Below, piece after piece: positions 1 to 64,000 of a stretch of 64,000 bases of DNA. Below the pieces are notes generated by a model, which worked only from the letters and a program-made list of their open reading frames with translations, was not told the DNA's origin and ran no database searches. The position numbers were made by a program, and so were the translations under genes. The stretch is from Ceratodon purpureus (lineage: Eukaryota; Streptophyta; Bryopsida; Pseudoditrichales; Ditrichaceae). The stretch's first letter is position 1. The number at the start of each line of letters is the position of its first letter. Where the stretch lies: contig CM026421.1 in NCBI GenBank assembly GCA_014871385.1, positions 16,227,048 through 16,291,047 of the forward strand. Direction: 5' to 3'.

Positions 1-570
1 AGGCTGGGTTACAAGTTATCGATGCCTTATGTCCAGAATGTTCTGCAGCTGATGTCTCAGGTTTTGGTCCAGATGATCATCAATGATCGGAACATGCTCC
101 CTGCGGTTTCTGTCAGCTTTTTTGCGGAGGGAGGATAGCATGGTTATTAAATATGTATTGAGTAATTAGGGTTTCGAGGTTTACAGTGGTAGAGAAATTG
201 TTGCCGAATTCTCTGGCATGTCCATGTGTAGTATCATCGCTTGGAAGAGGAAGATCACGTAGCACCTTTTTATTTTGCTCGTTGGCAAGTGTGGCAAAAC
301 ATTAGGGTTGCCACAACTGTGACGCTTGTGATCACTTGGTCGTCAAGCTGGACGCTAGGAGTACTTCCAAACTGTTGTTGAGTCAGGTGATAATTGGAGA
401 GTACGACACTGAATCTATAGAATAGTTACAGCAAGAGCTTCCCCGAAAACAATTTGATGTATTTGCATTCTAGGGATGGCTGTCACATTGCTCAGGTGAC
501 AGGGCTTAGTTGGTTTTAGTTTCTGAAGTGGTTCTGGATCTGATTAAGGTTTGGTATCTGGATATTGCAG

Positions 571-929
571 TGAGCCAGGCTTCAGTTGGAGGAGACAGCA
601 ATCAGGCTATGTCTTCACTTAAATTTGGAGGAGGGAGCAGTGAGGCTATGCCTTCTGGCACAGCTTCGAGTCAGCCCCCTCGGACGAAACTTTCGGAGGC
701 AGAGATTGAGGCTATTTTGGTGTGTATTCTTTACCCTAATTTTGCTTCTAGTGTATCATCCTGTGTTGTGATTATTTCATATCATCCTTTTTAATATATT
801 ATCGGTAACTGATAGTGTGGATATTGGTTTCCAGCAGATTATTCAATTATTCACTATTTGTCAGGTTTCGTTTCTTTGCGTGAACTGACGTGCAATAATT
901 GTGTGCAGCTTGGAGGTGCTACGTCATGA
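571..929 (+). CDS. 3' end of an unidentified protein gene (two last exons)
   Basis: Two exons end an unrecognised gene. The first runs 571-719, after an acceptor ending GATATTGCAG and before a GTGTGT donor. The last runs 909-929, after GTGTGCAG, and encodes LGGATS and a TGA stop. Joined in phase they end in the peptide SEAEIEAILLGGATS, preceded by a Ser/Gly-rich low-complexity stretch and PPRTK. The neat splice join onto a very short last exon, and an acidic helix-like C-terminus, argue for a real gene. An open stretch at 1-60 (GYKLSMPYVQNVLQLMSQ, followed by GT) may be an earlier exon, but I could not chain it. The function is unknown. Confidence 0.5.
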
Positions 930-2063
930 TTTTTTTCCTGTTCGATAATGATTTTTAGGACGTATTGTCTTTCTGATTACCAGCCTGGAGAAGCTGTCTT
1001 GATTAATATTACATGGTGCACACAGTCATGTGTAGTTGACTGGTTCTGCAAACCTGCTTAGACTGCAATCGAACAATTTGTTTCGACTTTAATTGTTGCT
1101 TTGCTGTCCCTAGAGCTTTCAAGTTTCACCTTGTTAAAATATGTGAAATTTTACTGTTCAATTTAGTAACAAACCTAGCGTTGACGTACCCCTATCCAAA
1201 TGCAACTGTAAATCAACCAAGCACTGCGAAATATTAGTCTGAAACGCTCCTGGTCTTGCACTGATTGTAACATAGTGGGTATCAAGGTGGAAAGATGTAT
1301 TGCTGAATGAGTATTATAAATTCTACAAATGACCCACACAAAATAGGTGGTACCGTAACAATCACTCATACATCCAGGGTGTTGGAATTGAATTCTTCGT
1401 AGGGTGAGGCAAACTACTGTTTCTTTCTCTTTCTCAAGCAGTGAATGAATCATCGGCTTCATACATCTTATCAATAGCTAAACATCTCGTTGTTCCGGCA
1501 AGACGCTAAGTTTTCCACAAAAATGCTAAACAGTAGACAATTGTATGTCCTCAATTCTGTCTACTGTGCTTCAATTCTATTTCTGAAAAGAACACAGCTG
1601 TACACGGACATTCTGCACACCTACCTATCATCAACACTTTCTATTCTTCCTTTCACAGGCTGGATCAGTTCAACGACCATGCCAAGCAACAAATTGTGGC
1701 GTTTCTTCCCGTTACAGTTTCCAAAGGTCTGGTTAAGACTTACTGTGCATTTGGTTGTAGCTAATAGCCGATGAATAGCTAAACACATCTGAACGGAAGA
1801 ATTTCAAATAGTGGTTCGAGGTGATTGTATTGTACATGATTTGATACATTATAGTATGCTGTTGCTGCATACTTGATAGCCTGTACTGGCTATCTGTTAA
1901 TTCATAACCTAAGTTTTATCTCGGTCTTCATTGTGAAGACAAACTTGCCTCCTTGTACGCAATAGGCACTCCGCTATATGCACATCCCTGTCAAAATCTT
2001 AAAACCTTTGCCACCCAATACATGTGGATTAGTACCCCTGCGAATGGAAGGGTCAAATAATCT
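930..2063. other. intergenic sequence between convergent genes
   Basis: It lies between the end of the plus-strand gene and the end of the minus-strand gene at 2064, so it should hold both 3' UTRs. The short frames here (for example 1175-1474 minus and 1490-1774 plus) show no recognisable domain and no consistent splice context. Confidence 0.5.
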
Positions 2064-2806
2064 TCAGTCCACTATTTTGGTAGCTACAAGGTCTGGGGCA
2101 ATAAGAGCTGGCGATTGAAGCAGTTCTTTAGAGCTTCTATTGCGACGACGATTGGGAGGAGTACTGTAATATTCGATGTGATCATTCTCCCTCATTGAGC
2201 CCAGAAGATCACTACGTCGCCGAGAATTCGCGAGCCTATCTTTGAACACTATTCCATCCTGAACATTGAACAATAACTAAATGTTAAAAATTAATATCCT
2301 GAAAAAACTCTTCAGTAGACAATTACTAGATTTGACAATTTCTAGTTCCTTTGAAAGAGAACAATTTCAGACTGTTGTCGAGATACCTAGCAATGAAAGA
2401 CAGCGACAGACTAATCGTCCAGGTCGAAAAACCTGAAGCATGATGCGAGAATTAAGTATTGTGGAGATTGAGTTGAGATTGAATCCGATCAGCTAAAGAG
2501 CATTGGCTAGAGAAGACTAGTGTTCATACTTTTTGCAACATTGCTCTAAGTAAGGAGAGAAGAATAAATGGAAATGAGTTGCACATTTAAGCTTAAAACA
2601 TTTGACGTAGTAAAAGTTTTCAGAATGGAAACACGTACATGCACAATGCAAGGTTCTGGAGGCGGACAGCGGACAGGTCTGTCGAGATCATTAGGTTCCA
2701 TTGGACGAGGAACGAAGGTAAACTCTGCTGGAAAATCTGCTCCATTCGAAGATGAGAAACTTGCAGTGTGATCTGCACCGTTCACCTTGCTCTCACCGCC
2801 GTTGCT
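2064..2806 (-). CDS. conserved plant protein of unknown function (5' end unresolved)
   Basis: Two minus-strand exons join in phase 0: 2639-2806 (56 codons, after a TTGCAG acceptor, ending at a GTACGT donor) and 2064-2258 (64 codons plus TGA, after an acceptor ending TTCAG). The junction reads RPVRCPPPEPCIVH then DGIVFKDRL. I recall a similar Pro-Glu-Pro core followed by a His-Asp-Gly step in small uncharacterised plant proteins, but this is memory, not a search. The second exon is basic and rich in Arg and Ser (RRRSDLLGSM, PPNRRRNRSS). The exon at 2806 begins straight after an acceptor with no ATG, so at least one upstream exon exists. The open frame at 3467-3838 minus is Gly/Trp-rich and unconvincing as that exon. 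Confidence 0.6.
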
Positions 2807-3840
2807 CTGCAACCACCAAAACCAAAATGACTCAGGATATACTCTGGTCTTCGAAACTCCCCTGATTCACTTTAGCTGGAATTTGAGTCCTCTACTACTA
2901 AAGAAAAGATCATAAACCTCTCATCCTCTCAATGGAGGAGAGAAACACTACAAGAAATTCTGAATAATCCGTGCAAGCTTAAAACGATGAATTACACGAT
3001 TGCTAAAGTGAATGGTTGGTAACGTTCTCTATCATACAATCGTACTAGTCCACTGTTCACATTGTGACGATGCAGTGCATGTACATATGGCACAGTTTAG
3101 ATTTCAAAGACCTCCGAATCTCCTCAATGGAACTTCCAATGGCACACAAAAATCTCAAAAGCCCATTCAGTCCTACAACTCAATGTAACGACCACGCTAG
3201 CAACGTCAAATTTGACACAGTCCATTGAAATGCCTACACCAAACGCGCATTCGAAACCCAGTCTACAATCGAGGAGATTACCAGACTATCACAAGGCCGT
3301 CGATACTTAGCGGCGTGCTTAACCCCCGGCATAGATCCTCTCGATCGGAATCTACGACCACGAAATTGTCGATCCAAAAACTCCTTCAACGAAAAACCTC
3401 TCATCCTTCTCTATCCCACATCACCACCACCGCCCAGATACATCTCCTCCCTCCCTCGCAACCTCCCTACCCCCAAAAACGAACAATCTCGATCCCCAAG
3501 ATCAAAAACCCCCAGCCCCGGCACGCAGATCCAACCCCAAACCCATCTCTCACACGAACACTACTATCACCATCGCCACCCCCATCCCCGCACCCCAACC
3601 ACCTCACCAAACGCCAACCATCTCGCAACCCAAACCGCATAACACCCCCAACCCCCACCCACCAGTCAAGCCTAAACCCCCAGACAACATCGAGATTCAG
3701 GGCGCGCCCTGCGCGAGTGCACCTAATGACATACCATCCGTTCACTCTCCATCGCGCAACCGCCGCGAGTCCCGACAGCAGCAACAGCAGCGATCGTGCA
3801 GCTGCACAACCATAGCTCAAATTATTCCCGTGCTCCACAT
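2807..3840. other. upstream region of the minus-strand gene, strongly C-rich on the plus strand
   Basis: From about 3420 to 3720 the plus strand is built of CCA, CCC and ACC runs. This keeps long frames open on both strands (3225-3815 plus, 3467-3838 minus) through composition alone. It probably contains the promoter, 5' UTR and missing first exon of the 2064-2806 gene. Confidence 0.4.
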
Positions 3841-4679
3841 GCTGGCTTTAATGACATCCCATCACCCCAAACCACAGACCACAACCAGTCTAGTACACTG
3901 CAAAAACGCCCCCGTCGTCTCAGGCTCAGATACTAGATACACTGCACATCGACGACGATGAACTCACTCACTCAGATTCTAGACGACCTGCACATGCCGA
4001 GCGAACAGAGCATGGAACTAGAAGTAGTACTAGCATCATCCAGGTATGAATTCCGACTCCACCAGATCCCTGGAGGGTGAGGGTGCGGCACATGCACGCA
4101 TGGTGCCCGGTGCGGACCCGGAGAGCCAATCGCACCAGGCTAGGCTAGTAATGAGAGTTGCTAATCCGGCGCCAGACACGGCAGCCTTGGACTCTCCGCA
4201 AAGTCGGCCGGGCTTGCCAATCCTGATGTGGTGCGCGACCTGATCCCGGTGGCCACTGTCGACCGCTCGGCGACTAGAGCCTGAATATTATGATGATGAT
4301 ATGATATGCGACGCGCAAGGGGCCAAGGGCGTTGGCTGCCTTGGGGTGCGCGTGCCATATTTAGGCCTGCATGCGCACCCTCGGAGGCCAGGGCGGGGCA
4401 GGCCAGGCCAGGCAGCATCTCCACCAGTTTCTGTGCCGATTGCGCCTCTCTCTGCAGCCCTCCAGGCTCCGTCCCTGCGCAGTGCGCTCGCGGCTCCCCA
4501 TGCAGCCAGGCCCAGTGCGAGTTCGTTTCTGACGCCGCGACGCTGGCCCCGCGGCGCTAGCTGCTGCGCTTGGCATCTTGTGAGTCCCGTCTTGTGCCTT
4601 CACGGCCTGCTACTGTTGGCTTTGGCGTTTCCTGGTCTCGCTGTGTTTTTTCTGCTGTTTCTTTCTCCGTGTCAGCGGC
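3841..4679. other. GC- and CpG-rich block without a supported gene
   Basis: From about 4060 to 4640 the sequence is far richer in GC and CpG than anything around it, and frames stay open on both strands without a recognisable protein. It sits directly against a G/T-rich minisatellite and then 4 kb of AT-rich DNA, so it marks a sharp compositional boundary. Confidence 0.4.
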
Positions 4680-4888
4680 TTTGGGTTGGTAACTCTGTTG
4701 TTGGTAACTTTCGGATTGGGGTTGGACTTGGTAACTTTGGGGTTGTAGTTGGTAACTTTGAAGTTAAAGTTGGTCGTTTTGGGGTCGAAGTAGGTAGGGG
4801 TTGAAGTTGGTATTTTGATGTTGGGGTTGAAGTTGGTATTTTGATGTTGGGGTTGAAGTTGGTATTTTGATGTTGGGGTTGAAGTTGG
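4680..4888 (+). repeat. G/T-rich minisatellite, 26-bp unit at its 3' end
   Basis: Exact copies of a 26-bp unit start near 4801, 4827 and 4853, with a partial copy from 4879. The unit contains TTGAAGTTGGTATTTTGATG. Upstream, from about 4680, older degenerate copies alternate GGTAACTTT with GGGGTTG-type steps. The gradient from degenerate to perfect copies suggests recent expansion at the right end. One strand is almost free of C, giving strong strand asymmetry. Confidence 0.9.
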
Positions 4889-4899
4889 AAAATTTTAGG

Positions 4900-6419
4900 C
4901 TTTGAAGTGACTTTGGTCAATAACTTTTCTACTTTGAATTTTTATAGGCTTTGATAGTAAATTGGCATCAATCAACTAAACAAAAAAAAAATCAATTTAT
5001 ATATAATTTAGAGTTTGCATATCCAATACTTGAATTTTTAAATTAAATCGTTGTCTAAAAGATATTTATTAATTCTGATTCCGTATATTTTTATAGAAAA
5101 AGACATATAAATATTAAGACTTACTTCAATGGAAAATTAATAAATTAACATTTGCATGTAAAATTTTATTTATACAACAAAAATTGAATATCATTTGACA
5201 TGTTTGATATAGTCTAAATTATGCATTTCTGTGTCAATAAGGTTAGAAGCCAATATTTGGAAATCCATTACACAAGGTTCCTTTTACAGTAGACGTGAAA
5301 GGTCGTGAGAAAATAATTTTTAGACAATGACATGCCTAAAAGTTAAGAGGACCAAGAAATGTCACTTTACACCCAAAATTTCAATCCAAAGGACAAAACA
5401 CAAAGAAAATGTCATTGACATCACTTTTGTACTTGATTGCAATAAAAAGGCACAATTTTGAAGACCTCCAGATTTTTAGGCAGACCTCATTAAAACTCCA
5501 GGAGGCCAATTGGTCAAAATTCTCACGGCCAATCATTTTCATTTTTTAATAAATTTTTATAACCCTATATTAGAAAATGTATTAAAAAATTCAGCACATT
5601 TTTTTAGGCCCCTTCTCTTTACACTATATCTAAAGGACGTCAAATTTAGATTTGGACTTCTTAAGAATGAGTCATGGCCCTTCGCTAATTTTCTCCATGA
5701 CTTCTAGTTTCTAGTATTAAGAAGGCCTAAGTATACAATATGTAAACTAAAATTATCAAACAATTAAAATCTCAAAGATTAAAGAAATTTCTTTGAACAC
5801 ATCATATTTTTTAATGTGATCAACTTTACATTCACAGTATCAAATCACAATAATGTGGAGGCTTCCAAAATGGTTATGCTTCTAAAATAGTTATAGTCAA
5901 TACAAAATTACAATGGACACTATTTCAAGATTTGTATTTATTAATTATAGAAATCCTAATAATTGATTATATGTTTCATTTTTTATAACTTATTTTCTGT
6001 TGGATGCCTATGATTTGATTTATAGTAGCTGATGTACAATCTATTCATATAAACAAATACGTCAATTCATCAAGAAAGTATTTAAGTTGAAGTAAAAATA
6101 TTATAATAATTCTAAGTCGATTTTAAGTACAATGTATTACGGTCAAGACATTTGATTTTGAATTTATAAAAATCAATCTATCATGCAATACATGATGCGT
6201 TTTTCATGTTTTGTAGTAAATGTATATTATTTGAGTTTAGAAACTATTTAGAATATTTTTCAAGAATCAATTGTTGGTTAATGAGTAATGCTTGTTATAA
6301 CAAATCTTTGATGTGCACCATTTCAAAGTGTAAAAATATGAAAACTAATATAGAAATTTAATAATTCTAACACTCCATGAATTTTTATGACTCATAGATA
6401 TAAAAGAAATAATGAATAA
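4900..6419. other. AT-rich repeat-like DNA, left flank of the TTAA element
   Basis: This stretch is strongly AT-rich with frequent poly-A and poly-T runs. All reading frames are short. No conserved protein, tRNA or terminal repeat was recognised. Confidence 0.6.
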
Positions 6420-7513
6420 TTAACCCCTAAAGTATCAACTCAACAGTTTTGGTATGATTTAGGGTCCGGTCAGGCTTCCTATGAGTCAAATTTTATCGGA
6501 TGTGGCTGTAACTTTGGCACAACATGGGAAATTGTCATATCTTTCTAGCAAGACCAAATTTTACTTCCATCGGACCCGTAGTTAAGAAATAATTGGTGTT
6601 TAAAGATCAAAATTCAATTCAGGGCAGCTATGGCAGGTTTGTGGCCGATGGGAGTGGTGTACCAAATCTGTGAAAGTCTACAGTGACTTCCAAATGATCC
6701 TTTCTGAAATTGTTTCATAATTTTTTTTTAAATTTGATTTTGAAAAATCCAACCGTAGGATCTTGTTTAAAGCCATCCAATTAGTCTACGTACCAAGTTT
6801 TGTAAACTTTGACCGTACGGATCTTGAGATATATTCAGTCAAAGTTTCAAGTTTTATAAAAACTGTCAAGACAGTTCAACAGTGATTGGGTCACCTTCAT
6901 CACCCATTTTCCCTTCACCATTTTCTCCTCCTAAACCACAGTATATGCTGTAAAATTCATATCTATTTTGGATTTATTTATTTTTTAGATTTTTTTCCTC
7001 TACAATTTCTTTTCCATACAAATGCATGTATACACCGTTTGGATTCCCAAAAATTGATGATCTTCTTAGGCATTTGTAGTGTAGAAAAAGACCTAGTGTA
7101 TAAGCATTTCATTTGACTCCCATCACTAGAAATGTGGTTTTCCAATGCTTTTGTGTGTTGTATTGTCTTCAGTTTTTTTGGACATACTCCCAACTCACTT
7201 TAGAATCCAAAACTGAAGAGCCTCCACCCATGCGATCTTCAAAAATGGACTGTTTTACTCTCCGAAGTCTGGCTGTCCCTGCCGGGCAGGACCAAAAAAA
7301 ACTTTTCACTCAAGTTCAAACCTTACGATCTTCCAAACGGTGAAGAGTTACAGTCTAAAATTTTGTGTACACATACATGTACAAGTAAGGTAATAGATCC
7401 TACGGTTAGATTCTCCTAAATACATTTAAATTTGCATAATTCTACTTTGAACTAAAACAGGGCAGAATTGAGGCAGAATTTGGGATTTTATGGCCAAATA
7501 CTTTAGGGGTTAA
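6420..7513 (+). mobile_element. non-autonomous DNA transposon, TTAA-bounded, copy 1
   Basis: The same 1,094-bp sequence occurs here and at 45022-46115, in the same orientation and about 95% identical by eye. Both copies end in an inverted repeat: TTAACCCCTAAAGTAT on the left and its exact reverse complement on the right. TTAA at each edge with CCC at each terminus is the signature of the piggyBac superfamily, whose elements duplicate TTAA and begin CCC. There is no transposase frame, so the element would need one in trans. Internal inverted segments (AACCGTAGGATC near 6750 and its complement near 7395) suggest fold-back structure. If TTAA belongs to the terminal repeat rather than the target duplication, another superfamily is possible. 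Confidence 0.75.
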
Positions 7514-9300
7514 ATGATATCAATATCTATACTCTAGGATTGATTTTATAACCAATAATACATTGTTTGCATCTTAGTATTCCAACATCTTTTTATGTTT
7601 TAAAGAAAATGTATTTCTTTATGTTATATTGATAGATGTGTGCAAAACTTGCAAGTAATAATGTAAGTATATATTATAATTTTTCCAACAATTGACAGAG
7701 AAGTTGACATTTTACATTTACTTTGTTGAACGAACTTGGTTTTACCTTAACAATGAAAACACACAACAAACTTATGTAAAAATTTAAAAAAATTCAAAAT
7801 AAATTTGCTTCTATATATATCACATGTAACATTCGTTAGTTGTATATATTTTATAATATTTTTTGATGGTTATGGAATACAATTATAGTTTGATTTGATT
7901 TCTTATGCATTAATTTACAAATTAGGAAAACAAACCTTATTATATAGAAAAGATAAAATTATTTAGCCATAAGACAATATAAACCCATGTATGAAGTAGC
8001 GAGATAGTTCACCATAGAAAGAGGATTAATCAGACAATGTTATTTTTTTCTAAGAACATTCTTTTTAAGTAAATGATTGTGTAATGTAGAAACATAATTT
8101 GTTCACAAATAGTCAAACATGCATTAAGAAATAGTTTACAAAATAATTGAAAACAAAGCGTCGCAGCACGCCAACGACTATATGTACAAAAAGATATGTA
8201 AACATTTTTATATTTTAAATAATAAATAAACACACATGAAGAGTATATGCATGGACCGAAGTATGCTTCAAAATTAAGAACTTATATCTAATCCCTGAAA
8301 TTCCTTGAACATTTGTCATCTAAAACACTATAAAACTCCCATTTCTAAATCAAAGAGCGAAAGATTCAATAATTTTTGTTTTATTTTTCATTTTAAAGAT
8401 CACAGTTCAAAAAAAACATTAAACTTGGTTGAATGATATGAAAGAGTACAAAGTTTGAAGTAGAAAACATTTTTTTACTTATTCAAACATGATAAACAAA
8501 GTTTGACTTCTTGTTTTTGTCAAATTATGAAAAAAAGAGAAAAAAATGATTTTATAACAATACGGTGCACATGATACTTGTTCATCAAATATTAGAGGAT
8601 ATAAAGGGATATAATATCATGAAAAGAACATGGATTTGTATCATTACTAATACAATTTTTATTTTCCTATTAATTTAATTTGTTACACTTTAACTTCCAT
8701 AGAGTCAGTAAAATGTTTGTATCTATTTTTGACTTAAAAAAGAAGAAAAAAATTACTGGATATATAGTTGCTGTCTCCTCAACAACTTTTCTCTGATTTC
8801 CACCTTCATAATACTTTTGATGAGTGTACATGAGTCCTCTACACTCAACCAAGACTACTTCCAACTAGAAAGTGACTAAGGTATACACACCTATGACCGA
8901 TAGCTTAAGCATTTCAGCATAGTAGAGCTTGGGTTTTCAATAAGGAGTTATTTATCGTGCGTAGTATCATAAGGTTCATGAAGAATGAGCATTTTTCCAA
9001 AATTAATTCAGTAAAATTCAAATTACTACAAATTTTTTTGTCCAAAAGTTAGGTTTACCCATAACCGACATATAGGTGTACCAGTGACCGATAACAACAA
9101 GAGTAGTGAACAACAACATGTCCAAAACACTCACAGAGGCATTCTATTGGAGGATGCATCCTAAATCTACTGTTCATCAATTATCGGTTACTGGTTTTGC
9201 TTTGCTCTGCAATGGGGAAGCCTACGAATCAGTCATGGGTTCATTAACCCTCATGAGTGTGTATACCTTACGGTTTTATGTGGCACCGGAGTTGTTCTGA
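7514..9300. other. AT-rich DNA, right flank of the TTAA element
   Basis: This is AT-rich sequence with homopolymer runs and only short frames. From about 8900 the composition drifts back toward genic. No gene or terminal repeat was recognised. Confidence 0.55.
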
Positions 9301-10880
9301 ATCTCATCCCGAATCACAAGATTGTATAGTACAATCCGTACACCAACCCTTTGCATCCAGCTCTCAATCTTTTTCTCTAGAAATTTCGAAATACATCTAC
9401 AATTCTCTCCTAGATCGTTTTTGAGAACTCTCCGAACAGAACCAACGGAATTGGTAGATTTGTCCTATGCCTCATCAGTGACATCATCACACTGCCAAAG
9501 CAAGCGACCCTCTACAAACAACCACGTACAGTGTAGGCTCGCAGTCATGACGGCTCAGAATCTGTGAAGGTATGAAGACCCTCTTCCATTCCCAAAATTC
9601 AAGACTCCCAGAACAGTAATCGAACGTCACCACAGACTCCAAAACTGGGAGATCATCACAATACCATCACAATACCATACTGTAAACAAATCTCCACATT
9701 TCCTCAACCGTTTACCGATTCTACTCCCATCGCCTGTACAGAGCTCAATACTCTCACATGGCCTGACCCATTTTTATCAACAGAGTATGCGAAATTGCAG
9801 CAAATATATAATCTCTGGAGCGTCACTGTGTACTTCCACGACCATGGCCCGGGCCGCCATAGCCTGCGAAGCGTGGGGCCAGGTTATGCAACTGAGGGTA
9901 TTGAAAACCGAGCGCATGTACACTTGGCTATCACATGAAGATTGTACTTCCCGTTGCCCGCGCTCAAACAAGTGGCACATGCATACAGTGACCATCCTCG
10001 TCCCCGTTGCTTCAATTCACATCTCCTGCTTCGTCAAATCGCCCTCTTGCTCATATTGCTTTACATCTTCAATGCTTCGTTGCTTTCATCTGCGGACAGG
10101 GTTTCATTTGTCTGTGTAATACTCTTGAGGTAATTATGTGAGTGCTGGTGGTAGAGTTGGTTGAGAGGTTTTGGTAAAGTCCGTTGGATTGTCTCGTTTG
10201 GGTTTTATGGATTAGTTTCTGATTTAGAGTTCGTGTTCTGGAAACTGCTTGTGGGATCACAGTTGGGAAATACGTATCGAGGCTAAGATTCTTTGAATGC
10301 TTGGCACTTGTTCGGATTGTCTTAGGCTCTGACTCTCTAGATCCTCTAGAGTCTGAGTCTAGTGTGGTGTTCTGGTTGTTTTATTTGGTATTCGCATGCT
10401 TCAGTGAGGATTTCACTTCATTTCGGTATACCAGGGCAATGTCGTACCATGCTCCTTGTATGCCTGGTTGACAGTTTTCTCTTGTTGATAGGACTAGAAT
10501 CTTACAAGTCATGGGTTGCTGAGCTAAATTGCAGTGGAACGTGGACGATATCAGCTGTAGCTGTGTACACTGCTGAATTGAAGGTTGAAGGTTTTGGACG
10601 GTGAACTGCGAGATCTGAGGTACAATTGACTCCTCCGTGATTGAATATTCATGTTGGAACAAGTCACAAGTAAGATTTTAATCGAATGTATTGGGAAGAC
10701 TCTCATTCAGAAAAAAATCTTAAATATTAATTTCTGTTGTATCAGTTACAGGGCTCCAGTGTAAATGCCATCTAGGCTGGTGATCACCACCTGTCTACAA
10801 TCTACTCCAGAACTTTTAGTCTTAATGTCAAATACTCACATTCTGTATAATGTAAAGTTTGAAGGAAAAGAGAAGAAGAA
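9301..10880. other. upstream region of the small membrane protein gene
   Basis: Composition is near genic, but no frame has recognisable content. It may hold the promoter and a spliced 5' UTR of the gene starting at 10881; pyrimidine-rich tracts precede AG at several points near 10745. Frames such as 9787-10119 and 10362-10604 look fortuitous. Confidence 0.4.
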
Positions 10881-11406
10881 ATGGATCCACAGAACGCTCC
10901 TGGTCAGTCAAGGATTGGAATTGAGGGACGTGGAGGGACTACAATTCCCGGAAACATGGCTTCCCGAAGCACCTTCCGGTACATCTTTGTGGGAGGCATG
11001 GTTGCCGCTGGTAATTCTCTCCCTGCTTGCCCTATCTGCACTGCTTTCTTTTCCTGGCATATCTTATCTCTACTTGAATGAAAAATAACCGATCAACATA
11101 ATCCTACAGCTTTCTATCGCATTTCGGCATTTCCTTAGCATTATTGCAGGTCATTGACAAGGCATGTCATGAACGGTTTTGTTGCCTTGTTCCATCTGTG
11201 CAGGTATTGCTTGGTATGCCTCCGCTCATGGTTACCTAGGCTCAGCGGGTGACAAACTGAACCAAGTAAGCAGGGGTGGATCTAAGCCACCTGCTGGAAC
11301 GGACAAAGTGGACAACGCTGCTTCGGCAACTGAGGGCACTTCTCCAACAGGCCAAGCTCATTCTGGAATGGCGCAAGGAGCCTCGGAGGGGAAGAAGATG
11401 AAGTAA
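10881..11406 (+). CDS. small single-pass membrane protein, unknown function
   Basis: Two exons, 10881-11010 and 11204-11406, join in phase 1 within a glycine codon to give 110 aa. The N-terminus (MDPQNAPGQSRIGIEGRGG) is hydrophilic. Residues about 30-60 form one hydrophobic segment (FRYIFVGGMVAAG, then IAWYASAHGYLG) that runs across the splice junction. The C-terminal half is a low-complexity tail rich in Gly, Ser, Ala and Thr that ends GKKMK. The donor (GCTG then GTAATT) and acceptor (TGTGCAG) are canonical, and the membrane segment is only complete after splicing, which supports the model. I do not recognise the family; it could be a small organelle or endomembrane protein. Confidence 0.75.
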
Positions 11407-12591
11407 ATATATATGCATTTCATTCTAGTGTGTGTTTTTCTAGCTGTGAGAAGGCTTGTAATTGATACTAGATTGTGTAGAGGAATCCGAAATGCCTCTT
11501 GAGATGGCAAGGATGTGTAGGTCATATTATTGTAGTAGTAGTAGTAATAAAAGTAAGCCAATATTTCTTCCAGTACTTAAAATTGGATGTCCATGGTGGG
11601 AAAAATCAATCAACAAGATTTCCATCTATGCTGGATTGTACAAACTTTAGCTCGCAATAGCCGACGCAAACACAAATATTGGAAGATCCAATCTTCAAGA
11701 AATAATCCACTCTTACCACACACGAAAGCATGGGAGTGAAGCCAGCAAACCAAGCATCTCGGTGACTATCAGAAGTGCCTGTTTTCCTGCACATGGGCGT
11801 CCAATTCGTGCACCCCGCCCAGTACCTCGGTCCACCACTGCCTGTCATTTGATTTGCCAATTTTCTGGTTATCATAGCTCCTCATCAACTCCGTTCGATA
11901 TTTAAGTCCAGTGAATATGGAAACTTCACTTTCTGGACTTCAGTTTACAGTCTTGTTTGAGCCCCGTGTGCCAGCAAAACTCTGTGCCTCGACTGTCATG
12001 TTATAATCTGCAAGAAGGCTGCGTGATGATTCCGTTCAGTGGCAGTTATTGCCACAAGCGTTCTTAGCACATCATAGTGAACCCTTAAACGTCCAGGGGA
12101 ACCCCTCGGGTCACCTTTTTAGTGTATTTTCCACACTGCTGGACGTTTAATGGGCTGTGTGCAGTGAGAGACGTTGTTCCCTTTGCGGTTACGACAATCA
12201 GTTTCAGGCTTCTCAAGATGGTACCCATATCTATCGTCACCGGCAAACACGTCTTCAGTCGTTTGAATATCCATAGTGAAAGCTTCGTTATCATGTATCA
12301 GATGTGCAATGGGATAAAAATATATACCTCGTGTGAGTTCTTTATGTTATTAATATAGGATGAAGATTTCAATGGAAGTCATATCGATCCTCACGATCAT
12401 CAATCCCATATGTGGCCTTCAAACGGTTGCTCAATGCTCCGAAGAGAACATGACCATGAATTAATTGCGAAATGAGCGACGAGAGACAGTTTGTCATGGA
12501 TTATGACATGACAATATGCTAGTCATGGAAGGAACCTGCAGACTTTTGAAAAAAACATATAACAAGTGAGCAGCAGGAAATATAAAGCATC
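11407..12591. other. 3' UTR and intergenic sequence
   Basis: The first 250 bp follow the stop of the small membrane protein and include T-rich and TAG-repeat sequence consistent with a 3' UTR. The rest shows no recognisable gene on either strand. Confidence 0.45.
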
Positions 12592-13441
12592 ATGAGTAAT
12601 CCAGAGTCGTCACCAGTGGTATCGCTGGGGGGGAAAACAGGGGTCACAATTTCAGCTCCTGCAAGCAGACTGGCCACTCCCCCGGCACTTCTTCCATCTG
12701 CACCCCAGCCATGGAGCACCAGCATCTTCGCTTGCTACAAAGACATCGGTAGCTGTAAGCATTCACATCACATGCACCCCAGATTGACTTTGCTTCCCAA
12801 GCTCACACATTACATAATACATTTACCCACGGACAAGATCATGGCATCAATCACATGTCTCCTTCCATGCGGGGGATTGATTTCACAAAATGGGTGCAGG
12901 TTGTTGGACCATGTTCTGCCCGGCAGCAACGTTTGGCACGCTTGCCAACGCCCTCGACAACAAGAAAGGTTTGCCCAGAACCTACTTCTGAGACCTAACT
13001 TTTCTTTAAGAAAATCTTGAGAGATGGTGGTTATGCTTTGGGTGGTGAATCATGGTCACACCCTAAAAAGGTTTTCGTGAATGGCAAGGCCTATATTCTG
13101 TGGACAGGCGCTGACAAGAACAATGATGATCTGGGTCATGTGTGGGAATTAGCGAAGGAACCAAAGCAAATTGCTGCACTTATTTCCTGAGGCAGTTCTG
13201 CTGTGCAACCGCTAGTCTCTCATCCAAGTACCGCGCCCGAATCAGGGAGAAGTATAATCTCATGGAGAAGCCGTTGTCCGACTTTGCCACCCATTGCTTT
13301 CTCCCACAATGCGCCCTTTGCCAGGAGTATCGTGAGCTCAAAAGATTTAAAGTCGAGCTTGGTGAATGCCCATCTCTACCAGCAATCAATCACTACTTGC
13401 TTCACCACATTGTTGCGAATTTGGCAAACCAATCACTGTAG
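12592..13441 (+). CDS. PLAC8 / cell-number-regulator type cysteine-rich protein
   Basis: Three exons (12592-12754, 12900-12968, 13158-13441) give 171 aa. After a Pro/Ala-rich N-terminus the protein reads WSTSIFACYKDIGSCCW, then FCPAATFGTLANALD, then KYRARIREKYNL, then CALCQEYRELK. These are the successive signatures of the PLAC8 (DUF614) domain, including the terminal CALCQEYREL block. Family members are small plasma-membrane proteins linked to metal tolerance and organ size. The second family cysteine in the CPC motif is replaced here (CPAA). The usual Arg-Gly and Gly-Trp tail after the CALCQEYREL block is absent. Splice phases fit exactly (1 then 1). The long frames on other strands are shadows. 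A recent pseudogene cannot be excluded, because the tail is atypical. Confidence 0.7.
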
Positions 13442-14547
13442 AATCACGTTTTTGGGAATTGTGGTGTGCAGGGAGTAAAGCTCCGCCTTCACAATCTATG
13501 AAGAAATGAAGTTTAAGACACCAGTTGTTGTTCAAAAGTGTTACGCGAGCCTTGCACGAGTCTACCGTAGCTGAAGATGGGTCCATTGTGTGGCTCACCA
13601 CTAAACCTGGTGGTCCTCTGATCTCTTCTGCTGGACCTTCAACGTCTTCTGGGCTTCGACCAGTTACAAGATAATAATATGGTAGACCTCTAATTCTCTG
13701 CCGTCTCATATCCACATCATCATCATGCTGAGTACAATCGACTTCGCTAGTCATGGATTGAAGATGTTGCTGCTACCCTCTAGAGGCTACTGAACTCAAT
13801 CCGGGAATCGATATGAGAAAGGTGAGATGATGATGCCCATATCATGCGTACTAATACAAATTGACTTAAATCAACAACTGGCAAAGTAGGACTTTGGCCT
13901 GGTTCACTTTAGGTTCACCAGGTTGCACAGACATGGTTTGTATGTTTTCGCTGATCACATTTGCACCAGAATACGGCTTAGACTATAGGTAGTAGGCTTA
14001 AGACTGCCTTTACATCGAATATCAAGCCGTTGAGACACTCTTTCAAGTTCTGACAATATGGATCTCAAAATGACATATCCTGACCTTGTAACAAGAGATG
14101 ATACACATTGTTGAAAATTAATATTTACATGTAAGAAACTTCAGAACTGCCACAGAAACCAGATGGATAATATCCATCTTAAGCGGACGAGATATGGTCA
14201 AGTCTGTGAAGTGAAAGCACTTTCCAAATCCGAATGACACTCAGAAGAACTATTCTAGAACGAAGCACCTCAGCTGTTATGTGGTAAGTTATAACATGTA
14301 TAGTATGTCCTAGTGTAAACAAAGGTTTGATGTCACGTGACACTCACCCTCAGTACTGAATCATGAGGTGCTCGTCCTTGGAACAAACGAGTACCTACTT
14401 GGTACACCAGCTTTGTGACCTTGTCAATCATGACCACGTTAGAAACTTCTACAGCTCAATCACAAACTTCGGTACACCATCAATGTTGACTTATTCTATA
14501 ATTCTTCAAAGAAAATTGAATGATTGAAGCGTGAATAGGCTCCTCTG
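13442..14547. other. intergenic, between convergent PLAC8 and ethylene receptor genes
   Basis: It should hold both 3' UTRs. The minus-strand frame at 13386-13754 overlaps the PLAC8 3' end and has no recognisable domain. I saw no repeat structure. Confidence 0.45.
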
Positions 14548-17500
14548 TTAGGAATCACCTTCTCTGTGGTTATTGCTGTTCAGCTCTCTCTTTGGGGGCA
14601 TCAGTAGTTGAGGTGCAGGGGAGTCTTCACGGGAGTCTTCGGATGTGTCTTTGCTTGATCCACCTTCATCCACAGTCTCACTCCTTGGTTGAGGCGCAAT
14701 GTCGTACCTAGACATTTGATTGCTTGATCCAGCTTCATCTGTGTAATTACTTGCTAATTGAGATGGAGTGTCGAACTCATCATGAAAATTGACTTCTTCA
14801 TGAAAGTCCACTAATTTAGCCAATTCAGATTTCAAAAGTTCCAAATTGATAGGCTTCATCAGGACGTAATCCATGCCCACTTCGAAACATCGCTGTCGAG
14901 TTTTTGTGTCAGAGTTGGCAGTAAGTGCGGAGATGACAGGCCTTTTTGTCCTCCCAAACTTTCTAATTATCTCGGTTGCAACCGCGAACCCATCCATCTA
15001 CAAGAATTAGGCTTTGCTCAGTATCCCCGACGTAACGACCAAGACTTTGAAGTGAAAGCTTAAGTGACACAAAGTCTCCGTGATTACAAGTATTGTGTTC
15101 CACCTCCCATGATTAAAAGTATTGTGTAACAGAGAATGTTATACACCTCCCGTGCAGTGTGAACTTCTCGCATTAATTTCTTGTCAAGCAGGTCATCTGA
15201 GGCTCACGACATGCCTTTCCGGATAGAACATCGTTACTTGCTACCTATGTTAAGCATTCATTTGAGTGAATCCTCTGGTTGGTAGAAAGAGTATTCTGTG
15301 TTAACACATGAAAGAATAGCTCACCTCAGGCATGCAAAGATCCAAAAGGATGACTTGGAACTCGGAGGGTCCTTTCTCAGTAAGGATGTCCAAGCACTTC
15401 TGACCAGAATCCAACACTGTTGACTTACATCCAATAGTGTCGAGCAGCCGCCGGGTAACAATTCGATTGATCGGGTTGTCGTCCACAACCATGACCTTCG
15501 ACAAACATGAGGAGAAGCAAATCAATGAGCATATACATTCGGATACAGAATGGCTTAACCAGAGGAAGATAAGAAAAAAATCAATTAACAGGGGTGTTCT
15601 ACGATATGGCATGAAAATATATTTGTTCGCAGTTAAGGAGATAAACTATTATGCACTGCAGCAGAGGTTTGTGAAGTCAGAGAAGAAAAGTAAACCTTTA
15701 AGTCCTTCAACTCGGATGGAGTCGCCTGCTCCAATCGAGGGCTGTTACGTTTTGGCTTCGCGCTCTCAGGAATGCCAATAGAAATATACATTTTGCATGT
15801 TGTTCCCTTTCCTAGTCCCTCACTCTCCAGCCATACTTTCCCACCCATCAACTGCAGTAGCACTTATAACTTTGCGTCAGAAATCGATACTTATGAAAAT
15901 GGCACACATGCTATTTGTTATCTTGTGAAGTAGAACATGATTGATAACCTCCAGTTCAGCTATTTAGACTGTCAAAGCATAAAGTGAGACGTTGAAGGGT
16001 TTGCAAGGAAAGTACAAGATGAATGTTTTGGAATAAATATTACCTCCACAAATTTTCTGGAGATGGCAAGACCCAAGCCCGTGCCTCCGAAGTTTCGAGT
16101 AGTGCTACTATCAGCTTGGACAAACTTATTGAATAAACGTGGCACATCCACGGCTTTGATGCCAATACCAGAGTCTATTATGTCAACATGCAAGTAGCGG
16201 TGTTCCAACACTCTCCTGGGAGTCAGTGGCTGGTCACTTTTCTGGGTGACACTCATGGAAGGAGCCTTGTCTCCCATGTGTACCGAAACGCGTACTTCTC
16301 CTTCCAGAGTAAACTTGATTGCATTCCCAATCTGTAAGATTCAAACCCGTGCAACTCAGAATAAGTTGCTTATTTTAAAGCCGACATTTTACACATTGTA
16401 GTGTCAAATATGTTTTTAATTCGAATTTGCAGGGACAAACAATAACCATCAGAGTTATTCTGTTAACGAGAGGCCTCACCACATTAAGCATGACTTGTAA
16501 AATGCGGTTGCTGTCTCCCAAGACACTCTCTGGAAGGTCTGGCGGCAAGGACATGACCAAGGAGATTCTCTTCGAAGTGGCCAATGGGCGAACTATGTTT
16601 TCCACCTCCCGTAGAAGGTTGGGGAGTTGGAAAAGGCCAATATCTAAAGCGAGTCCACCTGTTTCAAGCCTGGAGAAATCAAGAATGTCATTGATCAACG
16701 AAGAAAGAAGGCCACTGCTCTTACTCATAGTTTCTATCATGGCCCGTTGGTCGCTGTCAAGCTCAGTTCTCAAGAGAATAGAAGTGAGAGCTATGAGGGA
16801 ATGCATAGGCGTCCGCATCTCATGATTCATTACAGCGAGGAAGTCATTACGAGCAGCCACTGCTTCCTCTGCTTCCATCCTTGCAATTTGAAGAGCCAAA
16901 TTCTGAGAAAGCAGCTGGTCCCGTGATTTTATTGACTCCTCCAGTACTGTTGCATGGGAAAGTGCAACGGCAACCTGAATCACGACATAAAGATAATGAT
17001 TTTCAGGCAATACTGTTACATTCAGAGAATTTTGGTGCACTCCTTGAGCGATGCTAAGAGAAACTTCCCTATCAAGGAAATCAAGTTACACATGGCAAAT
17101 CCAACTCGCTCCAAAAATCCTACGTACCCATCACTTAAGAAGGTCTTCAACTCACAATCGGAACTCAAAAGAACTGCAGATATTTGGAAAGAACAGAAAT
17201 CATTAGAGTTATCTGGCGTCCCACACATCGACAATATTGCAGACCGGAGCCGTTTGCAAATAAAATTCCTAATTCCTCATACTATTCAGGAGTTGGATCT
17301 GCAGCAATAACCTGGCCTGCAATCGCTGTGACCACATCCAATTCATCGTCAAGCCATTTTCTCTCTGGATCACAAGGTAAGATAAGAACTAGCAAGGCAT
17401 AAGAGGACGATGCTGCATCAATTTGACCATTCGCAAGATCACCATTCGCAAGATCCAAATCTTTGGTCTCTTTAAAGTTTGAAGTACTCATATATGGAAG

Positions 17501-19196
17501 CCTCACGGCTACAACACGGTCTTCCCATTTGAAGTCATCCGTGTCCGGACAGTTGTGTTTTCCGACGAGAGAATCTGGAGGAACAAGCACAGCTCCTTGC
17601 TGGCTTAGAACCTACACCGAGCACACAGAAGTCACTTGAACCACCTTCTAGCACCTGATTAATGCACTCCCAAATAAAATCTTAAACAGTGTACTCCAAA
17701 CATGGTGCTGATCATAGAGCATGAGTTCTATCCTGACTTCAGACACTAATTTTGCTCCTTATGAGACGATGAACACTACTCGATTGACTAAGTGATGAAA
17801 AGCCATTTCGCCAAATGATAACTCTTACATATAGGACCCCTGGGTCAGCTCGGGGGATGGTGTGAGGAACTGCAGACGTAACAGTCATCTCCTCCAGGTC
17901 ATGGGTGAGCTGGAAACTTTCGCCACTCTCATTGGGCATCCAGATATTGCAATTGTTGAGCTTCAGAGTCTGAGCCAGCTCCACGAGGGTAGTTTTCAGG
18001 ATTGTATGTCGATTAAGTGTACTTCGAATTTCACTCGTTAGCATGCGTACATATTTTCCTGTCTCCTCTTTCTTCTTCATAACTCCCACTTTCTTGTTTA
18101 GTTCTGCAGTCTAGGAAGCCCCCTCCATTGACAACACAGTTCTCAGATTCTGCAGCTTTCCACGTCTACAGATGTCATAATGTGGCCTCTGCTCTGTCAT
18201 CCTTCCAAACCCGAAGGTTTATTCTGATAACATAACCTATCCTGGGTGGCAAAGAGCAGAATCTCATGAATTACAAATTATTGAGGTTTACCTTTTTAAC
18301 AAGATACAGCTCGTTCTTTTTCACACTTAAAATTTCAGGAATAACCCAACTGAGGGTCACGGCTGTAGCGCAGGACACAAAAGCGGTGGTTACTTTGAAA
18401 AATGTCATTGTTCGGGTTGCATCTGCTGCGCTTGCTTCGAAAGTCCAAATATTCATAACATGCGTTAGTCCACAGAGGACAATAAAGGCCCCGAACTCAG
18501 CTATCACCCACTTGTATGGAAAGACCTGCACACCAAATTGTATACCATTTGTCATGGCAGATCTGGGCACATACTGAGGATCTGCCAAAATCCTCAGATG
18601 TTCCAAGAGTGGAGCATCCTCACGGCCACAATTTGCTGTATTTCCTGCAAGAAGATGTGTGCAAAATTGCAGAGCTGGCATTGCATAAAGTACTGCAGTG
18701 CATTCCTACTTAGGATCGATATGAAACACACTCAAGAACAATGCAGGATCAGTCAAGCAAATGCCTTTGCTTGCTTTCCAGAGGAAGATCAAAGGGCAAT
18801 TTGACGATTGTATTGGTCACAGTAAATATTACCTCATACCTGTGCTTTATAGATGAAAAAAAGGAGCTCAACAGGGATCGAGAAGTATGCCAGCGCTATG
18901 AGTATGTCGGAAACAAACTGCCACTGGATCATCTCCATATACCCTGGAATCAAAGGATGAGCAATCACGCAGCTGTGGCATTTTGAAGAGGCCTCGAGGA
19001 CCATCGTCGTGCACGGCTCCACACAGTACTTCGTACTTGCATAATTTTCAAGGATCGGCAAATGGCCACCCTCGTCGACTCGCATGATATTCGCAGGGAA
19101 GAACTTTCTCCTCATCACTGCTGTTGCACCTTGAGGTAACATCATGAATAGAACGACGTGGAGTAGAGTCCACACTGCAACTACATTCCGCTTCAT
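14548..19196 (-). CDS. ETR: ethylene receptor, hybrid histidine kinase
   Basis: Nine minus-strand exons, all joined in phase 0: 18840-19196, 18292-18525, 17829-18110, 17312-17611, 16480-16974, 16044-16331, 15696-15851, 15325-15495 and 14548-14997, giving 910 aa. The sensor has a hydrophobic leader, then [19 protein letters not shown] and [12 protein letters not shown], so the copper-binding Cys (about 137) and His (about 141) are present. A GAF region follows (about 200-390). The kinase has the phospho-acceptor His in [11 protein letters not shown] (about 442) and the ATP-binding [14 protein letters not shown] and GGTGLGL boxes. The receiver has VVDDN, the phospho-acceptor Asp in [12 protein letters not shown] (about 756) and the Lys in MKP (about 809). 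It should sit in the ER membrane and repress downstream signalling until ethylene binds. The N-terminal extension and the roughly 95-residue Ser/Glu-rich tail make it longer than the 740-770 aa typical of flowering plants. The extra hydrophobic leader is like subfamily 2, yet all kinase residues are kept as in subfamily 1. Confidence 0.93.
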
Positions 19197-21800
19197 CGTG
19201 ACACTAATGGTTGCTGCTTGTTCCTCCTGGTTTCAAATAGAGAGTGTCTTTCCTGCCAATGACTAAAACTGCCCAGCTTCAGCACACAGCTGAGAATACT
19301 TCAGCAAATTGAATGAGTTCCAAGGTTTAGGTCCTGGAAGACTTTCCAAGTCTATATGGACATGATTTCCTCGGAACCAGTTCTCACGCGGTTGCTGCGA
19401 TATTATTAAACTCATTAAGCTCTTTGAACTCAGAAAATAAATAAAAGCGAGGACACTGGGAGGATAGGTCATCACCTGGGATTTTCTCATTCAGAACTGC
19501 ATATTGCCAGGTTTCCTTCACTCAAAACTTGTCATCAAACTGGTCCCCTATCTGCATTCGTAGAGCTACAACAGTCACCCATAGAGAAACCTGGAACTCA
19601 ATGCTTGTCATCGTCGCAAGAGGCCTGCAAGAGCCGCTGAAAAGCAGTGCTTTGTCCAGGGGGCGAGCAGGGACTCCTGCATAATAGGTTCGGTGTCCAG
19701 GTAGAGGCCGGCGTTCTGCATAAAAAGTAGAGGTATGTCAAGACTCTGCAGAAGAGGGTACTGTTACTCACGGTGTTGAAGTTGCCGTTGTGGGTCGAGG
19801 GTTAGGTTACTCCATGAGTGAAGCCGTCGATCGTTGCAAATTCTATGTCGTTACAACAATTCGGATGATGCGTGGGCAACATCCTCAATTCCGCTTCGTC
19901 TTCCTTACTAGTTGATGATTTCTGTTATAGTTCTCTAGTCTTTTAAACACGTGTGAGCGCATTTTTTCATAACTACATTCAGTTACTACCAAACCGAAAC
20001 CAAGACAACCGACGAAGAGGAGTTCACGTTCGTCTCCAAGGAGCTGTGGAGTCTGGACAATATTTGAAGCACCAATCAAGTGAAAGAGAGGCGAAATGTA
20101 AGTCATATCCACAGTACACACATGAGAAGAATGGGCCGATTTCTGTTTTCAAGAAACAATTGCAGGAGATCAAAACCAGAAAACCCTTGTTGAGAAGACA
20201 GAAGAAACTCACAATCATTGGACATGTTTTCAGCTCAAACTAATGCTAACTTGAACCCTGCCAAATGTTGAGAGAACTTTGCGACATGGGCTACATTGAA
20301 CAACAGTGCGAAGCCTCACCGCAACAAGGAGGTGAACGATGTCCGCTGTATTCCGCAGGCGTTGTTTCAAGCGCCATTCCAGCACTTGAAAGTTGGCCAC
20401 CTCGATGTGCGGTCGGGCTCAAATGTGCCGAGAATTCTTGGGAAGACAGGAGTCTTCAATATCTTTCCCCGACTTTTTCCATCACAATGTTGGCCACCAG
20501 GCTCTATGGATGGCGGATCTTGCCCTACATGTAAAACCAGTGGGACTATACCCATCAGGGCAAGCTTCTGAGTTGGAACTCTTGCACTTGGATTCCAGGA
20601 AATTTTCCGAAGGTGGTGTTCATGCATAATTGTGCAAGATTAGGTTACAAATGTTGTTTTCCTAGATTGCCTGATTTCAAACTCTTCGTAATTCCATTGT
20701 GTCAATAGCGATTCTTCCCCACGGTTCTTTCATCGCAGTGTCAAACACTATCCTTCGCATCAACGAATCCCTCAACGGCTCTGCATACAATTGATGATAA
20801 TCCAAAGAAAGAACTGGCAGAATGTTCACGAGGCGCATCCAAGGACCATCATGTAATTGAAACTGACCTCGGAAGACTGGTGACGCCAGAGGCCAATCAA
20901 GCCACCTCTTCACGACACTGGCTCCCCACTACCATCGACAGGGACTCGTCAGGAATCCAAACCGACGTACCCGCAACCACTGTAGCGCAACATTTATCCA
21001 CCACCTCCATAAAAGAAAAACCTACCAGACCAGATGCTGCACATGATGGGCACAGACACACTTGTAAGAGCACCATCATCTGATTCTGCAGAAAATTCGT
21101 CAAACCAGGCCGCTTGACCGGAATTCAAGACGGCCCGCCTCCCGAAGCCCCAATATTCTATACAAACCTTCACCATTAACCGCACACAACAGTGGATTGA
21201 TTACGCAGCCCACCCGAGAAGATAAAAACTACTTCCCCAGGTCCAGATACAATTGACTCACCTTATTCTATTTGCTCTTATCGCATTGCTCCCTCACCGG
21301 GTTCCTGCTTTGATTCGCCCTTCGCTCTTATCACAACACCACCTAACTTAAGTCCCTCTTCAGATGGCACCCAAACCATATCACATCACCATAACACATT
21401 CCAGGGAATCATTCCCTAATCCCTCCACATCCCAAATGACTCACCCACCTGCAGTAACTCCCCTCACACATCCCACATTTTCTTATCCAATCTCTGTCGA
21501 ACTCTTTCCCATGAACAACCCCAAAATTCATGACCCATTATTATTATTTTCCATTTTCGACACCAGCTTTCCAGCTACAGATAAAAACGAAAATCAGAGA
21601 GATTTTCCAGTCCATTGCAGATTCAGGATATGCGAAGTGGGATGTGAAGATGGGTAAGAAAAGAGATGAATTCGAACCTGGAAGTGAGGCGAGGGAGGGG
21701 GTGAGGCTTAAACCCTAAACCCTGGATTCGGGGGAAGGACTGCGTCATGTCACGTCCAGTCACACACCACATGAGGGAGGGCTTCAAGGGGCATTCACAG
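19197..21800. other. divergent upstream region between the ethylene receptor and ATIC
   Basis: About 2.9 kb separate two divergent start codons. Many short frames exist on both strands (for example 20677-20913 minus and 20296-20571 plus). None shows a family signature, and I could not chain them by splice sites. Some may be spliced 5' UTR of the receptor. I see no supported gene. Confidence 0.4.
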
Positions 21801-21814
21801 ACGGAATATTAGAA

Positions 21815-21852
21815 GAGACAGGCAGACAGACAGAGACAGACAGACAGGCCAC
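21815..21852 (+). repeat. CAGA-type microsatellite
   Basis: Repeated AGACAGGCAGACAGACAGAG steps lie about 260 bp upstream of the ATIC start codon, inside its probable promoter or 5' UTR. Confidence 0.8.
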
Positions 21853-22041
21853 TGGCACAGAGGGACTCGTCACGGCGCAGATGAGCTCCAGAGAGAAGAT
21901 AGAGAGAGAGAGACACTGACGGATACCCTCGTGAGGCAGTAGAGGCCCTTCCCTTGGGGAGGTTTCTGTCCTTCAACGTTACCCCGTTGCCACGCCCGCC
22001 TTTACATTCACGCCCAGCCCAGCCCAGTCAAGGCGACAGCA

Positions 22042-22098
22042 GGGAGAGAAAGAGAAAGAGAAAGAGAGAGAGACAGAGAGAGGGAGAGAGAAAGGGCG
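22042..22098 (+). repeat. GA-rich microsatellite in the ATIC 5' leader
   Basis: An uninterrupted purine tract of GAGAGAAAGAGAAAGAGAAA type ends about 10 bp before the ATG of ATIC. Such GA tracts are common in plant 5' UTRs and serve as GAGA-binding promoter elements in some genes. A similar tract precedes the SCYL1-like gene at 27510-27552. Confidence 0.85.
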
Positions 22099-22106
22099 AG
22101 GTAGCC

Positions 22107-25100
22107 ATGGCGATGGCCGTCACTTCTTCTGCTCATAGACTCGTCGCCGCTGCGTCTCTCGCGCTCTCCTCGTCGTCCTCTGCCTCCGCCCAGCAGCCCC
22201 GCCGTGCGCTCCTCATGGCCGCCTCCCGAAGCTCCCACGTCGGAGGCGCGCGGGACCTCCTCTCCGCCAAGCAGCGCATCTCGTCGTCGTCCTCTGCCAA
22301 GGCCGCGGCGCCCCGCGCCTCCGCCTCGGGCACCGTCAATGCGTCGCCCTCCGCCGCCGTGTCGCCCTCTGCGTCCAGCCAGGGCGCCACTAGCCAGGGT
22401 GCGACACAACTCCCACCTGCCTGAATTCTCCTTCTCCAGTTGTGGGTTTGGGTTTCCGATGGGCTTAGTCTGGAGATGACATTCCCTTGCATTGGGAGCC
22501 GGAGTTTTATGACTTGAAGCGCCGTTTGCTGTGATGAATTCACTCTGTGTGTGTTTGTGTGCATGTGTTTTCGATGGTGCATTGGTTTTTCTTTCCTTGT
22601 TTTGTCATACTTTTGATTAGTTTTTGGTTTTTTGTTTCATGGCAGGAGTGAAGCAGGCACTCATTTCGCTTTCTGACAAGCGCAACCTTGAATTGCTTGC
22701 CAAGGGGCTGGGCGACCTCGGGTGAGCTTGCTTTTGGGACAGTGGGTTTGCGCATTTGGACAATGGGATGGAATTTCCAGGAGTGGGAAAGTTTTCTAGT
22801 TGGGAAGGTGATTGGTGTTTGTAGCTTGGGGGTGAATTGCAGAGAGTGATGTTTAGTTTTTATGTTTCGTGCAGATACAAATTGGTGTCTACAGGTGGGA
22901 CTGCTACAGCTCTTGAGAAGGCAGGGTATTCTGTTACAAGGGTTGAAGAGCTAACTTCGTTTCCGGAAATGGTAAGCATCTCTGACGGGTTTTTCCCTTC
23001 CTAGCTAATTGCACAGTGTTTGGCAAGTTAGGTTCTCGTTCAACCTGGACTAGTCCTCGCCTTACAGCATTCAATATGGTTCTAGATGCTTCGGGGCTTG
23101 GTAGAAATCGCTCTTCTAGGGGAAGCCTGTATTGCGCAGGAACCCACGGCAATTAGTCGCTTCTATCGTCGCGGGTGTTTTGTTTCTGGAATAGGTTAAG
23201 CGGTTTGAGATCAGCATTTTAAGTATGTAGCTAAGAGCATGACATCTTGAACTCATTCTTGTTGATTATGTTTGCTTCCATTAGCTCGATGGGCGTGTGA
23301 AGACATTGCACCCGGCAGTTCATGGCGGTATTTTGGCAAGGCGAGACATGCAGCCTCACATGGACGCACTCCAGCAACATGGAATTGGTATGCTTTTTGT
23401 CAGCTTGTAGTAAACATAGATTTTCATAGCCCTCTTTCGTTGAGGATGGAGTTGCGGTTCTGCACTGAAAGTTTCTACTTCTACGCCTCAGGGCTTTTTC
23501 CCATTGCAGTAAGTTCTGGAACGTGGGATTGCTTTGTTAACCTTTCGTGCGTTGTTTATTTTTTCTATTTTTTCAGGAACCATCGATGTGGTGGTCGTGA
23601 ACCTGTACCCTTTTTACAGCACTGTGACATCCTCAAATGTAGATTTCGAGACAGGGGTGGAGAACATTGACATTGGAGGACCATCTATGATCAGAGCTGC
23701 GGCGAAGGTATGGTAGTTCTTGTGTATTGGAGCATATCGTGATTGAGTCCACAAGCGTGCCACATCTGTCGACTTACTTGATTTCCAGTTCTTTTTTGTA
23801 TCTGAACCCGTCGAACTCTTAGCTGTAACATTTGTTCATGTTTTCGATCACTCTGTTACCCTTGATAGTCGAAACAATCTCTTTGGTCTCTAGAAGTAGT
23901 GTTTTTGATGAGGCCATGATGACACTTTTTTCCCGAATACGAGGTATTGTGCCGTTGAGATGAGTTTAATAGTTCTGAGCCTCTTTGGATCATATTGACC
24001 ACATTAAATTTTGGTAATTTCTTTGCGTGATATTTTAAGTATTTACTCAAAGATGAAACAGTTTGTAGAGGAAAATTCATATTGTGTTTGGGCTGTGTTT
24101 ATTGGTTTCACGGTTCTTGAAGCAGTTTCTAGCTGTTTGAATTATATTGCAATTTGTGAGGCGTTTTCAGTCCTTCTTACTTATAATAGTTCAGAACTAA
24201 GAAGCGTACGCGGATTGGTTTTACAGAACCATAAGGATGTGATGGTGGTAGTGGATCCCGACGACTATTCAGAGGTTTTAGCAAAGTTGCAGAGCGGTGA
24301 TGATGGTGACAATAGCTTCCGGAGAAGATTGGCGTGGAAAGCTTTCCAGCACGCCTCATCCTATGATTCAGCTGTGGCCGAGTGGTTGTGGAAGCATCAG
24401 CGAGATGGTGGTATGATTATTGGTTCTCACCTTCGCTAAGTTGTTAGTCATGACGTGAAGTTAGAAGTTATCTTAACGCTTTGATAGTAACATTATTGTC
24501 ATTGCCCGATCCGAAGTTCACATGTAGGGTAGAAGCGAAGCATACACTCTGTTGCTGGTCTTTCATCCTTCGTATTCAAGGGTTTTGTTGGCAATCTTCA
24601 GAGGAAACGACGGACTTCCCACCAAGTTTGACAGTACCTCTGACTCTTAAATCCAAGTTGAGGTACGGTGAAAACCCACATCAGAGGGCTGCTTTCTATG
24701 AAGACAAATCATTGTGTGAATTTGGAGCAGGAGGCATTGCCACCGCAGTGCAATACCATGGCAAGGTGCGTACCTCAGAAGTTGGTCTGCTTTCATTATC
24801 TTTGATTATACACTGGAACTTTGCAAAATTATTTCAGCCGGTGCTGTTGAGAATTAGGTTTTGTGAATAGGGAATTCTAAAACATTCGTGATCTGCAGGA
24901 AATGTCGTACAACAACTATTTGGATGCCGATGCTGCCTGGAATTGTGTATGCGAGTTCAACAATCCCACATGTGTGGTGGTGAAGCACACGAATCCCTGT
25001 GGGGTTGCCTCTGTTGGACCAAACCAAGGTCTTCTGGAAGCTTATCGTCTTGCAGTGAGGGCTGATCCTGTCAGTGCATTTGGAGGCATTGTCGCTTTCA

Positions 25101-26071
25101 ACGTGGAAGTAGATGAGGTAAGAAGTTTTTGTGATAAGTATCCTAATGCTCGGCTGCTCGCTTTCGTGACTGTGGTTTCCGATTTTATGGCTGTTAACTT
25201 TTGTTGCGTCCCCGTCACCAAATACCTTGTGTGTTTTTGTAGACCCTTGCACGGGAGATTCGGGAGTTCCGAAGTCCTACGGATAATGAAACTCGGATGT
25301 TTTATGAAATTGTCGTGGCTCCTAGCTACACAGAGAAGGGGTTGGAGATATTGAAGGGAAAATCAAAAACTCTGCGTATTCTCAAGGCTGAGCATACTAA
25401 GAAGGGTCGACGATCGTTGCGACAAATTGGGGGTGGTTGGTTGCTCCAGGACTCTGATGACAAGACACCTGAGGACCTTGGATTCAGAGTTGTAACAAGC
25501 AAGGTGCCAACCTTGGAGCTTGTGGATGACGCACAATTTGCTTGGCTGTGCTGCAAGCATGTCAAGAGCAACGCCATTGTTGTGGCAAAGGTATGTCTAA
25601 TTCAGTTTTGACCCCGTTTCATGATATCTGCTATTTCTAGCAACAATGATGTAACGTTAAAATTAGCGGCAATATCAGGACTCTTCATTACTTGCTGCAC
25701 TGATCATCATTATCTCGTTTGTTGTAACTGCATCATATTGACGTCATGAAGCCTTCTAATCGATACTCACGTTGACGTCGAATCATTTTCAGGATAACCG
25801 GATGTTGGGGATGGGAAGCGGTCAGCCAAACCGAGTCAAGAGTCTGCATATCGCGTTAGAGAAAGCCGGAGAAGAAGCCAAAGGAGCTGCTCTAGCCAGT
25901 GACGCATTCTTCCCATTCGCCTGGAATGACGCTGTGGAAGACGCTTGCAAGGCAGGTGTGAAGGTCATTGCTCAGCCTGGTGGCAGCATGCGTGACCAGG
26001 ATGCTATCGACTGCTGCAACAAGTATGGAGTGTCTATGCTTTTTACTGAAGTGCGTCACTTCCGGCATTGA
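22107..26071 (+). CDS. ATIC: bifunctional purine biosynthesis enzyme (AICAR transformylase / IMP cyclohydrolase)
   Basis: Ten exons: 22107-22398, 22646-22721, 22875-22971, 23285-23387, 23577-23707, 24227-24410, 24602-24765, 24899-25117, 25243-25590 and 25793-26071, giving 630 aa. The first ~95 residues are rich in Ser and Ala with almost no acidic residues, as in a plastid transit peptide, fitting the plastid location of plant purine synthesis. Residues ~97-290 form the IMP cyclohydrolase (MGS-like) domain: [42 protein letters not shown] and [14 protein letters not shown]. The rest is the AICAR transformylase domain, with LRYGENPHQ, the catalytic KHTNPCGVA and [10 protein letters not shown], ending TEVRHFRH. 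The enzyme carries out the last two steps to IMP, using 10-formyl-THF. No key residue appears missing. The first in-frame ATG after the GA tract was taken as the start; ATG at 22113 is an alternative. Confidence 0.96.
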
Positions 26072-27583
26072 TGCGGAAGACACTCCGAACCATTCAAACT
26101 ACCTCAGATTGATGATGGGAGAATGCTGGCTTGCTTTGTGTTCTAGTTCTATCTGGAAAGATACGAACGCACACTCTATGCACCAGTTTAGAGAGCTGGA
26201 CATGCACATGCATTTGGGCTACCTTTCGAGAATTTTAGTAGTTACCCAAGCAAGCGATGGTGTCAAGCAGTCGTTGCATTTTCCAAGAGGTCTGCATTTG
26301 TCACACTCCTGGTGTTCAGGATGAGAAGCATCTTAGTGTTCTATCAGTCACTTATCGTGACAAGATTTTGGGTCTACATAGGTCTTTAATGTAAACAAAT
26401 GTTCAGACAGGGTGCTGAAGGAGAGTTAATCCATGCGGCCATTTTTTTTTTGGTGCCCTCTCAAATTTTGTCATTTGAGGTCGTGGCTGTGAAAACAAAA
26501 TCCCAAAATTATTGTGCCGTATTGTAGCTGGACTAGGTTAGCAAATAAAGACTAAATTTCGCTGCAATTCAGTCTCTTCAGCAGACTAACGCATTGTTTT
26601 TCCCGAAATCGTGTCATTTTCACCAAAAATTCGGACTTCACGAAGCTTCTGAAGTAGTCCAATTGGACTGTCTTCTAATTTAATCTTTACAGCAAAGCTC
26701 CTTGGCATCCAAAACTGTACGGGATCTTCGCTGCACTGATTGAAGAAAAATCTTTCTATAATTCCACTCAATGATACTTCCTGCCCGGTTACTTCAACAA
26801 GAAAATTCCAAAAAAGAAAAAGAAAATTCCAAAAAAGAAAAAGAAAATTCCAACAATCACTAAACAACTTAACTCAATCCCCTAATTCTTCATGTAAACT
26901 TTCCCTATTAGCATGAAAATCCTGAAACTGTTCACAAAAACCAGAGCACGAAATAAAAAAATGACATGGCACGACGCATCTTGAACCATGAAGGCGGCAA
27001 GGCAAAGTCACCAAGAGCTGAAGCTACTCAACCTACTCATTTGCAGACTGATCCATATAATTAGAAATGCAGATGTGAAATTGCAGACTCACTCGCCCAG
27101 TCAATCCCGAATGATTCTCGAATGATTCTCGCCACCACAACTTGAACTTTCACCATCTCACCACTCCGCAGAAGCTCGCAGATTATTATTAGCAGGGAGA
27201 AAACAGACTCTCCGGACACCACACCACTGTAGCTCACACATTCACTTCACTGCCTCCCGGCATCGACATCGCCCTTCCAGCTCCAGATCTAAGCTCTGGC
27301 GAGAGAGGGCGAGAATCGACAACTGTTCAACAGTGAGTAGCTGAAAACGCTTCTGGAAGTGGGTTTCGAGTTTCGAGGGTGGAAGCCATTAGGGTTTGTT
27401 TTTGAGGGGCATGATGGTGATGGAGACGAGACGAGATGAGATGAGATGAGACGAGGATGAGGAGACGAGAATCTGGAGGTGCAGGGAGCTTGCATTGTCA
27501 CTGAGTTGGAGTGAGGAGAAGAGAGGGAGAGAGGGAGAGAGAGAGAGAGAGCGCTTGGATCGAGATCGGAGGAGGGGGGCACC
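26072..27583. other. ATIC 3' region and SCYL1-like promoter
   Basis: It holds the ATIC 3' UTR and then AT-rich intergenic DNA. A triplicated A-rich step of GAAAATTCCAAAAAAGAAAA type lies at about 26800-26850. A GA-rich tract at 27510-27552 precedes the next start codon. No gene was recognised on either strand. Confidence 0.5.
27510..27552 (+). repeat. GA-rich microsatellite in the SCYL1-like 5' leader
   Basis: A purine tract of GAGGAGAAGAGAGGGAGAGA type lies about 30-70 bp before the start codon at 27584. It mirrors the arrangement in front of ATIC. Confidence 0.8.
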
Positions 27584-30500
27584 ATGCTGAAGTTTTTGAA
27601 GGGCGTGGTTGGGTCGGGGGGCGGGATCAAGGATCTGCCGTATAATATCGGGGAGCCGTATGCGACTGCGTGGGGCGGATGGACGCACTGCAGGGGCACA
27701 TCTAAGGTGGAATTTGGGGTTTTCGTGTTTGGAGCTCGGTGGAGGCGATTGGGTTTTTCATTTGGGTTTTTTTGGGAGTAGGGTTTGTCTGGGGGAGCAG
27801 GTGATGGTGTTTTGGGGCCAGGGGATGGTGATCTCGTCTAGAATCTAGGGTTTGGGGAGAGGTGAGTGTGGGTTTTCTGATTACAATCATCCCGTTTTCT
27901 GTGCGTGCAGGATGACAACTCCCCCGTTTCCATATTCTCGTATACCGGGAGCAACGCCCAGGACGCTCGCTTGGCTGCTGCTCGAAACGGTGCCAAACGC
28001 CTCCGCATTGTAAGAGTTTTGGACTCCGGAGCTTGGTTTCTAATGGGTGTGGGAGTACTTCGTCAAGGTGGAGGTGGGTTGTTTGTGTTCCGGGGGTTTT
28101 TGATGAGTGTAGATTTTGGATTGGGCAGGTGCGCCATCCCAATGTGCTGGCATTCTTGCATAGCACCGAAGCGGAAACCATGGATGGGGGTGTGTTGAAG
28201 CCTACGATATACCTTGTAACAGAGCCTGTCGTACCTTTGGCCGAGAAAATCCAGGAGCTGGACCTGCAAGGCACACAAAGGTACCACTGGCTTTTAGTCC
28301 AGAATTGGAACTTGGAAGTTTAACGATAGAGGGTAGACGTTGGATAACACGTTGTGTTAGCTGATGGCAATGTGGACGGAGTTTTTATTTGTTTCAGGGA
28401 AGAATCTATTGTGGTTACATTGACCTGAGATTTTGTGTTGTATTGGTAGAGAACTCATCTTCTGCGGCATAGTCTGAGCATTGATATTGCTTAATAGCCA
28501 TGATGGTTTTAAGTTTCTTTTTTATCTTGTTTGTAAAGATTGCTGTGCTTGTATTGAACTGAGTATGGACAATCGCAGGAATGAGTATTATGCATGGGGG
28601 CTTACTCAAATCGCAAGAGCTGTTAGCTTTCTCAACAACGATTGCAAATTGGTATGAGCGCGGTCTACTGCTCTTCTCTGGATTTTAATTTTCACGTTAC
28701 GGAACAAGGACGTTCTCTTGGTTTTTAAGCTGGTTTCAGTGAGGGATTTGCCCTAGTTGAGGATTCGAGTGCTTGAGCATGTGGATTAAAATTTAACATG
28801 ATTCATACACTCACTGCAGGTGCATGGAAATGTCTGCTTGGCATCAGTGGTCGTTACTGCCACACTAGACTGGAAGCTCCACGGGCTTGATGTGTTGTCT
28901 GAGTTTGATGGTGCCAATCCAGCAGCTGCTGGCCCCATGCTCGTGAGTTCATCACATTTATCCCCTGCTGACAGCCACATTATCTGTCGATTTTCGATTC
29001 AATATTATTTTATCAGAACCATTAATTGATTCTTTAGGCCTGCTCTTGTGAATGTATCTACAGCAATATGATTGGCTTGTGGGTACTCAATTTAAATCCT
29101 TGGAGTTGGCAAAAAGTGACTGGAATGTCATTCGGAAATCTCCTCCGTGGGCACTGGACTCCTGGGGCCTGGGTAAGTTGAGCACTTTCACGTCGAATGA
29201 GTAGAGTTCCTTGATTCGTGGTCTTTCCGACTTAGGTGATTGATGGTGGCATGTGTTCTCATTTGGAATATTGGTCTGTTGCGTATCTTGTGCTCGAATG
29301 CAGATTGTTGGTAGTTGAAGGAGTACACTGCTAGGTTCACGTGACTAAGAACTAATGAAGGCATTTAATTTATTATTGGATCTTGTCTTTAACAGGATGC
29401 CTTATATACGAACTTTTTACCACCGCCAAGCTTGTTAAGACAGAGGATCTACGAAACACAGCTCAAATACCTAAGGTGATGGCTGTGACCGCTGTGCAGT
29501 GAAATGCTTGCTTTCGTGGCGAACAGTCACATTTTGCTGGATACATTGGTGATTTTATGTTATGAATTTACGCAATGGATATGTACCTCATACTTTTTTC
29601 GGTGCTACATCTTGCAGACCTTGCTTCCTGACTACCAGAAGCTGTTGGCTTCTGCTCCTGCAAGAAGATTGAACTCGTCTAAATTGCTAGAGAATAGCGG
29701 TGAGTCTAGATTGTGCTTAATCGGTTTGCTCTAGTAATGTATTGAGTAGAAGAAATTGGTTTTCTGGATTTCGAGTTGAGTATGGCAGTAGATTTTATTC
29801 TCTGGTAATTAGGATGAGCAGGTGCTTGAATACTTTCTTTTGAGGAGATCGTTGTTTAGTAGACGATTGAACTTCCAAACGGTATAACTTATTGCTTCTA
29901 ATGATGAGCAGAGTTCTTTCACAACAAACTGGTCGAGACCATACAATTTATGGAGGTTCTAAACTTGAAGGATAGTGTAGAGAAAGACGTCTTTTTCCGC
30001 AAACTTCCTACGCTTGCAGAGCAGCTCCCTCGGCCTATTGTAACAAAGAAGGTTCTAGCCCACTTCCTAACATGGTTTTACCAATTTGGTTCGTTTCTTT
30101 TCGTTTTGTGATAAGAATTGTTTAATTATTTTGTTGAATGCTTGGGAAAGATTTTGTTACTTACCGTGCAATTCTTGCTCATTGCAGCTGCTACCTTTAA
30201 TTGCGTCTGCTCTGGAATTTGGGTCTGCTGCAGCGCCTGCCTTGAACCCTTTGTTGAAGATAGGCTCATGGCTGCCTAAAGATGAATTCAACGTGAAGGT
30301 GGATGTTGTCCATGTGGCTTGTTTGCTAATTGTGCCCGGTTTTATTTTTGTTTTTGTTTTTGCTTGTCGAATAATTTTGAAGCATCGAAGTCATGTGATC
30401 CTGTTTTTTTCCTTCATTTTCTTGTTACTTACTGCTTACTGTTCTGACTACCAGGTTCTTCCAACTGTCGTCAAGCTGTTTGCATCAACAGACAGGGCCA

Positions 30501-33500
30501 TTCGAGTTGGATTACTCCAACATATTGACACTTTTGGAGCTGGATTGTCTACTCAAGTAGTTGATGAGCAGGTTTGCCCAACATTCTGAACCTTTTAAGG
30601 TGCTTCATGTAAGATACCTTGCTCCTGGAGCCTGAGTGTATTTATCCTCTCATCGACATGCGTTTGCTTGGATGCAGATCTTCCCTCATATTGCGACAGG
30701 CTTTGCCGACACATCCGCCTTTCTCCGAGAACTTACCCTGAAGTCGATGCTTTTACTTGCTCCGAAGGTATGTTTGTGGACCGTTGTGCTTGAGTAGGTA
30801 ACTGCGAAGGATGCCCTAGTTCAATTGTTGACAATACCTGACTAGCAAGAAACCAGCTTTCTGGTGTAGCTGTTGGAGATGCTCATATATGTGTCAAAGA
30901 CTTGGTTGCGAGTTTATGATCCATTTGAGCTTTTTAGCAGTGCAATCATAAGTCAACATTTTAAATTCGAAGTTTGCAGTCATTTAGAGTCATTTTGTAG
31001 GCTGGGTAAGTTGAGATCACATGATATTTCAAGGAGTCCTTATTGGCTTATAGGGAGAATCTGTTTATTCCATTGAACTAAAATGCATCAGCTAAATGTT
31101 AGTTGTGGTGTGTTTCCCTCTGCAGCTAAGCCAGCGCACTATCACAGGCTCGCTTCTGAAGCACCTTTCAAAGTTACAGGTTGGTGTTGCATTCAATCAT
31201 GCGTTTTAGTCACTTCACATTAGTGGACTATTTGGTATGATTGAGGCGTTACATTGGTTGGAATTAAATCAAATTTCTTTGTCTTTCAGGTAGACGAAGA
31301 ACCAGCAATCCGAACGAATACCACAATTTTACTCGGCAACATTGCTACCCATCTCAATGATGCGGTAAGATGCTCTTCCCTTGTAATTCTGTTTCTTGTC
31401 TTAGTTGCGCTTCGACGTTGCGGCAAATGGCGGAGGAATTCGTAGTGGATGATTCACGAAAAGATACTTAGTGAACAGTTGTTGCTCTGTGCAGACAAGG
31501 AAGAGGGTTTTAATCAACGCGTTTACTGTACGGGCCTTACGTGATGGTTTTGCTCCTGCTAGAGTAGCTGGTAATTTCTGATTCTCTTACGTCAAACTTC
31601 TAGGCTTGCGGTCTCTCGTAACTGGATTTACTGCTAGTGGAGATTGCCAGCTGATGATTGTTTCGGTGCTGCTGTTTGGCGTGCTCTAGCAGGCTTCCAG
31701 CAGGGCTAACTCATGTGTCTAAATTCACTGTCGGGTAATTGTGATCGTTGTATATCTGTCTTCAATTCCTGTATGATACAAAATAACGCCAGAGCGTGTA
31801 AGCTTCAAGTTTTGAATACGTTGTGCACTCTTTGTTGCAGGAATTATGGCTCTTATGGCAACGGCCGAGTATTATGATGCATCAGAAATCGCAACTCGTA
31901 TTCTACCACATCTCGTGGTTCTTACTGTTGATTCAGATGGGTAAAGCTCTTCCTCTGCTTATTTATTTACCACTTGGTTCTGTTCCTTCAACTGGCCTGC
32001 CTCCTTTTTATAATTTTGAATATATTATTGCTTGTATACACATCTATAATCTGTTAAGGCGACCAGGCTCATTGTGATTCAATGGTGCAGTGATGTTCGG
32101 ACAAGGGCATTTCAAGCAACAGAGCAATTCCTGCAATCTGTAAAAGATCATCATTCGAAGGTATGACACTGTTAATATGTTACGAATGTACTATTTATAG
32201 TTTGTATGTCTTATCTTCTCACTGAGAATATAACGCAGCTGACTAACAATTAGTGCATGTTGTAGTTGTACAATGGAGATGCAACTGCTAGCGCTGCTCC
32301 AGCTGCAAGTGTAGGAGATACCACCAGCTCAGGCCTACTTGGGTATGGCATTTTCGTACCTGGTTATTTATTTAGCTCATTAGACTTCGAAATTTCTTTC
32401 TAACTTGAAATCTCTACATCTCTCTAGTAGATCTCTATGTAGCAGGTTTGTCATTTTCAATTTTAGCTCCATTGGATTTCAGAATACCATCATCGTGTTG
32501 GTCGAAGTTAATGGTACTGTACGTGTAACAGGTGGGCGGTGGGCTCTTTAGCTTCCAAAAAGAGTACAGACCTTTCGTCTACTCCTGCTGAAACTGCTTC
32601 CATGTCGACCAGCATGACAGGTATGTTTGTGTCAACTATGTTCTATTAACTACTACATTTTTGTGTGTCTATTGGATGTGCTTCTTCCTTAACTTTTGAT
32701 GTTCGAGACTTTGCTCTTCTGTCTTGGGTAGAGAAACTTTTAGTGGTGAACTTAAAAGCTAAAGTAATCGTACTAGGTGCGAAGACTTGCCTTGAGAAAG
32801 TCTGTCATACTCTTGGTAGAGTGGGAACGAAAGTAGTGTAGCTGATAATTAATCTAATTTTGTTGCTACTGTTGAGCTCTCTACGCTGTTTCACACTGAC
32901 ATCGTTTGATTGCAGCACCAGTTTCACAAGGTGTTGCTCCCCCATCTATCGCAACACATTTAAGTGCTCAGCCCCGCTTCCACGCAGACGAGCCAGCCAC
33001 GGCATCCCCAACATCTACAGAAGGATGGGGAGATGCACAAGAACAGCCTTTTGCGGATGACGACGACGAGAAGGACGGATGGGGAGACATGGATTTACCT
33101 CCTGAGCCAGCCCCAGCTCTCGCAAGGATACGTGCTGCTCAACAGAAGCCGGTCACCACACAAGCCAAGCCTGTTGCAACATCTACTATCACAAAATCTG
33201 TGACAAGACCTAGTGAGTACACTCTTTCTATCCAACAATAAAATATTATTTGCTGCAAACCCTCCGCTTTAAAACTTTTCATACCGCTTAGTAATTATCA
33301 TTTTTTAACATCATAATCTCATTGGTTGCAGGTGTCGAGAAAGTGAAGGAAAGCAGTACGAAAAGCTCTGATGGTTGGGGGGAGGATGATGATCCATGGG
33401 CAGCAATTGCAGCACCGCCTCCTTCCACATCAGCACGTGCTTTGAACCCATCTTCTGCACCTAGACCCAGTGGAATAGGCGGAGTAAGACGTCCAGTTCA

Positions 33501-33609
33501 GCAAGCTCAACACGTATCAATCGACGGTGTATCCAGTAGTGGACGAGGTCGGGGCCGAGCAGCGCCCATGAAACTTGGAGCCTCGCGTATTGTGCGCACC
33601 TCAGAGTAG
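27584..33609 (+). CDS. SCYL1: SCYL1-type catalytically inactive protein kinase (N-terminal kinase-like protein)
   Basis: Twenty-one exons: 27584-27706, 27911-28009, 28129-28280, 28579-28651, 28820-28942, 29064-29172, 29396-29475, 29618-29699, 29912-30051, 30188-30298, 30455-30571, 30678-30767, 31126-31179, 31290-31364, 31495-31570, 31841-31940, 32091-32160, 32266-32342, 32532-32620, 32916-33212 and 33332-33609, giving 804 aa. The opening [10 protein letters not shown] and LPYNIGEPY match SCYL1. The kinase fold (about 15-290) lacks catalytic residues: the HRD position reads VHGNV, and the usual DFG stretch reads [13 protein letters not shown] repeats follow (about 300-590). The tail has acidic GWG motifs ([30 protein letters not shown]) and an RGRGR segment. 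Animal and yeast homologues act in Golgi-ER COPI traffic and tRNA export. The animal C-terminal dibasic COPI signal is absent; the protein ends VRTSE. Every junction is in phase. Confidence 0.93.
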
Positions 33610-34700
33610 CCTCTTTCTCCTCCTGTCCATATGTTTTTATACAGTGAGGCCATTGCCTCCTGCATCGTTTTTATTCTTAGTTGGTATTCAGGTATTCACT
33701 TGTACAACGTTACAGCTTGAGGCACTACTTCAGTCTTATTGCAATCGATTCTCGTGAGCCATTCGTGCTTGTTTCTATTCCTTCATTGATCCAACCCCAT
33801 CAAGTTGCTTGCACGTTACTTCCTCGTCTAGAGCATTCGATGGTTAATGAACCTTATGAGCTCTGATCAAAGCCCTGACTTCTCAGGTAGGGCCTCCTAA
33901 CATCTTAACAACCATCACTCTGCCCTTGAATATACACTACACCGTACTCATCATCGTATCCGTCACCATTTTCTCCCCTTCTCCCTATTTTTTTCCCATC
34001 TATTAGCCAAGAAGCCATTCGTCTTCACATTGGACCAAAACTATCATGTTAGTTATCTCATCAATGCATAACTACAACCACAATTATAATGAAACCGTGC
34101 TTCACATCTTACACCTTCTGCGCTCTACATCTAAAACACATAAACCAATATCCAGACACATAGAATACTCATAAACTCACAATCAACCGACAAGAACCAA
34201 ACTAGCCTAATCCAAAAAACTTTAACCTCTCACAGGTACAAACCATATAAAAACCCATCCTCACAGGGCATGCTGTAACCATCACATTGGACATCAAAAT
34301 CCATGCCGCTGATCAAACCAACAGCGATGACTCACGAACAACAAAGTGGCAGTCCCGGGAACAGCCTCGTACACAAACAACGGAGCTGTCAAAGCATATG
34401 CTAAAGACAATCTCCGAAAACCAGGACAATCTCCCACTCTCGGGAGCTGCAAGTGCAGTGAAGATCCCATGTCCACAATAATCTCGTGACGAACGGCAGG
34501 CTCCCATACTCAAAACAATCTCAAGGGCGGGGAAACCGAAGGAGCAAGCCTAGCAAGTCACGTGAAGGAAACCATCGCTGGAGTAAGTGCAAGGACATGT
34601 AGAGATTGACAGCCAGGAAGGTGAATTGGAGAACTGCAAGTTGGTAGAGACGGTGATGTGTGGAGTTTTTTTGTTGTGATTTTAGAGAAGTGGTAAGGGA
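33610..34700. other. SCYL1-like 3' region and SEC14-like promoter
   Basis: It begins with a T-rich 3' UTR, followed by sequence that is A- and C-rich on the plus strand. Short frames at 34287-34481 and on the opposite strand carry no recognisable domain. Confidence 0.45.
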
Positions 34701-36721
34701 TTGAAGAGAAGGAGCTGGTTTAGATTCGAAAGTGGGAGATGGGTCACTAGGGTTTTGGGCGAAGGGGTGAAGATGGAGGAGAATGTTGAAGCGAGGATTC
34801 ATGGTGAGCAGGGGGCGGTTGGGCGTGTTCGTGTTGTGAAGAAGCGGGGGATGGAGATGGGGTTTCCGGGAGCGGAGTGGAGGGGAGCCGTGGTGGCGAG
34901 TGCGAGGAGGCCGAGGGGAGTGAAGAGGACAGCAGGCTCGGTGCTTGTGTTTTGTGGGAAGCTGGCCGCGTTGGAGGTGCTGCGTCGGGGGACTCAGGCG
35001 AGATGTCGGTTGGTGTGGTGGGCGTTGCAGGGGCTGTCTGTGTCTGGCGCGCCGGGGTTGGGTTGGTTGCGGAGGTGGGCTCCGTTTCGAGCTCTTGCGG
35101 ATGCAAGCGAGGTGAGGTTCACTTTCTGAGTAATTTTTCGTCACCTGCTCTTGTTTTGGAATTGCTTTGGTTCAACAAAAAATTACATGTCTCTGAGAGT
35201 GTTTGACCTAATTTATGTTTGCTTGTTGGTTGTGTTGTTCGTTTTTGGCAGAGTTTCTCGAAGCCCATGATATTTTTGTCTTTGACAACAGTTGTTGTGA
35301 GTGCGTACAATGAGGCACGGGAGAAGAAGACTAGTGATGTGAGTGATAAGGATCCCGGTGTTCATCTTGCTGTGGTCGATACAGGGACTGGCGAGATCGA
35401 GGAAGAGATTCTGGTTGTTGATAAGGAGATGGCAACGTCTGTCGCTCCTATGAAAGAGGAGCTTAGTAAACACGGTGTTATAGTGCCAGAAAGGTGACAT
35501 GTTTCTGCCTTGTTCACTGCCTTCATGATGTGTCTTCTCTTTCCATTCTGTTTGGTGTCACGTGAGGATTCTCAGTGTTTTCTAGGACTCTTACTCTTTG
35601 TTCGGGTATATTAGTATATGTTTCAGTCTTTCATGTTCTGATATACGTTGCTGTTACAGAGTGGCGGATGACGAGGTGAGGAGGTTCTGGTTGGCATCAA
35701 AAGGAGACACGGCGAAGTTTGTCACAATGATGCGCAGGACGTTAGAGTGGCGCCAGTCCTACGACTTCATGCCTGAGTCTGAGCTTCGTGGGTGGTCGTC
35801 TTTGGTGTTTTGGCATCTTCGTGATGCTCATGACCGCCCCATTCTTATCATTCGTCTTGGCCCTGCCTGCAATGGCTTGACACCAGCTCAGCGTCCTCAA
35901 TTTGCCCAAGCTGTTAGTAAGTGCTCTCAAAAATTCTATGAGATTTTCGATCTGAGATTTTATTGTCTTTTGACATAAACTTGAACAACCTTTACGATCG
36001 TTGTTTTTGTAAAGTTGATGAGCGTAATCATAAAGAGGAGATGTTGTTTTGCAGTTTCGCAGGTCGAGTATGGGATACAGAACCTGCTGACCACGGATGA
36101 TCCGCGCTTAACTGTTGTGATGGACTGTCAAGGCACAACTGCTTTCGGCTTTCCGGTGAAGATGTTGAAATCTTGCGTAGCTCTGGTTCAAGAGCATTAC
36201 CCCATGCGCCTTGCATCTCTCTTTGTCGTCAATGCCCCACCGCTTGTGCATGCAGTTGCAAATGCTATCATTCAGGTAAAATTTTGCACCCTTCATCTCG
36301 CATCACCTTTCTCTGTGAACATCTCTAAACCATGACTCCCTTTATAACACCATGTGATTACAAACTGCAGATGCTGAGACCAGCAACACGAGAGAAAATA
36401 CGAGTTGAAGGAGATCAGTACGTGGAAGTTCTGGCCAAGTCTTTCGGTGGATTAGATACTTTGCCGGCAGTGTTAGGAGGCACTTGCTCATGTGCCACTT
36501 GTGTTGCATCGGAAGAGAAGGTGAATGCCAAAGTCTCTTTAATGGATTCTTTAGCCAACTCAGAAGCCAAGCAACCAGAATATCACGTCGAAGTTCCGGT
36601 AAAGACGATGCACGACGTTGTATTATCTGCACGGAATCCTCACCTGCCAATGCTTCGGGTTATCATATTGTGTCTGGTGGGTCTGTGGATTGTGATTGCC
36701 ATGTTGTCTGGTCGCTCTTAG
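34701..36721 (+). CDS. SEC14 / CRAL-TRIO lipid-transfer protein with a C-terminal membrane anchor
   Basis: Five exons (34701-35111, 35252-35493, 35660-35916, 36055-36275, 36371-36721) give up to 493 aa. Exon 3 carries the CRAL-TRIO N-lobe helices (VADDEVRRFWLASKGD, MMRRTLEWRQSYDFMPE). Exons 3-5 carry the lipid-binding fold, including LTVVMDCQGTTAFGFPV, YPMRLASLFVVNAPPL and the FGGLDTLPAVLGG end. The chain closes with a hydrophobic helix, LRVIILCLVGLWIVIAML, plus SGRS, which looks like a tail anchor. Members move phosphatidylinositol and other lipids between membranes. The first exon is GC-rich and open in more than one frame; I chose the frame whose GAG-GT donor is in phase 0 with exon 2. Its start could equally be the ATG at 34773 or 34849, so the first ~137 residues are tentative. 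Confidence 0.8.
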
Positions 36722-38309
36722 ATCTGCAGCTACTTAGTGATTCGTTGTATTATAAAAGTGACCGGAATAAGCTTGTATAAATAGAATTCTATGAGTGAGA
36801 AACTCATACACACCAATTTTGTGTTGGAGAGTTGATTTTTTGTCGACAATTGCAGCACCTCCTTATGAATCTTGAGCTCAATTTTTAATTACCGTATTGA
36901 ACCTTCAATTGATCTCTGGATATCATACAGCATCCTGTTGACATGTGATATTCTTCTCCATCGCTCTTGGAAACTTACTGTGCATATTTGTATAGAAACA
37001 TGAGTGTGGCACCCGATTAATGTAGAACCACCAACTTAAGCTATTTGTATTGTTTCCGGCCCAACCTTTGATTGGGAGATTATTTCCCTTGGAAGAAAAA
37101 AGATTTTGGTTAATGAGCATTATAATCGAAAAAGCCAAAATATGCATACGGAGACAGGGCTCATGCTAATAACTAACCCTTTGACAATAAATTGGCACTT
37201 AACCTATGTTGGTCCAAAATAAGCTGAATTTCAATAAGTTATATCTTTCATGGTAATGAATTATTGTTAAAAGTTTTTATTCGTGTTCTTCATCAAGTTT
37301 TACATCTTCCCCTATTTGTTCAGAATTTCTTAATTTGTTTTCAAGTTTCTATTAATTTCAAACATTTAGCCTTCAGTCTGAATTTTCAACAGTAGGCCTC
37401 TCAACTTGGGCAGTGTAAAGTGCCCCTTATATGTATCATGAGATATGGTACACACTCTTCACTGTCATTAGCATGACTTCATGCATAATGTGCTTCAAAA
37501 ATTCATGTGGCCTTCTAAGAATTTGGGCATCAACTTCTGAATGGATATTCTTTTCGAAGCAGTGGAGTCCTGCGTATACAGCACATATAATTTCCAAGTA
37601 TGGTATGAATTTCGAATCAGTATGGTTCACTGACAGTGAACTGTACCTTCAACACCTCAAATGTAACCTCACGGGATACTATATATATCTGTAACACACG
37701 GCACCTCCACAAATATACCATCAAATATACCTGCAATAAATCTGTACCTTAGCAAATATTCTTACAATATCTTCAAATATACCGTCAAACTCATAAGCAC
37801 CTAAGAAAATGCTTCATCAATCAAAAGAGGATCCAAAAGCTTCAAGATCATGTTCAGCTCCCAGAATCTCCCCAAAAAGCTGGACAGTTCAGAAATTCCG
37901 TAAAAAATACCACAAATCCACAACATAGCATTACCAGTTCAAACAAGCATCCCCAAAGCATGTATCACAAGTTCATAACACAGATAAGAAACCCGGAGTA
38001 AAGTGCTTGTAAAACCTCCCGCAAATAATTCCGTAACTGCGACAGTAGTGGCGATTTATTACATATGTGCTGCTTAAAAAATTGCTACCATATTGATGGT
38101 GTAATGGCTCTGCTGCAGGGCCTATTCTCTAGTGTTACAATAATCTTTCTACACAGATCACAATCCATGGCAACCTGCACCTCTGGGTTAAATCGGTGGA
38201 ACTAATCTACAAAACATGAATCATATCCAGGGTCACTACATTCAATGCCGCACAGATTATAATATCATACAAATGGGTGTCGATGCGATGATCCTAGTTG
38301 AAGGTTTGG
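36722..38309. other. intergenic, between convergent SEC14-like and GRDP genes
   Basis: This is AT-rich sequence that should contain both 3' UTRs. AAATATACCNTCAAA-type words recur around 37715-37800. No gene is supported. Confidence 0.5.
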
Positions 38310-41300
38310 TTATCTGAGATGGGCAGGATCAACCTGGACGCCGCTGCCGGTTCTGCGGCCCCACATGCCTGTCGTTGCTTGCACAGCGACCTCATGGGCA
38401 ACAGCAGCTGCAGGAGGCAGGTACCGCATCCTCATAGATCCCGCAACGGATCCTGGCACGGATCCAGGGCGAGAATCCTCCCCGCCCCAGTCAGCTGCAA
38501 TGCGACCGGGGAGTTTTTCGCCATCAGCGTCGTCTTCGTCGTCGCTGTAATAATCTGCGCATTTCACGTGCCAGGAGGAGAGGTGGGAGAGCTTGCTGCC
38601 ATTCTCTAGAACCACGGAGCCCCAGTCCTTGAGGCCCGGTCGATTCTCCTTGGCGCGTCGACGGGTGTAGACGTTGCCTGAGGTTAACCCGCCGAAGTCT
38701 GCGATGGAGCGCAGCGTGGCGGTGCAGAGCAGGAGCACCAGGAGGACGTCTTCCTGTGGGACGACCTCCATCACCGAGACTTTGAAGTTGAAGAGCGCGG
38801 TGGCTCTGCCTTGGGGGCTTTGCGGGGTGTACCGGATCAGGGTGACGAAGCCGTCTTCTTCCTCCGATGTTGCTCCTGCTACCTCGTATTGTAGCTTGCG
38901 TCCGTTCACTAAACGAGCCTGAAATGCGCATGTGAGGAATCGTGAGATGAACCAGCAATTGAAGTTTAAACGTTAAAAGCAATGAAGGGTGAGAAATTAT
39001 GTGTTGGATTTGTAGACGTACCACGCCAGCACTGGGGCCGGAAGTCTTGAGAGTGAACTCAAGGTGACGCTCCCAATTGACGTCGCCCATCTGCCTCGAG
39101 ATGATGAGCGTGTCACCAGTGGACAATGCCCAGCTGAGCTTGTACTCCTCCAGTTCGTGAGCCAGAGGTGTGGCGGTGCCCACAATCTTCTCTCGTGCAA
39201 TGCCAATCCCGTGGGCTATGTAGTTCCACCCTCCTTCGTGGACGTTGATCACGCGCTCGTTCCAATCGACCCCCACGGGCCGATCTCCGCTCTTCTTCCA
39301 GATTCCTTTCGCGGCCCGGATGCGGATGACGAAATTTTCCTTCCCCGCGTGATTGAGCACCGTTCGCGACACCCAGCGGCCGCTCTGTGGCTGGTTCCGT
39401 CTCATGCGCACAATCGTGCTCGACAACATCTGTCCCTTGTCATCTGTGACCCTATCCGGCACGGATTTCAACAGATATGAGCCCTGCACCGGAGGCGTCA
39501 TCGAAATCCCAAGACAGAGCTGCAACGGGTGGCGCTTCTCAGTGTCGGGGCTAAACCGCTTCTTCCCCACCGTCAAGACAGCCTCCTGCGACAGCATTGG
39601 CGTCTTCTGAAGCTCCTGCCATGTGATCTTCGTCCCGCCCAAGCGCTTCGTCTTGCGCAAAGTCCTAAAACATCCATCCACATGATACCGCAGCTCAAGA
39701 ATCACCCCCTTCGTCTTCACCTCACATTGCAAGCTCCATAGCTTCTGCCATTGCGGCTCAATACTAAACGGCGCCACGGGGGCATCCACCTTGAGAAGCT
39801 TATACGACTCCAACGCCTTCAATCTCACAAACAGATCCCCACTCTCCTTCCCCTTCGCCGCCATCATGCTCGAACTCCCCTTTATCGCCACACAAACCTA
39901 ATCCCACTCAACCAAATCAGCAAAAACCAAAACTCCTAACCATCATCCCCACCATATCCTCCATCACAGCAACAAATCCCAAACCTCCAAAACTAAGTCG
40001 AACATTACCTGCGAAACATGCCGCGGAGACAGAACAGGGTACTTGACAGCATTCTCATCCTTGCAGCGATAATCCCATGGAAGAATAACCGGCACTCTCT
40101 CCAGCACTTGCGTGCTCCCTGTAACCTCAGACGCGGGCGGAGCAGGCAGATTCACCGGCTTAGACCCACGATACAGAGTCCCCGCCTTCTCATAAGGATG
40201 CCCATAAGTGCTCTCCCACAACCTGGCCGTGTCCTCAAACCCATTCCCCAGCTTCGTCCCTGGCCCTCTCTCCAGATTATCATGGTGATCCACCACACAT
40301 CCGATGATGGACTCGGTATCCTTCGCATACGCTACCGGCACTTGCTGATGCGCGTGCCACATGAGGTCGATGTCGAACGTCGGCACGCAGAGTATCCTCC
40401 CCTGTGACTTCCGCAGGAGATGCAAAAAGCATTTGTATCTCTCCCTCGCAGCGCGCAGAAACACATCCTCCCACATGTAGGGTTGGGACACCTGAACAAT
40501 ATTCGGAGGATTGTTTTCAATGAGGGATGATTTGGAGCAACTGACTTTGTGTGAATTTCAGAATGCGAGGTTTGGAAGAAGGGTTGTGTGAGGGTTTAAG
40601 ATTTTACCTGATAGTAGAAGCTGCTCTGTCTGTCGACGACAGGCACGAGCTCCCTGACGAGCTCTGAGCCATCGATGTCTTTGAGCGGGAGGGCTTGGTT
40701 GGATTTCCCGAATCCACCGGGGAGCTTGCAAAGAGTGGCCAGAACGTCGAACGGCTCCTTCGGGTACAGAATCGTCCACAGCTTCTTGCACCTCTCTTGC
40801 GCTGATGTCTCGCTCGCGACGTCGGAGAGGATGGGGTAGTCAATCACCCGCCCATACTTACGTGAACAGTATTTCCGGTATTCTACCTGTACGCGAAGAC
40901 AAGTACACATTGAGGACACGTTTTGAAGACGACACGGTTTCCGCTCGAGGTCAAGCTCACGTTGCAGAATTCTCCACGAGTTTCTACGCTCAATTGACTG
41001 CAGAGAATAGATGTGAGTGCACCGAGACTTACTGGATTGAGACAGTGGCATAGCCAAATCCACTGCACGTCCAACGGAGGCGTGAGGCTCTTGGAGCCCT
41101 TCGCATTGGAATTCAGAAGTGCATCAAACTTCATGGCATCGGCCACCAGAGGCAGCCAGTAGTTTTCATATCTGTGTAACCCACAACTCCGTGTCAAATT
41201 TCACAACATTGTACTCGTGTAGATCTGGAGTTCTTTTGGTCGAAATTCAACTATTCTCGATTAGTACATGAAACTTCTTAAATCGAAACGAACCAACACC

Positions 41301-41658
41301 TTCCCCGGTGGAACTGTGTCCTTCATTGGCAAAGTGAAGTGCGAGGTTCTGGTTAACGTTTGGGAAGGACCGTTCATAAGTTCGTGGAGAAGAGGATATT
41401 GGGACAAATATTTGAGTGGCGAGGGCTGGACCTGTGAATGGCGCGCGTGACGGCAGGGCCGCGGTGAAGGCAGGGCAAGCTGTCGACGGCACGCAGGAGA
41501 CCCAAGTGCCGCTTCGCGGCCAAGACGAGATCCACACTGAAATTGATACGCTGCGCCGCGCGCTGCTCCTCCACACAGTTCTTCTCCATCTGAATCACTT
41601 CGTTCACTGGACCAGGTGACGGATGCGTCAACACCACTCGCGCCGGATCGGCACCCAT
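38310..41658 (-). CDS. GRDP: glycine-rich domain-containing protein, GRDP (DUF1399) type
   Basis: Six minus-strand exons (41432-41658, 41033-41171, 40608-40886, 40009-40491, 39022-39897, 38310-38918) give 870 aa. The N-terminal half is the plant GRDP/DUF1399 domain: FSVDLVLAAKRHLGLLRAVD, YENYWLPLVADAM, LDVQWIWLCHCLNP, VEYRKYCSRKYG, and later FDIDLMWHAHQQVPVAYAKD. The two aromatic motifs ending CHCLNP and WHAHQ are family hallmarks. The centre (about 380-670) is a beta-rich region with FVRLKALESYKLLKVD and WNYIAHGIGIAREK. The C-terminal part is acidic (YYSDDEDDADGEK) and ends in a Gly/Arg/Pro-rich tail. It lacks the long Gly-rich repeat and RNA-recognition motif of some flowering-plant paralogues. 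Arabidopsis relatives act in stress and auxin responses. All junctions agree in phase; the start is the first ATG in the conserved frame. Confidence 0.88.
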
Positions 41659-44600
41659 CGCCCACCCCCCTAGTCACCTCTCGATCAAACTAACTCCTAA
41701 ACAACACCACATGCATGGTGATTCCTAATACTCTCTCTCCGCGCCTTCACAAAACCTCAGGCACGCATTCCAAACCACCAACACTTCCTGTTATCCCGCT
41801 AACTGAACCCTTGGCCTTCCGGGCCCAGTCCGATTCAGCAACATAGTTTCCTCCTCCGCCGCATCCTAGATCACTCCCTCCCCTTCCCACAATCCCAGAA
41901 ACCACACCAGCCGCCTATCCAACCAAAAAACAAATCCTCAAAAATCATAAAAAAACACCCCACACTCAAACTAACCACCAAACCACCCCTCCCTCCAGAA
42001 ACCAAACCATCAACCACCGAAACACGAACTCCTCCGACTTCTAACCAACTGATAACATCAACCTGACATCAACATCCTTCACTAAAAAACCAGATCATCG
42101 AGCCAACCCCTGACACCTGTTGTCGTGTCTGAAACCGACATGCGCTACCGAAAGTCTACCACACAACGAACGCTCCCACCACATCACACAGCAGATCTCG
42201 CAACCCACTGGAGTGGAACAGATTTTCACTTTCAATCTTAACTTGCACCTGCCCTTGCATCGCGGCCTGCCAGATCAGATCAGGCTAGTAGCGACCATGT
42301 TACCGTCCCTGCAGGGCCCCGGAAACCTCCGCCGGAGCTCAGTGACACTGCACACCATCAATCAATATGATAACTTACTCAAGTTACTAGCCTTGTGGAC
42401 CATGACTGGCAGCTCCCAACCTGCACTAGAATACAATAATCTGTGCGGTGGATCCGAGTGGAATGAAGTCCTCAGGTGGGGACTGCATGCGCCCACTGGC
42501 CCCGAGTTTCCGGACCTTGGCGAGCGGAACGCGGCGTGCCAGTCGCTGACTGAGCGAGCGAGCGAGCGAGCGCTGCTTCCTTTCCTTTCCTTTCCTTTCC
42601 TTTCCTCTCCTTCCACAGTCGTCACTGAATTCCTGCAGGCGGCCCCAGCTAGCTGATCAGTCGGCCCGGTTCCCTTTTGGTTTTTTCATGATCGGATTGT
42701 AAAGGCAGCCTGATGCGGGAGATTTGTAGCTTGTACTCAAAGGCTGCGACTCCGGCGAGCGAGGTCATGCGCATGCAGCTTTGCGAGGAGGCTAGCTTTA
42801 CACTATGCTTGTCATGGTTTGCTCTCAACTGCAGTACTGTGGAGTTGGCCTTCGTAACGGATTACATGAGAGTTTTTTTGCATCGTGATCGAAAACTGGT
42901 ACTATTATTTTTTTTGAATTAATAATTTTCTGTTTCACTTTAAGGTACTATTTTTTGGAGAATATTGTTGAGTTCATACGGGATCCTTTTGTGTATTTTG
43001 ATAATATCTGGTTTTCGGTTTGGGTGTTTGACTTGTTTCTGATGGTAGTATATCGTTGTGAGGTAAATGATATTGAATTGATCCAAGATTGTTGGTATGG
43101 AAATATATCATGGTTCTGGGAGCTTTGCCTATTTAGGATTAAGTTAGTACTAAGTTCTTTGCTAATAATCCTGCAAGAGTCAGGGTGTGAGTTGTCATCG
43201 ACTTGAATATTCGGAGAAAGTCTCAAAGTTCAACCCATCTTTTTATAAATGTTTGATTCAAAGTGATTCAGGTTTTTAGGTTCATTTGCCATCAATTATA
43301 CTTTTCTTCTCTGCATGTGAAGTCGGATTTGGTGCTCACATGGAACTTACACGCGCTAAGTAAGCTTATCAAATGATAATTTTGGGCTTACCATGGATCA
43401 GATTGTCAACGTCTTGCAGCCGAAACGTGGAAGTGGTAAACCGATGCAGTTTCCAGGGCAGAGGAGCTGGAATGCACGGTAACTTGGACTTCAAGGGACA
43501 TGAAATGATGTCACCATTTCCTTTTTTTTCCTCTTTAGTAAATGCTTTATTTGTATGGAAAGGAGAGAAAAGGAAATTGTACATCTGCTATGAATACCGC
43601 CGCACAGGGCCCACTGCAGTGATTGTGGGGCTTGTGATTCTGTGCATATTCCATGCTTTGCCAGAAAATTGTCCAATGATGGAATGCATAGGCTCCAATG
43701 GTCGACTCGTTCGGAGCTGGTTTCAATAAATAAAATGCTTGCAACTCCGACCCTTTTGTTGGTCGCACGTTCATACCGTCACTTCGTGGAGACACTGGTG
43801 GCACTTCATGCCAAAAGCAATTTGTAAACCTTGATACAGTAGAGACAATACTTAAATTACTATAATGAGGTATCACCTTGTTCAATCCTTCGGATGGTTC
43901 GACATCAGCCTTGAGTTCTGGATAGCTGAGATACCTTGATGAAATTTGCAGGGTTCTGAATCAGCCTCATGGAAGGACTCAAATTTAGAAACTTGTAAGA
44001 AATTTGAAGATTGTTGAATGCCTTTGAATGTCTTTCCATGTCTTTCAAAGACTCAATCTTCAATTAAGATACCCTCTTTTTGCTAGCTATTTAACAAATA
44101 AAACAGGCAGGAAGAAACTTTGTGTGCTTTTCAACAACATGAATTTTGATGAGTGACTTCCTGATTGGCTTGTCATTGGTGGTGTGTTAAAATTTGTCAT
44201 TGGGCAAGAATGAATTTTCTTTGAAATTTTCAGAATCTAGTAATTACCTCTTCAATGGTGCCTTTATTATATGCTAATTAGGATTGTTCTTAGTGGAAGG
44301 TTCTTTCAAAGAATGTTTGCATTGGAGCCTCCACAACTTCTAAAGTTATTTTGTACAGTGAAACATTGAAGTTTTATGCAAGGCAAACATGTATGGCATG
44401 ATTAAATCTCAACCTTAAAGACACCAAAATTATCACCACACTCTCTTGGATATCTCTTACCTTCAATATATAATAACCAAGAAGGCTTTAAACAAGATTT
44501 TTCCAATGAGCCGGCCCACGATCGAATACCAACTTAAAATATTTAATGAGATATAGAAAATTGAAGCTATTGATTAGAAATTTCAATCTTAATATTGATA

Positions 44601-45021
44601 AGGAGACTCAATGAATCTTCATATTAGACCCTATAGTTGTCTTATATACCAAAATTCTGAATCTAATAACATCTTAGTGGTAATGATCGTCATTAATCAT
44701 ATCATGAAGGTCTTATGCTTTTATATGCAATCGAATAGCTCCTACAATATATACTTCTTCATCCAAAAAACTTAACCCTTAAACGCGATATGCTTTTCTG
44801 ATACCACTCCCAAAATCTCTTTTAAACTCCATTTTAACCATTATTCTATTTTTAATTTGCTTGAACTCTATTCTAAGAAATTATAGATCTCTTTAAGGTG
44901 CTCAGTTTGACATTCTAAAAATCCAATTTGGTATAATGGAGTGTAAGATATGTGCAAGATTCTCTCCAAAAAAAACCCAGCCCCTCAGGCTGGGTCTGAC
45001 GTTTAAGGGTAAAATATGCTA
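41659..45021. other. GRDP upstream region, then AT-rich DNA
   Basis: The first kilobase, upstream of GRDP, is A/C-rich. It then turns mixed, with microsatellites at 42552-42612, and from about 42900 becomes AT-rich. A compact hairpin (CCCAGCCCCTCAGGCTGGG) lies at about 44979-44997, 25 bp outside the second TTAA element. No gene is supported; frames such as 43373-43729 have no recognisable content. Confidence 0.5.
42552..42612 (+). repeat. adjacent GAGC and CTTTC microsatellites
   Basis: About five tandem GAGC units are followed, after CGCTGCTT, by at least five CTTTC units. Together they form two short simple repeats within 60 bp. Confidence 0.9.
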
Positions 45022-46115
45022 TTAACCCCTAAAGCATCAACTCAACACTTTTGGTATGATTTAGGGTCCGGTCAGGCTTCCTATGAGTCAAATTTTATCG
45101 GATGTGGCTGTAACTTTGGCACAGCATGGGAAATTGACATATCTTTCTAGCAAGACCAAATTTTACTTCCATCGGGCCCGTAGTTAAGAAATAATTGGTG
45201 TTTAAAGATCAAAATTCAATTCAGGGCAGTTCGGGCAGGTTTGTGGTCGATGGGAGTGGTGTACCAAATCTGTGAAAGTCTACAGTGACTTCCAAATGAT
45301 CCTTTCTGAAATCGTTTTACAATGTTTTTTTAAACTTGATTTTGAAAAATCCAACCGTGGGATCTTGTTCAGAGCCATCCAATTAGTCTACGTACCAAGT
45401 TTTGTAAACTTTGACCGTACGGATCTTGAGATATACTCAGTCAAAGTTTCAAGTTTTATAAAAACTGTCAAGACAGATCAACAGTGATCGGGTCACCTTC
45501 ATCACCCATTTTTCCTTCACCATTTTCTCCTCCTAAACCACAGTATATGCTGTAAAATTCATATCTATTTTGGATTTATTTATTTTTTAGATTTCTTTCC
45601 TCTACAATTTCTTTTCCATACAAATGCATGTATACACCGTTCGGATTCCCAAAAATTGATGATCTTCTTAGGCATTTGTAGTGTGGAAAAAGAGCCAATG
45701 TATATGCATTTCATTTGACTCTTGTCGCTGGAAATGTGGTTTTCCAATGCTTCTGTGTGTTGTATTGCCTTCAAATTTTTTGAGCATACTCCCAACTCAC
45801 TTAAGAATCAAAAACTGAAGAGCCTTCACCCATGCGATCTTCAAAAATGGACTGTTTTACTCTCTGAAGTGTGGCTGTCCCTGCCGGGCAGGACCAAAAA
45901 AAACTTTTCACTCAAGTTCAAACCTTATGATCTTCCAAACGGTGAAGAGTTACAGTCTAAAATTTTGTGCACACATACATGTACAAGTTAGGTACTAGAT
46001 CCTACGGTTAGATTCTCCTATATACGTTCAAGTTTGCATAATTCTACCTTGAACTAAAACAGGGCTGAATTGAGGCAGAATTTATGATTTTATGGCCAAA
46101 TGCTTTAGGGGTTAA
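45022..46115 (+). mobile_element. non-autonomous DNA transposon, TTAA-bounded, copy 2
   Basis: This is the second copy of the element at 6420-7513, with exactly the same overall length and orientation. Its terminal inverted repeat reads TTAACCCCTAAAGCAT on the left, and the right end is the exact complement. Copy 1 reads GTAT where copy 2 reads GCAT, and the change is present at both ends of copy 2. The inner sequence differs by scattered substitutions. There is no transposase frame. Both copies sit in AT-rich DNA between gene clusters. Confidence 0.75.
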
Positions 46116-47383
46116 GGAAATTCAGAGTTCCAGGATGTTAACCTTTAGAAGCTAATATGAGTCATTCACTGCTAGTTATAAGGTGCTATCCTTTAGCTCC
46201 CCAAGAATGACTTGATGAGGGCTATACAATTGTTATCTTGTTTGAATGATTTAAACAAGTTTTTAAGTACTTTATGAAATGACAATGTTAGAGCTACTGA
46301 ACTGGAGTAGATCGTAGGCCTAAGTGATTTTTAATACCAAATCCTATATTTATATGTGCATTTAAGCAGGATGTTAGATGAGACCCAACTCAGCATAAAT
46401 CCATTTTACATGCAATCTCAGCCTTGTAATGCTTCATCAAGCATTATTTATCCCCCACAAGTACTGTACAAAATGTCACATACAGGTTCATATACAAGGA
46501 CATATATTCCATGCATTCTCAGCATCCAACTGGAAGATGTGAGTTTCATATTATATCAAGTTGACTACTAGGTGTCATACTCTCTTTGCCATTATGCCAC
46601 GTAGACACCACTGTGACTTCTACCAATGATACCCATCACAGGTGCAAGTCTGTAATACTTCCATCTCTTGTGGACGGTGCAAGAATGATGGAAAATTTTA
46701 TCATTGATATATGAAGTACAGGTAACAGTATACCTTCATGATAAATTTTCCAAGGGAAGTAGGACGGTGCACCGGCCCAGTGAAATAAAAATTCTAAAAG
46801 TTTGACTACAGGTGTTTCTCCAACTTCTAGCTAGGCTGTTACAAACTTCAGACTCAGGTGGACATATCCAGGTTGGATATACATTCGTAAAAATAAAATA
46901 AAAGTTGAAACATCAATACTTTTGTAACTCCGAAAAGGTTCCTTGCATGACAATTCAAATTTTCAAAACACTCAATGATAATAACTAGAGCCAGGTGTCC
47001 TTGCAGGGATCATGAACAGCCCAAGAAAAAGTGACAACCTTTCCAACACCTTGAAAATTGATATGATCTAGTTCTGAGTTCACACTACTCTTGCCCACCT
47101 CGGCCAGTTTCATGTTTGTGTCATACAGCAACATCATCCTCCGGTTTCCAATCTTGAAGAATAAGTTACATTGTCCGGTGATTTTCCATACTGTTGACCA
47201 TTGCATCCTTATTTTGCCCAGGACCCCAATGCCTATGTGTACTATCTCGTTGACGTACAATGAGGTCTTTGCAGCACTCATATCATTGCGGTTTTCCATT
47301 CTAATGCTTGCAATGTTGATAACATGTCAACAATTCGAAGAACAGTACTGTGATTACGGATTTAACAATCAACCTTTACCTAT
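46116..47383. other. AT-rich intergenic DNA with one unassigned open frame
   Basis: A 104-codon minus-strand frame at 46985-47299 (MENRNDMSAAKTSLYVNEIV onward) has balanced amino-acid composition and is the only candidate for a coding remnant. I recognise no family. The rest looks non-coding. Confidence 0.4.
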
Positions 47384-47390
47384 GTAAGCT

Positions 47391-47723
47391 GCCCTTGCAA
47401 TAAACCTCGCCCTCGTCTTAATGACGAGGCGGGCCCTCCCCCTCCTCCTCCCCTTTCTCCTTTCCTTCCTGATCTATTTTTAGGAGCCCTGCGGCCCTTT
47501 TTTAGTAATTTTTTTATTTTTAATGAAATCGGGGACCCCGAATTAGTCTAAGGGGACCCACTAAATTAATTTTAGTTAGTTTAAATATTTAATTTTTTTT
47601 TTTAAATTTAAATTTTTTTTTTCATCAACATGCAAAATATAGGGAGCTTTTTGCCCCCTCCAATGACAGCTCTGGTTGGGGGGCCCTCGTCATTAAGACG
47701 AGGGCAAGGTTTATCGCAAGGGC
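47391..47723. mobile_element. MITE with ~45-bp terminal inverted repeats and a target duplication
   Basis: The left end starts GCCCTTGCAATAAACCTCGC and the right end is its near-perfect complement, with about two mismatches over the first 40 bases. The inverted repeat continues through CCCTCGTCTTAATGACGAG, which is itself a hairpin, so each terminus can fold on its own. The element is flanked by GTAAGCT at 47384-47390 and 47724-47730. The match can be extended to GTAAGCTGCC if the element edge is drawn 3 bp inward. A 7-10 bp duplication fits the hAT (8) or Mutator (9-10) superfamily. The 333-bp interior is AT-rich and non-coding. Confidence 0.85.
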
Positions 47724-47733
47724 GTAAGCTGCC

Positions 47734-48830
47734 AATGTTTGACCTTCAAAAAGGTGCAGAGCACTGAGAGATGACATTTGTTGGTGCTCCAAAAATTATT
47801 ATGAAATTTCATGGTGCATTAGATTGGTGGCATATGAATTTGTAAGAAGGGAATGATTGTAACTTGTTTCTGCTTCATTTGGCTGAAGTGATTCATCAAT
47901 ACTCTTTTAAATTTTAGCTAAAGAAATTGCTTCATTGAGTTGCCTAATAAAATTAAACAACAAGAAAAATCTTTAAAAACCACCACAGTTAAAGTATCAC
48001 ATCGAAATCCATCAAATTGAATTTCAATAGTTTTTGAGTAATAAAAGGAAAAATTATTTTGGATGTTACTTGCAAAAAACATAGAAAATTATTGATGATA
48101 GCAATTATACATCCAACAGCATCAATGTGATTTAAAATTCACAAGATACGATTTTATTTAGAGTAAAGACTTCAAATTTCTTCTTAATTCAATTTTGGAA
48201 TCCATTAAAACTTGTAATTGTTATTAATTTCAAATTAACCACAATCACTTCAATATGCCATGTTGTATTATGATACACCATTTAAGATCCACGGCCATCA
48301 ATGTTTTAACAATCAGTTCATATACATACAAATCAAAAGTCATACAAAATTTAAGAAAATACAAGTGTAAATTTTATCTTCACATATGAATTTCTTCCAT
48401 AATTATCTCAATTACTATGAATAGTCATAACTTTAACAACTTTTTAGGCCTCACACTTTTTTTTATTCAATTAGAAATAGTGTAAGTCATCTCTATTATT
48501 GCAACCCTATAGGACACATAGTAATTAACATAGTCATCAAAGTTGTACTATCATTCATCTACTTTCTCGCTCCAAAGTTTAAATGAAGATTGTCTAGATC
48601 CATTTGTGGAAAAAATATTTTCAATTTGAAATTCCAACAAAGTTTGCTAAAGATAGGTGAAATCTATCCATGCTAGAATACATGCTCGAATCACAAGAGA
48701 TGAAAGAGGAGGTATCAAAATCGGATGTAAGTAGTTGGGTTGAATGAATCCAAATTGCTATGATTCGTACTTGGATAATTGTAGAATTACCGCTACTTGT
48801 CCATGCTGCAGAGCATGTGCACTCATGTCA
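47734..48830. other. AT-rich intergenic DNA
   Basis: Composition is strongly AT-rich with only very short reading frames. No gene or terminal repeat was recognised. Confidence 0.55.
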
Positions 48831-48876
48831 CTAGTTGCAATTAGCTGAGTCAGATGATGAAAGTTCATTTCCACTA

Positions 48877-49529
48877 TCACAACTTGGGCACGGAGTAAAT
48901 GCTCTCTCGTCGATTCTCTCTTTTGTTTTTGAGCATTGACGTTGTAAGCATGGCATGCCATTGGACATGTCTGTATCTAGAAAAAAATACGCATATTCTC
49001 CTAGATAATTCACACGTTGCATTCGTTCGGCACCAACACTGCCGGCCATCAGGAGTAGGAATTATGGCTAGGCCTTGAATCAACAACGAATTAGTCGAAC
49101 ACATATTTCTGTATTGTATCAGTGAAGAACATGAAGCAGGTGAATTCTCAATCGTCGATATATCCCTTGCCATTCTCCCGAAGTCGTCGATCCCAATACT
49201 GTAGCTGGGCAGGTAGCTACGACATGTAGCATTCTGCACCGTTCCTGGGCGTGCGAACGACCTTCGCTCCGGGCTTAAACGTCAACTGGTCGTACAGATA
49301 TACAGAGCCTGGGAAGTCTGGCCGCCCAAGCTATGGATCGTATCCCACTGCAAGGTCCGGGGAAACTCCAGAACGAATGATCAACTGCAGTTTTAATTCA
49401 CCTGCAAAAAATGCAGGTCCGGTGACATGACCGTAGTAACGGATCCTCCACGCTGTTGGTGAGATTGGTGACGTTCCAATCTGCAACAGGAGGTTTCCCA
49501 GGTGCCATTCCAGTCACCTTAAAGCGCAT
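48877..49529 (-). pseudogene. decayed minus-strand gene of unknown family
   Basis: A minus-strand frame begins after a possible CCAACAG acceptor at 49452 and reads WRIRYYGHVTGPAFFAGELK onward to AVGYDP. It then meets one TAG at 49331-49333 and continues LGRPDFPGSVYLYDQLTFKPG to a second stop at 49217. Sequence on both sides of the TAG has the look of real protein. A further frame (49239 to 48877) continues with LPSYSIGIDDFGRMARDIST. An upstream frame from 49529 reads MRFKVTGMAPGKPPVADWNV. The in-frame stop and frame changes suggest a broken gene, though one short exon could end naturally at the TAG. I cannot name the family. Confidence 0.4.
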
Positions 49530-50605
49530 CAAGATTTTGAATACTTTCATCGGCGGCTTCTGATATTCAAGTTAATTTAAGTGATACGCGGGGTGACATA
49601 CGCGCAAAGCTGGTTTCAAGCTGACTGACGTCCTCATTGGCTAGTAACCTGTGATATAATTTAATATGCGAATTGGAGTTGGCAGGGATCGATAGTCCAT
49701 GAGCATTCACCGTACAAGAAAATTTATTTTCTTCCGAAGACATCCTAAGGCACCTGTTGGCCAAAGTCAGTGCAAGATATGTCAGGACTCAGTTACAGCT
49801 TGTAAACTACTCCTTAGTAACGCACTGCTTTAAAATACTGTATTTCCGAGTTGACTAATGTAACGATTGGTGACATGTCACATTGGTCACAAAACACAAA
49901 TGACGATGACAATTACCGTTGGCAGGGATGGAAAGTTAATGAGGAGTCCGTGCACAGGACGACCTAGAGCACAAAAAAGTTAGAAGATCTCCAGGTACGC
50001 TCTCTGTACGGTGGTGTTTGTCTTCGTGCATCGTGCTGCTGCATGCCCTCTGTGGCTTCGGCATTTTTCTTTTTTCTTTTTTTCTTCCCCCCACCTTTTG
50101 TTTAGAGATGTGTAATTCAAGAAAAAAAAAGTCCAGGCACTTCGCAATCGCTGCTCAAACGCCCCTGCATGCTCCTCGGGCTGTTGTCTTCACCTGCTTC
50201 CATCTAAAATAAGGTGAGTCCAAAAGATTCGAGTGACACGTTCAAGTCCGAATTTTTAAATTGTTGAATTTATTACATATATCGCCCAGCGCATGATACA
50301 CAAAGTTCAACAGGGGTGTATATATACTTCTAGATAATCTGTATCCGTTGTACAAATATTTAGAGTATCACCATGCGTAATCAAATGACAAAATAATGAC
50401 GAGAAGTCTTCAGTATAAAGCAGCTGAAGGAAAATGTAATCAAATATCTCCTGTGGCAGCCACCAACTTATTACACTCTACATAAAAACTATACCAACTC
50501 TTCATTCACCGGTCCTCGAATATATATCTCAAACCAATCATTTACCGGTCTGCTTGCATTCAGGCTGGTCTGACCTATACACTACCAACAAAGTTCAAGA
50601 CGCCC
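49530..50605. other. intergenic sequence and Lambda GST 3' region
   Basis: No gene is supported. The last 400 bp are likely the 3' UTR of the minus-strand GST gene. Confidence 0.45.
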
Positions 50606-53600
50606 TCAATTGGCAGCTACCGGCTTTCCACCAGAGTTGCTCTGATCCGGAACAACACCAACTCTTACGAAGTAGTCGCCATCCTGCAAATTCAACCCAA
50701 AGTATCAGACACTACTAGAATTGCTTTGGTTTGAGAAAACGCCAGCTTCTCGAGTTTTGAAAAAGTCGATATCCTGTAGACCAATTCAAGTCAAAGTATA
50801 AGATATGCTTTTTGCTTTGATTAACTCGATAACGACGGAGAACCTTCGGTTACCCGCTGCTTTAAATCACTTCAAAACCTCATTATTGGCCGCAATATGA
50901 TTTGTAAATTTCTTAAGCCCATCTTTGGCTAGTGTGGACTCTCAAAGGAGTAAATGCCAATAGCATGACCCCTAAACAATCACAAGGTTACACATCTGTA
51001 TTCCCATAACGGTATCAAACTGGGGGTCTTACCAGCATCTTCTTGTACAATTCGAGCAAAAATTTGCGCTCACACTTCGTGCTGGAGTATGCCTCCACCT
51101 TGTCAACGGCCTGCGCATAGTGACGATGATTATCATACAGAAACTTTTCTGGAATTAATACAGAAATGTAGAAACACTCGCCAACCATAGATCCAAGTAC
51201 TTCCAAAAAGAGAGAATTTGTAAGGTATCAGCTATATCAATAAGTTGAATCATTAGGTTGACACAGCTCTGTGCATGTGCGATGAGTTCTACCATGAAAT
51301 GTAACGATGAGTTCTACACTTAAGTGCTTGGACATAGTGAACACCAAATTACCTCGATCCACTTTGCAAGTTTTGGTCGGCCGGCTTTGATGTCGTAATT
51401 TCTGATCTCACCGAATGCAATTTCAAATCTTTCGATGAACGGGGCATACGCTATATCCACCTGTTAGAGATACGAAGTAAAACATGATCGTCAAACGAGT
51501 GATAAGTTAAATTAGATCAATTCCAGCCCGAAACTTCACTGGAAATTAAAGGTGGAAAGTCCAACTCACAAGTCCAAAATCTCCCAAGAAGAACGGTCCT
51601 TCACTTGAGAATTTTCCCAGAGCATTTTCCAAGAAATCGAACGCAGGAGCTGCACAAACCGAAAGTGAAGAAAATAACGAAGTGCGTAAGTATCACATTT
51701 CAAAAACAATTCACATCTCTTTCTTTAGCATCTGTGACTATTCCATAAATGTCAAAGTAGCAGGGACGTACAGCTGAAAAATAGATTGTATCCTCAATCA
51801 ACAAAAGCGCCGAGGTGCATGTGACATCGGGATCCATACCTACAACTGCACCGATCTCATCTGGAGTAGAATTCTTCATGCTCAGTCCTGTGAACCCTAA
51901 TTTGTTAAAAGTGTCTGAATACTCTAGAATCTCTGCGGCTGCCTGTTTCTTGCTCTCCTCCTGTTCACATTCACGCATTCCATGAAAAATAGGACACTTA
52001 AAAAAAATCCCCAAAGACAAATAATAAATTTCACTCAAATAAAGTAAATAGGCAAGGTAAGGGCTTAGATTGCTTACAGTGGGAGTAAGTTTTGGTCCTC
52101 CAAAGTGCTCATCCAAATAAGTAAGCAGATCCATACTCTCACCAGTCACTTTACCATCGTGCTCCAGAGCTGGAACCTGAAGACTCAACACATCAGAAAT
52201 GAAGCGCTGAGCAGTACTAGCAAACCACGGATGATCCTATACCCAAAAAGACAACTCCATGAGAAAGATGTCACGAAATAATTTAAAATGATATACGGAA
52301 GATTGCAATCCTTACTTTTCCAACGGGATACACCTTTTCTTTGTACCATACGGGCTTGTCAGAAAGACTAATCTCTATACATTCTATTTCATTCAGTCCC
52401 TGCAAACACCACATACAAAAATCGACAAAAATGTCGATCTGTTCAGATTGGCCAAGATTTTGAAGTAATTTAATTCTCCTGTGACACAAAGAACTCAAGC
52501 TATGAAATGATGGAAGAGAAACTTATGAAATTGTTATTATATTAAACCAGCCTACAATGACTTCAAAACTAAAGGATCTAAAACACATAATGGGAATAAA
52601 GGTAATCCTAATATTTCACCTAAGAATGAATGTCCCAATAATGAAAGTAATCTTCTCCTCATGGATTCTATATTCCCTCACTAATTTTAGAGAGATGCCA
52701 TTGATAAATACCTTGTACTTGACAGCAACCCAGACTCGCTGAGCGTAAGGGCATCTGGAGCTGTAGTATAGCCTTCATTGAAAAGACCAGTCGTAGAAAG
52801 TCAGAGGCTAGGTTAACCAAGCAAACAGCAGATTGCATTCATATCGATCATTTCTTGACACTTTGAGCAAATTGTACAGAAGAAGACTACAGTTAAAACT
52901 CTCATAACCGCTGGTGTAATTTTGAATCTACATATGCCGTGCGATAAATAATCCCGTCTATGAAGTGAATAACACTGAAAAGAGGAAATGCACACCTAGG
53001 TGTGCCGTCGAAAAGTGACGGGGATGGCGACTTGGAATCAAGAATGCCACCGTTTTCAAAGCTGCAACACATCACCCTTGCATGTCTTAGCCATGGCTTC
53101 AAAACGTGGAACAGATTTCAAGAACTTACAACTAACAACTATTGCAACGGCCAGTCGAATAAAACTGACTCACTGGCTGAAATCATCACTAAGAAACTCA
53201 CAACAATGAAATCGAGAGGAACACAGTTTTGATATCTAGGATCTACCTGGCTGCCATGGCGCTGCGCGTAACGAACACAAACTCTCTTCCGAAATTTGAA
53301 CTTGACCGTGAAATTTTGGCTGATAGAAATGAAGAGCGTTCTCCAAGCTTCGTCTCACAGAACTGTGACAATTTTATCCTATTACGATGAATCACAGGAA
53401 ATGATATAGTGTCATAAGATGATGCTCCAGTTCTTAACGGTGAGGAATGTGCACAGCATTCTCTACTTGCTCAAAACAGACAAGAACTCGTGTAAAAGGC
53501 GAAAGCATTCAAAAACGCATTGCATGCTTAACACAGACGCGGCCAAAACAGCTCGCGAGCTCAAAACACCACAAGTAAGCTACCAAAAAACCACCCCTCC

Positions 53601-54421
53601 AAATCAAATCAATTGCTGGAACACTCGCATGCCAATCAGAACCTCACATACACACACGCGCGCGCAAAAATCAATTCCATGTATCCTATCCTTTCCTGCC
53701 AAGTAAACTTATTGATTCCAAAACAAACCGCGCTACAGGCACAATTACAAACCATTAACGAATACTACCTCTATCCAGTAGCTCCAATGACTGTCCAAAA
53801 TTCCATGGAACAAGAAAAGCTAGAGAGAGCCAAATGACATTATTCCTAATCTTTCATCAAGAAGCAGAGTGACATAGCGGCTGAAAACATCAATTGCCAA
53901 GGCACTGAAGGTACAATTACTCACATGCACACAAATACATCTCTCACATACACAAAAACACAAACACTCCACAGAAATCAGATTCTCGTATCCTATCCTA
54001 TCCTGCGTAAATCAACTCTTGATTGCAATAAAACGACACCGCCAACCTCAAATAAAAACCATCCATCAACTAAATTCCCTCTGCATGTTTCCGATTCCAC
54101 TGTAGCGTCAACAACTATCAAACATCCCGTAACATTAATCCTACAGAGAACCAACGAAACTCGCCAGTCGACTGTAGTCCTCAACCAGTATGAATTGAGA
54201 TCCTCTATTATCGAGCACAATTATAGCAACCGCTTCGCCGTATATTAAGAGTATTTCCATGTAATTACCGAACTCAACATTGCATAGGAGACAAAACTTG
54301 ATACAAACATTCACAAAACGCAGGGGCTGGAGTGAGCTTACGAGCGCGGCTGGCGGAGGAGGGACGAGGCGGAGGCCGTGAAGACGGTGGCGTTGCATGC
54401 ACAACGCACCGCCATAGCCAT
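50606..54421 (-). CDS. GSTL: Lambda-class glutathione transferase, probably plastid-targeted
   Basis: Ten minus-strand exons (54342-54421, 52996-53061, 52712-52772, 52316-52399, 52078-52176, 51840-51960, 51570-51649, 51353-51460, 51033-51110, 50606-50683) give 284 aa. The first 27 residues (MAMAVRCACNATVFTASASS onward) resemble a plastid transit peptide. The thioredoxin-like fold has SLFDGTPRLYYSSRCPYAQR, with the Lambda-class catalytic Cys at about 56. Then come KPVWYKEKVYPVGKVPALEH and GESMDLLTYLDEHFGGPKL. The helical domain has PAFDFLENALGKF, GPFFLGDFGLVDIAYAPFIE and AGRPKLAKWIE. Lambda GSTs are cysteine-type thiol transferases that deglutathionylate small molecules such as flavonols. The last exon adds 25 residues (DGDYFVRVGVVPDQSNSGGK onward) beyond the usual family end. 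If the preceding GT is not used, the chain would end VRPPV. Intron 1 is large (1,280 bp) and holds a degenerate direct duplication near 53640 and 53940. Confidence 0.9.
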
Positions 54422-54836
54422 GGAATATATACGGGCTTCCGATCATCCGTAAGTCGTGCGCTTCAAGGCTGGCGATGGAGTTGGGGGGCTTTCGCTCTGC
54501 AACTGGCACTTCGCATCTCGTACCACGGAATCAGGAGAAGTCGGATGAATGCTATGAGCTTTTGAATGAATATCCGCCGCTTCATCAAGTTTTTGGATGA
54601 TATGATGGTGAGTTTTCGGATGGATGGGGTCCGGAGAAGGCGTGAGTAGCTTACTTGTTCACCACCGGGAAGCCCACCTGGAAGCACGTCATTTGGATGC
54701 GATTCGGAGTTTTGGTTTTAGTGCTCTTGTGGAAGCTTCTTCTTGTCGCTCATAGTTTAATCCCGATCGGATGGATTCCGATCTGTGCTTCTGGAATGGC
54801 CGAGGGAGGCTATGACATGAGCGGTGAGCGATGAGC

Positions 54837-54864
54837 CATGAGCCATGAGCGCTCATGGCTCATG
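54837..54864. repeat. perfect 28-bp palindrome upstream of the GST gene
   Basis: CATGAGCCATGAGC is followed directly by its exact reverse complement, with the centre between 54850 and 54851. It is preceded by further ATGAGC-type steps from about 54817 and followed by AT-rich DNA. It lies about 420 bp upstream of the GST start codon and 380 bp from the end of the transposase gene, so it could belong to a promoter or to a transposon edge. Confidence 0.9.
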
Positions 54865-55247
54865 TAATTTTTCTTATTTTAGTAATTTCCATGTTTTTTT
54901 ACCAGATGTAAACTGTCGAGGACAACGAATGAAATATTTATCATTCATGACTTTCGTCTGCGAATGGATGATAAATGTAGGGAAACAGAAAGTGAAACTA
55001 AGTAAAATGAGTAAGGGACAAAATGTAAACGGATCAATTAATATGAAATTAGGAAAGAAGTAGAGGGTGCTTATTTAATTGGCACAAATCCAATCAAAAC
55101 CAAGCAATGCAAATTGCCGATATATACTGGAATGCTAAAAGAAAGTAATCAAAGTACTCTACTTGAACATCCAGAGCTATAGTATTCTATAGCTTAATAG
55201 TGCAACCTTCTTAAAATATCTAACGGAAACCGCCAAAGCTGAGAATC
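54865..55247. other. left flank of the transposase gene
   Basis: This is AT-rich sequence containing the transposase 3' UTR and probably the left edge of the transposon. I found no copy of the GTTCKGTRMCGAAC motif here and could not identify a terminal inverted repeat. Confidence 0.4.
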
Positions 55248-58200
55248 CTAAGTGTAAGCATACCAATCAGCTTTATCTGTCAACATACGGACTTCATTGA
55301 ACGTCCAAGCAGGGCGATGGATGAACTTATCCTCCACGGTACAATCCATGAACTTCTGAAGGCAGAAATAAAGGTGCTTGCACAGAATCCATTTCTTCTG
55401 GCCACGGCCGAGGGCACTAGTCTTCATTGTGATGAAGTCAAGACAAGTGCATGATGGGAAATCACCAATAGTGACTTCGTATAGCTGGTTCTTGGCGATA
55501 GATCCAGGAGTATGGACAGTGAAAACGTATCCATAACCTGGATGAGGGACCTTTTTCGCCTTCAGTAAAGAACACTCGATTGTCTTGGACCTGTTAAATT
55601 TCGCAGTATGCTCAGCTGATGGCTCCGCAACATTCTTGAATTTCTTACCCTCTCGCGTAGTGGGCCTATAATCCCCAGATGACTTAGGGGGCCTTGGAAC
55701 ATGGTTGACATCGGTCTCTGAATAAACTGGATCACTCCATTTGAAGCGATCAACTGAGGGTCCTCCACGCATTGTCGATGGATGACCTTCAACTGTAAAA
55801 GCGTTGGTCTCATCGACGTGGCTTACAAATCCCTCATCTAGCTTAAAACCAGCAGATTCAAAACTGTCTATCTCAATCTGAGTCAGATTAGTACCTGACA
55901 TGACTGGCCAGATATCTGGAACATCGGCATAATGCATGATGTATTTGGAACGCCCACCCATCACACATGCCTGAAGGTTAGTGGGACAAAACCAGAACTG
56001 CTTCTGTTCCGTGTCAGTGGATTTAAACTTCCTCTGAATTCCGGTGAAAGTTGGAGCAGCAGTGGGTCGCCTGTACTTGGCAATGCGAGCGTTGCACCTC
56101 TTGCCATCACCATTGTAACCCCTACACTGATCCTTGCATTCAGGCGAAATACGCTCAATGCGCCATTCCAGAGGATTAGTACAAGGGGACTCCCGGATTG
56201 GCAAGTTGTTTCGAGTTACCACAGGTACAACCGGTGGTACAATATCCGATTCCAGTTCGGATGACTTCGGAGATCGCTTCAAGCTACGCGTCGCCCCTGG
56301 TGTTGACTTCTTTCCCAATTTTGGAATTGAGAAATTGACCCGATCATGGCGATGGGAGTCATCGTCATCGCCAGGAGGAAGGTCTAACTTACGCTTGGCT
56401 GACCCAAAAATACTCTCGCCCTCCAGGTGCGGAACTCGTGAATTCAAACCAGCATCAACAGAGATCTGTCCAACGATCTGAGCGATTTTTACTGGGTTAC
56501 CATTCCGCGTCGCTGCACGCAACTTCAGCACATTCCTACAAGGCCCTGATCCTCCAAGGTGCCCCTTCAAGAAGTTGTGGAATTGAGTGGATTGCAAAGC
56601 AGCTCTGCAATAATCGTCGAGCGTGGCGTCATAGAGGTCAACCATATTGTTGCCTGATGCTTGCAGCCACTTGTTGTGCACAGTCTCCGACAAATTACAC
56701 GTAGGCATGGATGCTTCTTCTTCAAGAGAGAGAAACTGCGTGAAAAACAATATCGGAAGACAAAAAAGTTGTTAGACTTAAGCAAGTAAACAAACCTCTA
56801 GTACATGATACCAAATGCATATTTAAGAATCCCAGAAATGGACAAATCCACATTCTAAGAAACTAACAACAATCAGCTTCGACAATGTAGTTCTGTAAAG
56901 AACAGCCTATAGCCAGTCAATTGATATCAAACGAAACTACTTAGATGATACTTTTTAGATGAAGCAGAACTCAAATCAGCACTGATTAAGTCGTTCTGTA
57001 CAGATCAGCGTAGACCATGCTAAATGTCAAAATATATAAAAATGGTCAATAATATTCGGAAATTATTATTCCTCCTTTCAATCATGGGCAGATGAGGCAT
57101 TCTGTAAAGAACTGCTACCATCAAGCTAATTTACCAAAAAGTAAAATTTCAACTAATATTCATTTCAACTCTTAAACTACTACTGTGCCGAACGACGAAA
57201 ATTAGGGCAAGGACAAAGGGCGTTCGGTACCGAACCATGAAAATTAGGGCATGGACAAAGGTCGTTCGGTACCGAACGGGTCAAATTAGGGCAAGAGAAA
57301 TGGGCATTCTGTAACGAACGACACATTTTAGGTCATACAAAACAGAAACAATAAGTTAAATAATAAAGGTATTATGGTTATTTACCTCAGAGACGTGAGA
57401 TCCCCATTGGTGGAATCTGAAATGCCAAAAGTGAATCCAGTCACATAGCTCCTTCAACGATCCTTCGGCAACTGCGCCTGACGAAAACCACCACGCCTTG
57501 ATGGAGGCCAAAGCTGCATCTGCGTCTGTCTTCGATCTTGACTTCCGGTACTCATGACAAAGCTTCAGATGAACTTGTTGGAGTTCTGGTTTGATAAGCT
57601 GTTTCGTGTGACGGTCGAGAGCCATCGACCAATGAAACTGGCACGTTCGTTCCTTCCCCTCCATCTTGTCTTTCGGGTTCCCGGTTCCGAATATGGTTCG
57701 AACAGCATTGAAGTTTGCTTGGGCAGAATCTGCCATAAACCCTTTGAAATTGACGTTAGTAACGCCATGCTGCTCGAGCGTATTCAACATGGATAACCAC
57801 ATCCTCTCCTGAGCTTCAGCAGATTCCGACTGCATATCGCAAACAGCGATGGTCATAACCTTGCGGTAGTCTGGATCATAAACGTGGATGCCAAGTGTCG
57901 ACCACTCCTTCACTCGTTTGACGTGGTCGAACATCACCCATTCGTTCTCCAAGTCCCCTCCTGGTTGCATCCTCTTTACGAGGTCAACTCCGCTTCCAAC
58001 TCCGCAAGTTGACATCTTAAATAGGTACACCAGGTCTTTGCCTTGTCCAGGGAAAACGCTGTCGTGGATGTAGTCATAAGTCGATGACTTCTTCAACTTC
58101 AAGATGTTGTCAATGTATCCCCCTTGACCACAGAAACTCCTAGCCTCGGCAATCATATTCCGAATGCTAGGAGTGCTAAGCTTTGCCCACTTATCGAAAA

Positions 58201-59851
58201 CCTGCTTCAATTCATCCTCCGTTAACTTTTTACCTTCACGACTCTCATCCACAAGGCCCTTCAAAAGCAACTCTCGACCAACAGCCATTCCTATGGCACT
58301 AACCTTGGCATTCGGTGTACGGGACACCTGATTCAAGATTTCATCTCGAATCATATCTAATGCCTCCCTACACTCTACAGTCGCAACCGGGTGGTTATGG
58401 TTGCCAAAATGCACGGCGGCTCTCGACATCGCAGGGTTCTTAGAAACAATATAATACATCTTACAGGAGCACAATTTCAAACAAGATGGAGCAGTCTTGC
58501 AGAAACGACAAAGAAGAGACCATTTTTTAGGCATTTTTGGGTTAGGGCCTGGCGTAAGAACCTCTGGAGTCGACCCTTCCCAATAAAGGTCGTTATAATC
58601 TCCTGTCCGTTCAATGTGAGGGCATGTCTCATTCAAACACCGCAAATGTCCAAGACACTTCACATACTTGAATGATAACTGAGACTTAGGGTCAGAAATA
58701 TTCGTCGTCGCTGTCTCAGTCCAAGCATGACCGTCACTTCTACGATCCATACCATCCAACAATCCAGCTCCTCCCTCTTTGACCGCAGGTAAATTGGGTA
58801 ATTCAAAAATTACATTCCCATCAAACTTGACAGGAAGATACTTCACCTTGTGATGTGAAAACGAAGAGAGATCGGCTGACTTCAATTCACTCTTTGACAT
58901 CCGCTGATTCCCAAGTGCTACTATGGAATCATAGATGCTGACGAATGCCGAGAGTGAGGTCTCTGACAGCACAGCAGACGTGGAGCTTGTCTGATGACAA
59001 TCGGTGACAGGTGTCGCAGCCACCGAGTTGGATCTCTCCGAATCAGGAGAAATACTGTTAGTGTAATCTGTAGAGGCAGATTCCGGAGTAGCAGGAAATC
59101 CACTCATATCGACACCACCATCGCCCGAAACTGGAGGACTCCGACCAATAGAGGGGGTATTCGGAATAGCGCCCTCCGTAGAAACCGAATGAGTCATGTT
59201 TGTTGAAGGAGTCTCACTTCCAGCGCAGTCCTTCGAATCAGATCGCCCTGTGTCCGATGATGGAGTTTCGGATACAAGTGACTTAGACAATGTGTCTGCA
59301 CTCACAAAGGAGTCATCATTGATACTATCCGAAGATAAAGATGTCCAACTCTTCTCACTGTCGCCAATCTCTTTCTTCACTCTCCCCTCTTTTAAAGAAG
59401 ATGGGGCTCCAGATGCATCCTCTTCATCGTCAGAACTGACAATATGAATTGAATTCTCAGGAGTTTCTATCACTGAAGGCAATTTATAATAATGTGGAGT
59501 GCGCCTAGTACGACCTAGACAGGAGCGAGGAGTCAGAGTCGAAGACTGTGAATTGTCATAGGCCTGATAACCACCAATGATGGTATAAGAACCTGCACAG
59601 ACTCTATATATGGTCCTGCCATTGACAAGTTCAGGCTTCTGATACACAGTTCGAACCACAGATCCGGCACTATCAAAATCTTCCTTTTCAACAATCAATG
59701 ATCGCTCCTGCAATTGAAATCTAAGACACAGCATTCTCTCATCAACAACAACAAATCCATCATCGTCAACATGGAGTACGAAGGGAACAGACGAAGGTAC
59801 AAGACGGAAAGAAACAACAGAAGAAGCCATTGTGATACTATGATTGATCAA
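55248..59851 (-). mobile_element. Mutator-like (MULE) transposase gene, apparently intact
   Basis: Two minus-strand exons (57386-59851 and 55248-56735) join in phase 0 across a 650-bp intron and give about 1,317 aa; MASSVV at 59830 is an alternative start. Residues ~1-140 are an uncharacterised domain. Residues ~140-330 are very rich in Ser and Thr. A cysteine/histidine cluster of WRKY-GCM1 or FLYWCH style follows at ~398-548 (CLGHLRCLNETCPH, CRFCKTAPSC, GNHNHP). The catalytic core has Asp near 660-672 (YDPDYRKVMTIAVCDMQSES), Asp at ~708 (FMADSAQANFNAVRTIFG), CQFHW, and Glu in MPTCNLSETVHNKWLQASGN just after the splice junction. A SWIM zinc finger (CTCLDF, CKHLYF) lies at ~1253-1277. There are no stops or frameshifts, so it may be active or recently active. 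Domestication is the alternative. The motif arrays in its intron and upstream point to a mobile element. Confidence 0.88.
57180..57345. repeat. 42-bp tandem repeat inside the transposase intron
   Basis: Four units start near 57180, 57222, 57264 and 57306. Each carries the palindrome GTTCGGTACCGAAC, or a variant of it, followed by an AAATTAGGGCAAGGACAAAG-type spacer. The two central copies are perfect palindromes. The outer ones are diverged (GTGCCGAAC, ATTCTGTAACGAAC). Three looser copies lie further along in the same intron at 56890, 56993 and 57099. Confidence 0.92.
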
Positions 59852-60679
59852 CTTTGGAGATGGTTCTCTCCAATATGTAGTCGAAGGAACTCACTCATAT
59901 TTAGAGGCTGAATGGGAATGCCAGATGGAAACAACTGTGAAGATCTCAAATTGGTGGGGGTTGGTAGGAGGCGGCTAGAAGTCCACACTTAGAAGATGCT
60001 ACTGCCTTTGCAAAAGCGGGTGCTGAAGAGGCGTTCGGTACAGAATGCCAATTTTTGGAATGAGAAGCCATGAGACAAAGTGGCCACTAACTGGTCGTTC
60101 TGCACAGAATGGGGTAGGGGACCTTAATTTTTCTGGCCTACTCGAATCCGGCCAAGGATCGTGAAATAGCAAATACAAGTTTAGTATTAAGATTACGGCT
60201 TATACTTATTCATAAATAGTAACATGCAAGCACACGTATTCCGATGTAAAAATTTACATTCATGGTGTATGTTAAATTTAGGAAATACATTTATTACTCT
60301 GGAAAAGGTTAGCAACGCTAATTGCATGTTTTCATGTTAAGGAAACTGTAGTACAAATATAAACAGCCTGGTATCTTTATAAATGAAGTAAGTCAAATGG
60401 CCTGACTTGTTAAAGTGCCAAGCCGCCTTCAACAAGTTATGTTTAGCCTTACATTCAAGAGTCAGTAATCACGTTTTTATTTTAGTACTAATGAGGAGAT
60501 CGTGTTTCTGAAATAAACTTTAATTTGAAACTCATATGTTATTCTCAGTTGAGGTAGCTGTAGAAATAATGCCTTGCTAATCTATATTTTGGGCTAAGTC
60601 ATAGTAGGCAACTTACATAAGGGGCATAGAGGTTCCGCATTCATCAAACCAAGATGAGTGTGTTAGTGGTTTCTAAGAC
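59852..60679. promoter_or_regulatory. transposase upstream region with two palindromic motif copies
   Basis: This is the 5' flank of the minus-strand transposase. GTTCGGTACAGAAT lies at 60033-60046 and GTTCTGCACAGAAT at 60097-60110, 64 bp apart and about 200-260 bp upstream of the start codon. The rest is AT-rich and has no recognised gene. A role in transposase or transcription-factor binding is inferred from position only. Confidence 0.5.
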
Positions 60680-61285
60680 ATGGTCGAGACGAGAGCGGTT
60701 AGAAGAGCGAAGGCATTGTTAGAAGGTATAGGAGAGGGCTCGACAAATATTGCTTTGAGACGTGAGGGAGATCTAGAGTGCTACACACGTACTTATAGAA
60801 GGCGCAAGGTGCAATCGATTCCTCATACTCAAGAACAGGTGAGTACTTGTTCGACATAGATACTGATTTATGGTATGTTGTTCACAGTCTTTGAGCTTGT
60901 CAGTGAACTGTGTTTCATTTCAAACCTGTTATTCACCTATTCTATGTCATCGTTCAGATTCATCACAAAAGCTATGGCTATATTTTATGTTGCCGTTTTC
61001 GTGGAGATGTCAATCGAGGCTATAATTCTTATAGTGATAGCAACGATTACGGTCGGACTATTTAGTAGAAATCGCCGATTCCCTTTTCAATCTACTGAAG
61101 ACCGTACTCACAATGGAGTTGATAGTCATGAAACTGAGTCAGCAAGTGAAAGTGGCAGTATCGATTCGAGGAGTGATGGTAACCAGATACCTTTAAATGA
61201 AGAGGCACACCATTTGTGGTGTGAGTTTTATGAAGCCATGGGAGACGAGGCATACGACAATCTCAGAAATCACATAGAGAAATGA
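60680..61285 (+). CDS. small gene of unknown function beside the transposase
   Basis: An open exon (60680-60838) encodes a basic peptide, MVETRAVRRAKALLEGIGEG onward to IPHTQEQ, and ends at a strong CAG-GTGAGT donor. Downstream, 60875-61285 is open for 136 codons. That frame includes a hydrophobic segment (IFYVAVFVEMSIEAIILIVI) and then an acidic, Ser-rich tail ending EEAHHLWCEFYEAMGDEAYD and NLRNHIEK. No acceptor joins the first exon to that frame with a normal intron length. An acceptor at 60957 instead opens IHHKSYGYILCCRFRGDVNR and then stops. So either these are two separate products or the intron structure is more complex. I recognise no family. The location suggests a transposon accessory gene. 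Confidence 0.4.
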
Positions 61286-61873
61286 TCGACCTATTGCTCA
61301 CAGTTCGCAATTTCCAGGTAATCTAGAGATAAGGTGTCAGGAATTTGATGTAGTCGTCAAGTGGGATGAACAGCTTTCGTTAGTTAGGGTGTAACCGAAG
61401 TAATTATACGACTCTATGCCTGAGTGTAGTACTTCTCATTTAGTTGATCTCATCGAATTTCAAATGGTGGGGACCACTCAGGAGCTTAAGAATCTGTTAA
61501 ATTCTTTGAAGGCATGTTACATTGTGTTGGAGTGCTCATTTGTTCTGCTAGGAAGATGTTGAAATATTATAAACATTAGGCCGAACATATTTACACTACT
61601 ACTAGGTCTACTCCGGTATTAGATAAGAATAGTGTAGTATCGAAGGACTGACTTGTATTTTCAGTTTCATTAAAATAAATATTTCAAATTCAACCGTCTT
61701 GTCTGGTTAACCAATGAGAGAACTGGTCATAGGATCCCTTTATTATTGTGTGGAACAGCGCTGTTCTGTGCCGAATGAGGATCTTAGATCTGATTTATAG
61801 GACCACCGATTCGGATGAACGGATATCATTCAATAAAAGCTTCATCCTATGGGGAAGGGCATCCTAGTATATA

Positions 61874-61943
61874 ATGGCTAGGAAATATGGAGCACTCCTC
61901 TTTCTGTTTCAGTTCCTTGCGTGCGTGAGCTTTCAAGTCCAGG
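61874..61943 (+). CDS. possible first exon with a signal peptide
   Basis: The ATG at 61874 opens MARKYGALLFLFQFLACVSF then QVQ, a textbook signal peptide. It is followed directly by a strong AG-GGTGAGT donor, with the exon ending at 61943 in phase 1. No second exon could be fixed within the following 2 kb, which carries the palindromic motif array. The first exon of a secreted or membrane protein whose body lies further right is plausible. A chance frame is possible at this length. Confidence 0.35.
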
Positions 61944-63824
61944 GTGAGTACTTCTACTCTAGTGCATTTCAAGTGATGAAGATCTGGCCTGCCATCTCTG
62001 TATTTATGTTTTCTTGAAATCGGATGCCGTCTAACGCCCTTGATATGTTGAACTAGGCCGAATGTGTTATTTGAACTATGTAGTCTTCACACTGGTTGAG
62101 ACGAATATTGTTGGATTCTTGCTTGATGTGAAATGAGTCTGATTATTGGATCTGTACGACTGTAATGGGTTTTAGAGTTCTTAGGGGTTATGATGAGTCC
62201 GAGTTGGTTTTCATATGATTGGTGGATTACATGATGGTTCTTAGGTGGTTGCCGAATAGACGATTTGGCTTAGACCTATGGACAGTTTGCACAAATTTCA
62301 AAATGTAATCAGTGATGTGTTAGTGGGTTTAGTATTTGCAATGTAATGTGGCTGTGATTGATATACATATTATAATCGAGTTCTCTGAGTAAGTGCCAGA
62401 TTATGTAAAATTGGAAAATGAGGCTGTTGAACTTGTATTAGTTTCGATCCTGCCGTTCTGTGACGAACGACTTAGATTAGCAATATATGATGTTCTTTGT
62501 AAACCACAGATTGCATCGAGTTTTCATTAGATTGATCTTGAGTGTGCGTGTACAGTACATATCAGCGATGTCATGTCCGATTCTAGCACCATGTCTATGT
62601 TCTTATGTCGCTTGTGGTCGGTTATATTAGAGTACTAATGGGCGTTCTGTGACGAACACATTAAGTTGCTTAATTCGATTGAGTACAAAGATATTGTTCA
62701 TCAGGTACATCGATGATGCATTCTGCTTTATGTAATAGTAGATGCTGTTACATGCTTTATTGATTATGTTTATAATGCTTAATATGGAGCTCGTTACGTA
62801 GTGTTATCATTGATATTGTCCTGGTTGATCGATAATCAATTCGTTCATAAAGAGTAGTTCTGTGACGAACATGCCAAACTAGCACAAACAGCCTTGTCTT
62901 CTTGATTTACTGTTTCACTTTTTAGCATTGACTGAAAGTAACTGTTATATACATATCTGGTGCATCATTTTTAATTCGTATACTTTAGCTGAGTAAGTTT
63001 ATTGTTTTAATTGCGTTAGTTTGAAAATGTATTAGTTAGGGGTTGATCGTTCGGTGACGAACATGTCTATTACATTGACATGGCACTCCAGAATGTAACG
63101 GTCCATGATCAGTTTGTTTTAATTTGAAATGAACTCTAATTAACAAAGTTTTAGTGTTCTGCACAGATCACCCATACATGGGCCGATTTGAACTCATTGA
63201 TAAATAACTTAGTTAGTTTAGCTTTTGAGTATATCATCAAGAATTGGAATAGGCTTACCTGTTCTGTAACGAACACCACCAAGTGGCATGATTTGGTAGA
63301 TAATTAGATTCGACTCTGAACTACTTGATGTGAATTTAGAGTGTTCATAACTTGTAAAAAAAAGAGTGTTCGGTACAGATCACTACTTACTCAGTCAATT
63401 TAAAATTCTTTGATTTCATAATTATTTGAAATTACTTTCAAATATGATGGGTAATTGGCGTTCGGTGACGAACACCCTTAGGAGGCAGATTCTCAATGGA
63501 CTTAAGAGTTAAATATGTTCATTTGGATAATGAATGACATGTATTCATATTGCCATTTATACTTTGTTTTGTACAGTTCTCACATACCTACTTCATATAT
63601 TACTCATTTTGTTCATGTTATTGGACCTTTTAGTGATTATTTACATTATAATTAGCCAAATTGTTCAAAATGAGTCTTCGAATCAGCAATTTCCAAGATA
63701 GAATTACCGAGACCAATATCGTTCTGTACCGAACACCAGTTTATGTTGCGATGTTTTCTCATCAGCCGTTTTTATGGTGTTCGGTTTCAAACTCTGTTGC
63801 TGATATATTAAACTATTATTGCAG

Positions 63825-63953
63825 GTACAGAGTGCGATGGCAACAGAAGGAAGTAACGATGTGGAGTGGGCGCCCTCTCCCTCACAAGGTCGGGAGAATG
63901 CTAACTTCTATATGCCTAATAATTTATGCTTTTCTGACCTAATGACTTTCTGA
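63825..63953 (+). CDS. possible short exon within the motif array
   Basis: After a TTATTATTGCAG acceptor the frame reads VQSAMATEGSNDVEWAPSPS then QGRENANFYM to a stop at 63951. The ATG at 63837 is in frame. The peptide is hydrophilic and has balanced composition. It does not join in phase to the signal-peptide exon at 61874-61943. A donor-like GT in CACAAGGTCGGG at about 63889 could continue it out of the window. No family was recognised. Confidence 0.25.
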   Translation, partial: VQSAMATEGSNDVEWAPSPSQGRENANFYMPNNLCFSDLMTF

Positions 63954-64000
63954 CTATTGCATGTTCTGTGACGAACGGTTCTAAACCTCTCAATTTGTTT

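Follow-up and report, generated by a model that had tools for sequence, protein, structure and literature searches.

The 64,000-nucleotide stretch of Ceratodon purpureus DNA analysed here (the window) raises the question of why a short palindrome recurs many times near its right-hand end, and what might read it. The first-pass annotation reported at least 18 copies between 56.9 and 64 kb and noticed none in the first 56 kb. Indeed, its consensus, GTTCKGTRMCGAAC, is found in the window 10 times exactly, 13 times with ≤1 mismatch and 18 times with ≤2 mismatches, and all 18 of these sites fall between 56,890 and 63,976; at ≤3 mismatches, 6 of 27 sites lie before 56 kb. The full motif is a symmetric palindrome of 14-16 bp, YGTTCKGYRCMGAACR, a form that would fit the annotation's suggestion of a new motif with a dimeric reader. 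When we searched with the symmetric form GTTCKGYRCMGAAC, the region from 54,802 to 64,000 contained 3, 17, 20 and 23 sites at ≤0, 1, 2 and 3 mismatches, compared to means of 0, 0.01, 0.25 and 2.3 in 100 dinucleotide shuffles, which rules out a chance origin. The remainder of the window (1-54,801) contained 0, 0, 1 and 16 sites; thus, at ≤1 mismatch, there are no sites in these 54.8 kb. Moreover, in unbiased counts of 10-mers, words from the motif are top-ranked in five of six copies of the surrounding element, and are outranked in the sixth, E237, by a nested tandem array.

The element is a giant MULE-like transposon of 27,249 bp (C1:16,281,849-16,309,097), delimited by blastn comparison of its copies and location of their ends. 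Its left end is at window position 54,802 and its window portion occupies 54,802-64,000 (plus strand). Thus, the annotation correctly included the motif-bearing right-hand 2 kb, but the element does not stop at the window's edge; it runs 18 kb further, up to C1:16,309,097. A left terminal inverted repeat of 43 bp (54,809-54,851, plus strand) is 86% identical to the right one, based on blastn of both ends. The left copy of a 10-bp target-site duplication, TGGAATGGCC, is at 54,792-54,801 (no strand assigned), and the second copy is directly 3′ of the right end, at C1:16,309,098. Duplications read by eye from the ends of other copies are GGGTGTGATC and GCTCATACAG (10 bp each) and GTGTTGCCC (9 bp), such that the length is 10 bp in W16, E237 and E199 and 9 bp in E818, within the range of 8-11 bp given for MULEs in the excerpted text of PMC6446971. 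The element encodes a MULE-like transposase, a six-exon fusion of a ParB fold to an N6/N4-type methylase (ParB-methylase) and a coiled-coil zinc protein (gene R). A small, weakly constrained ORF of 136 aa with a hydrophobic stretch is also present (60,875-61,285, plus strand; dN/dS 0.43-0.58).

The transposase is encoded on the minus strand as two ORFs, joined by splice sites that we read from the sequence by eye. Exon 1 (57,386-59,851; start codon uncertain) has 84 matching rows in its own genome and is constrained (dN/dS 0.10-0.12), as is exon 2 (55,248-56,735; dN/dS 0.03-0.11), in which a SWIM-type CxC...CxH signature is visible by eye and the SWIM profile gives an E value of 0.65, below the cut-off. 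No match to the MULE Pfam domain was found among nine relatives of exon 1, and a scan of viral contigs with the transposase yielded 24 pattern matches, none of which was confirmed.

The motif is confined to the non-coding DNA between and within these genes, as the annotation had described. Among the 20 window sites at ≤2 mismatches, 7 are in the 650-bp transposase intron (56,736-57,385, minus strand; sites at 56890, 56993, 57099, 57180, 57222, 57264 and 57306), which includes a 42-bp tandem repeat, and none is in an exon. Two sites, 64 bp apart (60033 and 60097; span 60,033-60,110, no strand assigned), are in the 5′ flank of the transposase, a pair that is also present in E818 and E237. The remaining 11 are in the right-hand part, at 61.8-64.0 kb: a single site at 61,763-61,776 (plus strand) and the main cluster at 62,455-63,976 (plus strand; sites at 62455, 62644, 62857, 63049, 63156, 63261, 63368, 63460, 63721 and 63963). 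The right-hand 2 kb of the window is the 5′ region of the ParB-methylase gene, the first exon of which starts ∼450 bp beyond the window end. Similarly, none of the 164 sites (≤1 mismatch) in six copies, two of them partial, is in coding DNA. Copies carry 23-34 sites each, with 18 in the partial copy E862, located in the transposase intron, in the head-to-head intergenic region, within the ParB-methylase introns and 3′ of gene R.

The annotation's reading would have been refuted by a motif equally common across the genome without MULE association, or by other copies of the element that lack it; neither was observed in the part of the genome listed or in the six copies. The annotation's pattern has 379+387 matches in the genome, compared to 8+14 for the reversed control, and among the matches listed (contig C1 and part of C2), 100 of 100 are at copies or remnants of the family. 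The six copies keep the motif while the spacers diverge: aligned sites are 84-95% identical and the 20 bp on each side only 61-81%, which indicates that the motif is under selection. The symmetry of the sites persists at positions outside those used in the search. Furthermore, the motif-bearing DNA of subfamilies A and B is not alignable, and the motif is kept in both with different half-sites; G/G half pairs account for 39 of 98 in subfamily A and 1 of 73 in subfamily B. This retention of the palindrome in otherwise diverging sequence suggests self-recognition by the element. Judging from sequence comparison, we put at about even the prospect that the palindrome is a functional self-recognition site of this transposon, read by a protein of the element, most likely the ParB-methylase. 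On this reading, one of the element's proteins would bind the palindromes as a dimer and would thereby tell the element's copies from host DNA.

The ParB-methylase gene has six exons and encodes ∼1,000 residues, with a ParB-CTPase fold joined to an N6/N4-type DNA methylase. No helix-turn-helix was identified in this protein, whose matches to the ParB N-domain fold span only residues 70-238; Foldseek found no match in the PDB at E ≤ 0.001, and the ParB models of Pfam and NCBIfam did not match. Sulfiredoxin and serine kinases have the same fold and do not bind DNA. The methylase matches PF01555 at 29.0 bits (27.8 bits for the spliced protein; curated cut-off 26.7). The catalytic motifs of N6/N4 methylases are [DNS]PP[YFW] and FxGxG; in all six copies, motif I is DL[SN]ASTGAS and motif IV is D[QT]PF, and in a nested element, N, motif IV is DIPE. 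Since motifs I and IV are unusual in all six copies, catalysis is doubtful. The 14-mer was set aside as the substrate of the methylase because its centre varies as YR.

Bacterial ParB, Noc and KorB act at palindromes of 13-16 bp (parS, NBS and OB). By analogy with these proteins, which have in common with the moss system the ParB-CTPase fold and palindromic sites, the ParB-methylase would load at the palindromes as ParB does at parS and spread along the element, which would explain an action on the whole of it. It would then mark or unmask the element, either by local base methylation or by a non-catalytic block to host silencing, possibly with gene R as a partner. The moss system differs from the bacterial ones in its nuclear eukaryotic transposon, its many dispersed sites, the methylase fusion and the helix-turn-helix that was not found. 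In its most explicit form, which we advance tentatively and consider less likely than not, an NTP-dependent clamp of the ParB type, loaded at dozens of parS-like palindromes, would carry the fused methylase along the 27 kb and so leave either a mark other than 5mC (4mC or 6mA) or a protein coat, exempting the copies from host silencing; sites and clamp would co-evolve, and sister subfamilies would stay separate.

A doubtful but still serious alternative is that gene R is the reader, as a dimer in the role of VANC, and that the ParB-methylase acts independently. Gene R encodes 387 aa, with a conserved N-terminal domain that has no known match, a coiled coil of ∼150 residues and a C-terminal C4HC3 zinc finger. 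Its long predicted helices and coiled coil, the latter also matched by profile, would suit a dimer on a palindrome, and it changes faster than the transposase and the ParB-methylase (dN/dS 0.24-0.27), which might be the mark of a reader that co-evolves with its sites. All nine of the motif clusters listed have an A/B-type gene R, intact or in remnants. They include the decayed L045, as well as L042, in which gene R and sites are present and the transposase and ParB domain were not detected in the 10 kb examined. None of the three loci on C1 with C-type gene R (37-39% identical) has the annotation's pattern within 25 kb, the outcome predicted for a motif and a reader that evolve in step. However, no DNA-binding fold was recognised in gene R, in searches that barely covered its N-terminal domain: Foldseek gave no match at E ≤ 0.001, the weaker ones being coiled coils and some RING fingers. 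Separately, sequence searches of the PDB gave 0 matches for query A1 and 155 weak matches for query A3 (best E 0.017), with coiled coils dominating the best 60 of 155. In addition, nothing in N, a distant nested relative, matched gene R, although the palindrome core occurs 17 times in N, in front of its ParB-methylase gene. This link between palindrome and ParB gene in N rests on a single event, since the core is absent from the 13.9 kb outside its one array. A search of N beyond that array for a dispersed motif specific to it yielded no 5+5 palindrome with as many as 4 copies, and the highest-ranking 9- and 10-mers resemble its terminal repeats. The target-site duplication of N is at least 10 bp long, with a boundary ambiguous up to 13.

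It is unlikely that a host transcription factor binds the sites to drive the element's genes, with no self-recognition. The densest cluster does lie between two divergent genes, the position expected of a promoter, but the sites, 23-34 per copy and 18 in the partial copy E862, also fill introns and DNA 3′ of gene R, their half-sites are shifted between subfamilies, and host genes, which should carry some, have none among the matches listed. Even less probable are sites for transposase binding, or iteron-like replication sites, used in transposition or an extrachromosomal stage. Neighbouring sites tend to be spaced by whole turns of 10.5 bp, as in iteron arrays (R 0.43, n 31, jitter p 0.0024), but this phasing is weak (p 0.10 in W16 alone, and a 5.7-bp period scores higher at ≤1 mismatch). 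Moreover, four copies have both ends, and in these the left 2.0 kb and the right 3.5 kb are free of sites at ≤1 mismatch; transposase end-binding sites were rejected on this ground, and the transposase, whose DNA binding the annotation proposed to test, is an unlikely reader. Finally, it is scarcely credible that the motif is a functionless by-product of tandem duplication and homogenisation of copies: some sites are in tandem repeats or at equal spacings (42, 63, 74 and 117 bp), and the uneven divergence along the element (dS 0.03-0.6) indicates that copies may recombine, but the conservation of sites and not of flanks rules out a purely tandem-array origin, and symmetry is kept at positions unused in the search.

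Returning to self-recognition by an element protein, the closest parallel is with the VANDAL elements of Arabidopsis and their VANC anti-silencing proteins. As excerpted (PMC5735166), that system is also MULE-type, with a short motif concentrated in introns, intergenic regions and the rest of the non-coding sequence, high motif density restricted to one family, variants between subfamilies and accumulation via tandem repeats. The distribution of the moss motif and its difference between subfamilies thus bear out the VANDAL likeness that the annotation drew, but not membership: the moss element is 27 kb, has other genes, including the ParB-methylase, and gave no Pfam match to DUF1985, DUF287 or another VANC domain in a scan of ORFs, gene models and part of the short exons. 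The motifs differ too: that of VANC21, YAGTATTAY, has a length of 9 bp and forms arrays with a single orientation (PMC5735166), unlike the 14-16 bp palindrome. In the available portion of a survey that includes eukaryotes (PMC12704722), fusions of the ParB-CTPase fold to an N6_N4 methylase occur in phages and prophages, the identical domain pair on mobile elements; the moss gene differs in being spliced, in a plant transposon and accompanied by a dispersed motif, and the survey's text nowhere contains "plant", "transpos-" or "moss". The element resembles giant eukaryotic transposons in its very large size and extra genes (PMC6431247); in the excerpted text of that paper, Pack-MULEs are at most 7 kb, and no autonomous MULE-like family of 27 kb is described there. 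The motif strings GTTCGGTACCGAAC, GTTCGGTGCCGAAC, GTTCTGTGCCGAAC and GTTCTGTACAGAAC do not occur in the open-licence papers searched, and no title or abstract among those listed there concerns an element of this kind.

To our knowledge, VANDAL/VANC is the only known case of sequence-specific self-recognition by a transposon via a dispersed motif. If our reading is correct, the moss element would be a second, with a palindromic motif and a candidate reader that combines a ParB fold with a methylase, which would suggest that such systems arise repeatedly. It would also offer a path, open to experiment, for the reuse of a bacterial partition module in a plant nucleus, and would provide a compact pair of motif and protein for steering chromatin changes to chosen DNA.

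The 14-bp palindrome noted on first pass is concentrated in the part of the window (G000:C1:16,227,048-16,291,047) occupied by the transposon. The 18 sites counted in the first-pass annotation are all present, since its pattern has 18 matches at ≤2 mismatches, all within 56,890-63,976. From element copies we derived a better, fully symmetric consensus, GTTCKGYRCMGAAC, which at ≤1 mismatch gives 17 sites in the 9.2 kb of in-window element and 0 in the preceding 54.8 kb, compared to a mean of 0.01 in 100 shuffles.

The comparison of seven genomic regions defined a family of large transposons, which we grouped into two subfamilies based on comparisons of the copies. Subfamily A comprises the window copy, W16 (27,249 bp; its inverted repeat spans 43 bp and its duplication 10 bp), E818 (26,787 bp) and E237 (G000:C1:23,738,526-23,783,190; 44,665 bp, enlarged in part by a nested insertion), while subfamily B comprises E199 (28,262 bp) and the partial sequences E239 and E862. 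A whole-genome transposase search yielded at least 84 rows, many without stops. Along the one copy pair W16 and E818, synonymous divergence is as low as 0.03 in transposase exon 2 and as high as 0.6 in gene R, which encodes a coiled-coil zinc protein; this unevenness suggests that copies have recombined or undergone gene conversion.

In the six copies, the motif is confined to non-coding DNA, as noted on first pass for the window. They contain 98 exact sites and 164 sites at ≤1 mismatch, and none of the 164 lies in coding sequence (stretches matching W16 exons; 52,883 of 173,164 bp); no sites occur in five element flanks (16.8 kb). In the assembly (362 Mb, 151 contigs), the first-pass pattern matches 379 times on the forward and 387 times on the reverse strand, palindromic places being counted twice; for the reversed pattern the figures are only 8 and 14. 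The first 100 matches, which are those listed, cover C1 completely and C2 as far as 8.64 Mb, and represent 91 distinct places. They show the expected association with the family: every one of them, in nine clusters, lies within 20 kb of an A or B transposase or gene R, or 94 of 100 without two decayed or partial loci (15.54 and 25.04 Mb). Each of the 7 transposase loci in this range has a motif cluster. In one partial locus, C1:25,034,000-25,043,999, a gene R copy adjoins a B-type right end and a pair of motif sites recurs inverted 5.6 kb away; no transposase was found in this interval.

The motif has been retained while its surroundings diverged, as predicted. In six copy pairs, aligned sites are 83.5-94.5% identical, compared to 61-81% for the surrounding 20 bp, where identity is measured over columns of alignable sites. 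Within subfamily A, the values for sites and flanks are 92.9% and 76% for W16-E818 (26 of 30 sites aligned, 23 of these 26 still a motif in the counterpart), 93.6% and 71% for W16-E237 (19/30; 16/19), and 94.5% and 81% for E818-E237 (13/34; 10/13). Within subfamily B, they are 89.7% and 71% for E199-E239 (16/26; 14/16), 94.5% and 75% for E239-E862 (13/23; 12/13), and 83.5% and 61% for E199-E862 (13/26; 8/13). The difference persists in four pairs when only the region past 5.1 kb, where divergence is greater, is counted. Between A and B, 0 of 30 and 0 of 34 sites were alignable in two pairs; both subfamilies keep sites in the transposase intron, the head-to-head region and the ParB-methylase introns, and near gene R.

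Allowing any base at positions 5, 7, 8 and 10 and one mismatch elsewhere, and leaving out nested-element sites, we counted 171 sites (98 in A, 73 in B), of which 20 are perfect 14-bp palindromes. As Y and R predominate at the outer positions, the motif is taken as about 16 bp, YGTTCKGYRCMGAACR. The centre is YR in 166 of the 171; a YR step of free base identity would suit a dimer requiring flexibility rather than base contact, and the series CG, TG, CA, TA would also be expected from deamination of methylated CpG. Neighbouring sites may favour separation by whole helix turns: the best period is 10.5 bp (31 de-duplicated spacings; R 0.43, jitter p 0.0024), and stricter sites give R 0.48 (n=25, p 0.0023), but with 5.7 bp outscoring 10.5 bp. 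Phasing in W16 alone is not significant.

The transposase gene has two exons and lies on the minus strand. Two further element genes are candidates to encode a protein that binds the motif. The ParB-methylase gene, head to head with the transposase, has six exons (element 9,647-15,697) with GT-AG introns and one frame of 1,003 residues, counted from a provisional start codon; three joinings were found, which vary in a few residues where the first two exons meet. The N-terminal region of the protein shows the ParB N-domain fold, and the C-terminal region matches PF01555. Gene R (element 24,324-25,484, minus strand) has coiled-coil profile matches, predicted long helices (pLDDT 75, pTM 0.50) and a conserved C4HC3 pattern, read by eye. 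Against E818 and E237, transposase and ParB-methylase exons have a dN/dS of 0.03-0.17 (where computable), gene R one of 0.24-0.27, and a weakly conserved small ORF with a hydrophobic stretch (window 60875-61285) one of 0.43-0.58; dS against subfamily B is saturated. For relatives of the transposase and ParB-like proteins (P0003, P0014), the longest ENA contig is in each case exactly 275,659 bp, and thus the two genes are probably linked in another assembly as well.

Gene R has 111 genomic matches, in identity classes of ∼70-78%, 45-51% and 33-39%, with some between. The third class occurs genome-wide (for example C1:2,698,634, C7:754,893, C9:41,854 and C4:6,310); its three loci on C1 have no nearby site of the first-pass pattern and may carry a different motif.

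A relative nested in E237 bears on the choice between these proteins. This 15.8-kb giant element (about 23,743,110-23,758,955) interrupts the E237 transposase exon, has 62-bp inverted repeats and a duplication of 10 bp or slightly more, and repeats the head-to-head order of its host, with transposase (32-40%), ParB-like (43%) and methylase-like sequences. It has no gene R match and no dispersed motif sites; between its two genes lies a GC-rich array of 17 117-bp units, every one with TTCGGTGCCGAA, whereas simulated sequence (4 cores in 6 Mb) predicts 7.8e-5 per unit. Because an element without gene R has the core in 17 of 17 units, this single event makes the ParB-methylase (or transposase) a better candidate reader than gene R.

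Bacterial ParB binds palindromic sites and then slides. Phages are described as having fusions of a ParB fold with an N6_N4 methylase (PMC12704722). From these two precedents, we propose that the ParB-methylase is the putative reader, which would load at the palindromes as parS-like sites, spread, and affect silencing; its methylase may be inactive. The observed parts of this mechanism are the motif, the selection on it, its exclusivity among the places listed, and the gene content.

VANDAL membership was rejected by the one defining domain that was checked. For VANC21, a motif dense in non-coding DNA is described as able to confer whole-element specificity (PMC5735166; PMC10398659). If the proposed reader is correct, the moss element would resemble the VANDAL/VANC system in achieving whole-element specificity through a non-coding motif.
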